Assembly: GCF_018687635.1 (NCBI RefSeq)
Contig: NZ_CP061300.1
Coordinates: forward strand, 1,571,424-1,635,423
Length of the DNA stretch: 64,000 nt
Source of the DNA: Polynucleobacter sp. MWH-Braz-FAM2G
Lineage (GTDB): Bacteria; Pseudomonadota; Gammaproteobacteria; Burkholderiales; Burkholderiaceae
Direction of reading: 5' to 3'
Each line of letters starts with the position of its first letter. Positions within the stretch are counted from its first letter, which is position 1. The notes under the pieces are model-generated. The model searched no databases. It was given only the letters and a program-made list of their open reading frames with translations, and was not told the origin of the DNA. Shown piece by piece: positions 1-64,000 of this stretch. Position numbers and translations under genes: made by a program.

Positions 1-120
1 AACTTCACGAATGGTTTCTGAAATTTCAAATCTCGATCCTGCCAATAAAAAGAAACCTCTAGTTATGATGGTAATCAGCATCAAACCCAGGAATGCAACC
101 CACAACTCTAATGAACTCAT
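1..120 (-). CDS. azlD: AzlD-family amino-acid exporter small subunit (partial)
   Basis: The reverse strand gives an open reading frame of 40 residues beginning MSSLELWVAFLG that runs off the left edge, so only the N-terminus is present. It is one hydrophobic helix followed by a GSRFEIS segment, as in AzlD/YgaH-type small subunits. The ATG at 118-120 overlaps the azlC stop codon as ATGA, so the two are translationally coupled. AzlD is a roughly 100-residue membrane protein that works with AzlC in export of branched-chain amino acids. The assignment rests mainly on the azlC neighbour. Confidence 0.8.
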   Translation of the reverse strand, partial: MSSLELWVAFLGLMLITIITRGFFLLAGSRFEISETIREV

Positions 121-827
121 CGCTTGGACTCCTTATTGCGCTTATCCATCAATATTGCCGCAACGACTCCCGCTACAACCGAGCACACAATCGATAGCCG
201 ATATGGAAAATTGATCGTCAATATACAGGCTGCAGCTGCGGCCAATGCCGAGACTAACGCCGTTTTATTTTGAATGGCAGGAACAATCAAGGCAATTAAG
301 GCAAGTGTTCCAGCAAATCCAATACCCCAAGCACTCGGAATATAAGCTCCAAATATGATTGCCGTACTGACTCCTAACTGCCAAACCAACCAGTTAGTGA
401 TTGCCATTCCCAAAAAATAGAACAACTCTGTATGCGTACCATGTGCCTTTTCAGAGGCAGCAAATTTATGAACAAATTTGGCAAAAGCAATATCGCCATT
501 CAAATAGCCAATAGACACCCTCTTCCAAAATGGATATTTTTTAAAGTGCGTTTGAAGTACCGCGCTAAATATGACGAAACGTAAGTTCACAATGAACGCA
601 GTTAACCATATAGTCCACAAAGGAAAATCGCCCGCAATCAACGGCATCACGGCAAGTTGTGCCGATCCTGCATACGCCAAGATATTCATCCAAAAAGTTT
701 CGAATGGTTTTAAGCCAGCGCTAATTAATGCAATATTGGTAACGATCGACCAAGCAAATATTGCGGGGGCTGGCTCAGCCATTGCTTTGACCCCATCAAT
801 AAAGGGAGCTTGTCTATAAAACTTCAA
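117..827 (-). CDS. azlC: AzlC family branched-chain amino acid export permease
   Basis: A 236-residue integral membrane protein of normal AzlC length. The N-terminal MAEPAPAIFAW region, the AYAGSAQLAVMPLI helix and the WLTAFIVNLRFVIFSA segment are typical of the family, and further hydrophobic helices follow to the C-terminus. AzlC forms the large subunit of a two-component exporter (YgaZH in enteric bacteria) that expels valine, leucine, isoleucine or their analogues. It overlaps azlD by four bases, so the pair is one operon. The exact substrate cannot be read from sequence. I saw no obvious regulator next to it; the 180 bases to the next gene show nothing I can name. Confidence 0.9.
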   Translation of the reverse strand: MKFYRQAPFIDGVKAMAEPAPAIFAWSIVTNIALISAGLKPFETFWMNILAYAGSAQLAVMPLIAGDFPLWTIWLTAFIVNLRFVIFSAVLQTHFKKYPFWKRVSIGYLNGDIAFAKFVHKFAASEKAHGTHTELFYFLGMAITNWLVWQLGVSTAIIFGAYIPSAWGIGFAGTLALIALIVPAIQNKTALVSALAAAAACILTINFPYRLSIVCSVVAGVVAAILMDKRNKESKR

Positions 828-1007
828 GGTAGGTAATGAGTGTTAGATATGCATTCGAAAGGAAATTGCATTATCGCATTTCATCCAAAATGACCGCTTT
901 AGGAAATGAAAGAGTCCATAATAAATGGGGCTAATTAAGCCTGAGGATAGAAATTATCTAAGCCCTATTTGAACTCCAATTCCAATCTCAAATCCAACAC
1001 TTATCGT

Positions 1008-1400
1008 TTAAATTAATTCTGATATTTCAATTAAGTTTTGATCAGGATCTCGAACGTAAACTGAATTGATTTTTTGTGTAGCACCAGTACGGATCACGGG
1101 ACCTTCGATAACTGGCCAGTTTTCTGCAGCAAGTTTTGCCACCACCTCTTTAAGCGAGCGATCGGCAATAAAACAAAGATCGAGGGATCCAGGAGTTGGA
1201 AGATCTGCCTTAGGCTCAAACTCTTTTCCCTTAATATGCAGATTGATTTTCTGGTTACCAAACTTAAATGCTTTACGCTCAACTGGTGGCGTGCCCCCTA
1301 TAAAGGATTCGAGCTTCATACCTAAAACACGAGTATAAAAATCGACGCATTCCGCCTCTTTAGCAGTTGTAAGCACTAAATGATCTAAATGATCGATCAT
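1008..1400 (-). CDS. VOC family (glyoxalase/bleomycin-resistance fold) protein
   Basis: A 130-residue single VOC domain. It starts MIDHLDHLVLTT and has the paired beta-alpha-beta-beta-beta repeats, with a DFYTRVLGMK motif after the first strand, a LHIKG strand and a C-terminal DPDQNLIEISE segment that normally supplies a metal-binding glutamate. His7 is a likely first metal ligand. VOC proteins isomerise or cleave small substrates at a divalent metal. The gene lies 21 bases downstream of the HMG-CoA lyase gene on the same strand, so it is probably the last gene of that operon. Its substrate is unknown; closest in look to the small virulence-protein or fosfomycin-resistance-like VOC groups. 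Confidence 0.8.
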   Translation of the reverse strand: MIDHLDHLVLTTAKEAECVDFYTRVLGMKLESFIGGTPPVERKAFKFGNQKINLHIKGKEFEPKADLPTPGSLDLCFIADRSLKEVVAKLAAENWPVIEGPVIRTGATQKINSVYVRDPDQNLIEISELI

Positions 1401-1421
1401 GTTTATCCTCTTGTAGTCAAT

Positions 1422-2357
1422 TTATTGAGCGCGACGTAATTCATCGACATAACTAGGCTCAGGATGTAATGCAAAAGCTGAACCCGCCTTTGCTACTTGC
1501 CCTGGTACTTCGTGCCCTACAATCTGCGGAAGCTCCCTAGCGAGTTGCAACAACTTTTCTAAATCAATGCCTGTCTCATAACCCATCGCATCTAGCATGT
1601 GAATAGCGTCTTCACTAGAAATATTTCCGCTGGCGCCTGGTGCATATGGACAACCACCCAAGCCGCCTAAAGAGCCATCAAATCGGACGATCCCGGACTG
1701 GACTGCAGCAAGCACATTCGCTAATCCCATTCCTCTGGTGTTATGGAAATGCATGGTGAGCTGTAAATTAGGAAAACGCTTTTGCAAGACATCGCTCATT
1801 CTCTTAACTTGCTCTGGATTTGCCATTCCAGTCGTATCGCAAATAGTCAGCCCCCTTACCCCTAGATCAGCAAAGCGTTGAGCAAAGTTTTCAACAACCG
1901 ACTGAGACACATCGCCCTCCATAGGACAACCAAAACATGTGGATAAAGAGACGTTGATCGGTGTCCTACCATCTACATAACGTATAACCTCCGCCAATCC
2001 TGCAAAGCTTTTTTCTCTACCCATTCTGAGATTGGCTAAGTTATGAGTCTCAGAAGTCGACATTACCAAATTAAATTCATCCGCCCTAGATTCAAAAGCG
2101 CGTTCTGCGCCTCGTAAATTCGGCACCAATACCGTGTATTCCACACCAGGCAGTCGTTTGATACGACCCATCACCTCTTCCGCATCTCGTAGCATTGGAA
2201 TCGCTTTAGGCGATGTAAAAGAGGTGACCTCAATCTTTGCAAATCCACACTCACTTAGAGCATCAATCAACCTCACCTTATCATCCGTAGGCACAAAACT
2301 TGCTTCAATCTGGAAGCCATCTCTTGTCACAACATCATTGAAATAAATTCTTGTCAT
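1422..2357 (-). CDS. mvaB: Hydroxymethylglutaryl-CoA lyase family protein
   Basis: 311 residues, the full length of the HMG-CoA lyase family (TIM barrel of the DRE-TIM superfamily). Visible motifs are TRDGFQ at 11-16 (Arg12 catalytic, Asp13 metal ligand), MHFHN with His203 and His205 as metal ligands, and the signature GGLGGCPYAPGASGN with catalytic Cys236. The family cleaves 3-hydroxy-3-methylglutaryl-CoA to acetoacetate and acetyl-CoA; some members act on related hydroxyacyl-CoAs. It is placed between a type III CoA-transferase (14 bases upstream) and a VOC protein, which suggests CoA activation of a 3-hydroxy dicarboxylate followed by retro-aldol cleavage. That pathway role is inference. 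Confidence 0.9.
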   Translation of the reverse strand: MTRIYFNDVVTRDGFQIEASFVPTDDKVRLIDALSECGFAKIEVTSFTSPKAIPMLRDAEEVMGRIKRLPGVEYTVLVPNLRGAERAFESRADEFNLVMSTSETHNLANLRMGREKSFAGLAEVIRYVDGRTPINVSLSTCFGCPMEGDVSQSVVENFAQRFADLGVRGLTICDTTGMANPEQVKRMSDVLQKRFPNLQLTMHFHNTRGMGLANVLAAVQSGIVRFDGSLGGLGGCPYAPGASGNISSEDAIHMLDAMGYETGIDLEKLLQLARELPQIVGHEVPGQVAKAGSAFALHPEPSYVDELRRAQ

Positions 2358-2371
2358 ATTCTTTTCTTTGG

Positions 2372-3568
2372 CTATTTTGTAAATGCAATGCCACGCTCTT
2401 TTAGAGAAGCAACCTGAAGATCGGTTAAACCAATGCTCTTCAAAATCTCATCCGTGTTCTCGCCAATATCGGGAGCCAGTGTTTTTAAAGAGCCTGGGGT
2501 GCGGGATAGTTTTGGTATGACACCTGGAACATCTAATGTAGATCCATCGCGCATCTGTATAGATTGAATATTTTCTCGCGCTTTGTAATGTGGATCGCTC
2601 GCTATATCCGCAACGGTATAGATACGCCCTGCAGGCACAGCAGCTGAATCCAAAACTTCTAATGCTCTATTGGTGCTGACTGTTTTTGCCCATTCACCGA
2701 TAGCGTTATCAAGCTCGACCACCCGTTTAACACGGCCCTCATTATTTTCCAATTGCGGATCTTTACCCAAATCCTCGCGACCAATCACGGTCATTAAGCG
2801 CTTAAAAATACTATCACCATTGCCAGCAACTAAAACGTATCCGCCATCAGCACAAAGATAAGCATTGGTGGGTGCAATTCCAGGTAAAGCACTACCAGCA
2901 GCTTGCCGCACCTCACCAAAGGCACTGTATTCAGGCAAAAGACTTTCCATACAGTTAAAGACCGCTTCATAAAGAGCAATGTCAATAATCTGACCTTTGC
3001 CGCTAACATGCCTCTCTTGTAATGCCAACAAAATACCAATGACGCCATGCAAAGAAGCCAAGGTGTCGCCGATACTAATACCTACGCGAACGGGTACTCT
3101 GCCTGGCTCAGCAGTTAAATGGCGTAAACCACCCATAGCCTCTGCAACCACTCCAAATCCTGGCTTATCTCTATAAGGACCAGATTGACCATAGCCACTG
3201 ATTCTTAAGACAATTAACCTTGGATTGATTTCTAGCAATACTTGGGGGTCAAGCCCCCAACCCTCCAATGTGCCTGGGCGAAAGTTTTCAATTAATACAT
3301 CCGCCTCTTTAAGCAAGGTCCTGACAATATCTTGCGCCTCAGCCTCTCTTAAATCCAAAGAAAGAGAGCGCTTGTTCCGTGACTGCACTTGCCACCAAAC
3401 CGATGTTCCATCTTTTAAAAGACGCCACTTCCGCAATGCGTCACCCACCTTAGGCGGCTCAATCTTAATTACGTCAGCACCAAAATCAGCCAATGTTTTC
3501 GCAGCAAATGGCCCAGCAATTAATTGCCCCATTTCAACGACTTTAAGTTTTGCTAATGGCTCCATCAC
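2372..3568 (-). CDS. CaiB/BaiF type III CoA-transferase
   Basis: 398 residues, normal length for a type III (FRC/CaiB) CoA-transferase. It starts with KLKVVEMGQLIAGP and continues with LADFGADVIKIEPP, ENFRPGTLEGWGLD and ISGYGQSGPY, all hallmark segments, and Asp168 in the VGISIGDTLASLHG motif matches the catalytic aspartate of formyl-CoA transferase. It would move CoA from a donor such as succinyl-CoA onto an organic acid. First gene of the operon with the HMG-CoA lyase and VOC protein. The divergent LysR gene at 3677 is the probable regulator. Acceptor is not predictable by eye. Confidence 0.9.
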   Translation of the reverse strand: MMEPLAKLKVVEMGQLIAGPFAAKTLADFGADVIKIEPPKVGDALRKWRLLKDGTSVWWQVQSRNKRSLSLDLREAEAQDIVRTLLKEADVLIENFRPGTLEGWGLDPQVLLEINPRLIVLRISGYGQSGPYRDKPGFGVVAEAMGGLRHLTAEPGRVPVRVGISIGDTLASLHGVIGILLALQERHVSGKGQIIDIALYEAVFNCMESLLPEYSAFGEVRQAAGSALPGIAPTNAYLCADGGYVLVAGNGDSIFKRLMTVIGREDLGKDPQLENNEGRVKRVVELDNAIGEWAKTVSTNRALEVLDSAAVPAGRIYTVADIASDPHYKARENIQSIQMRDGSTLDVPGVIPKLSRTPGSLKTLAPDIGENTDEILKSIGLTDLQVASLKERGIAFTK

Positions 3569-3639
3569 ATTCCTTGAAAGTATTTTTCGTGAAGTTACAC
3601 CCCCTCATTAGACTTGAAAATTGCTATTTGGAGATATAG

Positions 3640-3658
3640 CCTTCTCATTTTGCGAAGG
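3640..3658. promoter_or_regulatory. Candidate LysR-type operator
   Basis: CCTTC and GAAGG form an inverted repeat separated by nine bases, giving the TTC-N9-GAA pattern (T-N11-A box) typical of LysR-family binding sites. It lies in the divergent region between the CoA-transferase gene and the LysR gene, 18 bases before the latter's ATG. Function is inferred from pattern and position only. Confidence 0.5.
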
Positions 3659-3676
3659 TATGGGTAGAATTGGGTC

Positions 3677-4585
3677 ATGAAAACCCTCCTAAACCCCGCC
3701 AGAGTGGACTTTGTTACTCTCAAGCTATTTTGCGCAATTGTGCAATCTGGCAGCATTACCAAAGGCGCGAGTGAATGCAACCTTGCTCTATCAGCAGCGA
3801 GCAGGCGCATTTCAGAATTTGAAGAAACCGTTGGAGTGGCACTACTCGACCGTTCCGTAAAGGGTGTCACCCTAACCTCTGCGGGACATGCAGTGATGCA
3901 ACATGCGTTGAGGCTGTTTCAAGGCTTTGAGCAACTCAGCAATGAACTAAGCGGGTATTCCAAAGGCATTAAGGGACACGTTCGGCTTTGGGCCAATATG
4001 TCTGCATTAACCGAATTTCTTCCGAAAGCATTAGCCAGTTTTTTAAAAGACCACCCTGACATTCAAGTAGAGGTCGAAGAGCAATTAAGTGGTGACATAG
4101 TCAGAGCGCTAATGGATGGTATTGCCGATATTGGCGTATTTGCTGAAGGCCCAATTACTACCGGTTTAGAAACCAAAATCATGGGAAGAGATCAACTCGT
4201 GATTGCCTGCAGTAATATCCACGCCTTAAGCAAAAGAAAACGGATTACTTTTGATGAGTGTCTCGAATATGATTTCGTGGGACTCAATAGAGGCAGCTCA
4301 CTACTAGAGCTCACCTCACGCTCCGCCGAGAAACTAGGCAAGCAAATGCGTTTAAGAATTCAGGTGAGAAGTTACGACGCCATGTGTCAAATGATCGCTG
4401 TCAATTTAGGCATTGGGGTACTACCCCTCCAAGCCTGCGCAGCGCAAATTAAAGCGCTCAATCTAAAGACTATTCATTTAGATGATCACTGGGCCAACAG
4501 AAACTTGCTTGTGGCCATGAAAGCCAACATCAATCAATCCCCAGCAACTAATTTATTAAGTCAATTTTTACTGGGGTTTAATTGA
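3677..4585 (+). CDS. LysR-type transcriptional regulator
   Basis: 302 residues. A winged helix-turn-helix occupies residues ~10-70 (FCAIVQSGSITKGASE then LSAASRRISEFEETVGVALLDR), followed by a periplasmic-binding-like effector domain with the GHVRLWANMSA strand at the hinge. LysR regulators usually repress themselves and activate the divergent operon with a small effector; here that is the CoA-transferase/HMG-CoA lyase/VOC operon. A TTC-N9-GAA box lies just upstream. The last 18 bases overlap the convergent MarR-like gene. The effector may be the substrate or a CoA ester of that pathway, but this is inference. Confidence 0.9.
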   Translation: MKTLLNPARVDFVTLKLFCAIVQSGSITKGASECNLALSAASRRISEFEETVGVALLDRSVKGVTLTSAGHAVMQHALRLFQGFEQLSNELSGYSKGIKGHVRLWANMSALTEFLPKALASFLKDHPDIQVEVEEQLSGDIVRALMDGIADIGVFAEGPITTGLETKIMGRDQLVIACSNIHALSKRKRITFDECLEYDFVGLNRGSSLLELTSRSAEKLGKQMRLRIQVRSYDAMCQMIAVNLGIGVLPLQACAAQIKALNLKTIHLDDHWANRNLLVAMKANINQSPATNLLSQFLLGFN

Positions 4586-4909
4586 ATTTTCAAGACAGTC
4601 GGACATAAATTCAATATATTTCACGCCCATTTTAGTTGGCACGACAAACTTTTTTCTGCCATCCTCTTTGTCGTTTACCAGCTTGATGTAGCCCATACTG
4701 ATTAAATTTTTTACGCGGCCGTGAAGTGTTGCCTGGGATCCTAACTTTTTAAGCCCGAGCAATTCACCAACTAAAATTTCACCCTCTTTCTTAGTAGAAA
4801 GAAAAATATACTCTAGCAATGAGATCTCAATCTGATCAAGTTCTCTGCCTGGATTTATGCGATCCAATGAATCTAAAACATTTAAAAATCGTATGTACGT
4901 GTTCTTCAT
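4568..4909 (-). CDS. Winged-helix (MarR-like) transcriptional regulator
   Basis: 113 residues, small and mostly helical. The segment GSQATLHGRVKNLISMGYIKLVNDKEDGRKKFVVPT reads as recognition helix plus wing with the DxxDGRKK turn common in MarR proteins; it is shorter than usual MarR proteins (about 140). A GAGGA ribosome site stands before the ATG at 4909. It is divergent from nsrR and its start is ~70 bases from the NsrR operator. The 3' end overlaps the LysR gene on the other strand. Target unknown. Confidence 0.7.
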   Translation of the reverse strand: MKNTYIRFLNVLDSLDRINPGRELDQIEISLLEYIFLSTKKEGEILVGELLGLKKLGSQATLHGRVKNLISMGYIKLVNDKEDGRKKFVVPTKMGVKYIEFMSDCLENSIKPQ

Positions 4910-4966
4910 AAAAAATCCTCTCTGGGCTTAATCACCAAAACATGGTGCAAATTTAACGCTATATCT

Positions 4967-5004
4967 TTGACCACTCTATTAAAGATGTATAATTGATACA
5001 TCTT
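4967..5004 (+). promoter_or_regulatory. nsrR promoter with overlapping NsrR operator
   Basis: A perfect 9-base inverted repeat, AAGATGTAT (4982-4990) and ATACATCTT (4996-5004) around a 5-base centre, matches the known NsrR consensus of an 11-1-11 palindrome with AAGATG/CATCTT ends. A -10 TATAAT (4988-4993) sits inside it, with a -35 TTGACC (4967-4972) 15 bases upstream. Bound NsrR would block the promoter, so nsrR and the PAS gene should be derepressed by nitric oxide. Pattern seen directly; regulation inferred from the family. Confidence 0.8.
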
Positions 5005-5047
5005 AAAGCTGAATTGTATACCTGCTTGATTTTGAATTGGAGAGAAC

Positions 5048-5497
5048 ATGCGGTTTACTACTTACACGGACTATTCACTCAGGGTTCTGATGTATCTTGC
5101 ACGCTCTTCAAATGAAACTACCACGATTACAGAACTCTCTGATTTCTTTAAGATTTCCCGCAATCATTTAGTAAAAATTGTTCACCATCTTGGTCTAATT
5201 GGTTATATAAAAACCACTAGAGGCAGATCTGGAGGCATCAGGCTTGCTAAGTTAGCCAAAGACATCAAACTTGGTGATGTAGTTAATCAAACAGAACCTG
5301 ATTCCAACCTGCTGGAGTGCCTTACACCAAACGCATCTAGTTGCGTGATAGATAAACAATGTCGGCTAAAAGGAATTTTGGCGACCGCGCAACGTGAATT
5401 TATTGAAGGATTAAACAAATACTCCTTACAGCAATTTGCTACCCCCACTGGCAAAACCAAAGACCTTTTTAAATCAGTAATGATTCATTCAAAATAA
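5048..5497 (+). CDS. nsrR: Rrf2-family nitric-oxide-sensing repressor NsrR
   Basis: 149 residues. It begins MRFTTYTDYSLRVLMYLA, the standard NsrR/Rrf2 N-terminus, has a winged helix (FFKISRNHLVKIVHHLG, then the GRSGGIRLAK wing) and three cysteines at 91, 99 and 105 that match the [4Fe-4S] ligands of NsrR. The cluster reacts with NO and the protein leaves DNA, switching on NO detoxification genes. A GGAGAG ribosome site precedes the ATG. The NsrR-type palindrome over its own promoter supports autoregulation. The next gene, a PAS protein 9 bases away, is in the same transcript. No flavohaemoglobin or NO reductase gene is seen in the window. Confidence 0.92.
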   Translation: MRFTTYTDYSLRVLMYLARSSNETTTITELSDFFKISRNHLVKIVHHLGLIGYIKTTRGRSGGIRLAKLAKDIKLGDVVNQTEPDSNLLECLTPNASSCVIDKQCRLKGILATAQREFIEGLNKYSLQQFATPTGKTKDLFKSVMIHSK

Positions 5498-5506
5498 GGC
5501 ATCAAT

Positions 5507-5929
5507 ATGAAAATCGACTTTGCAGAACTAGTTCACTCCATGGGTGATGCCGTGGTCATATCCAATGCCAAGGGTGACATTATTTATTGGAATAGCGCAG
5601 CTGAGCGTATTTTTGGATTTAGTCAGTCCGAAGCTCTAGGTTCAAGCTTAGATCTCATCATTCCAGAGCGACTTCGCCACCGTCACAATGAGGGCTATGA
5701 GCACTCCATGCAAACAGGCACTACTCGCTACGGAGATAAGCTGTTAACTGTTCCCGCCTTGCATAAGTCTGGCAAACCTCTTTCCATCGCATTTACTGTT
5801 TCGATGATTTTTGATGCAAACCATCAAGCCACCGCTGTAGCAGCAGTCATTAGAGATGACACCGAGAGATTTAATGAACAAAGAGCACTCAAAAAGCGAA
5901 TTGCTGAGCTTGAAGGACAGTCCAAATAA
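5507..5929 (+). CDS. Single PAS-domain protein, NsrR-linked
   Basis: 140 residues forming one PAS fold (residues ~3-120: AVVISNAKGDIIYWNSAAERIFGFSQSEALG, then the PERLRHRHNEGYEHSM helix and a VIRDDTERF end) plus a short C-terminal helix, LKKRIAELEGQ, that could dimerise. No kinase, GGDEF, EAL or DNA-binding output domain is attached. It lies 9 bases after nsrR and so should share the NsrR-controlled promoter. PAS domains bind haem, flavin or small ligands; a sensor or adaptor role in NO response is inferred only from context. Similar stand-alone PAS proteins are usually annotated just as PAS S-box proteins. Confidence 0.85.
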   Translation: MKIDFAELVHSMGDAVVISNAKGDIIYWNSAAERIFGFSQSEALGSSLDLIIPERLRHRHNEGYEHSMQTGTTRYGDKLLTVPALHKSGKPLSIAFTVSMIFDANHQATAVAAVIRDDTERFNEQRALKKRIAELEGQSK

Positions 5930-5933
5930 AAAA

Positions 5934-5955
5934 GCCCTCTATGGTTATAGAGGGC
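5934..5955 (-). terminator. Rho-independent terminator after mmsB
   Basis: A perfect 9-base stem, GCCCTCTAT and ATAGAGGGC, with a 4-base loop. Read on the minus strand it is followed by six T residues, which fits termination of the mmsB transcript. On the plus strand, after the PAS gene, the T-run is weak. Confidence 0.85.
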
Positions 5956-5993
5956 CTTGAGTGGCGTTACTAGTAAAGCGATCTTGCGCTTAA

Positions 5994-6881
5994 CTAATTC
6001 TTATGCAAATTAATAATTGCGGAAAAATCTAGCTTGCCACTGCCTTGAGAGCTAAATAATTGATAGAGCTGTTGAGCTACTGCTCCTAGCACCACAGGTT
6101 GTTTAGCAAATTTTGCCGCCTCTGTTGCCAATCCCAAATCCTTCAGCATTAAATCCACACCAAACCCACCGGTATAGCCCCTGGAAGCAGGTGCAGTCTC
6201 CACTACACCGGGGTATGGGTTATAGATTTCTGAACTCCAACATCTACCGCTAGAAGTATTGATAATGCCAGCTAATACCTTAGGATCCATTCCTAAAGAG
6301 ACCCCCAAAGACATCGCTTCAGCTGTTGCAATCATCGAGATACCGAGGAGCATATTGTTGGCCACTTTAGCCACTTGGCCGTTGCCAGAGCCTCCGCAAT
6401 GAACAATATTTTTACCCATCTTCGCTAGCAGTGGTTGTGCACGATCAAAGCCCTCCTTTTCGCCGCCAACCATGAATGTCAAAGTCCCAGCTTCAGCTCC
6501 GCCAGTGCCACCAGATACTGGTGCATCTAACATGGTATTACCTTGATCCTTAGCCGCCTTCGCAACCTCTCTTGCTGTTTGAGGATCAATAGTCGAGCAA
6601 TCAATTAATAAAACACCTTTAGCAACCGACTTCAATATTCCGTCTTGATTGAGATAGACCGACTTCACATGCTGACTTGCAGGCAACATTGTGATGATGA
6701 CTTCCATATTTGCAGAGTTCGCTATTTCCGCTACAGACTTGCTCACCTGAGCACCAGCATCGCGCAATTGAGCCAGGGCATCCGCAGATAAATCGAAAAC
6801 TGTTAAGTCATGACCAGCTTTGATTAAGTTGCGAGCCATTGGCGCGCCCATATTACCTAAACCAATAAATCCAATTTTCAT
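5994..6881 (-). CDS. mmsB: 3-hydroxyisobutyrate dehydrogenase
   Basis: 295 residues when started at the ATG at 6881, which has a GGAG ribosome site; an upstream in-frame start at 6914 would add 11 residues and has no better signal. The NAD-binding GLGNMG motif is at 7-12, substrate-binding PVSGGTGGA at 121-129, and catalytic Lys172 in GQVAKVANN. The enzyme oxidises 3-hydroxyisobutyrate to methylmalonate semialdehyde with NAD in valine breakdown, and the next gene upstream, mmsA, uses that product. The two lie on one strand ~80 bases apart, followed by a strong terminator. Related beta-hydroxyacid dehydrogenases (tartronate semialdehyde reductase) look similar, but the mmsA neighbour decides. 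Confidence 0.92.
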   Translation of the reverse strand: MKIGFIGLGNMGAPMARNLIKAGHDLTVFDLSADALAQLRDAGAQVSKSVAEIANSANMEVIITMLPASQHVKSVYLNQDGILKSVAKGVLLIDCSTIDPQTAREVAKAAKDQGNTMLDAPVSGGTGGAEAGTLTFMVGGEKEGFDRAQPLLAKMGKNIVHCGGSGNGQVAKVANNMLLGISMIATAEAMSLGVSLGMDPKVLAGIINTSSGRCWSSEIYNPYPGVVETAPASRGYTGGFGVDLMLKDLGLATEAAKFAKQPVVLGAVAQQLYQLFSSQGSGKLDFSAIINLHKN

Positions 6882-6959
6882 TCTTATCTCCATTGAGATT
6901 TTTGAAGATCGCAAAAATAATCCCCACTAACTCTCAGAGCCAATGGGGACGCATCAATA

Positions 6960-8471
6960 TTACTTCAAAGAAATAGTTGTATTGACACCACCGCTTTGAT
7001 TATCTTCCTCAAACCAGCGCGAAGTCACTGTTTTTGTTTGAGTCCAGAAAGAAATAGCCTGCTTGCCATTAGGTCCCAAATCTCCCAACTTCGAAGCGCG
7101 TGAGCCAGTAAAGCTAAAGTAAGCCACAGGAACCGGAATAGGCACATTGATACCTACTTGACCGACATCAATTTCATTTTGATACTTTCTAGCTGACCAA
7201 CCACTAGAAGTAAATATGGATGTGCCATTACCATTCGGATTTGCATTAATAAATGCAATCGCATCCTCAAGAGTATCCACACAAACAATATCAAGAACAG
7301 GCGCAAAAATTTCCTGATCATAAATATCCATTCCAGGCTTCACATCGCTAAAAATGGTGGGGCCAATAAAATTACCCTCCTCATAGCCAGGCACTACACA
7401 TTTCCTACCGTCGAGAAGTAATTTGGCGCCTTGGGCTACACCAGAATCAATTAGAGAAAGCGCACGGACTTTGGCATGTTTATTAACCAAGGGGCCGAGA
7501 TCAGCAGTTCTATCAGTACCTGGACCGACTTTTAAGGCCGCTGATTTTTCCACGATCTCATCAATCCAATTTTTAGCATCCCCAACCAACACAGTCACCG
7601 AGTTAGCCATGCATCGCTGACCTGCGGCGCCAAAAGCAGAACCTAATAAATTATTGATTGCCTGACTTCTATTAGCGTCAGGCATGATGACGCAATGATT
7701 TTTTGCCCCCATCATTGATTGCACCCGCTTACCAGACTCAGAGCCACGACGGTAAATATGAGTTCCAACCTTAGTCGACCCAATGAAAGAGATTGCTTTG
7801 ATGTCTGGATGATCGCAAATCATATTCGCTACATCGGGTCCACCGTGCACCACATTCAATACTCCAGGAGGTAGACCTGCTTGATGAGCTAACTCTGCTA
7901 GCAACATGCTTGAGCTAGGGTCCTGCTCTGATGGCTTCAAGATAAATGTATTACCAGAGGCAATCGCCATTGGGAACATAAAGCATGGCAACATTACTGG
8001 GAAGTTAAATGCGGTAATACCAGCACCAACACCGATTGGTTGCATCAATGTATACACTTCAACACCGGTTGCGGCATTTTCTGCAATTTCACCTAACTGC
8101 AAAGATGTGATGGAGCATGCATGCTCAACCACTTCTAATCCTCTACCAATTTCCCCCTCAGCGTCTGGAAGTGTTTTGCCATGCTCTCTAGTGATTAATT
8201 CAGCCAATGGACCTACGTTATCACGTATCAGTTGTTGAAACTTCAACATAATGCGCATCCGATTGGAGAGCGAAACATTACGCCAAGTTTTAAATGCATT
8301 CTTAGCAGAAGCGACTGCAATATTTAGCTCCTCCTGAGTTGCAAATGGAACTCTTGCAACCACTTCTTGTGTAGCTGGGTTAATTACATCGCGCCATTCG
8401 GTTGACTTTGATTCATATGGCTTACCATCAATCAGATGATGAATTTTTGGAACTGAATTATTTGATGTCAT
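6960..8471 (-). CDS. mmsA: Methylmalonate-semialdehyde dehydrogenase (CoA-acylating)
   Basis: 503 residues from the ATG at 8471, which has an AAGAG sequence 5 bases before it; a GTG two codons earlier is the alternative. The aldehyde dehydrogenase fold is complete: the FNFP nucleotide-site motif, FIGSTKVG, and the active-site cysteine in FGAAGQRCMAN (Cys287). The glutamate general base of ordinary ALDHs is not evident, as expected for the CoA-dependent MMSDH group. It converts methylmalonate semialdehyde to propionyl-CoA, completing valine catabolism together with mmsB. Upstream on the same strand is a branched-chain-type binding protein, which may feed the pathway. Confidence 0.93.
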   Translation of the reverse strand: MTSNNSVPKIHHLIDGKPYESKSTEWRDVINPATQEVVARVPFATQEELNIAVASAKNAFKTWRNVSLSNRMRIMLKFQQLIRDNVGPLAELITREHGKTLPDAEGEIGRGLEVVEHACSITSLQLGEIAENAATGVEVYTLMQPIGVGAGITAFNFPVMLPCFMFPMAIASGNTFILKPSEQDPSSSMLLAELAHQAGLPPGVLNVVHGGPDVANMICDHPDIKAISFIGSTKVGTHIYRRGSESGKRVQSMMGAKNHCVIMPDANRSQAINNLLGSAFGAAGQRCMANSVTVLVGDAKNWIDEIVEKSAALKVGPGTDRTADLGPLVNKHAKVRALSLIDSGVAQGAKLLLDGRKCVVPGYEEGNFIGPTIFSDVKPGMDIYDQEIFAPVLDIVCVDTLEDAIAFINANPNGNGTSIFTSSGWSARKYQNEIDVGQVGINVPIPVPVAYFSFTGSRASKLGDLGPNGKQAISFWTQTKTVTSRWFEEDNQSGGVNTTISLK

Positions 8472-8516
8472 ATTCACTCTTTACTGTTGTTAATGTTGAT
8501 TTCTAAATGGATGTAA

Positions 8517-9734
8517 TTACTTTTTAACCAATGGGCAGGTGGATTCTGATAACGGCTTAAAAGCAATTTGCGAAGGAATAGTGCTAACTAAGTTGTAGTA
8601 ATCCCAGGGACCTTTTGATTCGCTTGGCTTTTTAACCTGAAATAAATAAACGTCATGAATCACTCTTCCGTCTGGACGGATTGATGCATTGCGCATTACT
8701 GAATCTTTAATTGGGGTGTCACGCATAGTTTGCGCAATCACTTTCCAATCATCTGATTTAGCTGCAGCGACTGATTTCAAGTAATGGTAAGTGCTTGAGT
8801 AGACTCCAGCTTGAACCATTGTCGGCTTAAAGCCTCTGTGCAACTTTTCAAACCGCTTAGAAAATGCACGGGTTTGATCATCAAGATCCCAATAAAAACC
8901 CTCCGAGAACAAAAGTCCTTGCGCAGTGTTCAAACCCATAGAATGAACGTCAGTTAAAAAAACCAGCAATGCAGCAACTTGCTGTTGACTGGTAGTCCCA
9001 ATGCCAAACTCTTTTGATGCCTTGATGGCATTCACTGTATCTTGAGCGCCATTTGCTAACGCAATCACATTGGCCTTAGATGCTTGGGCCTGCAATAAGG
9101 CTGATGAAAAATCACTATTATTTAATGGATGCTTCACACTTCCAACAACTGTGCCGCCATTCGCCTTAACAATATCTCCCGCCTCTTTTTCTAGGGATTG
9201 GCCAAATGCATAATCCACAGTCACAAAATACCAGGTCTTACCACCCTTGCGAGTGATTGCTGACGCTGGTCCAGATGCTGAAGAATAAGTATCAAACATC
9301 CAGTGAAATCCGTTTGGCGCACAATCTTCATTCGTTAAACGTGTAGTAGCAGGTCCGCTATACATAGCGATACCGCCCTTTTCTTTGATGAGCTTTTGAA
9401 CAGCTAAAGCACCAGCAGAATTTGTTAAATCCACGATGGCATCAACACCATCTTTATCCATCCATTCACGAGCCTTAGAGACCATAATGTCAGGCTTATT
9501 TTGATTATCAGCAGAGACTAATTCAATCTTCATCCCTTTACATTCCGCCTTCAGGCAATCGTCTATCGCCATTTTTGCAGCGACAACCGATCCTTCGCCC
9601 CCCATTCCTGAGTATGGACCAGACATGTCTGTCAGGACCCCGATCTTCACGCCACCATTACTTAAATCTGCCTGCGCAGTGCCCATTGCAAGCATTGCAC
9701 CTAAAAGCAAAGATAGTTTCTTCATTTTGAGCAT
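8517..9734 (-). CDS. ABC transporter substrate-binding protein, branched-chain amino acid (LivK) type
   Basis: 405 residues with a signal peptide (MLKMKKLSLLLGAMLAMGTAQA, cleavage near residue 22) and a type I periplasmic-binding fold: KIGVLTDMSGPYSGMGG at the start of the mature part, a VDAIVDLTNSAGALAV strand, and a C-terminal DVYLFQVKKPSES segment. The ribosome site AGGGGA fits the ATG at 9734. Such proteins deliver amino acids, short amides or aromatic acids to Liv-type permeases. No permease or ATPase gene is nearby, so it is an orphan that must use a permease encoded elsewhere. It likely belongs to the mmsAB operon and is divergent from a LysR gene. Confidence 0.88.
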   Translation of the reverse strand: MLKMKKLSLLLGAMLAMGTAQADLSNGGVKIGVLTDMSGPYSGMGGEGSVVAAKMAIDDCLKAECKGMKIELVSADNQNKPDIMVSKAREWMDKDGVDAIVDLTNSAGALAVQKLIKEKGGIAMYSGPATTRLTNEDCAPNGFHWMFDTYSSASGPASAITRKGGKTWYFVTVDYAFGQSLEKEAGDIVKANGGTVVGSVKHPLNNSDFSSALLQAQASKANVIALANGAQDTVNAIKASKEFGIGTTSQQQVAALLVFLTDVHSMGLNTAQGLLFSEGFYWDLDDQTRAFSKRFEKLHRGFKPTMVQAGVYSSTYHYLKSVAAAKSDDWKVIAQTMRDTPIKDSVMRNASIRPDGRVIHDVYLFQVKKPSESKGPWDYYNLVSTIPSQIAFKPLSESTCPLVKK

Positions 9735-9839
9735 CTTGATTCCCCTGATTATTAGTCTTATTTTTGAATAAATCCCGCAAACATCTATGCAATCCTTTTG
9801 AATCTTACTTCTGTATTTTTACAATTAGAATCGAGTAAT

Positions 9840-9866
9840 ATGCATATTTACTTTGCAAATTTGCAT
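9840..9866. promoter_or_regulatory. Candidate operator upstream of LysR gene
   Basis: An imperfect inverted repeat, ATGCATATT (9840-9848) and AATTTGCAT (9858-9866), with 8 of 9 positions matching; its right part also contains the perfect 12-base palindrome TGCAAATTTGCA (9854-9865). It ends 4 bases before the ATG chosen for the LysR gene and lies between it and the divergent binding-protein/mmsAB genes. Probably the binding site of that regulator. Confidence 0.5.
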
Positions 9867-9870
9867 AACT

Positions 9871-10797
9871 ATGAATCACAATTCCATCAATTGGGACAAC
9901 ATTAGGGTGTTTTTAGCCGTAGCCAGGCTTCAGTCGGCCTTTGAAGCGGCAAATCACCTAAAAATTGATCAATCCACAATTAGTAGAAGACTCAAAAAAC
10001 TTGAGGAAGAGATTGGATCAGAGCTATTTACCAGGAACTCACAGGGCCACTTGCTGAACGCAAACGGACATCGCTTACTTGAATATGCCGAAACCATTGA
10101 AAACACCATCTCCTCAATGGAAAGTAAATTAGGTGGCGATAGCCAAATATTAACGGGCTCAATACGACTTGGAGCCACAGAAGGATTTGGGGGAACATTT
10201 TTAGCCCCTCACCTAGCAAATTTTTGTGAAATGCATGCAGGGCTTACCGTTGATTTATTGGCATTACCCCGTTTTATCAATCTATCTAAACGAGAGGCTG
10301 ATTTAGTAGTTAGCATTGATAGACCTGAAACTGGTCCCTACATTACGTGCAAATTGACTGACTACAAACTGCAAGCATATGCAACCGAACAATACCTAGA
10401 TAATCATCCGAGAATTCAAAATTTAGAGGATTTGGGTAAACATAAATTTACTGGCTATGTAGATGAATACTCATTTAGCCCAAAATTACAATATCTCAAA
10501 AATCTTGCGCCAAACGCTCACGTCCCCTTTAGAAGCAGTAGCCTTACCGCTCAATTACAAGCCGCACTTCAAGGAAAAATGTTAGCAGTGTTACCTTGTT
10601 TTTTAGCTAAAAGCTACCCAGCTCTTATTCCAGTTCTGCCCGATAAAACCAGCTTTAATAGAACCTTTTGGCTAATTGCTCCAAGTGAGCGAAAAAGCGT
10701 CGCAAGGGTAACAGTGTTATGGGACTATCTACGGCATATCTCCTCAATTAATCAAGAATATCTTCTTGGTGACAGCTTAAACATTACCTTGAACTAA
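9871..10797 (+). CDS. LysR-type transcriptional regulator
   Basis: 308 residues from the ATG at 9871. A TTG six codons upstream is in frame but falls inside the palindrome, so I reject it. The helix-turn-helix covers NIRVFLAVARLQSAFEAANHLKIDQSTISRRLKKLEEEIGSELF, and a LysR effector domain follows. The S-T-I-S-R-R recognition helix and the short effector domain resemble the GcvA/DsdC-like subgroup loosely. It is divergent from the binding protein-mmsA-mmsB genes, so probably controls them. The effector is unknown; valine catabolic intermediates are natural candidates. Confidence 0.88.
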   Translation: MNHNSINWDNIRVFLAVARLQSAFEAANHLKIDQSTISRRLKKLEEEIGSELFTRNSQGHLLNANGHRLLEYAETIENTISSMESKLGGDSQILTGSIRLGATEGFGGTFLAPHLANFCEMHAGLTVDLLALPRFINLSKREADLVVSIDRPETGPYITCKLTDYKLQAYATEQYLDNHPRIQNLEDLGKHKFTGYVDEYSFSPKLQYLKNLAPNAHVPFRSSSLTAQLQAALQGKMLAVLPCFLAKSYPALIPVLPDKTSFNRTFWLIAPSERKSVARVTVLWDYLRHISSINQEYLLGDSLNITLN

Positions 10798-10881
10798 ATC
10801 CCATTCAATGACATCTTCACCAAATAGACATATGATGAACTGAAAATGAATACATTCATCATCACTTGTTTATAGATCAAG

Positions 10882-11427
10882 ATGGCTCTGAACCCAGAAC
10901 ATGATCCTTCGGAAACTCTGCATGCCCATGGGGATGGCTTTTGGTATGGAATCCGGCCCATACAAAAAAGCGACAAACAAAAACTGATAGATCTTTTTAA
11001 TCATCTCTCTCCTGAAAATCGCTATCTACGATTTGCTCATGCAATTTCGGAATTACCAAATGAATATTTGGAGGATGTATTAGAGCTGGATTACAAAAAG
11101 GAAATGGCATTAATAGCTTTCACCAAATCCAACACAGAAAACGAAGAGATTATTGGCATTGCTAGATATGTTTGCCAAGGAAATACCTTGGTATGTGAAT
11201 TCTCACTAACGGTAAGTGATGCATACACCGCGCATGGGGTGGGAACTGCGCTGATGCAAAATTTGATCAAGCACGCAAAAACACAAGGGCTTGATGAAAT
11301 GGTTGGATACGTACTGAATAATAACCAGCCGATGCTTCACCTAATGAAAGATTTAGGCTTTCAAATCAACCCATTTCAAGAAGATGCTGAGTTTAAAAAA
11401 GTCACCCTAAGTCTTTGTAGGAGCTAA
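10882..11427 (+). CDS. GNAT family N-acetyltransferase
   Basis: 181 residues. The N-terminal YGIRPIQKSDKQKLIDLFNHLSPENRYLRF region and the acetyl-CoA loop region SDAYTAHGVGTALMQNLIKHAK (Q/R-x-x-G-x-A replaced by HGVGTA), followed by VLNNNQPMLHLMKDLGF, are typical of the GNAT domain found alone or at the C-terminus of Pat-type protein acetyltransferases. It would transfer acetyl from acetyl-CoA to a protein lysine or small amine. Stand-alone gene between a LysR gene and the polysaccharide cluster; no clear functional link. Substrate not predictable. Confidence 0.85.
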   Translation: MALNPEHDPSETLHAHGDGFWYGIRPIQKSDKQKLIDLFNHLSPENRYLRFAHAISELPNEYLEDVLELDYKKEMALIAFTKSNTENEEIIGIARYVCQGNTLVCEFSLTVSDAYTAHGVGTALMQNLIKHAKTQGLDEMVGYVLNNNQPMLHLMKDLGFQINPFQEDAEFKKVTLSLCRS

Positions 11428-11515
11428 TCGCAAACTGAAGAGATAAATTAAAAACCTTGCACTTCTTTGCTTCATCACTTATTCTAAAAATAATAATTCT
11501 AAAATCTAAGTCCAA

Positions 11516-12319
11516 ATGAATGCTAAGTTTTACCTAGTACTGGGAATTCTTGCATCGATCATTTCTCATAGCGTACATGGTCAGGTTGAAAACTCTCTAT
11601 TAGAACAATTTGATAGGCCTGCTATTTTCGATGCAAATTCTTATGTGGAATTAGGCGCTAGTTATGAAGGTCTAACCAATAATTACGCAGCGTGGCAAAG
11701 TCAATATTTTGATTTAATGTTGCCGCTAAAAGAAAATGGTTTGGTTTACCTGCAATTATTAAATGCGCAACGTTTTTCACAAGTAGATCAATCTGCATAC
11801 CTCAATTACGCCTACCCATTTAAATATGGTGTAGTCAATGTCGAGGGATCTTTAACGCATAATCCACAATTCTTAGCACAAAATTTTTATGGAGCTGGCT
11901 GGAATGGAAAACTTCCCTATCAATTTAACTATTTGCTATCTGGAAGAGAAAGTAGTTACTTAGACGGAAGAACCAGCAATCAAAATATTGGCCTTGATAA
12001 ATATTTTGATCAGTTCCGCTTGGCCTATGTAGCAACCTACTCCACTCTAAATTCTCAAAAAAGCGGCTGGCTAAGTAAATACCAAGTTCAGTGGTTTGCC
12101 AAAAACAACAATCGTATAGGCTTTACTTATGCAAGCGGTCATGAGCCAACTGTAGTCAATATTGGCAACCTCACCTCTATAGATACTCAACAATACTTAT
12201 TAGATGGGTTATTTTGGATTACCAATGAAATTGGCTTAACTGCCTCAGCCTGGCATGCAAAGCAAGGCAGTTACTACCAAAGAAACGGGGGGCAGCTTGG
12301 ACTTCGATTGGTTTTCTGA
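11516..12319 (+). CDS. YaiO-family outer membrane beta-barrel protein
   Basis: 267 residues with a signal peptide (cleavage after HSVHG, residue ~22) and alternating amphipathic strands rich in Tyr, Gln and Asn, ending with a C-terminal aromatic residue in LGLRLVF, as outer membrane barrels do. Segments such as SYVELGASYEGLTNNYAAWQ and NVEGSLTHNPQFL match the YaiO domain (TIGR04390 type). In E. coli yaiO lies next to yaiP, a GT2 glycosyltransferase; here too a GT2 gene follows two genes later. That parallel suggests a barrel for exporting or anchoring a surface glycan, but the function of YaiO is not established. Confidence 0.75.
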   Translation: MNAKFYLVLGILASIISHSVHGQVENSLLEQFDRPAIFDANSYVELGASYEGLTNNYAAWQSQYFDLMLPLKENGLVYLQLLNAQRFSQVDQSAYLNYAYPFKYGVVNVEGSLTHNPQFLAQNFYGAGWNGKLPYQFNYLLSGRESSYLDGRTSNQNIGLDKYFDQFRLAYVATYSTLNSQKSGWLSKYQVQWFAKNNNRIGFTYASGHEPTVVNIGNLTSIDTQQYLLDGLFWITNEIGLTASAWHAKQGSYYQRNGGQLGLRLVF

Positions 12320-12974
12320 TCCCCTGCTTCTTTATGCCTTAAGCCTAGCTGGGCTTTTGTTTGGGGGAATTTTTGTTCTCATTTTGACAATCGTCATTAA
12401 GCATGGCAGCCGACTTCGGAGCAAAGAAATCCAGCAACGCGTTATCGCGCTACTAGATCAGGCCAAAAACCGCTCACATAAGGGTGAAAGCATTCAACAT
12501 CAACTGAATAGCATCAATAGCTTGATACATCTTTATAAAAAAGATGTTGCATATGGATGGGTAAGATTACTTGAGCAAACCCCAGCATCTGATCGCAAGG
12601 AATATGTTGAAGTTGCAATCCAAACTGACATGCTTCATTGCATTCCGCACTGCTTAAATGAAGAGGGCTTAGCCGAGAAATGCATTGCATTAGAAGCGAT
12701 AGGACTTTCTAATTTTCAAGAATTTGTATTTGAAGTAAAAAAATATGTTGATCAAGCAGGAATTGCACCCTATGCATGTATTGCTCTAGCCCGTTTAATT
12801 GGTAAAGAAGCCCTTTCGCAGATCATTGAGTCTTATGAAAAAGGGTTTCTCAACATCACGCAAGCTTTGGCAGCCATGGTTGAAATTCCTCGTGACCAGT
12901 TAATTCAATACTCTCGAGAAGCAAGAAATAAGAATTTTCCAAAAAGACTATTACGTTATTTGGTCGCCACCTAA
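12297..12974 (+). CDS. Membrane-anchored helical-repeat (HEAT-like) protein
   Basis: The frame is open from 12255; I favour the TTG at 12297 (225 residues) because it follows a GGGGGG run, and it overlaps the YaiO gene by 23 bases. One transmembrane helix (about residues 9-33, LLLYALSLAGLLFGGIFVLILTI region) is followed by a soluble, all-helical part with repeated helix pairs such as CIALEAIGLSNFQEFVFEVKKYV and ACIALARLIGKEALSQII, resembling HEAT repeats. It ends directly before the glycosyltransferase start. Probably a scaffold for the synthase at the inner membrane. I do not recognise a named family. Confidence 0.7.
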   Translation: MDFDWFSDPLLLYALSLAGLLFGGIFVLILTIVIKHGSRLRSKEIQQRVIALLDQAKNRSHKGESIQHQLNSINSLIHLYKKDVAYGWVRLLEQTPASDRKEYVEVAIQTDMLHCIPHCLNEEGLAEKCIALEAIGLSNFQEFVFEVKKYVDQAGIAPYACIALARLIGKEALSQIIESYEKGFLNITQALAAMVEIPRDQLIQYSREARNKNFPKRLLRYLVAT

Positions 12975-14357
12975 ATGGATATCACCGCTCTATCCTCTCA
13001 AGTTGTCCGCTTCATGGAATATTTTTTCCATGCACATCTACTGATTGCATTGGCTACCTACATTGTAGTGGCCGCATTACTTAGGAAACATCTACACCAT
13101 TTAAGATATCGATCTATTAGTCATGAGAAGGTGCCATTTGAGAAATTAAATGCGCCAAAAATCAGCGTCATCATCCCAGCTCATAACGAGGCTCTTGGAA
13201 TCGTTGAAAGCGTCAATGCCGCACTTTCTATCGATTATCCAAACTATGAAATTGTTGTCATAGATGATGGCTCGAGTGATCAAACCTTAGAAACCCTCAA
13301 AGAACACTTCCAACTTGCAGAGTATTCGCTGACACACTGCACAAATTTAAGTAAATCTATCCCCCTCTCTGCTTTTAGCTCTACCACTTATCCAAGACTG
13401 CGCGTTATTCAAAAGACTCACACCGGTAAAGCGGATAGTCTAAATGTAGGAATTCAATATAGCTCTGGCGAATATATTTGCTGCATAGATAGTGACTCCA
13501 TTATTACCCCCGATGCCCTGCGCAAACTAATCATTCAATTTATTAATGAGCCCACCTTGGTTGCCCTTGGTGGCGCTATTGCCCCAAGCAATGAAATTGT
13601 CATCAAAAACGGAGAAGTTAGGAGAAAAAGAAATTCACAGTCCATTTTTGTTGGTGTTCAAATTATCGAGTATTTACGTTCCTTTACTTCATGGCGAACT
13701 GGCTGGTCTTATTTAGACGGACTCTTAATCATTGGTGGAGCGTTAACCATATTTAATAAAGAGGCCCTAATTCGGATTGGGGGCTATAGATCCGAGGCAT
13801 ATTGCGAAGATTTAGAAATTATTCTTTCTCTTCATGAATACCATCTGAAAAACAATCTTCCTTACAAGATTTGGACAGTTCCCGATGTGATTTGTTGGAC
13901 TAGAGTTCCCAAGGATAAAGTGGGGTTAAAAAAACAGCGGATACGCTGGATGTGGGGTGCCCTGCAAAGTTTAAGCTGGCACAAAAAACTCATGTTTAAT
14001 AGAAAGAGTCTGTTAATTGGCTGGTTTTCATTTCCTCATATTGTGTTTATTGAAGCCTTTGCACCTGTAATTGAACTTCTAGGCATTGTTTCGCTTTGGG
14101 TATGCATCGTTTTAGGCCTGCTCTCGTACACCTCTTTTTTTATATATGGGCTTCTGATTTACGCAATAAGCGGCTTTTACTCTTGGTATGCTATTGCCGT
14201 TAACGATAGCTATATCAGCAGCTTTAATTCACTTCAACAAATCCTTCGCCTAGGAGCAATTGGATTAATTGAACCTATTGGTTATCGACAACGTGATGCC
14301 TACTGGAGAATGATTGGATGGTGGAGATGGTTAAGGGGAAAACCAATTAGCTGGTGA
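12975..14357 (+). CDS. Family 2 glycosyltransferase, processive membrane type
   Basis: 460 residues. An N-terminal membrane helix (~18-36) precedes a GT-A domain with ISVIIPAHNE (63-72), DDGS (97-100), DSD metal motif (172-174), ED general-base motif (278-279) and QRIRW, a QxxRW motif (321-325); three to four more membrane helices follow. This is the layout of PgaC/NodC/hyaluronan-type synthases that build and extrude beta-linked polysaccharides from UDP-sugars. Its ATG follows the stop of the repeat protein without a gap. With the YaiO barrel it forms a three-gene operon ended by a strong terminator. E. coli YaiP is the nearest analogue by context. Sugar is unknown. Confidence 0.9.
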   Translation: MDITALSSQVVRFMEYFFHAHLLIALATYIVVAALLRKHLHHLRYRSISHEKVPFEKLNAPKISVIIPAHNEALGIVESVNAALSIDYPNYEIVVIDDGSSDQTLETLKEHFQLAEYSLTHCTNLSKSIPLSAFSSTTYPRLRVIQKTHTGKADSLNVGIQYSSGEYICCIDSDSIITPDALRKLIIQFINEPTLVALGGAIAPSNEIVIKNGEVRRKRNSQSIFVGVQIIEYLRSFTSWRTGWSYLDGLLIIGGALTIFNKEALIRIGGYRSEAYCEDLEIILSLHEYHLKNNLPYKIWTVPDVICWTRVPKDKVGLKKQRIRWMWGALQSLSWHKKLMFNRKSLLIGWFSFPHIVFIEAFAPVIELLGIVSLWVCIVLGLLSYTSFFIYGLLIYAISGFYSWYAIAVNDSYISSFNSLQQILRLGAIGLIEPIGYRQRDAYWRMIGWWRWLRGKPISW

Positions 14358-14362
14358 GCAAA

Positions 14363-14397
14363 TGAAAAACCCTTGAATCACTCTCAAGGGTTTTTCA
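14363..14397. terminator. Bidirectional Rho-independent terminator
   Basis: Perfect 14-base arms (TGAAAAACCCTTGA and its complement) around a 7-base loop, with A-rich left and T-rich right flanks. It lies between the converging glycosyltransferase and dadA genes and can stop transcription from both sides. Confidence 0.92.
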
Positions 14398-14440
14398 TCA
14401 CTATTAATGGTTAATATTCCAACTCACTAGAAAACCTTCT

Positions 14441-15700
14441 TTACGAAAACTGGAGACTCGCTGGTGAACTTGCTTTTGTAGTGGTTTCGCCATACTGAAT
14501 TACATCACCAATCATTTCAGCAGTGCAGGCAGACAAGGTCCAACCCAGATGTCCATGGCCAGTGTTGTAATACACATTCGGTTTATTACCTCTTCCTACT
14601 CTTGGCATCATTGTTGGCATCATCGGACGCAAACCGGCCCAAGGAACAACAGAGCGTGTGCTGACTTCAGGAAAGCATTGATTAACCCAGTCAATTAGCG
14701 GCTTGATACGATCAGCGCGAATATCACGATTGACACCATTAAATTCTGCAGTACCAGCTACGCGGAACCGATCTATCCCAAGACGACTGGTAACGAGTTT
14801 GGTTTCATCATCTAATAGACTCACATTGGGAGCACCCTCTTGACTAGCCTTGTCGTTCAAATTAACGGTAATTGAATAGCCTTTAACTGGATAAACATTG
14901 ACACGATCACCCAACTGAGCTGCAAGATCACGACTACCAACGCCAGCGCAAACCACGACATTATCAAAAACGAGTTGGCTGGCTTGTCCATCCTTACTCA
15001 ACGTTAAGTTCACATGATTTCCATCTGACTGAACAGAGAGAACTTCGTGCTCGTAAATAGTTTTAACGCCTAAATTAGCTGCAGCTTCAGACAGGCCATA
15101 TGTAAATTTATGTATATCTCCCGTCGAATCACTCTCTGTGTAATAACCACCGTAATATTTACCAGCCAGAGTGGGCTCGATCTCTTTCATCTCTTGCGGT
15201 GTTACAGCAATGCGCCCCAGACCGCCCTCAGCCAGCATTTTAGAGACCTTACCGGCATGATCAAATCCAGCCTTATCACGATAGATATGCAAGATACCTT
15301 CGCGCTTTAAATCAAAATCGATGCCCTCTTGCTTTGCCCAAGAAAATAAATGCTTTCTGGCTTCAATTGCCATGTGTGCAGTCTGAACGGTATTACTCTT
15401 GTAATTTGGAATGGATGCAATGAACTCTGCGAACCATGAAATCTTATGCCAGTCGGGCTTTAAGTTAATTAACAAAGGGGCATCTTTTTTAAATACCCAC
15501 TTCATGCCCTTCATGATTGTTGACCAGTGATTCCAGACCTCTGCATTTGATGCAGAAAGCTGACCACCATTGGCAAAGGATGTTTCCATACCTGCATAAC
15601 GATGACGCTCGATAAGAGTGACATCGTAGCCACGCTTTGCCAAAACATAAGCTGTCGTTACACCAGTGATGCCACCACCAATAATTACAAATGATTTCAT
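14441..15700 (-). CDS. dadA: D-amino acid dehydrogenase-like FAD oxidoreductase (DadA family)
   Basis: 419 residues. The FAD-binding GGGITG motif is at 8-13, in a Rossmann fold ending in LIERH; later GVSSRDLA-like and PWAGLRPMMPTMMP plus a C-terminal GHGHLGWTLS segment are typical of DadA. DadA-type enzymes oxidatively deaminate small D-amino acids and feed electrons to the respiratory chain at the inner membrane. An AGGA ribosome site precedes the ATG. The transcript leader holds a tandem glycine riboswitch, so the gene is induced or tuned by glycine; this points to glycine or a glycine-derived amine as substrate, or to alanine/glycine balance. Exact substrate is therefore open between D-alanine-like amino acids and glycine. 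Confidence 0.85.
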   Translation of the reverse strand: MKSFVIIGGGITGVTTAYVLAKRGYDVTLIERHRYAGMETSFANGGQLSASNAEVWNHWSTIMKGMKWVFKKDAPLLINLKPDWHKISWFAEFIASIPNYKSNTVQTAHMAIEARKHLFSWAKQEGIDFDLKREGILHIYRDKAGFDHAGKVSKMLAEGGLGRIAVTPQEMKEIEPTLAGKYYGGYYTESDSTGDIHKFTYGLSEAAANLGVKTIYEHEVLSVQSDGNHVNLTLSKDGQASQLVFDNVVVCAGVGSRDLAAQLGDRVNVYPVKGYSITVNLNDKASQEGAPNVSLLDDETKLVTSRLGIDRFRVAGTAEFNGVNRDIRADRIKPLIDWVNQCFPEVSTRSVVPWAGLRPMMPTMMPRVGRGNKPNVYYNTGHGHLGWTLSACTAEMIGDVIQYGETTTKASSPASLQFS

Positions 15701-15744
15701 ATTGAGATCCTAAAACGTCAAGGGTTTCCCATTGCAAATGCACA

Positions 15745-15930
15745 AGGGGCCCCCTCTGTTCTGGACCTGAGAGATTCATAAGCTGAGAAGCTTACTTGCT
15801 CCTTCGGTGTTATTAAGCGACGAAGTCTCAATAACTCTTCAGAGTGTAAAAATCATTTCGGTTCTTTTGCCTGAGAGTTTCCGGGGCGGTTGCTCCTTCG
15901 GCGCTGTAAAAACAGTCTCTCCCGAGAATG
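15745..15930 (-). promoter_or_regulatory. Tandem glycine riboswitch
   Basis: Read on the minus strand, two aptamers lie in series. Aptamer 1 (~15927-15861) has CGGGAGAGAC, then GCGCCGAAGGAGCAA, then AACTCTCAGGC. Aptamer 2 (~15845-15755) has a GAGAC segment, ACACCGAAGGAGCAA and ATCTCTCAGGTCC. These are the conserved blocks of glycine aptamers, and the tandem layout with a short linker is classic. A GC-rich segment just downstream (15721-15755) may be the expression platform. It lies 45 bases before dadA and in the same direction. Start and end are approximate. Confidence 0.95.
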
Positions 15931-15956
15931 ATTAAGCAAATCTTAACACTAAACCT

Positions 15957-17126
15957 TCAAACCTTTAAGTACTGCCGAACTAATTCGCACCAGAATGTAG
16001 CACCAATTGCTATATTCCCATCATTAAAATCATAGGCCGGATTATGTACCATGCATGTTCCAGGGGTATCGCCATTCCCAATAAAGAGATAGGAGCCAGG
16101 GATCTTTTCAAGCATAAATGCAAAATCTTCGCTACCAGAAAGAGCAGGGCCTTGACGAGTAATTGCCGCTGGTCCAAAAAAGTCAGTTGCCACATTCCTT
16201 GCAAACTCGGTTTCTGCAAGCGAATTTACTAGAACCGCATAGCCTTTACGCCAATTAATATTAGCTGTTAAGCCAAAACTTTCAGCCTGTGCCTTCACTA
16301 GATCTTTGATTCTTTTTTCAAGATCAATTCTTACTTGGGAATCTAATGCTCGAATACTTAATTCTAATTTTGCTAATCCAGGAATTACATTATTTGCATG
16401 ACCTGCATTAAATGCGCCTACAGTAATTACAGCGGATTGTTGTGGATCGACATTTCTAGAAACAATCGTTTGCAAAGCCATAACGATTGATGATGCTGCA
16501 ACGATGGGATCAGACGCCTTATGCGGCAGACCTCCGTGCCCACCAACCCCGCTAATCTCAATGGTTGCATAATCACTTGACGACATGGTAGGTCCATCTC
16601 GAAATACAAGATGGCCAACTGGATAACCTGGCATATTGTGTATTGCAAAAATAGAATCGCATGGAAAACGCTCAAACAAGCCATCTGCCATCATTCGCAA
16701 CGCGCCCCCTCCACCCTCTTCGGCAGGTTGAAATATTAAATTCACCGTACCCGAGAAATTTTTCTTGACAGCTAATTCTTTTGCGGCTGCTAACAATATT
16801 GCTGTATGACCATCGTGACCACATGCGTGCATAACACCATGATTGCAACTGGTCCATTCCACTCCACTCGTCTCATGAATTGGCAGGGCATCCATATCAG
16901 CCCGCAAGCCAATGGACATCTCGCCAATGCCATTTTTTAAGACGCCTACTACGCCAGTACCACCAATACCCTCGTGAACCTCATAACCCCAAGATTTCAG
17001 CTTTTCTGCAACTAAAGTAGCGGTTCTATGCTCCTCAAAAGCCAGCTCAGGATGTTGATGAATATCTCTTCTCAAAGAAATAAACTCATCAACCTCAATC
17101 AAAGCCAATTCGCTTGCTTGGTTCAT
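15957..17126 (-). CDS. M20 family amidohydrolase (hippurate hydrolase / N-acyl-amino-acid type)
   Basis: 389 residues, normal for the M20D subfamily. The metal-site signature MHACGHDGHTAIL supplies His100, Cys102 and His104, PAEEGGGG supplies Glu136-137, and DALPIHE is the expected early motif; the lid domain between ~180 and 295 carries SGVGGHGGLPHKASDP. Such enzymes split N-acyl amino acids, e.g. hippurate to benzoate and glycine. The neighbours fit that reading: a Bug receptor directly upstream (12 bases), a glycine riboswitch and glycine/D-amino-acid oxidase directly downstream, and a benzoate pathway a few kilobases away. Specific substrate remains inference. Confidence 0.88.
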   Translation of the reverse strand: MNQASELALIEVDEFISLRRDIHQHPELAFEEHRTATLVAEKLKSWGYEVHEGIGGTGVVGVLKNGIGEMSIGLRADMDALPIHETSGVEWTSCNHGVMHACGHDGHTAILLAAAKELAVKKNFSGTVNLIFQPAEEGGGGALRMMADGLFERFPCDSIFAIHNMPGYPVGHLVFRDGPTMSSSDYATIEISGVGGHGGLPHKASDPIVAASSIVMALQTIVSRNVDPQQSAVITVGAFNAGHANNVIPGLAKLELSIRALDSQVRIDLEKRIKDLVKAQAESFGLTANINWRKGYAVLVNSLAETEFARNVATDFFGPAAITRQGPALSGSEDFAFMLEKIPGSYLFIGNGDTPGTCMVHNPAYDFNDGNIAIGATFWCELVRQYLKV

Positions 17127-17138
17127 TGATAAACCTAC

Positions 17139-18122
17139 TTATTGAGGTTGAAGGTTGATTGATTTTGCGATTGCCCTAAATTGGGCTGTGCCATCACCAT
17201 ATACTTTGTTCAACTCATTCAAGCTTAATGGTTTGGCTATTAACAAACTATTGGCATCAAGACTTGACTTTACTGTTGCATCATCAAGCACTTCAGCCAG
17301 AGCTTTATTGAGAGTTTGCACAACAGGCTCAGGAGTATCTTTTTTGACAAAATAACCAGTCCAGATTGAGTAAGTAAACCCTTTCAACCCTTTGCTCTCC
17401 GATATGGCTGGATAATCCTTCACACCTTCTAGACGCTTAGCATTGAGCATCGCGAGCAATTTAATTCTGCCTTGCTTTGCTAGCTCGTCATGAGACTTGC
17501 CATAGGGCGCCAAGAAAAAATCAATTTGACCACCAATTAAATCCTGCAAAGCAGGTCCAGCACCTTTATAAGGAACATGAGTCATGGGAATCTTTGTTTC
17601 TCTGGAAAGCTGCTCACCCAATAAGTGATAGAAGGATCCAGGACCAACACTTGCGTAAGAGAGGGGCTTGCCTTCTTGAGCCGCTTTCTTTGCATACGCC
17701 AAAAATGAATCAACATCCTTTACTGGCATATCACTTCTGACTAAGAACGCTATTTGCGCAGATCCTATCATTTGCACCAAACGAAAATCTTCGCTCTTAA
17801 ACTTGATCGCAGAGTTCGCTAATGGGCCAAGGATTAATTCATTGGGAGAACCCTGCAAAACTAAATATCCATCCGCAGGACTATTGAGTACTTTTTGAGC
17901 GGCAATTCCGCCACTTGCTCCACCAATATTTTCAACAATGACAGCCTCTCCCAATTTTTTGGAAAGTGCTGGGCTAACAATGCGTGCAATCACATCAGAT
18001 ACTCCGCCAGCTGGATAAGGAACAACCAGGCTCACCGGCTTATTGGGATAAGTCTGAGCAATAGCAACAGAAGCGACTGTCAGAGAACATAAAGCCGAGG
18101 CTAAGAATTTGACCAATTTCAT
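17139..18122 (-). CDS. Bug/TctC-family periplasmic solute receptor
   Basis: 327 residues with a signal peptide (MKLVKFLASALCSLTVASVAIA, cleavage near 22) and the two-lobe Bug fold: YPNKPVSLVVPYPAGGVSDVIARI, VENIGGASGGIAAQKV, and HVPYKGAGPALQDLIGGQIDF are the family's typical strands. Bug receptors bind carboxylates through the pyrrolidone-ring-like loop between strands. No TctA/TctB membrane genes are adjacent, so it is an orphan, as most Bug proteins in Burkholderiales are. It is the first gene of the operon with the M20 amidohydrolase and is divergent from a LysR gene, so its ligand is probably the amidohydrolase substrate. Confidence 0.93.
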   Translation of the reverse strand: MKLVKFLASALCSLTVASVAIAQTYPNKPVSLVVPYPAGGVSDVIARIVSPALSKKLGEAVIVENIGGASGGIAAQKVLNSPADGYLVLQGSPNELILGPLANSAIKFKSEDFRLVQMIGSAQIAFLVRSDMPVKDVDSFLAYAKKAAQEGKPLSYASVGPGSFYHLLGEQLSRETKIPMTHVPYKGAGPALQDLIGGQIDFFLAPYGKSHDELAKQGRIKLLAMLNAKRLEGVKDYPAISESKGLKGFTYSIWTGYFVKKDTPEPVVQTLNKALAEVLDDATVKSSLDANSLLIAKPLSLNELNKVYGDGTAQFRAIAKSINLQPQ

Positions 18123-18175
18123 CTTGGAACCCTTTTAATTGAATATAGAAGCAATTCTAGATAGCGACATATGTA

Positions 18176-18191
18176 ATGTCTAATGCATTCT
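18176..18191. promoter_or_regulatory. Shared 16-base motif, candidate LysR site (copy 1)
   Basis: ATGTCTAATGCATTCT, with the palindrome AATGCATT at 18182-18189. It lies between the divergent Bug receptor and LysR genes. The same sequence with one change (ATGTCCAATGCATTCT) occurs at 20517-20532 upstream of the porin gene. Two copies in two promoter regions flanking one regulator gene suggest a common operator. Confidence 0.5.
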
Positions 18192-18236
18192 GATACTATT
18201 TAATATAATTTAATGTAATAGAAAAATGGGGGCTGT

Positions 18237-19148
18237 ATGACACTAACTCAATTAAGGCATATGAGCGAGCTAGCAAAAACGGGCTCCTTTATCAAATCCT
18301 CCGAAAACCTCTTTGTTACCCAACCCGCTCTAAGCAGAAGCATTAAATCTTTAGAGGACGAGCTTGGCGCAAAGCTCTTTGATCGTCAAGGTAGACAAAC
18401 TACTCTGACTGCATTCGGTGAAGAAATATTGCGACGCTCCCAAATTCTGCTTGATCTAGCTAAAGACATAAAAGAAACCAACCGAAACTTTAAGAATGGC
18501 TTGAGTGGTCAAATTAGAATCGGGATGGGATCGGGACCCGGCGCTCTTTTAATGACTCAATTACTAAAGCATGTTGCGGTGAATTTCCCCCACTTACATA
18601 TTGAGATTGCAAGAGGAAAGACCGGAATGCTCATTGAATCTTTACGAGCCCGAAAGTTAGATGCCTTAATTATTAATGCCCGATCCATGAAACCATCACA
18701 AGACTTGAAGATGGAAATTATTCACGAGACTCCAGGCGCCTTCATGGTTAGAAAAGGCCACCCTTTACGAAAACTCAAAAAGATCACAATCGATGATCTC
18801 AGAAAGTATCCAATTGCCTCTACAGCGCTCAGCGAGGAGACAGAAAAGACCATCATCGATAGATATGGTAAGGACGCAAATCTTGATAACTTAGTCAACA
18901 TTAAGTGTAGTGAGATATCCAGCTTAGTTGAAGTGACGGAGCAAAGTAATACCATCTTGTTAGCAATTCGAAACTCCGCTCCTGAGCTTGAGGAAATTGT
19001 GGTTTCACCCCCGCTAGATGCAACTGCCCGATTTGGATTTGTTACCATTGAGAATAGAACTGAATCTCCCCTCTTGCGACATGTCAGAGATTTTATTGAA
19101 AAAGATCTCAACCAGAGACCTAATAACATCTCCATTCATAAAAGTTAA
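18237..19148 (+). CDS. LysR-type transcriptional regulator
   Basis: 303 residues. The helix-turn-helix region reads LRHMSELAKTGSFIKSSENLFVTQPALSRSIKSLEDELGAKLFDRQGR, a textbook LysR N-terminus, followed by an effector domain with GQIRIGMGSGPGALL. It is divergent from the Bug receptor/M20 amidohydrolase operon, and a candidate site (AATGCATT) lies in the shared promoter region and again before the porin gene downstream. So it may control uptake and hydrolysis of an acylated amino acid as well as the porin. Strong terminator follows at 19152. Confidence 0.9.
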   Translation: MTLTQLRHMSELAKTGSFIKSSENLFVTQPALSRSIKSLEDELGAKLFDRQGRQTTLTAFGEEILRRSQILLDLAKDIKETNRNFKNGLSGQIRIGMGSGPGALLMTQLLKHVAVNFPHLHIEIARGKTGMLIESLRARKLDALIINARSMKPSQDLKMEIIHETPGAFMVRKGHPLRKLKKITIDDLRKYPIASTALSEETEKTIIDRYGKDANLDNLVNIKCSEISSLVEVTEQSNTILLAIRNSAPELEEIVVSPPLDATARFGFVTIENRTESPLLRHVRDFIEKDLNQRPNNISIHKS

Positions 19149-19151
19149 AAA

Positions 19152-19173
19152 AACCCACCTTATCAGGTGGGTC
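19152..19173. terminator. Bidirectional Rho-independent terminator
   Basis: Stem ACCCACCT (19153-19160) with AGGTGGGT (19165-19172) and a 4-base loop, an A-run on the left and seven T residues after CCAAA on the right. It separates the converging LysR and porin genes and ends both transcripts. Confidence 0.92.
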
Positions 19174-19202
19174 CAAATTTTTTTGGAGATTTATATTGAT
19201 AG

Positions 19203-20420
19203 TTAAAAGGTATGACGAACACCAACAGCGTAATTGCTAATCGCAGCGTTTACAAGAATTCCATTCGTAGCGATTCCTGTAGAGACTATCGTTTGTCCGT
19301 ACATTGCATATAAATTAGTACGCTTGCTTAACCAGTAATTTGAGCCTAGCTGAAAGCCGGTAAAGTTTGCAGTTGGTGAACCGGGACCCATTTCTGTATA
19401 ACGACCCAATCCAGCTGAAGCCCAGCCTTCAATAGTTGGCGTAATGAAGCCTCTAACACCTAATTGCTCAGCTGCTCGACCCAAATAATAGCTAGAAGAA
19501 AGGCTTGAAGTTGCCTTTCTTGTTAAATACTGAGCATAGGCCTTTAAGAACCCAAAATCATACGTTCCTGCCACATAAAATTGATTATCCTGAACATTTA
19601 GAGCATTCCCAGCAGTATTAGGTAGTGTGCCGGTATTGGTAGCGGCATTAGTCCAAGGAGCAGAATCGGTAATTGATGTAACTGCAGTAGTTTGTTGCTT
19701 CAAAGCCTGGTAAGCAGCAGTTATATAAAGACTCTTATATGTGTAATCGGCTGCTAATCCCCAACCATTGGCATTCACATTACCACCTGTTACAGCGTTG
19801 CTAGTAGTAGTTTGTGATTGATTCTTATTGTTTAGCGAATAAATTCCGCTCGCAGTAAATCCATAGAAATTATCAGTCTTAAATGACAAAGTATTTGCGG
19901 TACGTGCAGTAAATCCAATGGCGGTTGTACCTGCACTTGCACTACCAACTCCTTGAGTACTCGCATAGATAAGGTTACCAGTAATATTGTTTAGGTTACC
20001 AGGATCAGTTACTAAGGCCGCCTTGAATATAGGCGTATATTGCAATCCAATCGCCCCTTCTCCAAGGCCATTTTTTCTAAGACCTAGAAAAGTCTGGCGA
20101 TTAAAGAATCCCGCATTTGCGCTACCCGATACAGTTGGATCCTGGGGATATAGCTGCATTTCGGTTGTAAAAAAAGCGGAACTGCCACCCCCCAAATCCT
20201 CAAGGCCTTTAAAGCCCAATCGGCTGGAGCTCTCTGCATTTTGTCCAAATAGGTTAACAGTGGTTTTTGATTGGGCGCCATTGCTTGCCACAGTTGCAGA
20301 CCTCACATTACCACCTACATAACCAGTATCCAAAATACCGTAAATCGTTACAGAGGATTGAGCATGAGCTACACCACCGATTGCAAATGATGTGAGAGCA
20401 GATAAAGCTAATTTTTTCAT
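19203..20420 (-). CDS. Gram-negative porin (Burkholderiales general porin family)
   Basis: 405 residues. The signal peptide MKKLALSALTSFAIGGVAHA is followed by QSSVTIYGILDTGYVGG, the invariant start of Burkholderiales porins, then AESSSRLGFKGLEDLGGGSSAFF and NRQTFLGLRKNGLGEGAIG; it ends in a strand with the terminal phenylalanine, GVRHTF. These form 16-stranded trimers in the outer membrane that let small solutes through. It is the last gene before a bidirectional terminator, downstream of the benzoate/3-oxoadipate run, but separated from it by 178 bases with its own candidate operator. It may supply the outer-membrane route for aromatic acids. Confidence 0.95.
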   Translation of the reverse strand: MKKLALSALTSFAIGGVAHAQSSVTIYGILDTGYVGGNVRSATVASNGAQSKTTVNLFGQNAESSSRLGFKGLEDLGGGSSAFFTTEMQLYPQDPTVSGSANAGFFNRQTFLGLRKNGLGEGAIGLQYTPIFKAALVTDPGNLNNITGNLIYASTQGVGSASAGTTAIGFTARTANTLSFKTDNFYGFTASGIYSLNNKNQSQTTTSNAVTGGNVNANGWGLAADYTYKSLYITAAYQALKQQTTAVTSITDSAPWTNAATNTGTLPNTAGNALNVQDNQFYVAGTYDFGFLKAYAQYLTRKATSSLSSSYYLGRAAEQLGVRGFITPTIEGWASAGLGRYTEMGPGSPTANFTGFQLGSNYWLSKRTNLYAMYGQTIVSTGIATNGILVNAAISNYAVGVRHTF

Positions 20421-20516
20421 TTCTTAAATTCCTTCATTTCTATAAAAATAATGTTGAGCACTTGTATGACGCTTAATAGTTTTTGTATGCAAACACTTTA
20501 TGCAGACTATTTCATG

Positions 20517-20532
20517 ATGTCCAATGCATTCT
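20517..20532. promoter_or_regulatory. Shared 16-base motif, candidate LysR site (copy 2)
   Basis: ATGTCCAATGCATTCT matches the motif at 18176-18191 at 15 of 16 positions, including the AATGCATT palindrome (20523-20530). It lies about 100 bases upstream of the porin start in a 178-base intergenic region. Suggests that the porin is co-regulated with the Bug receptor/M20 operon. Confidence 0.45.
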
Positions 20533-20598
20533 TTTACATTGTTCAATAATTAAAAGTAATGTATTTAATAAATTTCCTTTACCCCAAAATATTGATAA

Positions 20599-21588
20599 TT
20601 AGTCAGCCTTGATGTTGTTAGAGGCAATCACCCTCCCCCAACGTTCCATTTCTTTCTTCAAGTAACTTGCAAGCTCCTCTGGACTGGAGCCGAGTGATTC
20701 AGCACCAATAGATTCAAACTTTTCTCTAATTTCAGGAGAAGCCATGCTAGAAACTAGACTGGCATTCAGTTTATTGATGATCGGTTTGGGAGTATTTGCA
20801 GGCATAAAAACTGCAAACCATGGTGTTACGTCATATCCAGGCAAGCCAGATTCAGCAATCGTTGGAATACCCGGCAAAGACTTAGAACGTTTAGTAGTTG
20901 TAAGTCCTATTGCACGGAGCTTGCCTGATGCAATATGGGATTTGGCTGAAGTAATGCTATCGAACATGTAATTTACCTGTCCACCTAGCAAGTCAGTTAC
21001 AGCAGGTCCGCTACCCTTATAGGGAATATGCTGCATATCAATTTTGGCCATAGAGGCAAATACTTCTCCCGCCAAATGAATGGATGTACCATTCCCAGCA
21101 GATGCATAGGTGAGCTGACCTGGATGAGCCCTTGCATTTGCAATCACATCAGTTACTGTTTTTACATTCGGTTGAGTAACATTTGTTAATAAAACATTCG
21201 GCACGATAGCAACCAGACTTACAGGCGAAAAATCTTTAACTGGATCATATGGCAATTTAGGATAAAGATATTTATTTGTAGCCATACCTATGGAAGTAAT
21301 CAGCATGGTGTAGCCATCAGGTTCAGACCGTGCTACCAATTCAGCACCAATATTGCCTCCTGCACCTGGTTTATTCTCAACAATAATTGGCTGCCCTAAT
21401 GTCTTCGAGGACTTGTCCGCCAATGAGCGCGCGATAACATCCATTGCGCCGCCAGGTGGAAATGGAACAATCCAGCGAATAGTCTTAGCTGGCCACTCCT
21501 GTGCAAGCACAGGATTTGTACCGACAAGCAATAAGGCTAGACCAGCAACTACTGCTGTAAACAATGATGGCAATTTATTTTGCATCAT
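20599..21588 (-). CDS. Bug/TctC-family periplasmic solute receptor
   Basis: 329 residues, signal peptide with cleavage near VLAQ (residue ~30), then EWPAKTIRWIVPFPPGGAMDVIARSLADK, VENKPGAGGNIGAELVARS and QHIPYKGSGPAVTDLLGGQVNY, all standard Bug motifs. Its start overlaps the aromatic acid MFS gene by 14 bases, so it belongs to the benzoate operon as its last inner gene. It probably scavenges an aromatic or dicarboxylic acid. No TctAB partner is present. It may deliver to the MFS carrier next door or act as sensor; both are inference. Confidence 0.92.
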   Translation of the reverse strand: MMQNKLPSLFTAVVAGLALLLVGTNPVLAQEWPAKTIRWIVPFPPGGAMDVIARSLADKSSKTLGQPIIVENKPGAGGNIGAELVARSEPDGYTMLITSIGMATNKYLYPKLPYDPVKDFSPVSLVAIVPNVLLTNVTQPNVKTVTDVIANARAHPGQLTYASAGNGTSIHLAGEVFASMAKIDMQHIPYKGSGPAVTDLLGGQVNYMFDSITSAKSHIASGKLRAIGLTTTKRSKSLPGIPTIAESGLPGYDVTPWFAVFMPANTPKPIINKLNASLVSSMASPEIREKFESIGAESLGSSPEELASYLKKEMERWGRVIASNNIKAD

Positions 21589-22885
21589 GACCAGATCTAC
21601 CCGCTAGGGTAATGGCGATACATGCAATCGCACCAGGAATAGCAAATGCATAAAAGTTGAACTCCAGTGGCAGACTCAGACTCAATAGAGTTCCACCTAA
21701 AACAGGACCCAATATTGCACCCACACGACCAACACCAGAAGCCCAACCAATACCAGTAGATCGAATTTTTAATGGGTAGTATTGAGCTACATATGCATAT
21801 AACAAGATTTGTGAACCGATCGTTGTCGCACCAGCTATAGCAACCAATAGGTTCAGAACTATGAATGAGCTCTTAACACCCAATAAGCTGATTGAAGTGG
21901 CTGCGCAAATAAAGAAAATCGTTAACACCTTCCGTGGATGGAATTTATCTGCAAGCCATCCACCGCCTACTGCACCAAAGATTGCGCCAATATTTAAGAC
22001 CATTAAAAACATTAGGCTAGAACCTAACTCATAGCCAGCCTTGTTCATTAACTTTGGCAACCATGATCCCAAAGCGTAGACCATGAGGAGGCACATAAAA
22101 AATGATGTCCAGAACATTAACGTACTTAGGATACGACCATCTTTAAACAGTGATACCAAAGGCACAGAACTAGAGGCATTTCCGAGTGGGTAAACATATT
22201 CGCCTGAGTTTGCTGAAGCATATTCCGGCGCAATTTTGGCAAGCACTCTAGCCGCATCAGTATTGCGGTTTGATTTAATTAAAAATCCAGGAGACTCTGG
22301 TAAGAAACGCAAAATAATCGGTAACAGGAGAAAAGGAATAATTGCCACAAAGAAAACAGATGGCCATCCATAAGTTGGAATTAAAAAGATGCCTACGCCA
22401 GCCGATAACATACCACCCACCGAATAACCACTAAACATGATGGTTACCAGAAGACTGCGAATTTTCTTGGGCGAATATTCAGTCATCAAAGCCACTACGT
22501 TAGGCATCACACCACCGATTCCAAGACCAGCAATAAACCTACAAATACCAAATTGAGTGAGGTTTTCTGCAAAACCATTGATGAATGTAAAGACACTGAA
22601 CAAACTAACGCACATTGCAATGGTTTTTTTTCTACCAATCTTGTCTGATAGTGGACCAAAAAACATGGCGCCAAACATCATGCCAAATAAAGCATAACTA
22701 CCAAGCGTGCCAGCCTGCATCGGCGAAAGCTGCCACTCCGCCATCAATTTCGGCAAAACAACACCATATATAACGAGATCGTATCCATCAAAAATAATAA
22801 TGAGGCCACACCAAAATAGCAGACTCCAGTGAAACTTACTAAATTTCGCCTCATCTATTAACTTATGTACATCAATTTGACTCAT
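21575..22885 (-). CDS. MFS aromatic acid:H+ symporter (AAHS family)
   Basis: 436 residues with twelve predicted membrane helices. The signature FDGYDLVIYGVVLPKLMAEW in helix 1 contains the acidic residue essential in PcaK/BenK, and GPLSDKIGRKK is the usual loop 2-3 MFS motif. The AAHS family brings in benzoate, 4-hydroxybenzoate or protocatechuate with protons. It overlaps pcaD by 14 bases upstream and the Bug receptor by 14 bases downstream, so it is fully inside the operon. Together with BenE this gives two inner-membrane importers; likely substrate is benzoate, though another aromatic acid is possible. Confidence 0.92.
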   Translation of the reverse strand: MSQIDVHKLIDEAKFSKFHWSLLFWCGLIIIFDGYDLVIYGVVLPKLMAEWQLSPMQAGTLGSYALFGMMFGAMFFGPLSDKIGRKKTIAMCVSLFSVFTFINGFAENLTQFGICRFIAGLGIGGVMPNVVALMTEYSPKKIRSLLVTIMFSGYSVGGMLSAGVGIFLIPTYGWPSVFFVAIIPFLLLPIILRFLPESPGFLIKSNRNTDAARVLAKIAPEYASANSGEYVYPLGNASSSVPLVSLFKDGRILSTLMFWTSFFMCLLMVYALGSWLPKLMNKAGYELGSSLMFLMVLNIGAIFGAVGGGWLADKFHPRKVLTIFFICAATSISLLGVKSSFIVLNLLVAIAGATTIGSQILLYAYVAQYYPLKIRSTGIGWASGVGRVGAILGPVLGGTLLSLSLPLEFNFYAFAIPGAIACIAITLAGRSGHDAK

Positions 22886-23693
22886 GATCTTGTATCTCCA
22901 ATTCTTTTTTTAGTTGATTTGCAAAAAAATTCTTAATTGCAAAGTTAAAATCAGTCTCTGCTTCAATATTTGAAATATGAGACGCAGGTACTACTAGTAA
23001 TTCAGATTTAGCAATTTGCGATCGCATAAATTCCGCATCTTCAGTGGTAGTCACGGGATCTTTTGCGCCACTAATAATGAGTGTCGGTATATTTATTTCC
23101 GCTATTCCAACCCTTAAATCCTCTCCAGATAAAGCCTCACAACAGCTTGCATAACCTTCTGGATTCATATTTTTTAGGTTTACTAGCAATTCATTTACTG
23201 CTCCGGGGTATGAACCATAAAACTCTGGTGTAAACCATCTTGATGGAGCGGATTCTGCTATTGAATTGAGACCTTCTTTTCTTACAAGATTTGCTCGATC
23301 AATCCATGCGGACTCATTACCAATTTTGGGGGCTGTATTAGCAATTACTAAACCTTCGAGTCTCTCTGGAGCATTCAGCGCAAGCCATTGTCCAATCAGG
23401 CCACCCATTGAAATGCCGCAAAAAAAGGCTTTATCAATAACCAGATAATCCAATAGGCCTAATGCATCCCGTCCTAATTGCGCAATAGTGTATGGACCTT
23501 TTGGGGCAGAAGTTAAACCATGTCCCCGTGTGTCATAACGAATGACATAGAAATCCCTTCTTAAAATTTCAAGCTGTCCATCCCACATGGAATGATCAGT
23601 CCCCAAGGAATTTGAAAAAATAATGGCTGGTTTATGGGGATCTCCATCCGTTAAATAAAAAACATCTATCCCGTTAATATGTGCAATGCTCAT
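22872..23693 (-). CDS. pcaD: 3-oxoadipate enol-lactonase
   Basis: 273 residues, alpha/beta hydrolase. The nucleophile elbow GISMGG places catalytic Ser95; the acid lies in ISGAKDPVTT and the histidine in PASHISNIE. The N-terminus IIFSNSLGTDHSMWDGQ and RYDTRGHG are diagnostic of PcaD. It hydrolyses 3-oxoadipate enol-lactone, the product of CatC, to 3-oxoadipate. It lies 8 bases after pcaF and overlaps the MFS gene, within the catechol branch operon. Cytoplasmic. Confidence 0.94.
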   Translation of the reverse strand: MSIAHINGIDVFYLTDGDPHKPAIIFSNSLGTDHSMWDGQLEILRRDFYVIRYDTRGHGLTSAPKGPYTIAQLGRDALGLLDYLVIDKAFFCGISMGGLIGQWLALNAPERLEGLVIANTAPKIGNESAWIDRANLVRKEGLNSIAESAPSRWFTPEFYGSYPGAVNELLVNLKNMNPEGYASCCEALSGEDLRVGIAEINIPTLIISGAKDPVTTTEDAEFMRSQIAKSELLVVPASHISNIEAETDFNFAIKNFFANQLKKELEIQDHESN

Positions 23694-23701
23694 TTGTACC
23701 T

Positions 23702-24913
23702 TTACACTCTCTCAATAATTAACGCAATTCCCTGACCAACTCCAATGCACATAGTGCAAAGTGCGTACTTGCCCTTCGTGCGAATGAGTTGATACATTGC
23801 AGTTGTTACCAAGCGTGCGCCTGATGCCCCTAATGGATGCCCAAGTGAAATTGCGCCACCATTTGGATTTACATGTGCAGCGTTATCTGGAAGACCAAGG
23901 TCGCGTGTTACAGCTAGGGCTTGTGATGCAAATGCTTCATTCAATTCAATAACATCCATCTGACTCAGTTTTAAGCCAGCCTTTTCTAATACTTTTTTGA
24001 CTGCGGGAGATGGGCCAAATCCCATAATCCTAGGAGCTACGCCTGCCGCCGCTACCGCAACTACACGTGCTTTTGGCGATAGCGAATGCTGCTTTATTCC
24101 AGCTTCTGAAGCCATCAGCAAGGCACATGCCCCGTCATTTACACCTGATGCATTACCTGCAGTAACCGTCCCACCCTGCTTCACAATACTTTTGAGTGAA
24201 GCCAAAGTCTCTAAAGTGGTTAAGCGTGGGTGCTCATCTTTTGAAAAAATGACGGGATCACCCTTCTTCTGAGGAATAGTTACCGGAATAATTTCATCAT
24301 CAAATATTCCAGTTGCCTGAGCTTTAGCAGTACGCTGTTGACTAGTGAATGCGAATAAATCTTGATCGGCACGAGAAATCCTAAAGTCTTCTGCTACGTT
24401 CTCTGCTGTCTCTGGCATAGAATCAACACCATATTGCGCTTTCATCAGCGGATTAATAAAACGCCAACCGATAGTGGTGTCTTCAATTTTGGCTGTTCTT
24501 GAGTATGCGGAATCTGCCTTACCCATCACGAATGGCGCACGAGACATACTCTCTACACCACCCGCAATCATTAAGCGATTACCGCCCCCTTTAATTGCAT
24601 TAGCTGCAATTCCAATCGCATCGAGACTGGATCCACAAAGTCTATTTACCGTAGAACCAGGAACTTCAACTGGTAAACGCGCAAGCAAAGAGGCCATTCT
24701 TGCAACGTTTCTGTTGTCTTCACCTGCTTGGTTAGCACATCCAAGAATGACATCATCCAATGCCGCCCAGTCAACAATATTGCGCATCATTAAGGCTTGA
24801 ATTGGCAAGGCAGCCAAGTCATCCGCCCTCAAACCGGCAAGGGCTCCACCATATTTACCAAATGGTGTCCGAATTGCATCGCATATAAAAGCACTTTCAA
24901 TTTTTTTCATCAC
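23702..24913 (-). CDS. pcaF: 3-oxoadipyl-CoA thiolase
   Basis: 403 residues, complete thiolase. Active-site Cys93 in [19 protein letters not shown], the [17 protein letters not shown] histidine motif, and the C-terminal [12 protein letters not shown] cysteine motif are all present. It splits 3-oxoadipyl-CoA with CoA into succinyl-CoA and acetyl-CoA, the last step of the 3-oxoadipate pathway. Its start immediately follows the pcaJ stop. Generic acetyl-CoA acetyltransferases are similar, but [20 protein letters not shown] and the neighbours favour PcaF. Confidence 0.94.
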
Positions 24914-25558
24914 TTATTCCTTACTTAATGGGGCATCAGTAAGTGACTGAAGTTCTTCAAAAGTTATGCCATCGACCATTTCTTTGACCAATAACCCATT
25001 TGGAGTTACATCAATCACAGCTAAATCGGTATAGATTCGACTCACGCAACCCATGCCCGTGAGTGGATAGGAACAGCTTTTTACAATTTTGGGCTCACCA
25101 TTTTTGGTGACATGTTCCATAGTGACGAAGACATTCTTAGCACCAATTGCTAAATCCATTGCTCCACCAACTGCTGGAATTGCTTCCGGGGATCCTGTAT
25201 GCCAATTAGCGAGATCGCCGTTTTCGGCAACCTGAAATGCACCTAGTACACATATATCTAAATGCCCGCCACGCATCATGGTGAATGAATCGCCATGATG
25301 AAAATAGGAGCCTCCATCGAGTAAGGTAATAAATTCTTTTCCTGCGTTGATCAGATCAGAGTCTTCACTCCCCTGTTCAGGTGCCGGGCCCATGCCTAAG
25401 ATGCCGTTCTCACTTTGAAGAAATATTTCTTTATTAGCATCCAAGTGATTAGCGATCTTCGTAGGCAAGCCAATACCAAGATTCACATAAGAACCTTCAG
25501 GAATATCTTGAGCCACTCTTTTAACAATTTGCTCTCTAGTTAAGCGTTGATATGCCAT
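24914..25558 (-). CDS. pcaJ: 3-oxoadipate CoA-transferase subunit B
   Basis: 214 residues from the ATG at 25558, which has an AAGGAG ribosome site; an open extension to 25597 overlaps pcaI and is probably not translated. The start MAYQRLTREQIVKRVAQDIPEG and the SENGILGMGP motif, whose glutamate carries the CoA thioester intermediate, identify the B subunit of class I CoA-transferases. With PcaI it moves CoA from succinyl-CoA to 3-oxoadipate. It could also be called a succinyl-CoA:3-ketoacid transferase (ScoB); pathway context decides. Confidence 0.93.
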   Translation of the reverse strand: MAYQRLTREQIVKRVAQDIPEGSYVNLGIGLPTKIANHLDANKEIFLQSENGILGMGPAPEQGSEDSDLINAGKEFITLLDGGSYFHHGDSFTMMRGGHLDICVLGAFQVAENGDLANWHTGSPEAIPAVGGAMDLAIGAKNVFVTMEHVTKNGEPKIVKSCSYPLTGMGCVSRIYTDLAVIDVTPNGLLVKEMVDGITFEELQSLTDAPLSKE

Positions 25559-25571
25559 TTCAAATTTCTCC

Positions 25572-26231
25572 TTAAACCGCAACCACGTGCTTAACAAAAA
25601 TTCCTGGCGTAATCACACACTCAGGATCCAATGAGCCCAGAGGGACTATTTCGTTGACTTGGGCGATAGTGCATTTAGCTGCGGTAGCCATAATGGGACC
25701 AAAGTTACGAGCGCTTTTTCTATAGACTAGATTGCCCCAGCGATCGCCTTTAAATGCTTTAATTAATGCAAAGTCGGCATAAATTGGGTATTCAAGAACA
25801 TAGCCTTTACCGTCAATAATCTTGCTGTCTTTGCCTTCAGCAAGCAATGTTCCATAGCCAGTAGGTGTATATATCGCACCTAAACCAGCACCGGCTGCCT
25901 GAATGCGCGCTGCTAAATTACCCTGCGGGACTAGCTCTAGCTCAATTTTTTTAGCGTAATAAAGCTTATCGAATTCATAAGAATCAGCTTGTCTTGGGAA
26001 AGAACAAATAATCTTTTTAACTTGACCCGCTTTAAGTAATGCGGCAAGTCCATGATCTCCATTGCCCGCATTATTGTTCACCACTGTCAACTCTTTTGCG
26101 CCATGATCAATCAAGGCATTAATGAGTTCAGCTGGTTGACCCGCGGTTCCAAAGCCACCGATCATGACAGTTGAGCCATCTTGGATTTGTTTTATAGCCT
26201 CTAATACTGAAGCCGATGTTTTATCAATCAT
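25572..26231 (-). CDS. pcaI: 3-oxoadipate CoA-transferase subunit A
   Basis: 219 residues. MIGGFGTAGQPAELINALIDHGAKELTVVNNNAG near residues 22-55 and the ATAAKCTIAQVNEIVPLGSLDPECVITPGIFV C-terminal stretch are typical of the A subunit. It pairs with PcaJ, encoded 13 bases downstream, to activate 3-oxoadipate in the cytoplasm. Four bases separate it from benE. Full length. Confidence 0.93.
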   Translation of the reverse strand: MIDKTSASVLEAIKQIQDGSTVMIGGFGTAGQPAELINALIDHGAKELTVVNNNAGNGDHGLAALLKAGQVKKIICSFPRQADSYEFDKLYYAKKIELELVPQGNLAARIQAAGAGLGAIYTPTGYGTLLAEGKDSKIIDGKGYVLEYPIYADFALIKAFKGDRWGNLVYRKSARNFGPIMATAAKCTIAQVNEIVPLGSLDPECVITPGIFVKHVVAV

Positions 26232-26235
26232 TCTT

Positions 26236-27422
26236 TTATGTACTCTTTAATTTCAATAGGTCTTTGTCAAAAACAATGTATGCAATAGAGCCGATCACAA
26301 TTCCCCAGAACGCTGAACCCAATCCTAAAAAACTCATTCCAGAAGCTGTTGCTAAAAATGTGATTGCAGAAGCTTCGCGATGATCTGGCTCCTCTAGAGT
26401 GCTCATTAGGCTAGAAACTATTGCCCCTAGCAATGCCAACCCAGCAAGAAGCGCAATGAGTTCCTTTGGAAGGCCGGTAAAAATGAGAACAATTGAGCCC
26501 GCCAAGGTGCCACCAATTAAAAAGAAAATCCCACTAAAAATTCCGGCTACGTAGCGCTTTTCTGGATCTTCGTTAGCCTCTTTACCTGTACATAAAGTAG
26601 CTGTAATAGCAGCAGTAGTAGTAGTGATGCCGCCAAAAAATGCGGTAATTAATGACATCACGCTAGTAAAAGTAATAATGGGTTTAGCTGGTACGTGATA
26701 GTTTGAAAGTTTTAGAATTGCCATTCCCGGCAAGTACTGCCCTGTCAAGCTCACCAAAACTAGCGGTATCGCAAAACTGAATGTGGATTCCCAGCTCCAC
26801 ATAGGAGCGATATAGGTAGGATGCACTAACGATAGTCTGAAACTATCTGGATTTACATCACCAATCTGATACGCAAGAGCTATACCTGAAAACAGGATAA
26901 CTAAGATTACATACTTCGGTATTAACCTTTTGCAAATCAGATAGATGCCAATCATCGCAAGCGAAAGGGCTGGCATTGTGGATACAGACTTAAAAATATT
27001 GATCCCAAATTGAAACAGGATTCCTGCCATCATTCCAGCTGCAATACCCTTTGGAATATGTTTAATTAACTTGTCAAAGGTACCAGTGATGCCAATCAAG
27101 AAAATAATCGCGGCAGCCGTAATATAGGATGCAATTGCTTCATTAACCGACATATGTGGAAATAAAGCGATGAGGAGCGCAGCACCTGGTGCGGACCAAG
27201 CGGTAATAATTGGCATCTTGTATTTCCAACTGAGATAAATCCCAGAAATACCGCCGCCAAACGATACCGCCCAAACCCAAGAAGATAGAACTTCATTTGA
27301 TACTTGCGCCAAAGATGCTGCCTGAAAAAATATCAGCATCGGCCCCGCATAGGAAATCAATACAACCAGAAAGCCAGCTGTAATTGACGATAGCGAAATA
27401 TCTTTGAAGAAGCTGCGCTTCA

Positions 27423-27423
<1 letters not shown>
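26236..27423 (-). CDS. benE: Benzoate/H+ symporter BenE family protein
   Basis: 395 residues with about twelve membrane helices. Segments LGSITAGFLVVLISYAGP-like at the N-terminus, FSPGAALLIA-like SAPGAALLIALFPH, and FGGITTTTAAITATLCTGKEANEDPEKRYVAG are characteristic of BenE. It takes up benzoate with protons across the inner membrane. The ATG overlaps the benD stop by one base (TAATG), showing translational coupling. Second importer of the operon beside the AAHS carrier. Confidence 0.93.
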
Positions 27424-29735
<2,312 letters not shown>

Positions 29736-29739
<4 letters not shown>

Positions 29740-31106
29740 GCGCTCACCTGCTCTTGCTCAACTGCTTTTTTCATTGTTTCGAGCCAATAGCGGTGCTGCA
29801 CTGTATATAGACCCTCGTCTTCTGTTTTCAAACCACTTAATATTGGTTTCAGACCAATCTCTTTAGCCGCATCATCAGCGCCTTCAATCCAATGCTCCGA
29901 ACCACGGCACATATCGTTCCACTCAATCGTCTTTGCAGCAAAACCTTCTTGGCACGCCCTAAACTCCTCTAGGTCATCTGGAGTTGCCATACCACTTACG
30001 TTGAAGAAATCTTCGTATTGGCGAATTCTTCTAGAACGAGCCTCTGCCGACTCTCCTTTTGGAGCGATACAGTAAATTGTCACCTCAGTTTTATCTACGG
30101 CTAAAGGACGTAGCAAACGAATCTGCGAACCAAATTGATCCATTAGGTACACATTTGGATATAGACATAAATTTCTAGAACGTTCGATCATCCAATCGGC
30201 AATTGGTTTGCCAAACTTGTCTGAAAATTCTTGATGCCTTGGGAAATTAGGACGATCTTCGGGGTTTGCCCACTTGGTCCATAACAACATATGGCCATGG
30301 TCGAATGAATAGAATCCACCACCTTGCTTGCCCCACTTGCCGGCATCCATCGCTTTAATTTTGTCTTCGCGAATCGCCTCTTGCTCTTTGCGATGGTTTG
30401 TTGTTGCTGCGTAGTTCCAGTGCACCGCTGAGACGTGATATCCATCTGCGCCATTTTCTGCCTGAAGCTTCCAATTGCCATTAAAGGTATAAGTTGAAGA
30501 ACCCTTCAATACCTCTAGCCCATCAACCGATTGATCCACAATCATGTCAATAATTTTGGCCGCCTCACCTAAGAAATCTTTCAAAGGAGCTACATCATCA
30601 TTCAAGCTGCCAAACAAGAATCCGCGATAACTTTCAAACTTGGGCACCTTCTTCAGGTCATGTGAACCCTCTTTATTAAAGCAGTCTGGATATCCCGCAT
30701 CTTCTGGGTCTTTTACCTTCAATAACTTTCCACTGTTATTGAATGTCCAGCCATGAAATGGGCAAGTGAAAGTCGCTTTATTGCCACGCTTATGACGGCA
30801 TAACTGAGCGCCACGATGACTACAAGCATTCATCATGGCATTTAGTTCACCTTGACGATTGCGCGAGATGAAAATTGGCTGACTACCAATATAAGTAGAG
30901 TAATAGTCATTAATATTAGGAATCTGGCTTTCGTGCGCTAAATAAATCCAATTACCTTCAAAGATGTGTTTCATCTCTAATTCGAATAGGTCTTTATCAG
31001 TAAAGGCACTGCGGTGGAGGCGATAATCGCCCTTCTCTTTATCCTCAATTAAAAATTCATCAATACTTTTGAGTTTGGGGCTGTTATCTACATGAATTGG
31101 GATCAT
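29736..31106 (-). CDS. benA: Benzoate 1,2-dioxygenase large (alpha) subunit
   Basis: 456 residues. The Rieske [2Fe-2S] site is Cys95-x-His97 and Cys115-x2-His118 (CSHRGA and CPFHGW); the mononuclear iron site is Asp221-x2-His224-x4-His229 (DGYHVSAVH), with Asp221 bridging the two centres between subunits. It adds both atoms of oxygen to C1 and C2 of benzoate. First gene of the ben block, 45 bases after catA, with an intercistronic hairpin in that gap. Toluate or anthranilate dioxygenases are related, but catA and benD neighbours support benzoate. Confidence 0.95.
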
Positions 31107-31125
31107 TTTTTATCCTTTTATGAAT

Positions 31126-31142
31126 GGGGTGCCATGCACCCC
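31126..31142 (-). other. Intercistronic hairpin between catA and benA
   Basis: GGGGTG and CACCCC form a 6-pair stem with a 5-base loop in the 45-base gap between the catA stop and the benA start. No T-run follows, so it is not a normal terminator. It may be an RNA processing or stability element separating the cat and ben parts of the message. Confidence 0.5.
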
Positions 31143-31151
31143 CTTATTCAA

Positions 31152-32078
31152 TTACGCAGCTGCGCGAGTTCTTTCAACGATTCCAGATGCGGCTGAAGGC
31201 TTCTCAACCACCATCTGAATATCAAAATCAATCGAAGCAAATGGCTTAGTTACACCCTTGGCTTTGAGTTCAGCAGGATCGCTAATACGAACTACAGGAG
31301 GAACAAGACCTTCACGACTAGCAAATGCAAAGTCATCCCAAAGGTACTTATCACCGTCGATATTGATTTGGGTGGTTAACTTACGATGGCCTGGTGCAGT
31401 TACAAAGAAATGAACGTGTGCAGGACGATTGCCATGACGTCCCAACAAATTCAATAAAGCCTGAGTTGAACCATCAGGAGGGCAGCCATAACCATTTGGC
31501 ATGATGCTTTGGAATGAATAACGCCCATTCTCATCAGTAATAATAGTGCGACGCAGATTAAATGAAGACTGCGTTTTATCAAAGAATGAATAACCGCCTA
31601 ATGTATTAGCATGCCAAACTTCTACCTTGGCATTTGCTAATGGCTTGCCGTCAGCACCATAAACAGTACCCTGCATAAATAGCGGCTCTGCTTTATCTAC
31701 TTCAGTACCATCATCCATGCGAGCGAAACCTGTTGATTCAGGTGCGCCAGCTACATACAAAGGACCTTCAATAGCACGTGGTGTACCGCCTGTTAGACCT
31801 GCTTTTTCATCTGCTTCATCAGCGCGCATGTCTAAAAAGCGCTCTAGACCAATACCAGGAGCTAATAAGCCTAATTCATTTCGAGCACCAGCTTCTGAGA
31901 AATACTCCAAACCTTTCCAAAACTCAGTTGGAGTAATGTCTAAGTCTTCAATTGCCTTACAGAGATCCGTAACCAAACGCAAGGTAATTTCTTGAACACG
32001 TTTGTTTGCAGGTGCATCAGCTGCATCTACGATCCATTCTTTTGCTAATTTTTCAATTTCGGTATGTTTCATTTTCAA
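31152..32078 (-). CDS. catA: Catechol 1,2-dioxygenase
   Basis: 308 residues, intradiol dioxygenase. The non-haem Fe(III) ligands are visible as Tyr163 (GGYSFF), Tyr197 (NGYGCPPDG), His221 and His223 (RPAHVHFF). The N-terminal helical dimer domain (~1-105) is present. It opens catechol between the hydroxyls to cis,cis-muconate. Between catC and benA in the operon. Length and motifs fit CatA rather than protocatechuate or chlorocatechol enzymes. Confidence 0.95.
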   Translation of the reverse strand: MKMKHTEIEKLAKEWIVDAADAPANKRVQEITLRLVTDLCKAIEDLDITPTEFWKGLEYFSEAGARNELGLLAPGIGLERFLDMRADEADEKAGLTGGTPRAIEGPLYVAGAPESTGFARMDDGTEVDKAEPLFMQGTVYGADGKPLANAKVEVWHANTLGGYSFFDKTQSSFNLRRTIITDENGRYSFQSIMPNGYGCPPDGSTQALLNLLGRHGNRPAHVHFFVTAPGHRKLTTQINIDGDKYLWDDFAFASREGLVPPVVRISDPAELKAKGVTKPFASIDFDIQMVVEKPSAASGIVERTRAAA

Positions 32079-32147
32079 TTCCTTTAAATTTGTTTGTATT
32101 TGATTTGCTACTTTTATGATTGGTAAATCAGGAAATTTTTCAAAGGG

Positions 32148-32438
32148 TTAACTGTCATCCTCCCGCACAGAAGATGGATGTCTGCACAATGGCATTACTT
32201 CAATTTGCATATATGGAAACAGAGGTAATGTAGAAATTGCTGTATGCAACTCGTCCACACTGTTCACATCAAAGATGCTGATATTTGCGTACTGCCCAGC
32301 AATTCGCCATAGGTGGCGCCACTTGCCGGAGTTCTGCAAATCTTGTGCAATCTCTTTTTCCTTCTTTTTCAATACCGCTGCTTCAGCTTCAGGCATTGAA
32401 GTCGGCAAATTCACATTCATTCTTACGTGGAATAACAT
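32148..32438 (-). CDS. catC: Muconolactone delta-isomerase
   Basis: 96 residues, the exact size of CatC. The N-terminus MLFHVRMNVNLP, the GKWRHLWRIAGQYANISIFDV stretch and LHTAISTLPLFPYMQIEVMPLCRHPSS are family hallmarks. It shifts the double bond of muconolactone to give 3-oxoadipate enol-lactone for PcaD. It follows catB after 12 bases. Forms a decamer in known members. Confidence 0.95.
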   Translation of the reverse strand: MLFHVRMNVNLPTSMPEAEAAVLKKKEKEIAQDLQNSGKWRHLWRIAGQYANISIFDVNSVDELHTAISTLPLFPYMQIEVMPLCRHPSSVREDDS

Positions 32439-32450
32439 GCTGTCTCCTGT

Positions 32451-33596
32451 TTAGGCGGTTATCAAATCAACTTGATCCGAATGACCTTGTTGACGTTTTA
32501 GGTAATTGATTTTTTCCATATCCAACTGAATGCCCAAGCCAGGGCCTGTTGGCACTTGCAAGCAAAAATCCTTGTAAACCAATGGCTCAGCTAAGATTTC
32601 TTCTGTGAGCAGTAGCGGTCCAAATAGTTCTGTACCGAATGAAAGATCTTGGAAAGTAGAAAATACATGCGCAGATGCTGCGGTACCAATAGCCCCTTCA
32701 AGCATAGTTCCACCATATAAAGCAACACCACTCAATTCCGCAATTGTTGCAACTTGAAGTGCTGGGAATAATCCACCAGATTGATTAATCTTTACAGCAA
32801 AGACATCTGCAGCAAATTTATTGGCAAGATCTAATGCATCGCTTGGACCATGTAATGCTTCATCAGCCATGATGGCTACATCAAATTGATTTGTGAGGCG
32901 CGCCATGCTAGCTTTATGATTTGCTTTGACTGGCTGCTCAATTAAGTCAACGCCTCCAGCTTGCAATGCTGCAATTCCCCTTACTGCATTCAATTCGCTC
33001 CATGCTTGGTTTACATCTACACGAACGCTGATATCTGGACCAAGTGCCTTTTTAATTGCCAATACATGGTCTACATCAGCTTGTACTGAACGTAAACCGA
33101 TTTTGAGCTTGAAAATGTTGTGACGGCGAAGCGCAATCATCTTTTCCGCTTCAGCAATATCTTTTTCAGTATTGCCACTTGCTAAAGTCCATGCCACTGG
33201 AAGCTGGTCTCGAACTCGGCCACCTAGTAACTCACTTACGGGCACACCTAAGCGCTTGCCCTGCGCATCTAGCAAAGCTGTTTCAATTGCGCATTTTGCA
33301 AAACGATTACCTTGAATCGTTGTACGTAATTTATGCATCACCTTGGCAGCCTGTTCAGCCTTCATTCCAATAATGAGTGGCGCAAAATAAGTATCAATAT
33401 TTGTCTTGATACTCTCAGGGCTCTCTTCGCCATAGTTCAATCCACCAATAGTTGTTGCCTCGCCCCATCCCTCGATTCCATCAGCACAACGGATGCATAC
33501 CAACACGAGCGCTTGAGAATTCATCGTGGCCACAGATAGCTTGTGGGGGCGAATTGTCGGCACATCAACTATTAGGGTTTCTACTGAGCTAATCAT
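32451..33596 (-). CDS. catB: Muconate cycloisomerase
   Basis: 381 residues, enolase superfamily. The KxK motif (Lys163 and Lys165, FKLKIG) supplies the catalytic base; metal ligands follow in RVDVNQAW and ADEALHGPSD. It closes cis,cis-muconate to muconolactone with Mn2+. It is the first gene of the minus-strand cat-ben-pca run and diverges from catR with a 100-base promoter region, so the main operon promoter should be here (33600-33690). Confidence 0.95.
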   Translation of the reverse strand: MISSVETLIVDVPTIRPHKLSVATMNSQALVLVCIRCADGIEGWGEATTIGGLNYGEESPESIKTNIDTYFAPLIIGMKAEQAAKVMHKLRTTIQGNRFAKCAIETALLDAQGKRLGVPVSELLGGRVRDQLPVAWTLASGNTEKDIAEAEKMIALRRHNIFKLKIGLRSVQADVDHVLAIKKALGPDISVRVDVNQAWSELNAVRGIAALQAGGVDLIEQPVKANHKASMARLTNQFDVAIMADEALHGPSDALDLANKFAADVFAVKINQSGGLFPALQVATIAELSGVALYGGTMLEGAIGTAASAHVFSTFQDLSFGTELFGPLLLTEEILAEPLVYKDFCLQVPTGPGLGIQLDMEKINYLKRQQGHSDQVDLITA

Positions 33597-33666
33597 ATTT
33601 ATTTCGTATAGTTTTCGGATAAATGAACTCTAAACAGGAGTTTTTGACTAGTCCAAGACTGATTTG

Positions 33667-33692
33667 GTATCCTTTTGATACTTAAAAGGTAT
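33667..33692. promoter_or_regulatory. CatR/BenM-type operator (ATAC-N7-GTAT)
   Basis: ATAC (33678-33681), seven bases, GTAT (33689-33692) is exactly the consensus known for BenM and CatM of Acinetobacter. A further GTAT at 33667-33670 lies seven bases upstream, so three half sites are equally spaced. The site ends 4 bases before the catR ATG and covers its AAGG ribosome site, which implies autorepression besides control of catB. Function inferred from consensus. Confidence 0.75.
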
Positions 33693-33696
33693 ACAT

Positions 33697-34611
33697 ATGG
33701 AATTAAGGCACCTACGCTACTTTGTCGCTGTTGCAGAAGAAAAAAATTTCACTCGGGCTTCTGAAAGGCTCTTCATTGCTCAGCCACCATTGAGTAGGCA
33801 AATCCAACAATTAGAGGAAGAGCTTGGGGTAACGCTGTTTGTTAGAAACTCTCGTCCACTAAAACTCACGGATGCGGGTAATTTTTTCTACGAACATGCA
33901 AGACAAGTATTAGCAAGAACTGGTGAGTTGAAGGCGATGACCCAGAGAGTCGGAAATATTAATCGCATCTTGAATGTTGGCTTTGTTGCATCAACTTTGT
34001 ACGGAAAACTTCCTAAGATCATCCGCAAATATCGCGCGAAATTTAATTCGATTGAATTACGCATGTATGAGATGACGACAATGGAACAACTCAAAGCACT
34101 AAAAGACGGAAAAATTGATATTGGCTTTGGACGTGTTCGACATGAAGATGCCAATATCAGAAGAATCGTATTAAGAGAAGAAAAGTTAATTGCTGCAGTA
34201 CCTTTTGAACATCCACTCTCTAAATCGACCAAGCCAATTAACCTAAAGGATCTAGCAGAAGAAAACTTAATTGTCTTTCCTAAAAATCCACGACCAAGCT
34301 TTGCAGATCAAGTGCTAAATGGCTTTAAAGAAAGAGATGTACACCCGAAAAAAATTATTGAAGTGAGAGAGCTGCAAATTGCAATTGGTTTAGTAGCTGC
34401 AGGCGAAGGCGTTTCTATTGTGCCGCTAAGCCTGCAAGGCATGAAGAGAGATGATGTGGTCTATTTAGAGCTCAATGAAAAACATGCTTACTCACCTATC
34501 ATTATGAGCACCAGATCAATGGATAAGTCAGAAGAGATTAAAGCAATGCTAGACCTTATTTATTGCATCTATGACGAAGAAGGTATCAGCTACAGTCGAG
34601 AGGAGTTGTAA
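33697..34611 (+). CDS. catR: LysR-type regulator of catechol/benzoate degradation (CatR/BenM-like)
   Basis: 304 residues. MELRHLRYFVAVAEEKNFTRASERLFIAQPPLSRQIQQLEEELGVTLF is the classic N-terminus of the CatR/CatM/BenM/ClcR group, and VGFVASTLYGKLP starts the effector domain as in BenM. These activators respond to cis,cis-muconate (BenM also to benzoate). It is divergent from catB and its own start is covered by an ATAC-N7-GTAT site. It likely controls the whole run from catB to the receptor gene. Whether it answers to benzoate as well cannot be read. Confidence 0.9.
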   Translation: MELRHLRYFVAVAEEKNFTRASERLFIAQPPLSRQIQQLEEELGVTLFVRNSRPLKLTDAGNFFYEHARQVLARTGELKAMTQRVGNINRILNVGFVASTLYGKLPKIIRKYRAKFNSIELRMYEMTTMEQLKALKDGKIDIGFGRVRHEDANIRRIVLREEKLIAAVPFEHPLSKSTKPINLKDLAEENLIVFPKNPRPSFADQVLNGFKERDVHPKKIIEVRELQIAIGLVAAGEGVSIVPLSLQGMKRDDVVYLELNEKHAYSPIIMSTRSMDKSEEIKAMLDLIYCIYDEEGISYSREEL

Positions 34612-34622
34612 TTTTTATAAGT

Positions 34623-34946
34623 TTATGTAGATGATTTAGCAATAAAGAATGCTCTGGGAACTGGCGTACACCACACTACACCATCGCCCATTTGCCCCGT
34701 CTGACAAATAGACACAATCTTATCCATTAGTGAAGGGGCAAGTTCTGCGTTACAAACAATTTCTATGCGTACTTTTGCAGAATAGTCTGTCAGCTCATCT
34801 TTAATATTGGTCTTGCCTTGCTTTGAGGGTGCACTACAACCCTCAACTTTGCATACAGTCATCCCCGGAAAACCTGGCGTCTCCATTAAAGCCGCTCTTA
34901 GAGCGGGTAATTTATTTGGGCGAATCACCGCTTTGACTTCCATCAT
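34623..34946 (-). CDS. PII-like protein linked to metal efflux (PII-NG type)
   Basis: 107 residues with the ferredoxin-like PII fold: MMEVKAVIRPNKLPALRAAL, KVRIEIVCNAELAPSLMDKIV and a B-loop TGQMGDGVVWCTPVPRA. Canonical GlnB has GDGK and a T-loop with uridylylated Tyr51; here the lysine is replaced by valine and the T-loop reads CSAPSKQGKTNIKDE without that tyrosine, so classic nitrogen control is unlikely. The ATG overlaps the RND pump stop codon (ATGA). A PII subgroup encoded beside heavy-metal RND pumps is known; the ligand and target are not. Two cysteines at ~32 and 37 could bind metal. Confidence 0.85.
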   Translation of the reverse strand: MMEVKAVIRPNKLPALRAALMETPGFPGMTVCKVEGCSAPSKQGKTNIKDELTDYSAKVRIEIVCNAELAPSLMDKIVSICQTGQMGDGVVWCTPVPRAFFIAKSST

Positions 34947-37900
34947 GCTTCCACCTCTTTCTCTTCAAACCATCTATACAGGACTGGCAAGACTAATAAC
35001 GTTAGGGCTGTTGATGTAACCAAACCCGCAATTACAACAGCAGCGAGTGGGCGAGTAACCTCTGATCCAGGGCCACCTGAAAACAACATTGGAACCAATG
35101 CAAGCATTGCAACTGAGGCTGTCATCATGACTGGTCTAAAGCGATGTCCGCAACCATGCAGTAAGGCGTCCTCCATGCTGTAACCATCTTCACGCAATTG
35201 TTTAATAAACGAAATCAGCACCACACCATTAAGTACAGCAATACCCCATAAATTAATGAACCCTACTGCCGCAGGAACAGAAAGATACTCGCCGGTAATA
35301 AATAATCCAAACACTCCGCCAATAGAAGCAAATGGCAGAACTAAGATGATGAGGCCCGCCAAACGAATTGACTTGAACAACATAAACAGCAAGAAGAAAA
35401 TTGCCAAGATAGTTAGAGGAATAATAATCATCAGGCGCGCCATGGCCCTTTGCATGTTTTCAAACTGACCGCCCCATTGCAAGGTATAACCCTGAGGTAA
35501 TTCAACATTCTTAGCTATTAAATCCTGCGCCTCTTGCACAAAGCCACCCAAGTCACGCCCTTCAACATTCACGCCAACCACCAAACGCCTTCTACCCGAT
35601 TCGCGTGAGATTTGTGCGGGCCCCTCAATTAGGGTGATTTCTGCCAAATCTCGCAATAACACCTGCGCGCCATCTGGAGAATGCAGAATAATATTTTCAA
35701 TTGCGTCAATGTTGTTTCTGTAAGAGCTTGGATAACGCAGAACCAATGGGAAGCGTCGCTCTCCCTCATAAATAGTACTTGCCTGCTTACCGCCAATTGC
35801 AGTTTCAATAACCTCATTTACATCGGAAACATTGATACCGTAACGAGCAATGGCATCGCGATCTATTTTGATATTAAGATAGTTTTGTCCAGAAGCTTGC
35901 TCAATCCGCAAGTCATTACTTCCCTTCATTTTGGTAAGAATTTGTCCAATTTGCGAACCTAGCTTTTGCAAAACAGCTAGATCTTCACCGAAGATTTTGA
36001 CAGCTACTTGAGAGCGAACTCCAGAAACCATTTCGTCGACACGAGCAACAATCGGCTGAGAAATTGCCAACTCGATTCCAGGCAAGGTTTTTAGTTTTTC
36101 GCGAATTTGCTGTGCAATCTCTTCCTGACTTAGATCCCTATCTCCAAGAGGTTTGAGTGTAACGATAGGATCTGATTCATTTGGCTGGCCAGGATCTGCA
36201 GGTGATTCGCCTTTACCGAGTCTAGAGACCGCCATCTCCACTCCCGGAATAGTCATGATGCGTTTAATAGCTTCAAACTCTAATTTGATCGATTCATCTA
36301 AAGAGATATTTGGTGCTCGCACAATCACGGGCGTAATTGAACCTTCTTGCATCACTGGTATAAAGGCCTTACCCAACAAAACAAATCCAACTAAGCTAAT
36401 ACCCAAAGCAATCAGTGATCTCTTAACAACTAATTTTGGGTTTTCTAGACTCCAATGCAACCAACGTTCGTAAGGTGCGCGTAACTTTTTAACTACCTTG
36501 GTATCGTCCTCACTGCCGCCCTTCAAAATGTAAGAACACAAGACAGGGGACAAGGTGAAGGACAAAATCAAGGAGATTGTTAAGGCAATGGCAATCGTAA
36601 TAGCCATAGGGGCAAACATTTTCCCCTCCATACCCTCAAGTGATAGCAAGGGCATGAAAACCAAAATAATGATGCCAACACCGAACAATACAGGCTTCCC
36701 AACTTCTGATGCTGCCTCTAAGATAATACGGTTCTTAGACTCTCCCGCCTTCAAGCGCTCCCCAAGTTTGGCAAAGGTATTTTCCACTACCACTACGGAG
36801 CCATCTACCATGATGCCGATTGCGATAGCAAGCCCACCTAAGGACATCAAGTTAGCAGAAATACCATAGCGATTCATGACCAAGAAGGTGAGTAATGGCG
36901 TTAGCAACAGGGTTGCGACCACAATCAATGATGAACGCACATCGCCTAAAAATAAGAACAATAAAATGATGACGAGTATGACGCCTTCAATCAGCACCTT
37001 TGCCACATTAAACATCGCAGCATTTACGAGATCAGTGCGATCGTAGAATGGCACAATTTGCAGGCCATCAGGCAATAACTTGCCGCCATTTATCTCCGCT
37101 ACTTTTAGCTTAATGCGATTGACCACATCTCGCGCATTGCCGCCACGAATCATCTGTACGATGCCAGCAACACTCTCGGTATCACCATTTTTGATTGCGG
37201 CGCCTTGTCGAATCTCGCTTCCTATAGAGACTTCAGCTACGTTTTTCACATATACCGGAATGCCCTTTACTTCTTTCAAAATAATCTTGCCGATGTCCTC
37301 TGGCTTATTGATCAATCCGAGCCCACGAATCAGATATCGCTCAGCGTAACTTGGTAATTGACCTCCCCCTGAATTGGCATTGTTTCGAGCAAGAGCTTGA
37401 TAGACTTCATGCAGACTAATTTGATAATGTCGCAGACGTTCTGGATTGACCAGCACTTGATACTCTCTTGCATAACCTCCTTGGGTATTAATTTCGGCAA
37501 CGCCAGGAATGGATCGCAACATGGGTCGCACAATCCAGTCTTGTACTGCGCGACGCTCTGAAAGTTCATCAACAGATAGCTCACGATGACGATCGGATGG
37601 GTGATCTAGGGTGTACTGATATATTTCACCTAAGCCAGTAGATGGAGGCGCCAAGACAGGCGTTATGCCCAGCGGCATCTTTGAAGCAACTTCAATTAAT
37701 CGCTCCGTAACCAATTGCCGAGCAAAATAAATATCAGTCTTTTCTGTAAACACCAAAGTGATTACAGAAATTCCGTTGCGATTAAGAGAACGCATCTCCG
37801 TTAAGCCGGGTAATCCGGTCATCCCCAATTCGATTGGAATTGTGACAAAACGTTCTACCTCTTCAGGCGATTTACCAGGAGCTTCTGCCGCTACCTGAAC

Positions 37901-38038
37901 TTGCACATTAGTTACATCCGGAAATGCATCAACGGAAAGTCTTTTGGTAGCCAATAAACCGGCAACTAGTAGCACTATGGCAATAATTACCACCAGCAAA
38001 CGCTGCTGTAGAGAAAGACGAACGATTCTTTCAATCAT
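34943..38038 (-). CDS. Heavy-metal efflux RND transporter (CzcA/CusA family)
   Basis: 1031 residues, full-length HME-RND pump with twelve membrane helices and two large periplasmic loops. MIERIVRLSLQQRLLVVI starts it and DAFPDVTNVQVQV is typical. The key helix-4 motif at 399-420 reads SLGGLAIAIG then DGSVVVVEN; it lacks the DFG of zinc/cobalt CzcA and the methionines of CusA and looks like the less-studied HME3 type. It moves metal ions outward using protons. Order on the strand is outer channel, adaptor, pump, PII-like protein, all overlapping or within 5 bases. The manganese-type riboswitch in the leader suggests the metal may be Mn2+ or another ion sensed by that RNA. Confidence 0.93.
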   Translation of the reverse strand: MIERIVRLSLQQRLLVVIIAIVLLVAGLLATKRLSVDAFPDVTNVQVQVAAEAPGKSPEEVERFVTIPIELGMTGLPGLTEMRSLNRNGISVITLVFTEKTDIYFARQLVTERLIEVASKMPLGITPVLAPPSTGLGEIYQYTLDHPSDRHRELSVDELSERRAVQDWIVRPMLRSIPGVAEINTQGGYAREYQVLVNPERLRHYQISLHEVYQALARNNANSGGGQLPSYAERYLIRGLGLINKPEDIGKIILKEVKGIPVYVKNVAEVSIGSEIRQGAAIKNGDTESVAGIVQMIRGGNARDVVNRIKLKVAEINGGKLLPDGLQIVPFYDRTDLVNAAMFNVAKVLIEGVILVIILLFLFLGDVRSSLIVVATLLLTPLLTFLVMNRYGISANLMSLGGLAIAIGIMVDGSVVVVENTFAKLGERLKAGESKNRIILEAASEVGKPVLFGVGIIILVFMPLLSLEGMEGKMFAPMAITIAIALTISLILSFTLSPVLCSYILKGGSEDDTKVVKKLRAPYERWLHWSLENPKLVVKRSLIALGISLVGFVLLGKAFIPVMQEGSITPVIVRAPNISLDESIKLEFEAIKRIMTIPGVEMAVSRLGKGESPADPGQPNESDPIVTLKPLGDRDLSQEEIAQQIREKLKTLPGIELAISQPIVARVDEMVSGVRSQVAVKIFGEDLAVLQKLGSQIGQILTKMKGSNDLRIEQASGQNYLNIKIDRDAIARYGINVSDVNEVIETAIGGKQASTIYEGERRFPLVLRYPSSYRNNIDAIENIILHSPDGAQVLLRDLAEITLIEGPAQISRESGRRRLVVGVNVEGRDLGGFVQEAQDLIAKNVELPQGYTLQWGGQFENMQRAMARLMIIIPLTILAIFFLLFMLFKSIRLAGLIILVLPFASIGGVFGLFITGEYLSVPAAVGFINLWGIAVLNGVVLISFIKQLREDGYSMEDALLHGCGHRFRPVMMTASVAMLALVPMLFSGGPGSEVTRPLAAVVIAGLVTSTALTLLVLPVLYRWFEEKEVEA

Positions 38039-38043
38039 GTCAC

Positions 38044-39390
38044 TTATCCACCACTCAGCTGACGTTTACGTTCAGTATTCAAATGGTATGCACCTTCCGT
38101 GGCAATTTCTTGACCCTCTTTTAATCCTGAGATAACTGGGCGATACCCTCTTCCTTCCGGACCAAGCTTAACCGGAACCATGCGATACATATCATCATCC
38201 AGCCTAATAAATACGTGGTCATGATTGTCTTCGCGAACTACAGCACCCACTGGCACAACCAATTTTTCGATTGGCTGACTTTCAATGAGCATTGTCGCCA
38301 ACATGCCGGGCTTAATTTGCCCCTCTTTATTGGATAATTCCATGCGAACCACGACAGTGCGAGTTTGTGGATTTACTATGGAATCCACGTGAGCAACAAC
38401 CCCTTCTATCTGCTGATTACGAAGCGCAGGAATGATTACATATGCTTTTTGACCCTTGCGAATAAGATAAGAGTTGCTTTCGGGTACCTCAGAAATAGCC
38501 CATAAAGTACTTAAGTCAGCCACAGTAAATAATGCATCTGCAGGCTGTACAACCTGGCCTTTATTAATTTTTCTCTCTACTATCTCACCCGGAATCGTAG
38601 CAATAACATTATTAATGGATTCAATCAAACCAGACTTAGCCAAGCGATTAATGCTGGCTTGATCCATGCCTTGCACTCGCAACTGATCATTGGCAGCACG
38701 AAACTCTGCTCTAGCGCTACTAGACTCAGCTTCGCGTTTTTGCAGCTCAGCCAATGCAATCACATCTTCTTTGTAAAGAATTTTTGCCCGATTAGCCGCT
38801 TGATCAGCTAATTGACTCGCACTCTTCGCCTTTAAGTAAGCCAATTGAGATTGAGTTAACTCTGTTGATGTAATTTTTGCTAACACATCGCCCTGCTTCA
38901 CCATCTGTCCAGGTACCGCCAAAATATCTGAAACACGACCAGTGACGTTTGCACCAATCCGCGAAAGAAATAGCTCATTAAAGTCAACTCTTCCAGACGC
39001 ACGCAATTCCTCAACAAATGGGGATATTTGCGCCTTTCCATCTGCAATCATTTTGTGCAAATCCTCGTTAACTACTACCACGTTCGGATCTTGAACGGAC
39101 TTAATGACGGGATTTCGATCGAATACATTGAAATAATTCAAGGTAATAAAAAGGATCACCGCCCATGGTAAGTAAAGCAATCCCTTTTTTAACCAATGCG
39201 GGCTGGCATCGTAACGTCTAGTTACAGATGGAGCCCGACTAGCAAGCCAATCATGAGCGCCTTGATAAAACTTATTTTGAGTTTGAATAATTTGCTCTAA
39301 ATATTCCTTTGAGTGATATCTCACCTTATTTAACAAAGAAACCACTCTTGGTCTCAGCTCCGCTATGAAATCTATAAATTCTTGTTTCAT
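38044..39390 (-). CDS. RND efflux periplasmic adaptor (CzcB-like)
   Basis: 448 residues from the ATG at 39390, which overlaps the outer-membrane channel stop as ATGA; the open frame extends 10 codons upstream but that would be inside the previous gene. A membrane anchor lies near residues 60-85 (LLYLPWAVILFITLNYF), preceded by an unusually long basic cytoplasmic N-terminus. The barrel-sandwich domain follows (GRVSDILAVPGQMVKQGDVLAKI), with a helical hairpin and KLVVPVGAVVREDNHDHVFI at the membrane-proximal part. It bridges pump and channel. No His- or Met-rich metal-binding extension is seen. Confidence 0.92.
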   Translation of the reverse strand: MKQEFIDFIAELRPRVVSLLNKVRYHSKEYLEQIIQTQNKFYQGAHDWLASRAPSVTRRYDASPHWLKKGLLYLPWAVILFITLNYFNVFDRNPVIKSVQDPNVVVVNEDLHKMIADGKAQISPFVEELRASGRVDFNELFLSRIGANVTGRVSDILAVPGQMVKQGDVLAKITSTELTQSQLAYLKAKSASQLADQAANRAKILYKEDVIALAELQKREAESSSARAEFRAANDQLRVQGMDQASINRLAKSGLIESINNVIATIPGEIVERKINKGQVVQPADALFTVADLSTLWAISEVPESNSYLIRKGQKAYVIIPALRNQQIEGVVAHVDSIVNPQTRTVVVRMELSNKEGQIKPGMLATMLIESQPIEKLVVPVGAVVREDNHDHVFIRLDDDMYRMVPVKLGPEGRGYRPVISGLKEGQEIATEGAYHLNTERKRQLSGG

Positions 39391-40658
39391 TGCATTCCAC
39401 TTTCTATCTTTGCAAGCCATTCGGGACTCGCTCTTAATCTTTGAATCTCGGTAACTACAGAAGCTAAATCAAAACGTGCCTTAATTAAATCGTTTCTTGC
39501 TGCCCGAAAGGTTCTTTGCGCATCCAAATATTCCAACATTCCGCGCTCCCCATAGCGATATGACACCTCCGCTATGCGCTGCGCAGTTGCGGCGAGCTGA
39601 ACCACCTCTTGGTCCAGGACCTTTACTTGATAGGTGGCTATTTGATATAGCTTGTAAGCAGTCTCAAGCTGTTGCTCTAGACTTTGACTTTGTGCATTCA
39701 GTTGATTTTTTGCCTTTGATGCATTGGCTTCTGCTTCAGCAATTTGACCGCCCCTAAAATCCCATATTGGAATGCTAATTTGCAAACCATACAGTCGATC
39801 CGTAAAGTTTGGATCGTTATATTGAGATGCCTTAAAAGCCAAACGCGGTAATCGAGCATTTTTCTCAAAGCTCAATTTTGATTCGCTAGCCTCTACATCA
39901 GCCTTAGCCTTTTGTAACTCAGGGCTTTGTGATTGAAGCTCAGTCAATAAAATATTTAGTGGTGGCAATGTCTCGGTCTTTGGCTGCTCAGGCACTACTG
40001 AAAAATGTGGCGGCAAGGTATGGCCAACAGTTTGGCGTAATTGACTGCGGGCCTGTTCAACCCTTAATTTTCCAGACTCTGCGGCAATCTGGGCATTTAA
40101 AAACTCAGTCTGAGATCTAATTAGATCGAAGCGTGCCGTTTCTCCAACGTCATACCTCACCTGCATTCGATCACGTATTTGCTTGGTTAAGTTCAAATCC
40201 TCTTCAAAAGCCTTTGCTTCAGCCTCACGGCGCATTAATTCATAAAAACGTTGTTGAACTTTTGAAATCGTCTCCACTTCAAAAGCAATACGAGTTGCCT
40301 CGGCCGAACGAAAGTTGGCTTCCGCTGCGTTTACTCTTGGAAAACGGGTGTAAGGCATATCCAGAGGTTGAGTCACCGCCCACGAAGAGACATTGCCAAC
40401 AGTAAGAGGTCCTGTTACTGAACGCTGTTGACCTGTGCCAATTTCAAATTCGGGATTGGGAATTGCACGTGCCGCAGAAAGCTGGCCTTTGATGGCTTTT
40501 GATTGATCTCGTGCAGCCAACACCTGAGGGCTTGACTCAAGGGCAATAGTGATTAAATCATTGATCGTATAAGACTTTTGAGTTTGCGCAAATACATTGG
40601 TAGTGAGAACACTACCAATCGCAATAACCGCCAACAAGCGATGCAACTTCATGTGCAT
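39387..40658 (-). CDS. TolC-family outer membrane efflux channel (CzcC-like)
   Basis: 423 residues if started at the ATG at 40658, giving a clean signal peptide (MHMKLHRLLAVIAIGSVLTTNVFAQ). The frame is open to 40793, but that 45-residue extension has no signal-peptide logic and overlaps a hairpin-plus-T-run in the riboswitch leader, so I reject it. The body has the duplicated long helices of outer membrane efflux proteins (ARDQSKAIKGQLSAARAIPNPEFEIGTG, then RFDLIRSQTEFLNAQ). It gives the pump an exit through the outer membrane. No strong ribosome site is seen, which may matter for control by the leader. Confidence 0.88.
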   Translation of the reverse strand: MHMKLHRLLAVIAIGSVLTTNVFAQTQKSYTINDLITIALESSPQVLAARDQSKAIKGQLSAARAIPNPEFEIGTGQQRSVTGPLTVGNVSSWAVTQPLDMPYTRFPRVNAAEANFRSAEATRIAFEVETISKVQQRFYELMRREAEAKAFEEDLNLTKQIRDRMQVRYDVGETARFDLIRSQTEFLNAQIAAESGKLRVEQARSQLRQTVGHTLPPHFSVVPEQPKTETLPPLNILLTELQSQSPELQKAKADVEASESKLSFEKNARLPRLAFKASQYNDPNFTDRLYGLQISIPIWDFRGGQIAEAEANASKAKNQLNAQSQSLEQQLETAYKLYQIATYQVKVLDQEVVQLAATAQRIAEVSYRYGERGMLEYLDAQRTFRAARNDLIKARFDLASVVTEIQRLRASPEWLAKIESGMQ

Positions 40659-40717
40659 TGAATTTAAATGTATCAGTTTTGAATTATCCCAATTTTTTGC
40701 ACGAAATAAAAACTTAC

Positions 40718-40734
40718 CGCCCCAATTAAGGGCG
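40718..40734 (-). terminator. Possible leader terminator in RND operon
   Basis: On the minus strand CGCCC pairs with GGGCG around a 7-base loop, with a T5 run a few bases after (GTAAGTTTTTATTT). It lies between the riboswitch aptamer and the outer-channel start, the right place for an attenuator. The stem is short, so this is tentative. Confidence 0.5.
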
Positions 40735-40804
40735 AATAAGCAGAAACAATTACCTGAATACGGGAATAGGTGTGAGTTATTCAATTTAGCCATTTATTAA
40801 AAAA

Positions 40805-40905
40805 TTAAATGGTCTTGCCCTAACGCATTACCTATATACCGGACTTAATAGTCGTAATGACGATATATAAGACCCATTTCTGGGCAGGCTACTCCCCGTT
40901 TATTA
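40805..40905 (-). promoter_or_regulatory. yybP-ykoY (manganese) riboswitch aptamer
   Basis: Read on the minus strand, the region begins AAACGGGGAGTAGCC and ends AGGGCAAGACCATTTAA about 85 bases later. GGGGAGUAGC and GCAAGACC are the two conserved blocks of the yybP-ykoY family, and they pair to form the basal helix (one C-A mismatch). The inner part can form two arms, one being GCCC-AGAAAU-GGGU. The family binds Mn2+ and usually switches on exporters such as MntP or TerC-type proteins. Here the next gene on the strand is the RND channel-adaptor-pump-PII operon. Assigned by eye; no covariance search was made. Confidence 0.8.
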
Positions 40906-40907
40906 AT

Positions 40908-40937
40908 CTATTAGATCATAGTTATGTGTCGTTTCAA
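40908..40937 (-). promoter_or_regulatory. Candidate promoter of the RND operon
   Basis: On the minus strand TTGAAA (40937-40932) is followed after 18 bases by TAATAG (40913-40908). It is just upstream of the riboswitch and downstream of the previous gene's stop, so transcription would begin at the aptamer's 5' edge. Weak match, supported by position. Confidence 0.4.
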
Positions 40938-40946
40938 TAATTCGTA

Positions 40947-41279
40947 TCAAGCATGCACTTGCTTTGATAATCTTCCGTACTTTTGGGCCTTATGAAATAT
41001 CTTTTGCACGTGTTTGTAAACTCTTTTTAGGCCCATATCTAGAGCCGTTCTTTTATCTCTTGCCGTCACACTCACTTCAATCTGTTGATGGTCAAATGTT
41101 TGGAACTCAATCAAGCAATTTTGGTTGCATCCCGTTTTAGATTGATGAACCAGTGAATAACTTACCTTAATCTTTCGCACCAACCAAAATAAACGCTTAA
41201 GCGAGCATTTCACCTTATTTTCAGTAAATGTCTTTAATTCTGGTTCATCCAGCTCTTTAGGGTTCAAGATCACATCCAT
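40947..41279 (-). CDS. HPF/RaiA-like ribosome-associated protein (putative)
   Basis: 110 residues from the ATG at 41279, which has a GGAG site 7 bases before it; the frame is open for 17 more codons without signal. It reads MDVILNPKELDEPELKTFTENKVKCSLKR, a basic beta-strand region with KIKVSYSLV, then IEVSVTARDKRTALDMGLKRVYKHVQKIFHK. This order, ending in a helix that crosses the ribosome face in HPF, resembles hibernation factors or the sigma-54 modulation domain, but sequence signals are weak. Many lysines and arginines support RNA binding. Monocistronic, before the riboswitch-led operon. Confidence 0.55.
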   Translation of the reverse strand: MDVILNPKELDEPELKTFTENKVKCSLKRLFWLVRKIKVSYSLVHQSKTGCNQNCLIEFQTFDHQQIEVSVTARDKRTALDMGLKRVYKHVQKIFHKAQKYGRLSKQVHA

Positions 41280-41395
41280 ACTTAATCTCCTTTTTGAAAC
41301 ATCTTGAAACCAATATAGAAGCAATATCATTCTTAATAAAGCAGATAATATTTGAATTTAATTCTGATATTTACTGATATTTATTTTAAAAAATA

Positions 41396-41409
41396 CCCTC
41401 CAAGGAGGG
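41396..41409 (-). terminator. Rho-independent terminator after the TerC-UspA gene
   Basis: CCCTCC and GGAGGG almost abut (2-base centre), and on the minus strand are followed by TATTTTTTA. It lies 25 bases past the TerC-UspA stop. The real loop is probably larger with fewer pairs. Confidence 0.75.
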
Positions 41410-41434
41410 CATAAAGAGGCCGCAGGATAAAAAG

Positions 41435-42700
41435 TTAATCAAGCACTGCTGCTACAAGAGCGGTTGCCGCGCCAGCACCAATCGCAGGGATACCCCAACG
41501 CTCTAGAGTTGATACCGACTGCCCAGTAACAACCTCAACTGGTATATCGCTGATTTCCAGTAATTTTGCAGTAGTTGAATTTTCAAATAAACGACTTAGG
41601 ATATTTTTCTTTGAAGTTCCAATCACAATGCGCTCACACATCAAACGTTGCGCCTCATCTCGCAATGCCTCCCCTTTATCACCAACGACGTATGTAAAGG
41701 AGTAACTAACACCCTTCTTCTCTAAAAATTTTGAAGCCGATACCGCCGCCTTTTTTGCACGCTCAGCTTGCCACTCACCAATCGTCTGCTTGTTGAAAAA
41801 TTTTCCAATATGCCTATAAATGGTAGGTTGCACATTGCACAAATGAAAATGCACCTGCTCTTTACCATATACATTGACAGCATGTTTTAAGGCCATCATA
41901 GAATTTTTTGAACCATCAACTGGAATTAGAACTTTAGTCATCGCCTCATCTCCTTCATTAAAAGACTGCACGCTAGATTTAAATTCGTATGGAGTAGTCT
42001 CAACCGTAGCCAGCGAATTGCTCTCTTCGGTCACAAACCTACCCTTCATATAGCCACTGATTAACACCCCAAAAATAACAACCGCTTGAACGCCGTATTC
42101 AATAATCGGGTTTTGAAATAGTTGCAGTTTCTGCACTACTGGTTCGCCAATCATCATCTTTGCTGCGGTCCACGCTAGCACTCCCGCCCCTAAATAAGTG
42201 ATAGATGGAAAACGCTCTACCAACTTGAGAATTTGGGTTGAACCCCAAATAACGACAGGAATACTAATTAACAAACCCAACACTACCAACACATAACTTC
42301 CATGCGAGGCTCCTGCTACAGCCAAAACATTATCTAAACCCATCACAGCATCAGCAATCACAATCGTCTTCATTGCTCCCCAAAAACTTGTGGAGGCATG
42401 ATCGTGACTTCCATCGCCCTCATTTTCTGGGGTTAAAAGCTTGTAAGCAATCCACAGCAGCAATAAGCCTCCGACCAACATCAAGCCTGGAATCTTTAGT
42501 AGATACACAACGGCTAAGGTCATCGCACTCCTTACCGCTATCGCTCCGACCGCACCCCAAACAATCGCCTTCTTTTGGAGATGAGTTGGCAAGTTTCTTG
42601 CTGCCATCGCAATCACAATGGCATTATCTCCAGCCAAAACCAAATCGATGACGACGATTGCAAGCAATGCTGAAAAAAACTCAGGACTAAATAGTTCCAA
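41435..42700 (-). CDS. TerC/YjbE-family membrane protein fused to a universal stress (UspA) domain
   Basis: 421 residues. Residues 1-220 form a TerC/YjbE domain with seven to eight helices and two acidic motifs, AGDNAIV (23-29) and MGLDNVLAVAG (120-130). After a polar linker (221-252) a UspA domain begins at Met254 (MTKVLIPVDGSKNSMMALKHAV) and runs to ~395 with ERIVIGTSKKNILSRLF; a last small helix (AIGAGAATALVAAVLD) closes the chain. TerC-type proteins are linked to Mn2+ export and membrane-protein metalation. UspA at this place would sense nucleotides or stress. The internal Met has its own AAGGAG, so a separate UspA product is possible. Confidence 0.88.
   Translation of the reverse strand: MELFSPEFFSALLAIVVIDLVLAGDNAIVIAMAARNLPTHLQKKAIVWGAVGAIAVRSAMTLAVVYLLKIPGLMLVGGLLLLWIAYKLLTPENEGDGSHDHASTSFWGAMKTIVIADAVMGLDNVLAVAGASHGSYVLVVLGLLISIPVVIWGSTQILKLVERFPSITYLGAGVLAWTAAKMMIGEPVVQKLQLFQNPIIEYGVQAVVIFGVLISGYMKGRFVTEESNSLATVETTPYEFKSSVQSFNEGDEAMTKVLIPVDGSKNSMMALKHAVNVYGKEQVHFHLCNVQPTIYRHIGKFFNKQTIGEWQAERAKKAAVSASKFLEKKGVSYSFTYVVGDKGEALRDEAQRLMCERIVIGTSKKNILSRLFENSTTAKLLEISDIPVEVVTGQSVSTLERWGIPAIGAGAATALVAAVLD
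41939..41955 (-). promoter_or_regulatory. Internal ribosome binding site and ATG inside TerC-UspA gene
   Basis: On the minus strand AAGGAG (41955-41950) stands 8 bases before an in-frame ATG (41941-41939) exactly at the start of the UspA domain. It is a better ribosome site than many true starts in this window. Suggests a second, soluble UspA product of 168 residues, or the relic of a former separate gene. Confidence 0.6.
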
Positions 42701-42734
42701 TTGATTAACCTCTATTCATGTTTATTCATCGGGA

Positions 42735-42754
42735 AAGTCATAAAACCATGACTT
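42735..42754. promoter_or_regulatory. Inverted repeat between TerC-UspA and nhaR genes
   Basis: AAGTCAT and ATGACTT, perfect 7-base arms with a 6-base centre, lie 35 bases before the TerC-UspA start and 80 before the LysR-type gene. It has a T-N-A-like spacing compatible with a dimeric regulator, perhaps the NhaR-like protein. No T-run, so not a terminator. Confidence 0.4.
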
Positions 42755-42833
42755 GTTATGGGGTTAATTTAAGTGTATTTGTGCTTAGCTAAAAGCAGAG
42801 ATATATTGATATTAATTCTGAAAAAAACTGAAT

Positions 42834-43715
42834 ATGACTCATTCCTACAACTACCGTCATCTTTATTATTTCTGGGTGGTCGCCAAAGAAGGCAGTATGT
42901 CTAAAGCAGCTGACAGACTGAATATGGCAATCCAAACCATCAGCTCACAAGTGCATGAATTAGAAAAATCACTGGGCTATATGCTTTTTAAACCGGCTGG
43001 AAGAGGTATTACTCTCACCGAATCAGGGTTTGCGGCACTAGAAATAGCAGATCAGATTTTCTCCATTGGTGAGAAGCTACCAGAAGCCGTTCGAGATGCA
43101 GCAAAATCTCCAAAAATGAAACTTACCATTGGTGTTTCTGATGGGCTGCCAAAGCTAGTTACTAGACAATTACTAGAACCCATTCTGAAACACAAGGATG
43201 TGCAACTCATTGCTCACGAAGGTGAGTTTGATGATTTATTAGCAGACCTTGCCTTGCATCGTCTTGACATCATCTTGGCTGACCGTCCGGCGCCTAGCAA
43301 TAAGAATCTCCATGTTTATAGCGAAGAATTAACCAAAACAATGGTTGCTTGGTACGCGCCAAAACAGTTAATTAAAAAAGCAAAGGGGAAATTTCCCCAA
43401 TGTCTTAATGAGCTTCCCATCTTAATGCCCACATCACACTCCACTGTTCGCCAATTAATTGACCAGTGGCTAGTAAAGCATGACATCACCCCCAATATTG
43501 TTGGGGAGTTTGAAGATAGCGCCCTGCTAAAAACCTTTGCTGCCAGCGGACTTGGAATATTTCCTGCTGGCAAGCTCATTGAAAACGACTTGAAGGTTAC
43601 CTATGGTATTGAGTTAATGGGAGTCTGCGATGGAATTTATGAATATTTCTACGCCATTCGCCATGACAAAAAGATTCAGCACCCCCTAGTTCAAGCAATT
43701 ATTGAGCAGCAATAG
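42834..43715 (+). CDS. nhaR: NhaR-like LysR-family transcriptional activator
   Basis: 293 residues. It begins with NYRHLYYFWVVAKEGSMSKAADRLNMAIQTISSQVHELEKSLGYMLF, the characteristic NhaR N-terminus in which YFW-VAKEG and QT-S-Q replace the usual LysR residues; effector domain with FDDLLADLALHRLDIILADRPAP also typical. In E. coli NhaR responds to sodium and activates nhaA. Here the next gene on the strand is a sodium-dependent bicarbonate-type transporter, 62 bases away, and TerC-UspA is divergent. Regulation of either by Na+ or another cation is inference. Confidence 0.88.
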   Translation: MTHSYNYRHLYYFWVVAKEGSMSKAADRLNMAIQTISSQVHELEKSLGYMLFKPAGRGITLTESGFAALEIADQIFSIGEKLPEAVRDAAKSPKMKLTIGVSDGLPKLVTRQLLEPILKHKDVQLIAHEGEFDDLLADLALHRLDIILADRPAPSNKNLHVYSEELTKTMVAWYAPKQLIKKAKGKFPQCLNELPILMPTSHSTVRQLIDQWLVKHDITPNIVGEFEDSALLKTFAASGLGIFPAGKLIENDLKVTYGIELMGVCDGIYEYFYAIRHDKKIQHPLVQAIIEQQ

Positions 43716-43777
43716 GTTTTTAAGCCTAAGATGTGTGGGGATAAGAAAAATTTTCCAGTAAGACATAGAATGGGTTC

Positions 43778-44755
43778 ATGACTAATTTCCTTGATCCTGC
43801 GATTCTATTTTTTATCTTTGGAGTATTTGCAGGATCTGTGAAGTCTAACCTTGAAATCCCACCTCAGATTTCTCGCTTTCTTTCACTCTATTTATTAATG
43901 GCCCTCGGACTCAAGGGCGGCTTCGCGCTTCACAAGTCTGGATTTACTACCGAAATTGCCCTCTCTTTAGGATTGGCAGTTTTTTTAGCCATCCTCATAC
44001 CAGCAATAGCGTATTCAATATTAAGAAGAAAACTCAGCGCATTCGATGCTGCTGCGATTGCAGCAACATACGGATCAGTAAGCGCAGTGACTTTTATTAC
44101 GGCCACTCAATATTTAGATCAATTTGATATTGCTTATGGTGGACACATGGCAGCTGCAATGGCCCTCATGGAATCACCAGCTATCATCATTGCCATCGTT
44201 CTAGCCAACAAAGCGAGGACCTTCATGAATGCTGACACCTCAACCCCACATCCATCAGCTGGCATTTCTAAAATACTACATGAATCTTTTACAGATGGAG
44301 CTCAACTTCTCCTACTGGGATCCATGGTAGTTGCCTTAATCAGTGGAGACTCTGGACATAAGTTAATGGCCCCATTCTCAATTGATTTATTCAAGGGCAT
44401 GTTGTCTTTTTTCCTCTTAGATATGGGGTTAATGGCCGCTAGAAACTTCAAAGGCCTCAGGGGAAAGCCCCCTATTACTCTTCTGTATGCAATAGGTTCA
44501 CCGCTGTCACATGCCCTACTGGCCCTTGCTCTTTGCAAGCTTATTGGACTTCCACTTGGTAACACCATTTTGTTAATGGTCCTCGCATCTAGCGCTTCTT
44601 ATATTGCTGTGCCAGCAGTACTGCGCCATGCTCTACCTGAAGTGAATCCCGCCTTATACATGGGAATGTCCTTGGGAATTACATTTCCATTCAACATTAT
44701 TTTCGGGATTCCGCTATACACCATTATTGCTTCCTATTTTTTTAGTGCCGCTTAA
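43778..44755 (+). CDS. SbtA-like sodium-dependent bicarbonate transporter
   Basis: 325 residues with ten membrane helices in two inverted halves. FLDPAILFFIFGVFAGSVKSNLEIPPQISRFLSLYLLMALGLKGG and AAIAATYGSVSAVTFITATQYL match the SbtA family, as does FFLLDMGLMAARNF in the second half. In cyanobacteria SbtA imports HCO3- with Na+ and is held in check by the PII-like SbtB; no SbtB gene is next to it here, the PII-like gene at 34623 being in another operon. In heterotrophs the substrate is not proven. It likely forms an operon with the next gene, 11 bases away. Confidence 0.85.
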   Translation: MTNFLDPAILFFIFGVFAGSVKSNLEIPPQISRFLSLYLLMALGLKGGFALHKSGFTTEIALSLGLAVFLAILIPAIAYSILRRKLSAFDAAAIAATYGSVSAVTFITATQYLDQFDIAYGGHMAAAMALMESPAIIIAIVLANKARTFMNADTSTPHPSAGISKILHESFTDGAQLLLLGSMVVALISGDSGHKLMAPFSIDLFKGMLSFFLLDMGLMAARNFKGLRGKPPITLLYAIGSPLSHALLALALCKLIGLPLGNTILLMVLASSASYIAVPAVLRHALPEVNPALYMGMSLGITFPFNIIFGIPLYTIIASYFFSAA

Positions 44756-44766
44756 CTATTAAAAGT

Positions 44767-45609
44767 ATGGGTATTTTTACTGGACGATCAGTTAGCCTCC
44801 TAACAAAGCATGGTAAAGAGCGGATTATTTCTCCAATTCTCAGCTCAGAAACAGGTTGTCTTGTAAGTCACACTGATGCGTATGACACAGATCTGCTGGG
44901 TACGTTTACGCAAGAAACACCTAGGTACGGCACTCAAATAGATGCTGCTCGCAAGAAAGCCATGATTGGCATGGATCTTCAAAAGCTTGACTTAGGCTTA
45001 GCCAATGAGGGTTCTTTCATCAATGACCCTTATACGGGAGTAATACCTTGGAATAACGAATTGGTTTTATTAGCAGATCAAAAGAATCAACTAGAAATTA
45101 CAGGCTTTTCTAGTGCTCCGGCACAAAGCTCTAACGCATACATTCATCAATGGGAAGAGTTGATGAAGTTCGCAGAATCTGCGCTCTTCCCATCGCATTA
45201 TTTAGTTATAAAGCCAACAGATGAATATCATCCCCAATCCATCAAGGGGATTAAAGATATTTCTGAGCTAAAAGATGCTTTTGATTGGGCTAAAAACTTA
45301 TCCTTAAAAGGCTTGGTCTATGTGGAGAATGATTTACGCGCATTTGCCAACCCCACACGAATGGAAAACATCCAAAAAGCCACATTAGATCTTGCAAAGA
45401 AAATGAATTCCTTGTGCCCTCAATGCAAAACACCAGGATTTTGGATTAGAGATATCAAACGTGGTCTGCCATGCAACCGATGTGGTCTTGCAACAGATGA
45501 AGAAATTGCCAAAATTTGGGGATGTCTAAAATGTGATCACGAAGTCACTGAGGGCATGAAAGTTTTCAAATTTGCTGACCCCTCTAAGTGCAATCACTGT
45601 AACCCCTGA
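44767..45609 (+). CDS. DUF6671-type protein with C-terminal zinc ribbons
   Basis: 280 residues, soluble. The N-terminal part (MGIFTGRSVSLLTKHGKERII, then GCLVSHTDAYDTDLLGTFTQE and ARKKAMIGMDL, LANEGSFINDP) is the conserved unknown domain; the C-terminus has four CxxC pairs (217/220, 236/239, 253/256, 275/278) that make two zinc ribbons. It follows the SbtA-like gene after 11 bases, suggesting a linked role. I recall this family as DUF6671, of unknown function. Zinc ribbons suggest protein or nucleic acid contact. No enzyme motif is recognised. Confidence 0.7.
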   Translation: MGIFTGRSVSLLTKHGKERIISPILSSETGCLVSHTDAYDTDLLGTFTQETPRYGTQIDAARKKAMIGMDLQKLDLGLANEGSFINDPYTGVIPWNNELVLLADQKNQLEITGFSSAPAQSSNAYIHQWEELMKFAESALFPSHYLVIKPTDEYHPQSIKGIKDISELKDAFDWAKNLSLKGLVYVENDLRAFANPTRMENIQKATLDLAKKMNSLCPQCKTPGFWIRDIKRGLPCNRCGLATDEEIAKIWGCLKCDHEVTEGMKVFKFADPSKCNHCNP

Positions 45610-45666
45610 CCCTTCTTATTCTTTGAGATGTTTGTCAGGAATTCTAGTCGAGGAATAAGCGCTTAA

Positions 45667-45996
45667 TCAATGTGAGATGGATGTAGAAAAAAGATTGATA
45701 ACAATCACGCCAGTGATGATCAGCCCAATTCCAATGAGAGCACCTGCGTCTAGTTTTTGACCAAGCCATAACCAACCAATGATGCCAACAAGGGATATTC
45801 CTGCGCCTGACCATATGGCGTAGGCAATAGCCAAAGGAATCTGATTCAAGATTCTAGAGAGGGCAAAGAAAGATAATCCATAACCTAGCAACGAAACCGC
45901 TGTTGGGACCATCTTGGTAAAACCTTCGGTGTACTTCAAAGCAGTTGTCGCTATCACCTCGGTAATAATCGCAAATCCTAAAATAAGCCAGGCCAT
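45667..45996 (-). CDS. Small multidrug resistance (SMR) family transporter
   Basis: 109 residues, four membrane helices, exact SMR size. The essential glutamate is Glu13 in WLILGFAIITEVIATTALK, and PLAIAYAIWSGAGISLVGIIGWL is the signature of EmrE-type members. It exports lipophilic cations or guanidinium-like compounds with protons. EmrE-like (not SugE/Gdx-like) by the ALKYTEGFT and AYAIWSG features, though this is a soft distinction. Single gene or pair with the GST gene 21 bases upstream. Confidence 0.93.
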   Translation of the reverse strand: MAWLILGFAIITEVIATTALKYTEGFTKMVPTAVSLLGYGLSFFALSRILNQIPLAIAYAIWSGAGISLVGIIGWLWLGQKLDAGALIGIGLIITGVIVINLFSTSISH

Positions 45997-46017
45997 ATTT
46001 ACTCCTCTAAAAAATTT

Positions 46018-46647
46018 TTATCTATGAATGGGTGCCATCTCACCCCTCCAAACGGGATACTTCTGCATGACAGCATCAAATAGCTCTGAATCCAAATGCT
46101 GTCTTAGCCATTTTTTTATAGCAGGTAGTTTTAATTCCTCAAAGCGCATTGGATTAACCATCGAAAACTGTCTAATGAATGGAAAAATAGCTATGTCTAC
46201 CCAAGATATTTTGTTTCCCAGCAGATATTTGTTAGCCTTCAATGCATGCTCCATTGGTTCCAGCATCAAGGTGCAAACTTTCTGCAGGATCTCTTCCTGA
46301 TTGAGCTGAGGATTTCGTTCTGGGTATTTATATTGATCCAAAAGAACCTTAAACGGTCCGTCGTTTTTCTCAATCCAATCTTGAGCAATTGACTTATCAA
46401 CATTTCTCCACCCCTGAGGGTCACATTGATCTAAAGCCCAGTGCATGATGTCTAAACTTTCATCCAAAACCAGATCCTCCACACAAAGAACTGGAACGGT
46501 TCCTTTAGGGGAGACTAAGAGCATTGATTTGGGCTTGTTTCTTAATTCAATTTCTCTGTGCTCTACTTGAGTACCCGAGTAATGTAATGCCATGCGGGCG
46601 CGCATGGCATAAGGACATCGTCGATAAGAATACAAAATAGGCAGCAT
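46018..46647 (-). CDS. Glutathione S-transferase family protein
   Basis: 209 residues. The N-terminal thioredoxin-like domain begins LPILYSYRRCPYAMRARMAL with a CPYA active site (Cys11) as in omega/glutaredoxin-like GSTs; SPKGTVPVL and ESLDIMHWALD bind glutathione. The C-terminal helical domain follows with SWVDIAIFPFIRQF. It may conjugate or reduce thiols. Upstream of the SMR gene by 21 bases on one strand; a joint detoxification role is possible but unproven. Confidence 0.9.
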   Translation of the reverse strand: MLPILYSYRRCPYAMRARMALHYSGTQVEHREIELRNKPKSMLLVSPKGTVPVLCVEDLVLDESLDIMHWALDQCDPQGWRNVDKSIAQDWIEKNDGPFKVLLDQYKYPERNPQLNQEEILQKVCTLMLEPMEHALKANKYLLGNKISWVDIAIFPFIRQFSMVNPMRFEELKLPAIKKWLRQHLDSELFDAVMQKYPVWRGEMAPIHR

Positions 46648-46778
46648 GATTGAATGCTCAAAGGCACTTAAATTTTTAGCCTTAGCTAACAGACTAGTCT
46701 TTTGTCACTTTAATTCCATACTATACGAAAACCACTAAATTTCGTATAGAGTTAGAAATTCAAACACATTAGATACCA

Positions 46779-47549
46779 ATGAAGAGTTTTTTCTTTTTCC
46801 TGCTAGTTCTCTGCTTGAACCAATACACGTATGCAGCTCCCTCTAAGGCGGCGCCACGCGTCTTACGAATCGACGGAATTATTACAACAAACACCCTTCA
46901 TCAAGTTGAGCAAGAGTTATCTGGCTGGGTAAATTCAGATCCCATTCCTGGCGGTTTAATAGTGCTCATGAATAGCCCTGGAGGAGATGGTCAAGCAGCA
47001 TTAAAAATTGGAAGAATATTACGTCGTCAAAAAGCACAAATTTTTGTCACCGGTCAATGTGAAAGCGCCTGTGTATTCATTCTGGCGAGCGGTGTAGTTC
47101 GCGCTGCTAATAGCGGAACCGTTGGCGTTCATGCTGGAAGACTTACCTTAACCAATCGTAATGGAGTAATCCTCAAGGAAATTGACTCCTCACAAAGTTT
47201 ATCTAACTCATTTAGGCTCACTAGCTTTAATAGTGAAGCACATCAATACCTTTCAGAAATGGGTATAAAGAATGGTTTGATTGATGTAATGCTCTCTCAC
47301 CAAACCAAGCAGACCTATAAACTGACAGACTATGAAATGCAGCAATTCGGGGTCATTGGTTTCGATAATGAATATCTTCGTCAACGTGGTAATTTATTCG
47401 AAAGCTTGCCATCGCCACAGAGGGTAAATCGCATAGAGCTTTACAACCGCACCCAGTCCATACCCAAACTATGCAGTAGCCAATCCTCAAATAACAACGC
47501 CTTTATTGATTGCTATCAATCGGTCTTATTCGGACAAAAACCGCTATAA
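46779..47549 (+). CDS. Secreted ClpP-fold (serine protease-like) protein
   Basis: 256 residues with a signal peptide (MKSFFFFLLVLCLNQYTYAA, cleavage ~20). The central domain has ClpP/crotonase features: GGLIVLMNSPGGDGQAALKIGRILRR, then TGQCESACVFILASG with Ser at the nucleophile-like position and TVGVHAGRL. It thus resembles COG3904-type periplasmic ClpP-like proteins. The C-terminal part (~200-256) is unrelated and contains two cysteines. No ATPase partner; role unknown. Divergent from the GST gene. Confidence 0.75.
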   Translation: MKSFFFFLLVLCLNQYTYAAPSKAAPRVLRIDGIITTNTLHQVEQELSGWVNSDPIPGGLIVLMNSPGGDGQAALKIGRILRRQKAQIFVTGQCESACVFILASGVVRAANSGTVGVHAGRLTLTNRNGVILKEIDSSQSLSNSFRLTSFNSEAHQYLSEMGIKNGLIDVMLSHQTKQTYKLTDYEMQQFGVIGFDNEYLRQRGNLFESLPSPQRVNRIELYNRTQSIPKLCSSQSSNNNAFIDCYQSVLFGQKPL

Positions 47550-47650
47550 AACAAGGTCTAGAGGCCCATCAAGGCGGTAAGACCCATTTTTAAATTTTTC
47601 CTCAAAATTTGAGTAGAATTATTTCTCTATTTATTCAGAAGGACAATCTA

Positions 47651-48898
47651 ATGTTAGCAACAAAAAAGCAGGGACTTCCATCCCGGTTACTAGCAGGATT
47701 ACTGATGACCGCCTTAAGTTTGCCAGCGGTTGTGCCAGTAACTTATGCACAAAATAGCGGTCAAACTCAGGGAGCCAAACAATCCCAGGCTCAATTGGAA
47801 GCCTTGGTAGCACCCATTGCCTTATACCCAGACCCGTTGGTTTCACAAATCTTGATGGCGTCCACTTACCCGCTCGAAGTTTCTGAAGCAACTAACTGGT
47901 TACGCTCTAATGGTGGCCTTAAAGGTAATGCATTAAACAATGCCCTACAACAACAAAACTGGGATCCTAGCGTTAAGTCTTTGGTATCTTTTCCACCTGT
48001 TCTAGAAATGATGGGTTCACAATTAAACTGGACTCAAAATTTAGGAAATGCTGTATTGGCCCAACAGTCCGATACGATGAGCGCAATTCAAGCATTGCGC
48101 GCTAAAGCTAAAGCTTCTGGCGCATTGCAATCAACTCCACAACAAACTGTAACAACTCAAGGTAGTGGCTCATCTGAAACCATCATGATTCAGCCCGCTA
48201 ATCCACAAGTAGTTTATGTGCCTACCTACAATCCAAACGTAGTCTATGGCGCATGGCCATATCCTGCTTACCCACCCGTTTCCTACTATCCACCCGGATA
48301 TGGAGTAGGTACAGCCCTTCTATCCTTTGGCGTTGGCATGGCAGTTGGTGCCGCACTTTGGGGTGGAATCCATTGGGGTGGTGGAGGTTGGGGAGGGGGA
48401 TGGGGAGGTGGTAACTCACTCACCATCAACAACAATAACTTCAACAACTTTAATCGCAATACCAATAACAATTGGAACGGCAATCTTCGTGGCAATACCA
48501 GTAATTGGCAGGCAGATGCGCAACGCCGTAATGCCAATTTAGGTGGTGGCGGCAACAACTTAAGTCGTGATGCTGAACGAGACCAATTGCGCCAAAATTT
48601 ACAACGTAATGGCATCAGTGGCGATGAGCGTGGCAGTTTTGGTAGTCGCGATGGCAATCGTAGTGGTGGCGATAGAAGCTTTGGGCAAAACGATCGCTCT
48701 GGTGGCGATCGATATAGCGGTGATCGCAATTATGGTAGCCGCGATACTGGAAGACAAAATAACTTTAGAAGTGACTCAAGTGGTTTTGGAGATGCCCGTG
48801 GTGCCAGATTTAGTGGCGGCGGCGACCGATTCGGTGGCGGCGGCGCCCGCTCTGGCGGTGAACACTTCGGCGGCGGCGGATTCCGCGGCAGACGTTAA
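47651..48898 (+). CDS. DUF3300 domain secreted protein with Gly/Asn/Arg-rich tail
   Basis: 415 residues from the ATG at 47651, which has an AAGGAC site; an open extension to 47609 is unlikely. Signal peptide to ~residue 34 (VTYAQ). The DUF3300 domain follows: LEALVAPIALYPDPLVSQILMASTYPLEV, NWDPSVKSLVSFPPVLEMM, and a tyrosine/proline segment VVYVPTYNPNVVYGAWPYPAYPP. A Gly-rich hydrophobic stretch (~220-260) and a low-complexity Asn/Gly/Arg/Asp tail complete it. Function unknown; probably envelope or surface. The tail's repeats are imperfect. Confidence 0.9.
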   Translation: MLATKKQGLPSRLLAGLLMTALSLPAVVPVTYAQNSGQTQGAKQSQAQLEALVAPIALYPDPLVSQILMASTYPLEVSEATNWLRSNGGLKGNALNNALQQQNWDPSVKSLVSFPPVLEMMGSQLNWTQNLGNAVLAQQSDTMSAIQALRAKAKASGALQSTPQQTVTTQGSGSSETIMIQPANPQVVYVPTYNPNVVYGAWPYPAYPPVSYYPPGYGVGTALLSFGVGMAVGAALWGGIHWGGGGWGGGWGGGNSLTINNNNFNNFNRNTNNNWNGNLRGNTSNWQADAQRRNANLGGGGNNLSRDAERDQLRQNLQRNGISGDERGSFGSRDGNRSGGDRSFGQNDRSGGDRYSGDRNYGSRDTGRQNNFRSDSSGFGDARGARFSGGGDRFGGGGARSGGEHFGGGGFRGRR

Positions 48899-48949
48899 AC
48901 CAAGCTAATTTGAAATTAACCAATAAAACCAATACACGAAAGATCAATC

Positions 48950-49312
48950 ATGAAAAAGCAGATTTTATTAATGACATTAACCACTTTGGCTCTAGGATTT
49001 TCAACTGGATCTAAAGCAGCAAACATGATCAGCACACAAGAACTATTGCAAGATTGCAAAGGAACTAACGGTACTTTTATTACCTGCGAGATTTATGGCC
49101 AAGCTGTTTATGACACTTACTTGGTGACCCGTCACCCTAAATCAGCTCCGGAGTTTATTTGCGTAAATCAACCAGCTCCAACACGCAAAGAAATTATTCA
49201 GGAATACGTTAACTGGGCGGATGCAAACTCCAAGTATGCTAATGAGCCAGCAGCAGACACTATTTTGCGATTCCTAGCCGGTCGATTCCCGTGCGGAAAA
49301 GCTGCTAAGTAA
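48950..49312 (+). CDS. Rap1a/Tai-like small periplasmic protein
   Basis: 120 residues, signal peptide (MKKQILLMTLTTLALGFSTGSKA, ~23). Four cysteines and the pattern STQELLQDC, then C-x3-Y-x-Q-A-V-Y-D, F-I-C-V, IIQEYVNWAD, EPAADTILRFLAGRFPCG resemble the Rap1a/Tai immunity protein domain, with two disulfides. That family includes periplasmic immunity proteins to type VI amidase effectors, but many members have no effector nearby; I see none here. Downstream of the DUF3300 gene by 51 bases and closed by a strong terminator. Confidence 0.65.
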   Translation: MKKQILLMTLTTLALGFSTGSKAANMISTQELLQDCKGTNGTFITCEIYGQAVYDTYLVTRHPKSAPEFICVNQPAPTRKEIIQEYVNWADANSKYANEPAADTILRFLAGRFPCGKAAK

Positions 49313-49330
49313 TTGCAACAATAAAGACAT

Positions 49331-49356
49331 ATAAGGCCACTTCTTAGTGGCCTTAT
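49331..49356 (+). terminator. Rho-independent terminator
   Basis: ATAAGGCCACT and AGTGGCCTTAT form a perfect 11-base stem with a 4-base loop, followed by TTTTTT. It ends the DUF3300/Rap1a-like transcript; it may serve the converging gene at 49382 less well. Confidence 0.93.
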
Positions 49357-49381
49357 TTTTTAACTCTCTCAACCTTAACTT

Positions 49382-49729
49382 TTAATAACGCACTCGCTGC
49401 CAACCACTTGGGCAAGCTTGAGTTTGAGGGTAATAAAGCCCATTTTCAGGGCAAAACACTGCAGTTTGTGGTGGAGGAGCGTAAGCATATTGAGGGGCAT
49501 AGTAATAAGGCGCAGGCCTGCTATATGCATTAGCAACCACTACGCCTGCTACAGCTCCAGCCGCAAAAGGAACCCAGCCAGCACCACGCCACCCGCCACG
49601 CCAACCCTCATGGACCTCGTACCCGCGATACCCGCCATAGCCGCCACGCCAACCCTCATGGGCGCTTGCTGATGCAGCGACCCCCGTAAGCATGACACCG
49701 GTAAGCAGGCAAATTAGTAACTTTTTCAT
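49382..49729 (-). CDS. Small secreted Gly/Tyr-rich protein
   Basis: 115 residues with a signal peptide (MKKLLICLLTGVMLTGVAASASA, ~23). The mature part has two HEGWRGG repeats with Tyr and Gly, a hydrophobic glycine-zipper-like stretch AAGAVAGVVVANAY, a proline/tyrosine segment and a C-terminal CPENGLYYPQTQACPSGWQ with two cysteines. Similar small proteins are common envelope proteins of unknown function in Burkholderiales. Preceded by AGGAGG-like CTAGGAGGTCTG on its strand, so well translated. Confidence 0.75.
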   Translation of the reverse strand: MKKLLICLLTGVMLTGVAASASAHEGWRGGYGGYRGYEVHEGWRGGWRGAGWVPFAAGAVAGVVVANAYSRPAPYYYAPQYAYAPPPQTAVFCPENGLYYPQTQACPSGWQRVRY

Positions 49730-49830
49730 ACAGACCTCCTAGTCTTAAAGGAACTCAGTCCTTTCCTACATAACGGGTCAGCTTTTAGGCGAGTTGACAG
49801 GGTTTGATGAAAATATTTTGTCCTCGCCAA

Positions 49831-49983
49831 CTATGAAGGTTTTTTATTTCTACAGACGTCCGAACAATATTTCACAGATTCCCAGTTTTTAGCCCAAGAC
49901 TTTCTCCAGGTCATTTCTTTTTTACAGGTAACGCAAATCTTAGTGGGTAAAAAACTTTTATTACCTTTAAATGAATTTTTCAT
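49831..49983 (-). CDS. DUF2256 small zinc-binding-type protein
   Basis: A 50-residue frame: it starts MKNSFKGNKSFLPTKICVTC and continues KKEMTWRKSWAKNWE, then VKYCSDVCRNKKPS. Four cysteines (17, 20, 40, 44) and the central TWRKSWAKNW match DUF2256, which is encoded next to photolyase-like genes in many bacteria. GAGG lies 7 bases before the ATG. It starts 9 bases after the photolyase stop, so it is the third gene of that operon. Function unknown; zinc binding is inferred from cysteines. Confidence 0.85.
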   Translation of the reverse strand: MKNSFKGNKSFLPTKICVTCKKEMTWRKSWAKNWESVKYCSDVCRNKKPS

Positions 49984-49992
49984 TTCAATACC

Positions 49993-51528
49993 TCAAAGTA
50001 CATCAAGGTCATTTAGAAGTTCTTTTGCATGCAAGGAAATTTTTTCTTGATCTTCATCGCTAATTTTCTTTAAATTAGCCGTCATTAATCGAGTTCTTGG
50101 ATTGGATTCAAACTGCTTGCGATGTTTAATCAGAAAATTCCAATATAAGGTAGTGATTGGGCATGCCTCTTCCCCAAAACGAACCTCGGGCTTATATTTG
50201 CAAGATCCACAGTAGTTGCTCATGCGTTTAATGTAAGCACCGCTAGCGATATAAGGCTTGCTGGTAAACCTTCCACCATTGGCAAATAAGGCCATGCCTG
50301 CGGTGTTAGGTAGCTCAACCCATTCAATCGCATCTACATAAATTGCTAGGTACCATTCGCAAACGGCCTGCGGCAATATTTCTGCGAGTAACGCGAAATT
50401 ACCAGTCACCATTAAGCGCTGAATGTGGTGAGCATAACCATACTTCAAGGTTTGGCCGATAGCATCCCGCATGCAGGACATACCCGTTTGCCCAGTCCAA
50501 TACCATTGGGGTAAAGGGCGCTTATGCTGGTAATGGTTGTCTTCTGCCATCTTGGGCATATCTAGGAAATACATACCCCGCACAAACTCACGCCATCCCA
50601 ATATCTGCCGAATAAATCCTTCTACAGTCGAAAGATCTAGAGAGTATTTTTTCCATGCCACTAAAACAGCTTCTACCACCTCGCGGGGATTTAGTAATTT
50701 CAGATTCAAAGCGCTTGACAGTATGGAGTGCCAACCAAATGGGGTGTCAACCCACATCGCATCTTGATATATCCCAAAGTTTCTCAAGCGATATTCAACA
50801 AAATATTCCAGCGCTTTGAGAGCTTGATCTCTAGTCACTGGCCAATGAAAGGAGCGAAGTGATCCAGGGTGGTTCGGATAAGTCTTGGCAACAAAATCCA
50901 ATACTTCCTGAGTAATATGATCGACCTCAAAAGATACTGGGGCATCAATGATGCCAGGCCCTTTTTTAGGGTATGGCTTGCGATTATCTTGATCGAAGTT
51001 CCATTGTCCACCCTCAGGCTCACCATCACCATCAATCAAAATCTGATGCTTCTTGCGCATTAAGCGATAAAAGTATTCCAGCCTAAATTCTTTTTTATTC
51101 GCAGCCCATTCAATAAATTCATTACGTGAACAATAAAAATGCTCATCTTCAAGCATCTCAAGATAAATGCCGAGCTCTTTTGACAAGGCTTCAATCGCCT
51201 GCTTTAATCGCCACTCTCCTGGCTCAATGCAAACCAAGCACTTTACATTCCGGCGCAAAATTTGCTCTTTGAGCACCTCCACAATCGACAGCGGAGAATT
51301 CTTCACATAGGTGAGCGGATACCCAAGTTTTTCTAGCTCACTCGCAAAATGGCGCATAGCTGATAGAAATAAAGCGATTTTGGCTTGATGAGACCAGACA
51401 TATTGAGCCTCATTAGCGGATTCAATCATAATGATTTCATCTTTTTGAGGATCAATATCTCTTAAAGCGGAAGACCGCAAATCAAGCTGATCTCCCAAGA
51501 TCAAAACCAAGCGCTCAGGATGCTTCAT
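49993..51528 (-). CDS. phrB: Iron-sulfur (6-4) photolyase / bacterial cryptochrome, PhrB type
   Basis: 511 residues, the length of FeS-BCP photolyases (deoxyribodipyrimidine photolyase-related family). The N-terminal Rossmann domain (LVLILGDQLDLRSSAL) and the C-terminal FAD domain (RQILGWREFVRGMYF, GNFALLAEILPQAVCEWYLAIYVDAIEWVELPN) are intact. Four cysteines at 352, 440, 443 and 456 lie as the [4Fe-4S] ligands of Agrobacterium PhrB (350, 438, 441, 454). PhrB repairs (6-4) photoproducts with light and uses a lumazine antenna. Middle gene of a three-gene operon with TIGR03643 and DUF2256 genes, overlapping the former by 4 bases. Confidence 0.93.
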   Translation of the reverse strand: MKHPERLVLILGDQLDLRSSALRDIDPQKDEIIMIESANEAQYVWSHQAKIALFLSAMRHFASELEKLGYPLTYVKNSPLSIVEVLKEQILRRNVKCLVCIEPGEWRLKQAIEALSKELGIYLEMLEDEHFYCSRNEFIEWAANKKEFRLEYFYRLMRKKHQILIDGDGEPEGGQWNFDQDNRKPYPKKGPGIIDAPVSFEVDHITQEVLDFVAKTYPNHPGSLRSFHWPVTRDQALKALEYFVEYRLRNFGIYQDAMWVDTPFGWHSILSSALNLKLLNPREVVEAVLVAWKKYSLDLSTVEGFIRQILGWREFVRGMYFLDMPKMAEDNHYQHKRPLPQWYWTGQTGMSCMRDAIGQTLKYGYAHHIQRLMVTGNFALLAEILPQAVCEWYLAIYVDAIEWVELPNTAGMALFANGGRFTSKPYIASGAYIKRMSNYCGSCKYKPEVRFGEEACPITTLYWNFLIKHRKQFESNPRTRLMTANLKKISDEDQEKISLHAKELLNDLDVL

Positions 51529-51794
51529 TTATTTTTGTATTGGGTTGGGCAATAAGCCCGCGATACATCATCGCTTCGCAAAGCAATATGCTTGGTCGCT
51601 CTTCCTGTCACTCTTTTGCGCCACAACTCAAACGTGCTGCGCTTGAGCTCTCTTCTCATGATTGCAATCACTTGAGGCTCTCCCAACCCAAAGTTTTTCT
51701 CTATGGCATCAAATGGTGTCCGATCCTCCCAAGCCATCTCAATGAGGCGAGATAAATCAGGTTCAGCGAGATTCTTAGGATTTAACTTTGGCAC
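51525..51794 (-). CDS. TIGR03643 family protein
   Basis: 89 residues. The pattern LSRLIEMAWEDRTPFDAIEKNFGLGEPQVIAIMRRELKRSTFELWRKRVTGRATKH reads as a small helix-turn-helix-like fold with a basic C-terminus, as in TIGR03643. It is regularly found beside cryptochrome/photolyase-like genes. Its stop overlaps the photolyase ATG (ATGA). DNA binding is plausible; role unknown. Confidence 0.85.
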   Translation of the reverse strand: MPKLNPKNLAEPDLSRLIEMAWEDRTPFDAIEKNFGLGEPQVIAIMRRELKRSTFELWRKRVTGRATKHIALRSDDVSRAYCPTQYKNK

Positions 51795-51866
51795 TCAGCA
51801 AGTTTAAGACTTATTTAATAAACTAGCTTGAGGCTAAATCCCTTCAAGATAAATCTCATCACATTT

Positions 51867-52217
51867 ATGATCGGCAAAATTCGTCAAAAAATGATTGCCC
51901 TGCATCAGCCCCTCACTCAAAGGGCTAGTGAATGGATTTGCCCGATTTGTGATCGACCTATTCCCGAATCACAAAAGGATGCCCATCACCTGATCCCCAA
52001 GTCTAAGGGCGGGAAGATGACCGAATACCTTCACCGGATTTGCCATAGACAAATACATGCCCTATTTACCGAAACAGAGTTAGCCAACCAATACCATCAC
52101 GCAGAATTACTAAGAGAGCATCCAGAGATGAGAAAATTTATTCGCTGGGTAGCCTCAAAACCAGATGCGTTTTATGAAAAAACCCGAAAGAGCTCTCGGG
52201 TGAAGTTAACTAAATGA
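51867..52217 (+). CDS. HNH endonuclease-like protein
   Basis: 116 residues from the ATG at 51867; a TTG at 51828 and an ATG at 51891 are alternatives, none with a clear ribosome site. The core WICPICDRPIP, then DAHHLIPKSKGG and HRICHRQIHALF gives an HNH ββα-metal motif with a CxxC zinc pair. It resembles small HNH proteins related to McrA that cut DNA, often of unknown role. Stand-alone, divergent from the photolyase operon. No restriction or toxin partner seen. Confidence 0.8.
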   Translation: MIGKIRQKMIALHQPLTQRASEWICPICDRPIPESQKDAHHLIPKSKGGKMTEYLHRICHRQIHALFTETELANQYHHAELLREHPEMRKFIRWVASKPDAFYEKTRKSSRVKLTK

Positions 52218-52250
52218 ACTTTTCATTTTTACTGAAGCTCTGCATAGTTT

Positions 52251-52267
52251 TGCACCTCTTAAGTGCA
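52251..52267. promoter_or_regulatory. NtrC-like palindrome
   Basis: TGCACCTCTTAAGTGCA is a 17-base imperfect palindrome with TGCAC/GTGCA ends, like the NtrC enhancer consensus. It lies 150 bases before the small gene at 52419. I found no convincing sigma-54 GG-N10-GC promoter after it, so the role is doubtful. Confidence 0.3.
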
Positions 52268-52418
52268 GTAAATTGACCAAAAATCCTTGAAGAGGCTTTG
52301 CCGCCCGCCTATTAATGGCTTATTTGAGCGCCTTTAGAAAATCCCATCATTGGTGCATGTAACTATGAAGTTGTGCAAATGAAAAAGAGCTTCTCTTTCT
52401 TAAAAATTAATATAAGAC

Positions 52419-52637
52419 ATGCGTATAAAAATTACAAAGAGTCTGGTATTACCAGCTCAAATACTCGAGACTGAAAACATTCCGGAAGCCTTATTTCCTG
52501 AAGGCGACTACCTTGCCAATCTGACACCTGATGGAAAAATTGAGGTGATTAACACCAAAAGAATTAAGGCACTTTTTTCCTTTTCCCAATTTAGGGATAG
52601 GGTTTCGCAAGGAGAATTTGTCGTACTAGAGGCTTGA
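52419..52637 (+). CDS. Small hypothetical protein
   Basis: 72 residues, MRIKITKSLVLPAQILETENIPEALFPEGDY region then DGKIEVINTKRIKALFSFSQFRDRV. No signal peptide or membrane helix. A beta-rich start and short helix at the end. The convergent gene at 52646 begins 8 bases beyond its stop. No clear ribosome site; frame preserved between two intergenic regions and a natural composition support it as real. Family not recognised. Confidence 0.5.
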   Translation: MRIKITKSLVLPAQILETENIPEALFPEGDYLANLTPDGKIEVINTKRIKALFSFSQFRDRVSQGEFVVLEA

Positions 52638-52645
52638 TTTAGATT

Positions 52646-53020
52646 TCAATGATCTAAATCCAAACTCTCAACCACCGATTTCAAAGCCACAACAGATTCA
52701 AATGCTTTGGAATTAACCCCCTGAAGATCAACATCTTCCCAGTTGAACTCTAGGGAGAAATGCGCTGACTCTACGATTAATTCGTAACTTGAGGAGGCTT
52801 TATTAATTGATGTTGATACATCTTCGCTAACTGGAACCCTTAGCGATTCAATTGCAGCAATCAATGTGCTCACTTCATTTCCAGTGAGATCCCTAGTGTG
52901 AAGCACATCATCGGTACGCTTGATTGAAATCTTTGAAACATCATCGATTGCAACCTCGTACTGATTTAACCCAAGATCCATCCAAACAGTCAATTCCAAA
53001 GCAATTGGATACGTTTTCAT
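52646..53020 (-). CDS. Hypothetical protein, immunity-like fold possible
   Basis: 124 residues, acidic, no membrane helix. It has an alternating pattern: IALELTVWMDLGLNQYEVAIDDVSKISI, LTGNEVSTLIAAIESLRVPV, SSSYELIVESAHFSLEFNWEDVDLQGV, then a final helix SVVALKSVVESL. Such beta-hairpin plus helix proteins often bind partner proteins. Its ATG overlaps the stop of the gene upstream by one base, so the pair is an operon. Function unknown. Confidence 0.65.
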   Translation of the reverse strand: MKTYPIALELTVWMDLGLNQYEVAIDDVSKISIKRTDDVLHTRDLTGNEVSTLIAAIESLRVPVSEDVSTSINKASSSYELIVESAHFSLEFNWEDVDLQGVNSKAFESVVALKSVVESLDLDH

Positions 53021-53247
53021 TAGTCCACCTCATCTACATGGGGTTCATCAAAATGCTCTTTGCGGGGTTTAAGCTTAGCCTCCAATTGAGTCCACTTACT
53101 CTGATGAATTCGATAGGAACAATCATCGGCATGGTTCTCGAGCAAGCCAAAGATAACAGTGGTGGGAATCTTGCAATGAAGGCATCGATAAGCATGTTGA
53201 TGCTCTTCAATTTTCTCTTGGGGGTAATCGATATAAAACGGCTTCAT
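53020..53247 (-). CDS. Small hypothetical protein with CxxC
   Basis: 75 residues. A CLHC pair (residues ~22-25) followed by ENHADDCSYRIHQSKW suggests a single zinc site (Cys, Cys, His, Cys). AAAGGG stands at the usual distance before the ATG. It overlaps the next gene by one base (TAATG). Not recognised as a named family. Confidence 0.6.
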   Translation of the reverse strand: MKPFYIDYPQEKIEEHQHAYRCLHCKIPTTVIFGLLENHADDCSYRIHQSKWTQLEAKLKPRKEHFDEPHVDEVD

Positions 53248-53330
53248 TGCAAAACCCTTTCTATCTAAATCAAGCTATATAAACAATATACACCCGAGCA
53301 CATCATCAATAGAGTCGATTAGGGCATTTA

Positions 53331-54559
53331 CTACCCCTCTAGCTCACCTTCCCACTTCGAAATAACTGCGGTAGCCAGGCCATTGCCCAAAACATTGGTT
53401 GCTGAACGCGCCATGTCCAAGAAATGATCAACCCCAAGAATCAAGAGAACGCCTGCCTCAGGTAGGTTGAATTGAGACAATGTCGCAGCAATCACCACCA
53501 AGGAAGCACGGGGCACGCCAGCAATTCCCTTAGAGGTAATCATTAATACCAATAGCATCAAGAGTTGCTGAGTTAACTCCATCTGTACGCCGTATACCTG
53601 CGCAATAAAGATTGCGGCAAAGGTGCAATACATCATCGAGCCATCTAAATTAAATGAATAGCCCACCGGCAAAACAAAAGATGCAATTTTGTTTTTACAA
53701 CCAAAACGCTCGACTCTTTCTAAAGTCATCGGATAAGCAGCCTCGGAACTTGCTGTAGTAAATGCAAGCAAAGCGGGCTCACGTAGCATTTTGACTAGGC
53801 GCCAAGTACGTCTCTTTAAAACCAGCGAACTAATCAAAATAATCACTATCCATAGAGTGGCAATTGCTGCATAAAACTCAGCATGAATTTTCCATACGTC
53901 ATCAAGATGCTAATACCGTTCTCAGCAATAACACATGACACCGCAGAGAACACAGCTACTGGAGCTAGCTTCATTACTGCTGTCGTGATTCTTAGCATGA
54001 TGTGCGAGAGCATATCCAGATTACGAATGAATTCATCTGCGCGTGTGCCCATGCCTGCGGCACCAACACCAAAGAAGACAGCAAACACAACTATCTGCAA
54101 GATCTCATTTTTAGCCATTGCATCAAAAATGCTGACTGGGAATATATGCTTAACAAAATCAGGCAGATTTAGGCCGGATTTATTTAGGCCAGTACTTGCC
54201 GCTATCTCTGGCAAAGTTAAGTCCACACCAATTCCGGGCTGCAGAATATTAACCATTACCAAACCTAGCAGTAAAGATACAAATGACATGGAAATAAACC
54301 ATGCAAAAGTTTTTAACCCCACTCTACCAATAGTAGAAGCGTCACCCATTTTGGCAATACCAACCACCAATGTAGAAAATACCAACGGCGCAATAATCAT
54401 TTTGATCAAGCGCAAAAATACATCCGTCAGGATAGAGATATATCTAACATACTGATCGGGAAAAGAAGACCCTGCACCATAAAGATTTACAAGATATCCA
54501 ACAAGCACCCCCAAAACCATTGCACCTAATATAAAGTTGGTTAGCTTTTTAGAGTTCAT
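53331..54559 (-). pseudogene. Dicarboxylate/amino acid:cation symporter (SDF family), frameshifted
   Basis: Two adjoining frames make one protein of about 410 residues. The first (54559-53846, MNSKKLTNFILGAMVLGVLVG onward) ends MLSFMQQLPLYG-stop; the second (to 53331) begins inside YAAIATLWIVIILISSL and carries SSEAAYPMTLERVERFG and LPVGYSFNLDGSMMY, core transport motifs of GltP/DctA proteins. The join is at the run AAAA at 53873-53876 (TTTT on the coding strand); one extra T would restore MLSFYAAIATLWIV. So either a recent single-base deletion or a sequencing error in a homopolymer. The rest looks undamaged. Confidence 0.88.
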
Positions 54560-54693
54560 GCTGAGCCTATATAAAAATGGGAGTGATGGTAGATTCTACC
54601 TAGTTATTGAGCTGTCCTAGTGAAAGTGCCGATGGGTTTTATTGCTAATTTGGTTAGACTGGGTTATTCATTTACCCTAGGGTCAGGGACAAC

Positions 54694-55335
54694 ATGATTT
54701 GGCTTGGTTTAGCAGTAGCTATTTTTCTCGGGGCACTTTATTTCAGCCCCCCTCGTGCTTTTACAAAGGCACCCTTAGCTTGGCTTGGGCCAGCTGCCAT
54801 CCTATTTCTGGCGATTGCCTGGAATATCTCACCCAGCCTGCCTGGACAGCCCTCTGGAAAGTTTTATGGCTTGATCTTTCATTTTTATGGAGCCTCCTTA
54901 CTAACGGCCATGTTTGGGCCTGCCATTGCCCTCTCCATTCTCTTTCCGGTCGCCTTCCTGGGGGTTTATGTCATCCAGGGAAGCTATGTTGAGGCCTCTC
55001 AACATTACCTCATGGTGTGCGTTCTACCCACGATATTTGCCTATCTATCCATACAAATTATTCAGCGATTTATTCCAAAACATTTATTCGTACTAATTAT
55101 GGGTAACGGATATGTGGCAGCTTTTGTAAGCGTTATATTGTCTGGAGTTTTTTTACTGCTGATTCAATTGGCCATGGGCACAACTAGCCAAATAGACCTT
55201 GAAGGATGGTTACTAGGTCTCATTATTATTGCCTTCATGGAAGGCTCATTATCAGGAATGCTCCTAGCAATTCTTTTGATATTTAGACCTCATTGGGTCT
55301 CCACTTATAACGAAGAAGCTTATATGAGTCGATAA
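54694..55335 (+). CDS. CbiM-like (ECF-type) membrane protein
   Basis: 213 residues with about six membrane helices. GNGYVAAFVSVILSGVFLL and the end FMEGSLSGMLLAILLIFRPHWVSTYNEEAYMSR follow the CbiM-like pattern of energy-coupling-factor permeases (COG3235 group), although the N-terminal metal-binding His motif of true CbiM is not obvious. No CbiN, CbiQ or CbiO gene follows. Solitary members are frequent in betaproteobacteria, substrate unknown. Confidence 0.75.
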   Translation: MIWLGLAVAIFLGALYFSPPRAFTKAPLAWLGPAAILFLAIAWNISPSLPGQPSGKFYGLIFHFYGASLLTAMFGPAIALSILFPVAFLGVYVIQGSYVEASQHYLMVCVLPTIFAYLSIQIIQRFIPKHLFVLIMGNGYVAAFVSVILSGVFLLLIQLAMGTTSQIDLEGWLLGLIIIAFMEGSLSGMLLAILLIFRPHWVSTYNEEAYMSR

Positions 55336-55368
55336 TCATCGACTTAAGGTACTCCAAAGAAGATTGTC

Positions 55369-56034
55369 ATGCTCCCTTGCATTGAATTAGAAACCAGCCC
55401 AAACCCCACTGCAGCAGTCATCTGGTTACATGGCCTTGGTGCCGATGGCAATGATTTTGTGCCGATAGTTCCCGAGTTAAAGCTGACGGGATGCCCAGGA
55501 ATTCGCTTCATATTCCCAAGCGCGCCAAGTATGCCGGTCACCGTTAATGGCGGTTACGTCATGCCTGCGTGGTATGACATCATTGGCCGCAATCTCATGG
55601 CACAAGAAGATGCAGCAGGCATCCAGAAATCAGCAGCAGCCATCGTGGAACTAATCGATAGAGAGGCTAATCGTGGAATTTCCTACGACAAAATTGTCTT
55701 AGCTGGGTTTTCACAAGGATGCGCAATGGCCCTGCACATAGGATTGCGCTTCCCTCACCGACTTGCCGGCATCATTGCCCTATCAGGCTATCTGCCACTT
55801 GCGATGCTAGCAAATACCGAAAGACATTCCGCGAATGCAAATACACCCATCTTCATGGCGCATGGCACTTATGATCCAGTAGTCACGATCGATCGCGCAC
55901 AAGTATCTTATGACTTATTAGAAAAAATGGCTTACTCAGTAGAGTGGAATGAATACCCTATGGAGCATTCTGTAAATCACGAAGAACTTGCGGATATCTC
56001 TCGTTTTTTAAGACAAGTACTCATTTCAAGCTAA
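55369..56034 (+). CDS. Alpha/beta hydrolase, carboxylesterase/phospholipase type
   Basis: 221 residues, the exact size of the bacterial carboxylesterase (Pseudomonas EstB-like) family. HGLGADGNDF forms the oxyanion loop, GFSQGCAM gives Ser115, the acid is in GTYDPVV and the histidine in MEHSVNHEE. Cytoplasmic; hydrolyses short-chain esters or lysophospholipids. Lone gene, 33 bases after the CbiM-like gene. Confidence 0.93.
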   Translation: MLPCIELETSPNPTAAVIWLHGLGADGNDFVPIVPELKLTGCPGIRFIFPSAPSMPVTVNGGYVMPAWYDIIGRNLMAQEDAAGIQKSAAAIVELIDREANRGISYDKIVLAGFSQGCAMALHIGLRFPHRLAGIIALSGYLPLAMLANTERHSANANTPIFMAHGTYDPVVTIDRAQVSYDLLEKMAYSVEWNEYPMEHSVNHEELADISRFLRQVLISS

Positions 56035-56048
56035 TAATTACCCAAGAA

Positions 56049-56834
56049 TTACATTAGTCCATCAGCAATTAATTTAATACTGGCAACTAGCAAGAAAAAT
56101 CTTACTGCTCGGTAATACCATTTCATTGAGATCCTTTTGGCTATATAAAATCCAGAGTAAACACCAGCCGGAACGCAAGGCAACAAGATAATCGAAGTTG
56201 CGAATTGTTTGTAATTTAAAAGGTCCAGATACGCATAAGGACCAAGCTTTCCAAAATTAATTATGGTGAAAAACACGCCCAAGGTAGAGGTATAGACCAT
56301 CGGTAGCAATTTTTCTCTCAACATATATACCGTAATAGGAGGCCCACCAATATGGGCAACAAAAGAGGTAAATCCTGAAGTTAAGCCCATTACGCGCCCA
56401 AGCCACGGATAAGACTTAGTTTCTTTCAAATCCATATGCGACATGGCTAGATTCTGAATTAAAAATAGCAAGGTAAAAATTCCGATTGAGAGAGTTAATA
56501 CCTTGGGTGTAATAGCAGTAAAGAAAATCATGCCCAATAAAAGACCGAGTATTGCGGGCGGAGTAATGAGCTTCAGGATTCGCCAATCAGCATTCCGCAA
56601 GAATCGACGCATCCCAACCAAATCAATAGCAATTAAAAGTGGCAATAAGATAGCCAATGCTTCATTAATACTAGATTGACTAGCCATTAACGGAAGAGAG
56701 AGGATGCCAAGCCCAGCGCCGAATCCACTTTTGGAAACGCCAACAATAAAGACACTCAGGATTGCGCAAACAAAAAAAGTGAATGAGTGCGCGTGAAAAG
56801 ATTGAAGAATAGAAGAAACAAGTAATTCAAACAT
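56049..56834 (-). CDS. TauE/SafE family sulfite/anion exporter
   Basis: 261 residues, eight membrane helices. VGVSKSGFGAGLGILSLPLMA near the N-terminus and LTSGFTSFVAHIGGPPITVYML in the middle are the repeated TauE/SafE signatures. Members export sulfite, sulfoacetate or other organosulfur anions. No sulfur gene is beside it; it lies 84 bases after the TRAP-binding protein with a terminator between. Specificity unknown. Confidence 0.92.
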   Translation of the reverse strand: MFELLVSSILQSFHAHSFTFFVCAILSVFIVGVSKSGFGAGLGILSLPLMASQSSINEALAILLPLLIAIDLVGMRRFLRNADWRILKLITPPAILGLLLGMIFFTAITPKVLTLSIGIFTLLFLIQNLAMSHMDLKETKSYPWLGRVMGLTSGFTSFVAHIGGPPITVYMLREKLLPMVYTSTLGVFFTIINFGKLGPYAYLDLLNYKQFATSIILLPCVPAGVYSGFYIAKRISMKWYYRAVRFFLLVASIKLIADGLM

Positions 56835-56878
56835 TTATGGATCTTACCAAGATATGGAACTTAGTATCCGCCAAAGAA

Positions 56879-56901
56879 AAAGGGCTCACATGGAGCCCTT
56901 T
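56879..56901 (-). terminator. Rho-independent terminator
   Basis: AAAGGGCTC and GAGCCCTTT form a 9-base stem with a 5-base loop; read on the minus strand it continues TTCTTTGG. It stops the TRAP receptor transcript before the TauE gene. Confidence 0.88.
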
Positions 56902-56918
56902 GATTCAGAGTTGATATC

Positions 56919-58001
56919 TCAAAGCTTCTTATTAAAACTATATTGAGCAAACGCTTGTTCTGCCACATTAAACCATTGCGCTTCCATATTCCTAAAAGCA
57001 CGATAGTCGTCAAAGATCTTTTTAAATTGCGGATTCTTTGCTGACTCTTCAGCATAAGTTTCTTGGCTAGCTTTAAAACAAGCATCCATCACTGCGGTAT
57101 TAAACTTGCGCAATACGGCGCCATTCTGAAGAAGACGCTGTAACGCAGGTGGATTGAGAGCATCATACTTAGCACACATATCTGTGTGCGCCTCATAGCA
57201 AGCAGCCTCCCAAGCAGCTTGATAAGAAGGCGGCAATGATTCCCATTGTTTTTTGTTCACTAAAAATGAAAGCCCGGCCGCACCTTCCCAAAAAGCGGGA
57301 TAGTAATAATTTTTTGCCACCTTAGCCAAACCCAACTTCTCATCATCGTAAGGCCCAACAAATTCTGCCGCATCAATCGTTCCTTTTTCTAGGGCAGAAT
57401 AAATCTCTCCAGCTGGAAGCTGTTGTGGCACAACGCCTAGCTTTGCCAATACTTGACCAGCAAATCCTGCAATACGGAATTTCAACCCTTTGAAATCCTC
57501 TGGCGATTTGATCTCCTTACGGAACCAACCACCCATTTGTGTACCAGTTTGTCCGCCCAAAAAATTAACAATGTTATAGCTGGCATATAGTTCGCGCATT
57601 AATTTCATGCCGTTACCATGAAGCATCCAAGCAGACTGTTGACGTGCAGTCAAACCGAATGGCGCAGCAGTATCAAAAATAAATGCGCTATTTTTACCAA
57701 GATAGTAATAACTCGCAGTGTGCCCACACTCCACTGTTCCGTTTTGAACGGCATCCAATACCTGAAGAGCGGGAACTACTTCTCCTGCTGCAAAAACTTT
57801 GACATTAAATTTCCCATCTGTTGCCTTGCGTAATGCATTGGCAAATACTTCAGGGGTACCGTATAAGGTATCTAATGATTTAGGAAAGCTTGAAACAAGC
57901 CGCCAATTCAAAGTCGGTAGACCTTGTGCGATCGATGGCGCCGCTAAAGCTGCTGCACCAGCACCAATGGTGGCTTTCTTTAAAAACGAACGTCTTTTCA
58001 T
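56919..58001 (-). CDS. TRAP transporter substrate-binding protein (DctP family) with Tat signal
   Basis: 360 residues. The start MKRRSFLKKATIGAGAAALAAPSIAQG contains RRSFLK, a twin-arginine signal, so the receptor is exported folded. The DctP fold follows: NWRLVSSFPKSLDTLYGTPEVFANAL, FKGLKFRIAGFAGQVLAKLG, and FVGPYDDEKLGLAKVAKNYYYPAFWEG. The last motif is common in TRAP receptors for 2-oxo acids and aromatic or sulfonate ligands. No DctQ/DctM genes are near, so partners lie elsewhere. Lone gene ended by a terminator. Confidence 0.93.
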   Translation of the reverse strand: MKRRSFLKKATIGAGAAALAAPSIAQGLPTLNWRLVSSFPKSLDTLYGTPEVFANALRKATDGKFNVKVFAAGEVVPALQVLDAVQNGTVECGHTASYYYLGKNSAFIFDTAAPFGLTARQQSAWMLHGNGMKLMRELYASYNIVNFLGGQTGTQMGGWFRKEIKSPEDFKGLKFRIAGFAGQVLAKLGVVPQQLPAGEIYSALEKGTIDAAEFVGPYDDEKLGLAKVAKNYYYPAFWEGAAGLSFLVNKKQWESLPPSYQAAWEAACYEAHTDMCAKYDALNPPALQRLLQNGAVLRKFNTAVMDACFKASQETYAEESAKNPQFKKIFDDYRAFRNMEAQWFNVAEQAFAQYSFNKKL

Positions 58002-58034
58002 CTCTCCATCCCCTTTAAAAAAATCAATAGGCGT

Positions 58035-59381
58035 TTATTTTCCGCCAATCGTCATTGAGCCAAGCAATATTGACCCCGTCTCTTTTGTACCGCGTATTAA
58101 TGTATCACTGCCAATCAATTGAATATCTAAGAGCATATCCCGTAAATTACCAGCAATGGTCACCTCTTCTACTGGGTACTGAATTTCTCCATTCTCCACC
58201 CAATATCCAAAAGCACCGCGAGAATAATCACCCGTTACGTAATTCACTCCTTGACCCATCAACTCAGTTACCAATAAACCAGTGCCCATCTCTTTCAAGA
58301 GGGCTGGCAAACCACCCTTTGGAGTTTTTTTGCTTTGCAACGTGAGGTGATGGGAGCCACCAGCATTCCCAGTAGTCTTCATGCCAAGCTTGCGAGCGGA
58401 ATAAGTCGACAAAAAATATCCTTCCAATATTCCCTTATCTACTACCGTTCTTGCAGAAGTCTTTACACCCTCTTCATCGAATGGCGCACTCCCAGTCATG
58501 GACTTTAGATGTGGGTTTTCAAATAAGCTGACATGTTTGGGTAATACCTGCTTGCCCAAGCTATCCAGCAAAAAGCTAGAGCGACGATATAAAGCGCCAC
58601 CCGAAACAGCTTGCACCAAACCACCTAACAAACCCGTAGCCAAAGGCGCTTCAAAAATGACTGGGCAACGTCTAGTAGTCAAGGACCTCGCATTTAAACG
58701 GGATAAGGCTCTCTGGGCCGCGTATTTGCCAATATCTGCAGGATCAGCTAATTCTTCCGGAATACGAGAACTGGAATACCAGTCATCTCGTTGCATGCGC
58801 GCTTTCTTGCCACGCTCAGTTGCAATCGGTGCGCATGAAATATAGTGACGAGAAAAGGGATATCCCCCCATGAATCCATTGGAAGTTCCCATCATAAAAT
58901 GAGCATGATGCGCAGAAACAGATGCGCCATCGCTATTCTGGATTTGTTTACTTACCGCAAATGCAGATCCTTCAGCACTCCGTGCAATTTGTACGGCGTT
59001 GGCGGCATCGATATTCCAAGGATGGAATAAATCCAAATCCAATGGATTTTTTTCTAGAAACTCAGCTTCAGCTGGGCCGGCACAAACATCCTCTGCCGTA
59101 TGCTGAGCGATGTGAAATGCGGCATCAACAGTTGCCCGCAAGGATTCTTTAGAAAAATCACTTGTACTAGCATTGCCACGGTGGTGACCCAAAAATAAGG
59201 TGACGCCTACTTGTTTGTCGAGACTTTGCTCAATGGTTTCAACTTCGCCTTTGCGAACCGTAACGGATAGACCCTGACCTTCAGAAACTTCTGCCACAGC
59301 ATCTGAGGCACCCCTTTTTTTGGCCTCTTTGAGCATGAAATCAATGATTTCTTGAAACTGATGAGATGTATATGTAAACAT
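58035..59381 (-). CDS. pmbA: Metalloprotease PmbA/TldE
   Basis: 448 residues, full PmbA length. AGPAEAEFLEKNPLDLDLFHPW, GGYPFSRHYISCAP, MTGSAPFDEEGVKTSARTVVDKGILEGYFLSTYSARKLGMKTTGNAGG and VTGDYSRGAFGYWVENGEIQYPVEEVTIAGNL are family segments. With TldD it forms a heterodimeric protease that matures microcin B17 and degrades CcdA in E. coli; the metal HExxxH site is in TldD, not here. Divergent from mog. Confidence 0.95.
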   Translation of the reverse strand: MFTYTSHQFQEIIDFMLKEAKKRGASDAVAEVSEGQGLSVTVRKGEVETIEQSLDKQVGVTLFLGHHRGNASTSDFSKESLRATVDAAFHIAQHTAEDVCAGPAEAEFLEKNPLDLDLFHPWNIDAANAVQIARSAEGSAFAVSKQIQNSDGASVSAHHAHFMMGTSNGFMGGYPFSRHYISCAPIATERGKKARMQRDDWYSSSRIPEELADPADIGKYAAQRALSRLNARSLTTRRCPVIFEAPLATGLLGGLVQAVSGGALYRRSSFLLDSLGKQVLPKHVSLFENPHLKSMTGSAPFDEEGVKTSARTVVDKGILEGYFLSTYSARKLGMKTTGNAGGSHHLTLQSKKTPKGGLPALLKEMGTGLLVTELMGQGVNYVTGDYSRGAFGYWVENGEIQYPVEEVTIAGNLRDMLLDIQLIGSDTLIRGTKETGSILLGSMTIGGK

Positions 59382-59407
59382 ACCCTAATAATAGCTAGAA
59401 TAAGAAC

Positions 59408-60031
59408 ATGAAGCATACCGAAGCCCTAAAGCGAAATAGCCCCAATGAGGTCAAAATTGGTCTCATCTCGATATCGGATCGCGCCAGCAAAGGCGTCTAT
59501 CAGGATGAGGGCATCCCTGCCCTGCAGACTTGGCTTCAAAAAGCCATTAGCAATCCTTGTGCTTTCCACGAAAGACTAATTGCTGACGAGTCTGAAATCA
59601 TCACAGAAACGATCGTTGAGCTAGTAGATGAGATGGGGTGTGACTTGGTGCTCACTACTGGCGGTACAGGACCTTCTAGGAGAGATGTAACACCAGAAGC
59701 CACCCGCGAAGCAGGTACACGTGAAATGCCTGGTTTTGGCGAGCAAATGCGCCAAATTAGCCTAAATTTTGTGCCAACCGCGATCCTATCAAGACAAACT
59801 GCTGTTCTTAGGGAGATTAATGATCATGCTGCACTAGTGATCAATCTTCCCGGACAACCTAAAGCAATCGCAGAGACCTTAGAGGGTCTTAAGGACGCAG
59901 ATGGAAAATCAATTGTGCCAGGCATTTTTGCAGCAGTACCCTACTGCATTGACTTGATTGGAGGCCCTTACATTGAGACCGATGAAACAGTGATTAAAGT
60001 CTTTAGGCCCAAAAGCGCAATTAAAAAATAA
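59408..60031 (+). CDS. mog: Molybdopterin adenylyltransferase MogA
   Basis: 207 residues. VKIGLISISDRASKGVYQDEGIPAL starts it, DLVLTTGGTGPSRRDVTPEAT is the molybdopterin-binding signature and VINLPGQPKAIAETL follows. It adenylates molybdopterin before molybdenum insertion. Lone gene between pmbA (divergent) and orn (convergent), closed by a bidirectional terminator. Confidence 0.94.
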   Translation: MKHTEALKRNSPNEVKIGLISISDRASKGVYQDEGIPALQTWLQKAISNPCAFHERLIADESEIITETIVELVDEMGCDLVLTTGGTGPSRRDVTPEATREAGTREMPGFGEQMRQISLNFVPTAILSRQTAVLREINDHAALVINLPGQPKAIAETLEGLKDADGKSIVPGIFAAVPYCIDLIGGPYIETDETVIKVFRPKSAIKK

Positions 60032-60059
60032 TTTACTTTGATTAAGTATGGCTAACAAA

Positions 60060-60082
60060 AAAGGTCTGCAATGCAGACCTTT
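60060..60082. terminator. Bidirectional Rho-independent terminator
   Basis: AAAGGTCTGC and GCAGACCTTT form a perfect 10-base stem with a 3-base loop, A-run on the left and T-run on the right. Ends the mog and orn transcripts. Confidence 0.93.
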
Positions 60083-60086
60083 TTAT

Positions 60087-60674
60087 TTATTGCGGCAGAG
60101 GCACAATAAATTTTTCACGGTAATACTTTAACTCTTCAATAGATTCCTCAATATCAGCTAAAGCCGTATGGGCTTGCTTCTTAGTAAAACCTTTCACTAA
60201 TTCAGGATGCCAGCGTTTGCAAAGCTCCTTCAAGGTAGATACATCAATATTTCGATAATGGAAATAAGCCTCTAGCTTTGGCATATATTTCGCCATAAAA
60301 CGCCTATCTTGCCCAATAGTATTTCCACACATTGGAGCAATTCCAGCCTTAATATATTTTTTCAAAAATGCAATACATTCAGCCTCGACTGTTTGCTCAT
60401 CAGATGTGGATGCCCTCACCTTATCAATCAAACCTGAACGGCCATGAGTGCCTTTATTCCAAGCATCCATTGCATCTAAAACAGCATCATCTTGATGCAC
60501 CACCCAAACCGGAGCTGTGGCGATGGTATTGAGATGGGCATCAGTAATGATGATGGCAATCTCCAAAATGCGCTCCTTTTCTGGATCTAGCCCTGACATC
60601 TCCATATCTACCCAAATAAGATGTTCATTGGCTGGCGCCACCTTGGTTGCTGCTGTGTTCGTTTGCTCGCTCAT
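60087..60674 (-). CDS. orn: Oligoribonuclease
   Basis: 195 residues. DEDDh exonuclease: [31 protein letters not shown] carries the first Asp-x-Glu, [18 protein letters not shown] the second aspartate region and [23 protein letters not shown] the His/Asp. It cuts 2-5 nt RNAs, including pGpG, to mononucleotides and is essential in many proteobacteria. Divergent from the M48 protease gene with starts 15 bases apart. Confidence 0.96.
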
Positions 60675-60689
60675 ATCTATAATGATCTC

Positions 60690-61943
60690 ATGACATTCAC
60701 AATTGTTTTCCTAATCGCTTTCATTTCCAGCTTTGGCTTGCGCCATTGGCTTTCCCAACGCCAAATTCGACATGTTGCTCAACATCGCAGTACAGTTCCA
60801 GCAGAATTTGCTGAAAAGGTAACTCTAGCAGAGCATCAAAAAGCAGCCGATTACACCATTGCAAAATTGCGTCTCGGGATTTTAGAAAATGGGGTCAGCG
60901 CCATCATTTTAATTGGCTTCACTTTGCTTGGCGGATTGCAGATTCTGAATTTGGCCTTACTACAATTACTTGGCGAGGGAATTACCCAGCAAATCGCCCT
61001 ACTTGTTTCAATTGTCATTATCTCAGGGCTGATTGACATTCCTTTCTCTTGGTACAAACAGTTCTACCTTGAAGAGCGCTTCGGCTTTAATCGTATGGGG
61101 AAAAAACTGTTCTTTGTTGACATGTTTAAAGGCATAGCAGTTGGTGGCGCTATCGGCATTCCTCTCCTGTGGGTCATTTTGACTTTAATGGCCAAAGCTG
61201 GTGATTTATGGTGGTTGTGGGCATGGGGTGTCTTGACGGCTTTTAGCCTGCTGATGCAATGGATCTTCCCCACATTTATCGCCCCGCTCTTTAATAAATT
61301 TCAGGCTCTTGAAGATGGGCCGTTAAAAACACAAATTGAAGCATTGCTGGCGCGCTGTGATTTTGCGAGTCAGGGATTATTTGTGATGGATGGCAGTAAA
61401 CGAAGTGCGCATGGAAACGCTTTCTTTGCCGGGATGGGCAAAGCTAAACGTATTGTATTTTTTGACACCTTAATTGAAAAACTAAATCCTGGAGAAGTAG
61501 AGGCGGTATTAGCTCATGAACTAGGTCACTTTAAGTGCAAACATATTCGCAAACGTTTACTAGTCTCTTTTGCCCTGAGTTTTGGCATGTTTGCGCTCTT
61601 AGGTTGGATAAGTACCAAAGCATGGTTCTATACAGATTTGGGTGTTATGCCCAATCTCAATGGCTATAACGGTGGCCTTGCTTTAGCTTTGTTTATGCTG
61701 GTCTCGCCCGTGTTCAGCTTTTTCTTCACCCCGCTATCGAGCATCGCATCTCGTAAACATGAATACGAAGCAGATGGATTTGCAGCTGAAAAATCTTCCT
61801 CCAAAGATTTAATTAGCGCATTAGTAAAGCTGTATCAAGACAATGCATCGACCCTAACACCTGATCCGATCTATACCGCCTTTTATAGCTCGCATCCGAC
61901 CGCACCACTGCGCATTGCTAACTTGCAGCGATTCAATTCTTAA
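60690..61943 (+). CDS. M48 family zinc metalloprotease (CAAX protease type)
   Basis: 417 residues from the ATG at 60690; the frame is open upstream to 60621 but that part overlaps orn and is not hydrophobic. Several membrane helices (1-14, ~62-90, ~100-118, ~145-200 and after the active site). HELGH at 276-280 gives two zinc ligands and the catalytic glutamate; the third ligand is in [10 protein letters not shown]. It matches the STE24/HtpX-like CAAX prenyl protease 1 family; the bacterial role is membrane protein quality control. rsgA follows after 2 bases, so these are one operon. Confidence 0.93.
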
Positions 61944-61945
61944 AA

Positions 61946-62959
61946 ATGGAACAGCTTCATGCGCTACTCATTGCCTCCTATGGAAGGCATTATTTAGCGC
62001 AACGCTTGGTTACAGATGCCGATGGCCATGCAAAACCGGATGGCCCACTCATTCAAGTCAGTACACCCGCCAAGCAACATATCGGAGCCGTAGGGGATCA
62101 TATGCTCCTAGAGATGACCTCTGCTGATCAAGCCCGCATTGTTCAGATTGAACCTCGAGAAAATCTTCTGTATCGTTCAGATGCTTTTAAAAGCAAATTG
62201 ATTGCTTCAAACGTTGATCAAATACTAGTAGTGCTTGCAACGCAACCCGCCTTCTCACCCGACCTGCTAGGGAGAGCAGTGGTAGCTGCTGAAGCCAATC
62301 AAATTGGCCTGCATATTTTGCTTAATAAATGTGATCTCAAGGACAACTTAGCGCACGCACGCAAAATAATCGAGCCATATGCACGTATGGGCTACCCTGT
62401 ATGTGAAGTGTCAGCCAAGTTTGAGCCCTCTTCTATTGATGCTCTTCGTCCTATTCTTCGAGGCAAAGTATCCGTCTTTGTGGGTCAATCTGGCATGGGT
62501 AAATCCAGCTTATTAAATGCATGGATTCCAAATGCTGCGGCACTCACTCAAGAGTATTCTGTGCGCTTAGATACGGGCAAACACACCACTACAGCTTGTC
62601 GCTATTTCGAGCTACCTGAGGCTTGGGGAAGAGATGAGACTGGCAAGCTGGGGGCGCTCATAGATTCTCCTGGCTTTCAAGAATTTGGTTTAGCTCATAT
62701 GTCGGTGAGTGAGCTTCAACATGCCTTTAGAGAATTTAAAGATCTACTCGGAAAATGTAGATTTCATAATTGCGCGCATCTTTTAGAACCAGACTGTGCC
62801 GTACGCGCAGCAGTGGAAAGAAATGAAATAGCGCCAGAGAGACTGACGCTATTTAGACAACTGCATTCCGATTCAAAAACAGCGGATGTACAAATTCAAG
62901 GTATTAGCCAAGCCAAAGAGCGATGGTCAGCATTAACAACAAAGCCATCCAAGCGATAA
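61946..62959 (+). CDS. rsgA: Ribosome small subunit-dependent GTPase RsgA
   Basis: 337 residues. N-terminal OB fold, then a circularly permuted GTPase: NKCD (G4) at 127-130 comes before the P-loop GQSGMGKSS (180-188), then DTGKHTTT and DSPGF. A C-terminal zinc motif CRFHNCAHLLEPDCAV closes it. It checks late assembly of the 30S subunit. Follows the M48 gene after 2 bases; its last 56 bases overlap the converging CobD-like gene. Confidence 0.95.
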   Translation: MEQLHALLIASYGRHYLAQRLVTDADGHAKPDGPLIQVSTPAKQHIGAVGDHMLLEMTSADQARIVQIEPRENLLYRSDAFKSKLIASNVDQILVVLATQPAFSPDLLGRAVVAAEANQIGLHILLNKCDLKDNLAHARKIIEPYARMGYPVCEVSAKFEPSSIDALRPILRGKVSVFVGQSGMGKSSLLNAWIPNAAALTQEYSVRLDTGKHTTTACRYFELPEAWGRDETGKLGALIDSPGFQEFGLAHMSVSELQHAFREFKDLLGKCRFHNCAHLLEPDCAVRAAVERNEIAPERLTLFRQLHSDSKTADVQIQGISQAKERWSALTTKPSKR

Positions 62960-63863
62960 CTAGGCGCCAAACCAAACCTACTGCAGAGCGCATTGTGCGC
63001 TCAGTAGGCTCAAGACCCACTTCATAGACTACTGGCTCACCAGCCTCAGCCATACGCAATGCTTCATCGCTATCAGGCTCACTCATCGGCTCTCCGAGAC
63101 GAACACCTAATGCACCACTACCGGCCGCCAAAATGACAGCGGATAAGGAGTCTGACCATTTTTGCGTGAGATAACGCCAGCCATAGACAGCGCCTTCAAA
63201 ATTTCCAACAATTGCAAATCCCATTGCAGTAATACGCGCAGGAACCCAATCTAATACGTAGAAGAAATGACGAGCAGATTCGCTCAAGTTCACGTCACCG
63301 CGCTCAGACCAACGTTGGGCTGCGATATCAGCCAATCTATATAGCACCACACCTGCGGGACCCATTGGCATCATGAACCAGAACAACACGCCAAAGACAT
63401 GATGATGAGATCCAATAATGGCGCGTTCGAGCGCTAAGGAAATCACTTCCGTCTCAGAAAGATTGGATGTGTCTAATTCAGGTCCATACCACTCGCCCAA
63501 TGCCGCACGTGCTGCGGGAAGATCGTGCGCTTCAATGGCTTCATGCACAGCAGTAAATGAATGACTAAATTGACGGAAACCAAAAAACAAATACGCGATA
63601 ACGATATTCCAGATAAAACCCAGGATTGGATATGTCACCATACATGTGACATACACAATGAATACCAAAAACGTTGGCAGTATGAATGCAACTAAGCAAG
63701 CCATACGAGCCCCAACAGGGCTTGCACCCTCTTCCGATTTGCCGCCAAATTCGGCGGCAACCCAATCTAACCAACGGGCGCATGCGCGTGCAATCCAATG
63801 ACTAGAAGTTACTGGACGATATTGTTCAGCAATGAGGGCGAAGAGAATAGAAAAGAAAGTCAT
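62904..63863 (-). CDS. CobD/CbiB-family membrane protein
   Basis: 319 residues from the ATG at 63863, which overlaps the NUDIX stop (ATGA); an open extension to 63914 would lie inside that gene. Five or so membrane helices. SLALERAIIGSHHHVFGVLFWFMMPMGPAGVVLYRLAD and VLDWVPARITAMGFAIVGNFEGAVYGWR are typical of CbiB. In cobalamin synthesis CbiB attaches aminopropanol to cobyric acid, but the Burkholderiales copy outside a cob cluster is usually called CobD/CbiB family only. The 3' end overlaps rsgA by 56 bases. Confidence 0.85.
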   Translation of the reverse strand: MTFFSILFALIAEQYRPVTSSHWIARACARWLDWVAAEFGGKSEEGASPVGARMACLVAFILPTFLVFIVYVTCMVTYPILGFIWNIVIAYLFFGFRQFSHSFTAVHEAIEAHDLPAARAALGEWYGPELDTSNLSETEVISLALERAIIGSHHHVFGVLFWFMMPMGPAGVVLYRLADIAAQRWSERGDVNLSESARHFFYVLDWVPARITAMGFAIVGNFEGAVYGWRYLTQKWSDSLSAVILAAGSGALGVRLGEPMSEPDSDEALRMAEAGEPVVYEVGLEPTERTMRSAVGLVWRLVIAWMALLLMLTIALWLG

Positions 63864-64000
63864 ACTTTTAATAAATGATAAAGGTTGCGCAACATTCCCG
63901 CAGTAGCACCCCAAATAAAGCGGTTCTCATAAGGCATTGAATAAAAACGACGTCCACCCTGCTCACTTTGCCACAATCTGACCTGATGATTGGCGGGATC
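63860..64000 (-). CDS. NUDIX hydrolase (CoA pyrophosphatase type), C-terminal part
   Basis: Only the last 46 residues are in the window (DPANHQVRLWQSEQGGRRFY, then SMPYENRFIWGATAGMLRNLYHLLKV); the start lies beyond the right edge. The ENRFIWGATAGMLRNL end is typical of NudL/CoA pyrophosphatase-like NUDIX proteins in betaproteobacteria, which lie next to the CobD-like gene. The NUDIX box itself is outside. Stop overlaps the next start. Confidence 0.75.
   Translation of the reverse strand, partial: DPANHQVRLWQSEQGGRRFYSMPYENRFIWGATAGMLRNLYHLLKV

Follow-up and report, generated by a model that had tools for sequence, protein, structure and literature searches.

The 64,000-nucleotide stretch of DNA from a freshwater Polynucleobacter analysed here, hereafter the window, includes a czc-type metal efflux operon preceded by an apparent manganese-sensing RNA, which raises the questions of whether such an RNA commands a tripartite pump and which metal the pump exports. 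To our knowledge, many HME-RND pumps have no assigned substrate and the PII-like proteins encoded beside them no assigned role, as illustrated by PMC7726332 and PMC7060636. An RNA specific for a type of metal in front of an HME-RND operon names the likely metal and makes the cargo testable. We consider it probable that a divergent yybP-ykoY manganese riboswitch switches on this CzcCBA-type HME-RND operon as a translational ON device with a backup terminator, and that the pump exports Mn.

The efflux operon and the RNA in its leader

The operon has the order czcC-czcB-czcA followed by a PII-like gene, all on the minus strand, and profile matches bear out the channel, adaptor, pump and PII-like genes that the initial annotation had placed downstream of the aptamer. 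The czcC-like outer-membrane channel gene (39387-40784, start at 40784 or 40793; PF02321, 8.6e-45) includes a later ATG at 40658 that opens a signal-peptide-like part, and overlaps by 4 bases the gene for the czcB-like periplasmic adaptor (38044-39390; PF16576, 1.7e-55; TIGR00999, 7.6e-49, below cut-off) if czcB starts at 39390. The czcA-like HME-RND pump gene (34943-38038) scored 1109.7 bits with TIGR00914 (cut-off 701.45), and the nearest solved chain by sequence is ZneA 4k0e. TMH IV of this CzcA reads AIG..VDGS..VEN rather than DFG-X3-DGA-X3-VEN, the signature that defines the HME1/HME2 subgroup (excerpt of PMC3637150); of 43 matches in relatives, found with a pattern that fixed part of the motif, 38 have the same letters and five have AVG. 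Alignment with CusA revealed no obvious equivalents at the presumed positions of the HME4 (Cu/Ag) methionine ligands. The PII-like gene (34623-34946; PF00543, 49.5 bits, cut-off 25) overlaps czcA by 4 bases and is present at all 38 loci holding the czcA end; its product is below the NCBIfam GlnB/GlnK equivalog cut-offs, and its neighbourhood fits PII-NG.

Two conserved yybP-ykoY blocks, earlier described as lying about 85 bases apart, are found on the minus strand as GGGGAGTAGC at 40897-40888 and GCAAGACC at 40818-40811, 79 bases from start to start and 87 overall. A search of this leader with the RF00080 covariance model, proposed with the initial annotation, gave 21.5 bits over 40774-40909 (minus strand), with an E-value of 4.6e-4 when 401 bases were scanned with all families and of 5.6e-4 in a genome-wide search (2.17 Mb, one family) in which the czcC leader site was the sole match; the score is below the gathering score of 45 and the match is significant by E-value only. 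RF00080 was not listed at the site in the whole-window scan (maximum E-value 5), and G000 was negative for it under the stricter filters of two scans. R1, a model built from genus sequences, gave 98.8 bits at the window site, whose own sequence is part of the model, and 101.3, 100.8, 92.5 and 83.9 bits in four relatives outside it (L038, L036, L041 and L072). No match to the NiCo riboswitch was found in the region or the window at the E-values used. The RF00080 match, covariation and a conserved position define a predicted RF00080-type manganese riboswitch aptamer at 40806-40902 (minus strand); at the level of sequence they confirm that the czcC leader carries a divergent yybP-ykoY (RF00080) aptamer, and covariation and the conserved site 5' of czcC uphold both the class and the metal efflux target first assigned to it.

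Distribution of the aptamer and the cargo of the pump

Conservation in related genomes, the other check proposed at the outset, was evident: among the 70 sampled genomes of the genus that have czcC, 58 carry a match to the aptamer model 5' of that gene, and 58 of the 71 model matches in the genus sample have this position. The relatives search started from six peptide patterns and was not exhaustive, and since several genomes appear both among the L032-L079 records and among the G-handle loci, the two kinds of counts must not be summed. One of the 58 copies is decayed (G061, 26.2 bits), as are copies in L057 and L068, and the remaining 12 genomes lack the aptamer, so the pump can run without it. 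At six loci (L011-L013, L015, L016 and L018) a TerC-family gene stands behind an aptamer of the same sub-branch, in a tree built on about 90 bases and shown with no support values.

Outside the genus, a general association of the aptamer with such czc operons was rejected, as R1 matched none of 28 loci and Rfam scans of 16 of these found no RF00080. Nor did other Burkholderiaceae members appear to drive RND genes, since 20 extra-genus regions included no CzcA, CzcB or CzcC match. A phylum sample of 398 genomes, in which the genus itself scored negative for RF00080, gave 136 RF00080 places, and the first recognised gene, defined as the first downstream same-strand match to ten query proteins, was RND in no case and, in 135, of the GDT1, MntP or Na/Ca-exchanger type; the match started at a median of 323 bases into the stretch and never beyond 871, 30 of the 136 stretches extend no further than about 1.5 kb downstream, and L230 matched none of the ten queries. 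One of these places (L260) has an MntP gene and, some 2.6 kb downstream of the MntP start, a 26% CzcA-like match. Within the samples, the combination of aptamer and RND operon occurs in this genus only. A literature search, whose scope did not include the founding papers (Dambach 2015, Price 2015), found no published report of it.

That this manganese-type RNA stands before the pump genes in most of the sampled relatives with the pump suggests that the cargo is manganese. The genome of the window gave no match to MntP and its GDT1 gene is without an aptamer, so the czc operon is the only one found there under yybP-ykoY control. GDT1 has been linked to Mn export, and CDF and P-type pumps are also among the known manganese exporters. 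If Mn is the cargo, RND pumps would join MntP, GDT1/MneA, the Na/Ca-exchanger type and TerC as Mn exporters and would provide an export route across both membranes.

The switch might instead sense Mn while the pump carries another metal (e.g. Co, Ni, Zn or Fe) tied to Mn overload, a reading that we regard as rather unlikely. It draws on the same operon family standing without the aptamer at the 28 loci of the order and in the 12 genomes of the genus, and on the cobalt induction of the Geobacter PII-NG/czcABC operon (excerpt of PMC7726332). Against it stand the near-uniform targets of RF00080 in the phylum, two of which, MntP and the BP3410-type exchanger, are connected with Mn export in the excerpts consulted, and the absence of any other operon found under such control in the genome of the window.

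Putative switch helix, start codon and terminator

On the minus strand the aptamer is composed of helix P1.1 (40902-40896 with 40812-40806), loop L1 (GGGGAGTAG, 40897-40889, with GGCAAGACC at 40819-40811), P2 (40885-40872), P3 (40871-40831, with loop L3 CGTCATTACG) and P4 (40830-40821). The possible promoter noted earlier in front of it was recovered at 40910-40937 (minus strand) as a predicted -35 TTGAAA (40937-40932), a 16-base spacer and an extended -10 TG-A-TCTAAT (40918-40910); 30 of 39 leaders have exactly TGATCTAAT and the other nine have variants of it. Transcription would be expected to start near 40903. A consensus promoter scan, which demands A at position 2 of the -10, returned none in the region.

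The 3' strand of P1.1 can also form the anti-P1.1 hairpin CCATTTA/TAAATGG (40790-40812, minus strand), which excludes P1.1 and covers the presumed ribosome-binding region. This hairpin folds in 41 of 42 sequences, the exception being L043, with only three pairs in L072 and other pairing partners in the L065/L024 group; 93.0% of its cells are paired, and it is mostly unvaried with one pair double-changed. P1.1 is weak across the sequences (-0.1 to -4.9 kcal/mol), and in the window, where it has a C.A mismatch, it reaches -1.4 kcal/mol versus -3.9 for the rival hairpin.

The candidate czcC starts on the minus strand are an ATG within the hairpin (40793-40791) and a TTG at the conserved site (40784-40782). 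In a set of 39 leaders that omits L057 and L068, the frame was judged in 36 (all but L042, L056 and L077), and 28 of these have an in-frame UUG (25) or GUG (3) 21-28 nt after GACC; in seven others an ATG lies at 13-17, and L044 has no start there. No strong Shine-Dalgarno sequence was visible in the leader. A GATAAT motif (40683-40688, minus strand) occurs in 24 of 37 leaders at a constant 96 nt after the UUG/GUG, and the leader frame is stop-free in all 24, while the other two frames have 59 and 36 stops. The motif, which was also read by eye in L046, L057, L064 and L068, four loci with a lost or decayed aptamer, is possibly the -10 of a second, riboswitch-independent promoter; with the CCCC..GGGG palindrome it may represent a second promoter with an operator, or RNA elements. 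The leader extension as a strongly constrained part of the protein was rejected, its mean entropy by codon position being 1.08, 1.11 and 1.13 as compared with 0.25, 0.11 and 1.38 in the CzcC core, although between close pairs differences are somewhat more frequent at third positions (132, 144 and 182).

The short hairpin with a T-run seen by the initial annotation at 40718-40734 has the form of an intrinsic terminator (40705-40741, minus strand): a hairpin at 40735-40717 is followed by TAAGTTTTTA, and an extended stem at 40741-40712 folds at -15.1 kcal/mol. Two terminator-like sites, one of them this hairpin, were found in 421 bases versus a mean of 0.3 in shuffles. It starts about 43 bases behind the UUG, inside the translated leader. 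A CCC-N4-8-GGG pattern matched 22 of the 23 leaders listed with GATAAT and neither of the short leaders L041 and L045; the window has a strong terminator, and in several relatives it is weak or absent. The terminator-like character thus held, but the proposed role as an attenuator requires revision: because the partner strand of P1.1 pairs before the UUG/GUG and the terminator lies inside the translated leader, the platform is probably something other than a plain attenuator. As the segment before the conserved UUG/GUG start is a second pairing partner of the switch strand, the sequences favour a translational ON switch backed by the intrinsic terminator.

Transcription would begin immediately 5' of the aptamer. 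In the absence of Mn2+, CCAUUUA would pair with UAAAUGG and bury the ribosome-binding region beside the czcC start, and untranslated transcripts would terminate at the 40741-40705 hairpin. Once Mn2+ is bound, docking of L1 and L3 would stabilise P1.1, which takes the CCAUUUA strand; from the freed start ribosomes would trail the polymerase through the leader so that the terminator cannot form, the channel, adaptor, pump and PII-like protein would be made, and the pump would export manganese or a mimic metal. Translational control with coupled termination is described for E. coli mntP (excerpt of PMC11647493). A fuller picture, in which a Mn switch commands a tripartite HME-RND pump for export across both membranes, the freed UUG lets ribosomes override the terminator, and the aptamer derives from the TerC-family one in the genus or has a common origin with it, is put forward tentatively and falls somewhat short of an even chance.

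A Mn2+-sensing riboswitch that is real but transcriptional, Mn2+ directly preventing the terminator as in L. lactis, is unlikely. The terminator in the window is a good one and antitermination via P1.1 is the known L. lactis mode (excerpt of PMC11087558), but here the P1.1 strand pairs with the start region and cannot block the terminator directly, because the two share no sequence; the patchy occurrence of the terminator among the relatives also argues against it.

Aptamer fold, ligand and relation to known systems

Covariation was assessed on an alignment of 42 rows (A3), four of which (L024, L026, L028 and L031) were taken from the first set; L034 (near-identical to L033, with one leader difference) and the decayed L057 and L068 were left out, and L030 was set aside on sight of its sequence as a likely chance match. 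The four-way junction with the switch hairpin, a structure derived in part from the same sequences, shows double-sided changes at 17 of 34 pairs (shuffle mean 13.1; 1 of 500 shuffles as high), 94.6% of cells paired (86.7% in shuffles), 147 double-changed cells (mean 52.7; none of 500 as high) and a covariation score of 0.343 (mean 0.195; none of 500 as high; 0.04-0.12 in slid versions), while further pair types (46 versus 41.9; 7 of 500 as high) are barely above the shuffles. Helices 1-5 are 89.9-98.6% paired with at least one double-sided pair change in each, indicating that the P1-P4 junction is kept.

The conserved L1 GGGGAGUAG and the 3' strand are present and near-invariant in the 42 sequences, L042 deviating in L1. 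The L3 adenosine at 40858 (minus strand; A50 of the first alignment row) is invariant in 42 of 42; it is the equivalent of A41 of L. lactis and A48 of X. oryzae, which contacts Mn2+ (excerpt of PMC6754395), and we infer that this aptamer also binds Mn2+. Drift to another ion such as Ca2+ or Cd2+ is improbable: the low score, an L3 in the window unlike that of the better known members (CGUCAUUACG) and a streptococcal member tied to Ca2+ efflux (excerpt of PMC9495176) would fit it, but the adenosine is fixed, L1 nearly so, and the L. lactis loop, quoted as UCAAUUC (excerpt of PMC6754395), is similar to other L3 variants found in the genus (CGUCAAUUCG). A chance resemblance or a functionless relic, as the sub-gathering score and the decayed copies might suggest, is highly improbable given covariation on 42 sequences and conservation across dozens of species, upstream of czcC in most sampled genomes with that gene.

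The manganese riboswitch proposed here shares with known yybP-ykoY members (L. lactis yoaB, X. oryzae, E. coli mntP and alx) the L1 and L3 sequences, the four-way junction, a weak, putative P1.1 switch helix, the invariant L3 adenosine and a position within the 5' leader of a transporter. The NiCo (czcD) riboswitch is likewise a metal riboswitch before a heavy-metal exporter. That RNA, discussed in PMC7689651 (excerpt), is of another class and precedes another exporter family. Unlike known yybP-ykoY members, the present one has a short P4, a low Rfam score, an RND operon with a PII-like gene as its target, a UUG/GUG start beside the switch hairpin and a translated leader with a terminator-like hairpin. 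Bordetella pertussis belongs to the same order as the bacterium of the window. Its BP3410 riboswitch is similarly an RF00080 aptamer before an exporter gene (excerpt of PMC8546581). Geobacter sulfurreducens PII-NG/czcABC also combines a PII-domain gene and an HME-RND system in one operon, which is cobalt-induced and Fur-tied, and the excerpt of PMC7726332 mentions no riboswitch. The closest likeness in proposed logic is to E. coli mntP, where the ligand frees the start and coupling suppresses termination; there termination is Rho-dependent (excerpt of PMC11647493), whereas here an intrinsic hairpin within the leader frame would serve and the target is a tripartite pump.

The czc operon and its neighbours

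The operon lies on the minus strand and, from gene calls with Pfam and NCBIfam, consists of czcC (39387 to 40784 or 40793), czcB (38044-39390), czcA (34943-38038; TIGR00914, 1109.7 bits) and a PII-domain gene (34623-34946), with 4-base overlaps between czcC and czcB and between czcA and the PII gene. The latter follows czcA in all 38 loci that hold the czcA end. The solved chains nearest to CzcA by sequence are ZneA and CusA. Its TMH IV reads AIGIMVDGSVVVVEN, a motif that a pattern search of relatives matched 43 times and that differs from the HME1/HME2 motif DFG-DGA-VEN given in an excerpt of PMC3637150. The metal carried by CzcA cannot be read from the sequence. The value of the finding described here is the prediction of the pump cargo.

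Upstream of the operon, also on the minus strand, are a TerC gene whose product carries a C-terminal Usp domain (41435-42700) and, between it and the aptamer, a 112-aa gene (40947-41285) that has no Pfam or NCBIfam match and that we take, by eye, to resemble a ribosome hibernation factor. Each was counted by eye upstream in 30 of 48 loci. In L155, which belongs to a different family of the same order, czcCBA likewise has a TerC match (49%) as its neighbour. The genome has no MntP match, its GDT1 gene carries no aptamer according to RF00080 and R1 scans, and its one Nramp match is under the cut-off.

A conserved aptamer of the yybP-ykoY type

As the initial annotation had proposed, both conserved blocks of the yybP-ykoY aptamer, the L1 block and the 3' block, were found by inspection at 40806-40902 of the minus strand. 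RF00080 scored the site with 21.5 bits (E 4.6e-4) in a 401-base scan with all Rfam families, and it was the sole match in a one-family scan of the 2.17-Mb single-contig genome (E 5.6e-4), but it lies below the Rfam gathering score, RF00080 was absent from the results of a whole-window scan with all families, and the site was lost with stricter filters in the RF00080 genome scans of the genus and phylum. Taken alone, this evidence is no more than suggestive. The window also holds a single glycine riboswitch aptamer (15849-15935, minus strand, 64.1 bits).

RF00080 matches with E up to 1 were present in 45 of 151 genus genomes. By context, the 30 loci returned comprised 15 beside czcC, eight beside GDT1-type and six beside TerC-family genes (one GDT1-type and one TerC-side protein were verified by family search); the remaining one, L030, resembles a chance match and was set aside. 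Fifteen czcC-side aptamers, including the window's own, were aligned with the six TerC-side ones, and their consensus, a four-way junction with compensatory change in 11 of 26 pairs, was used to build the covariance model R1. The junction plus the switch hairpin was then evaluated on 42 czcC-side sequences against 500 shuffles, which destroy kinship: paired cells reached 94.6% (86.7% in shuffles, 0/500 as high), double-sided change 17 pairs (13.1, 1/500), further pair types 46 (41.9, 7/500) and the covariation score 0.343 (0.195, 0/500). Sliding the structure by 1-3 columns, which preserves kinship, gave covariation scores of only 0.04-0.12, a comparison in which a structure derived partly from the same sequences tends to score higher. 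The adenosine equivalent to the one contacting Mn2+ (A41 in L. lactis and A48 in X. oryzae, as stated in an excerpt of PMC6754395) is invariant in 42/42 sequences. The sequence comparisons indicate that a real, conserved manganese-type riboswitch occupies this site. In a subgroup (L066, L067, L069, L070, L078) the P3 loop is longer and ATG codons stand 13-15 bases past GACC.

Distribution and origin

A czcC search of named genomes yielded 48 loci; the closest named relatives carry Polynucleobacter titles, and the set also takes in untyped beta-proteobacterial MAGs and a record titled Thermoflexus. R1 matches upstream of czcC in the window and in 40 of the 48, a count that takes in L057 (5726-5847, 18.8 bits) and L068 (5762-5859, 26.2 bits), whose aptamers before czc operons look decayed; from these copies, the riboswitch has evidently been lost in some species. 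Two of the eight non-matching loci (L076, L079) start within czcC and hold no upstream sequence, and no R1 match was found upstream of czcC in L046, L064, L071, L073, L074 and L075.

Of the 151 genus genomes, 70 hold czcC (E up to 1e-80) and 68 have an R1 match (E up to 0.001). A same-strand R1 match within 1300 bases upstream of czcC was found in 58 of the 70, including a decayed copy in genome G061, and 58 of the 71 R1 matches are so placed. The distance to the czcC match is 35-207 bases, with three exceptions (G107, G102 and, in G116, the second piece), all of which have stops in czcC. In these three genomes and in L077 the upstream aptamer matches although czcC, and in L077 czcA as well, seems to be disrupted. 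Of the 12 czcC genomes without an R1 match upstream of czcC, G002 and G024 have a strong aptamer on the GDT1 side, whereas that of G028, G041 and G084 is on the TerC side.

R1 matches 198 of 398 Burkholderiaceae genomes. The 20 regions retrieved from outside the genus had no czc match; two of them matched a GDT1-type query, and the first gene was by sight MntP-like in 10 and Na/Ca-exchanger-like in eight, one protein of each of the latter kinds being verified by family search. RF00080 (E up to 1e-4) matched in 126 of 398 phylum genomes, a scan in which the genus itself was negative. The first recognised gene at the 136 places retrieved was GDT1-type (97), MntP-type (28), Na/Ca-exchanger type (10) or none (1), and RND in 0/136, as judged with ten query proteins, to which an intervening gene of another family would be invisible. 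Within the order, 86 of 349 genomes hold czcC (E up to 1e-30). Of 30 czcC loci fetched, the aptamer is present in the window's own and one from the same genus; the other 28 had no R1 match, and an Rfam scan did not find RF00080 in 16 of them. The pump family therefore ranges wider than its riboswitch, and the aptamer-czc setting is limited to one genus in these samples. An aptamer tree, which carries no support values, groups the czc-side and TerC-side copies apart from the GDT1-side ones, and this grouping suggests sharing of the switch between TerC and czc loci within the genus. This gene setting was not found described in the literature searched; the matches listed included no report of a riboswitch-RND pairing, which the gene tables of Dambach 2015 and Price 2015 may include.

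The leader and the mode of control

The 3' strand of the switch helix P1.1, CCAUUUA, pairs with downstream sequence (UAAAUGG in the window), and such a hairpin is found in 41 of 42 sequences; L072 has just 3 pairs, L043 none, and the L065/L024 group pairs with other partners. Directly past it, 21-28 bases after GACC, an in-frame UUG (25) or GUG (3) occurs in 28 of 36 leaders, the departures being L043, L044, L066, L067, L069, L070, L072 and L078. The czcC frame is open from at most 44 bases past GACC in 36/36, and a sequence that by eye looks like a signal peptide starts at the conserved UUG in L041 and L045. The motif GATAAT (40683-40688, minus strand) is found in 24 of 37 leaders, always 96 bases from the start; this stretch has no in-frame stop, while the other two frames contain 59 and 36 stops. 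Leader entropy by codon position is 1.08, 1.11 and 1.13, with substitutions nearly even, and differences between close pairs number 132, 144 and 182. The simplest reading would be that the leader is translated and the peptide is of little importance.

GATAAT also occurs in L046, L057, L064 and L068, where the aptamer is lost or decayed, and a CCCC..GGGG palindrome lies upstream of it in leaders; together they are perhaps a second promoter with its operator.

The leader also contains a CCC-GGG hairpin or palindrome, which in the window scores as a good intrinsic terminator, as had been supposed, and is weaker or absent as a terminator in other leaders. Its proposed role as the attenuator held less well: the P1.1 strand is not part of it. 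In L. lactis, P1.1 blocks the terminator directly (excerpt of PMC11087558), whereas here the terminator has no sequence in common with the P1.1 strand, so that coupling through translation would fit better. Translation-coupled termination would thus be the better fit for leader control, and a case is known from E. coli mntP, in which Mn2+ frees translation and thereby partly lifts Rho termination (excerpt of PMC11647493).
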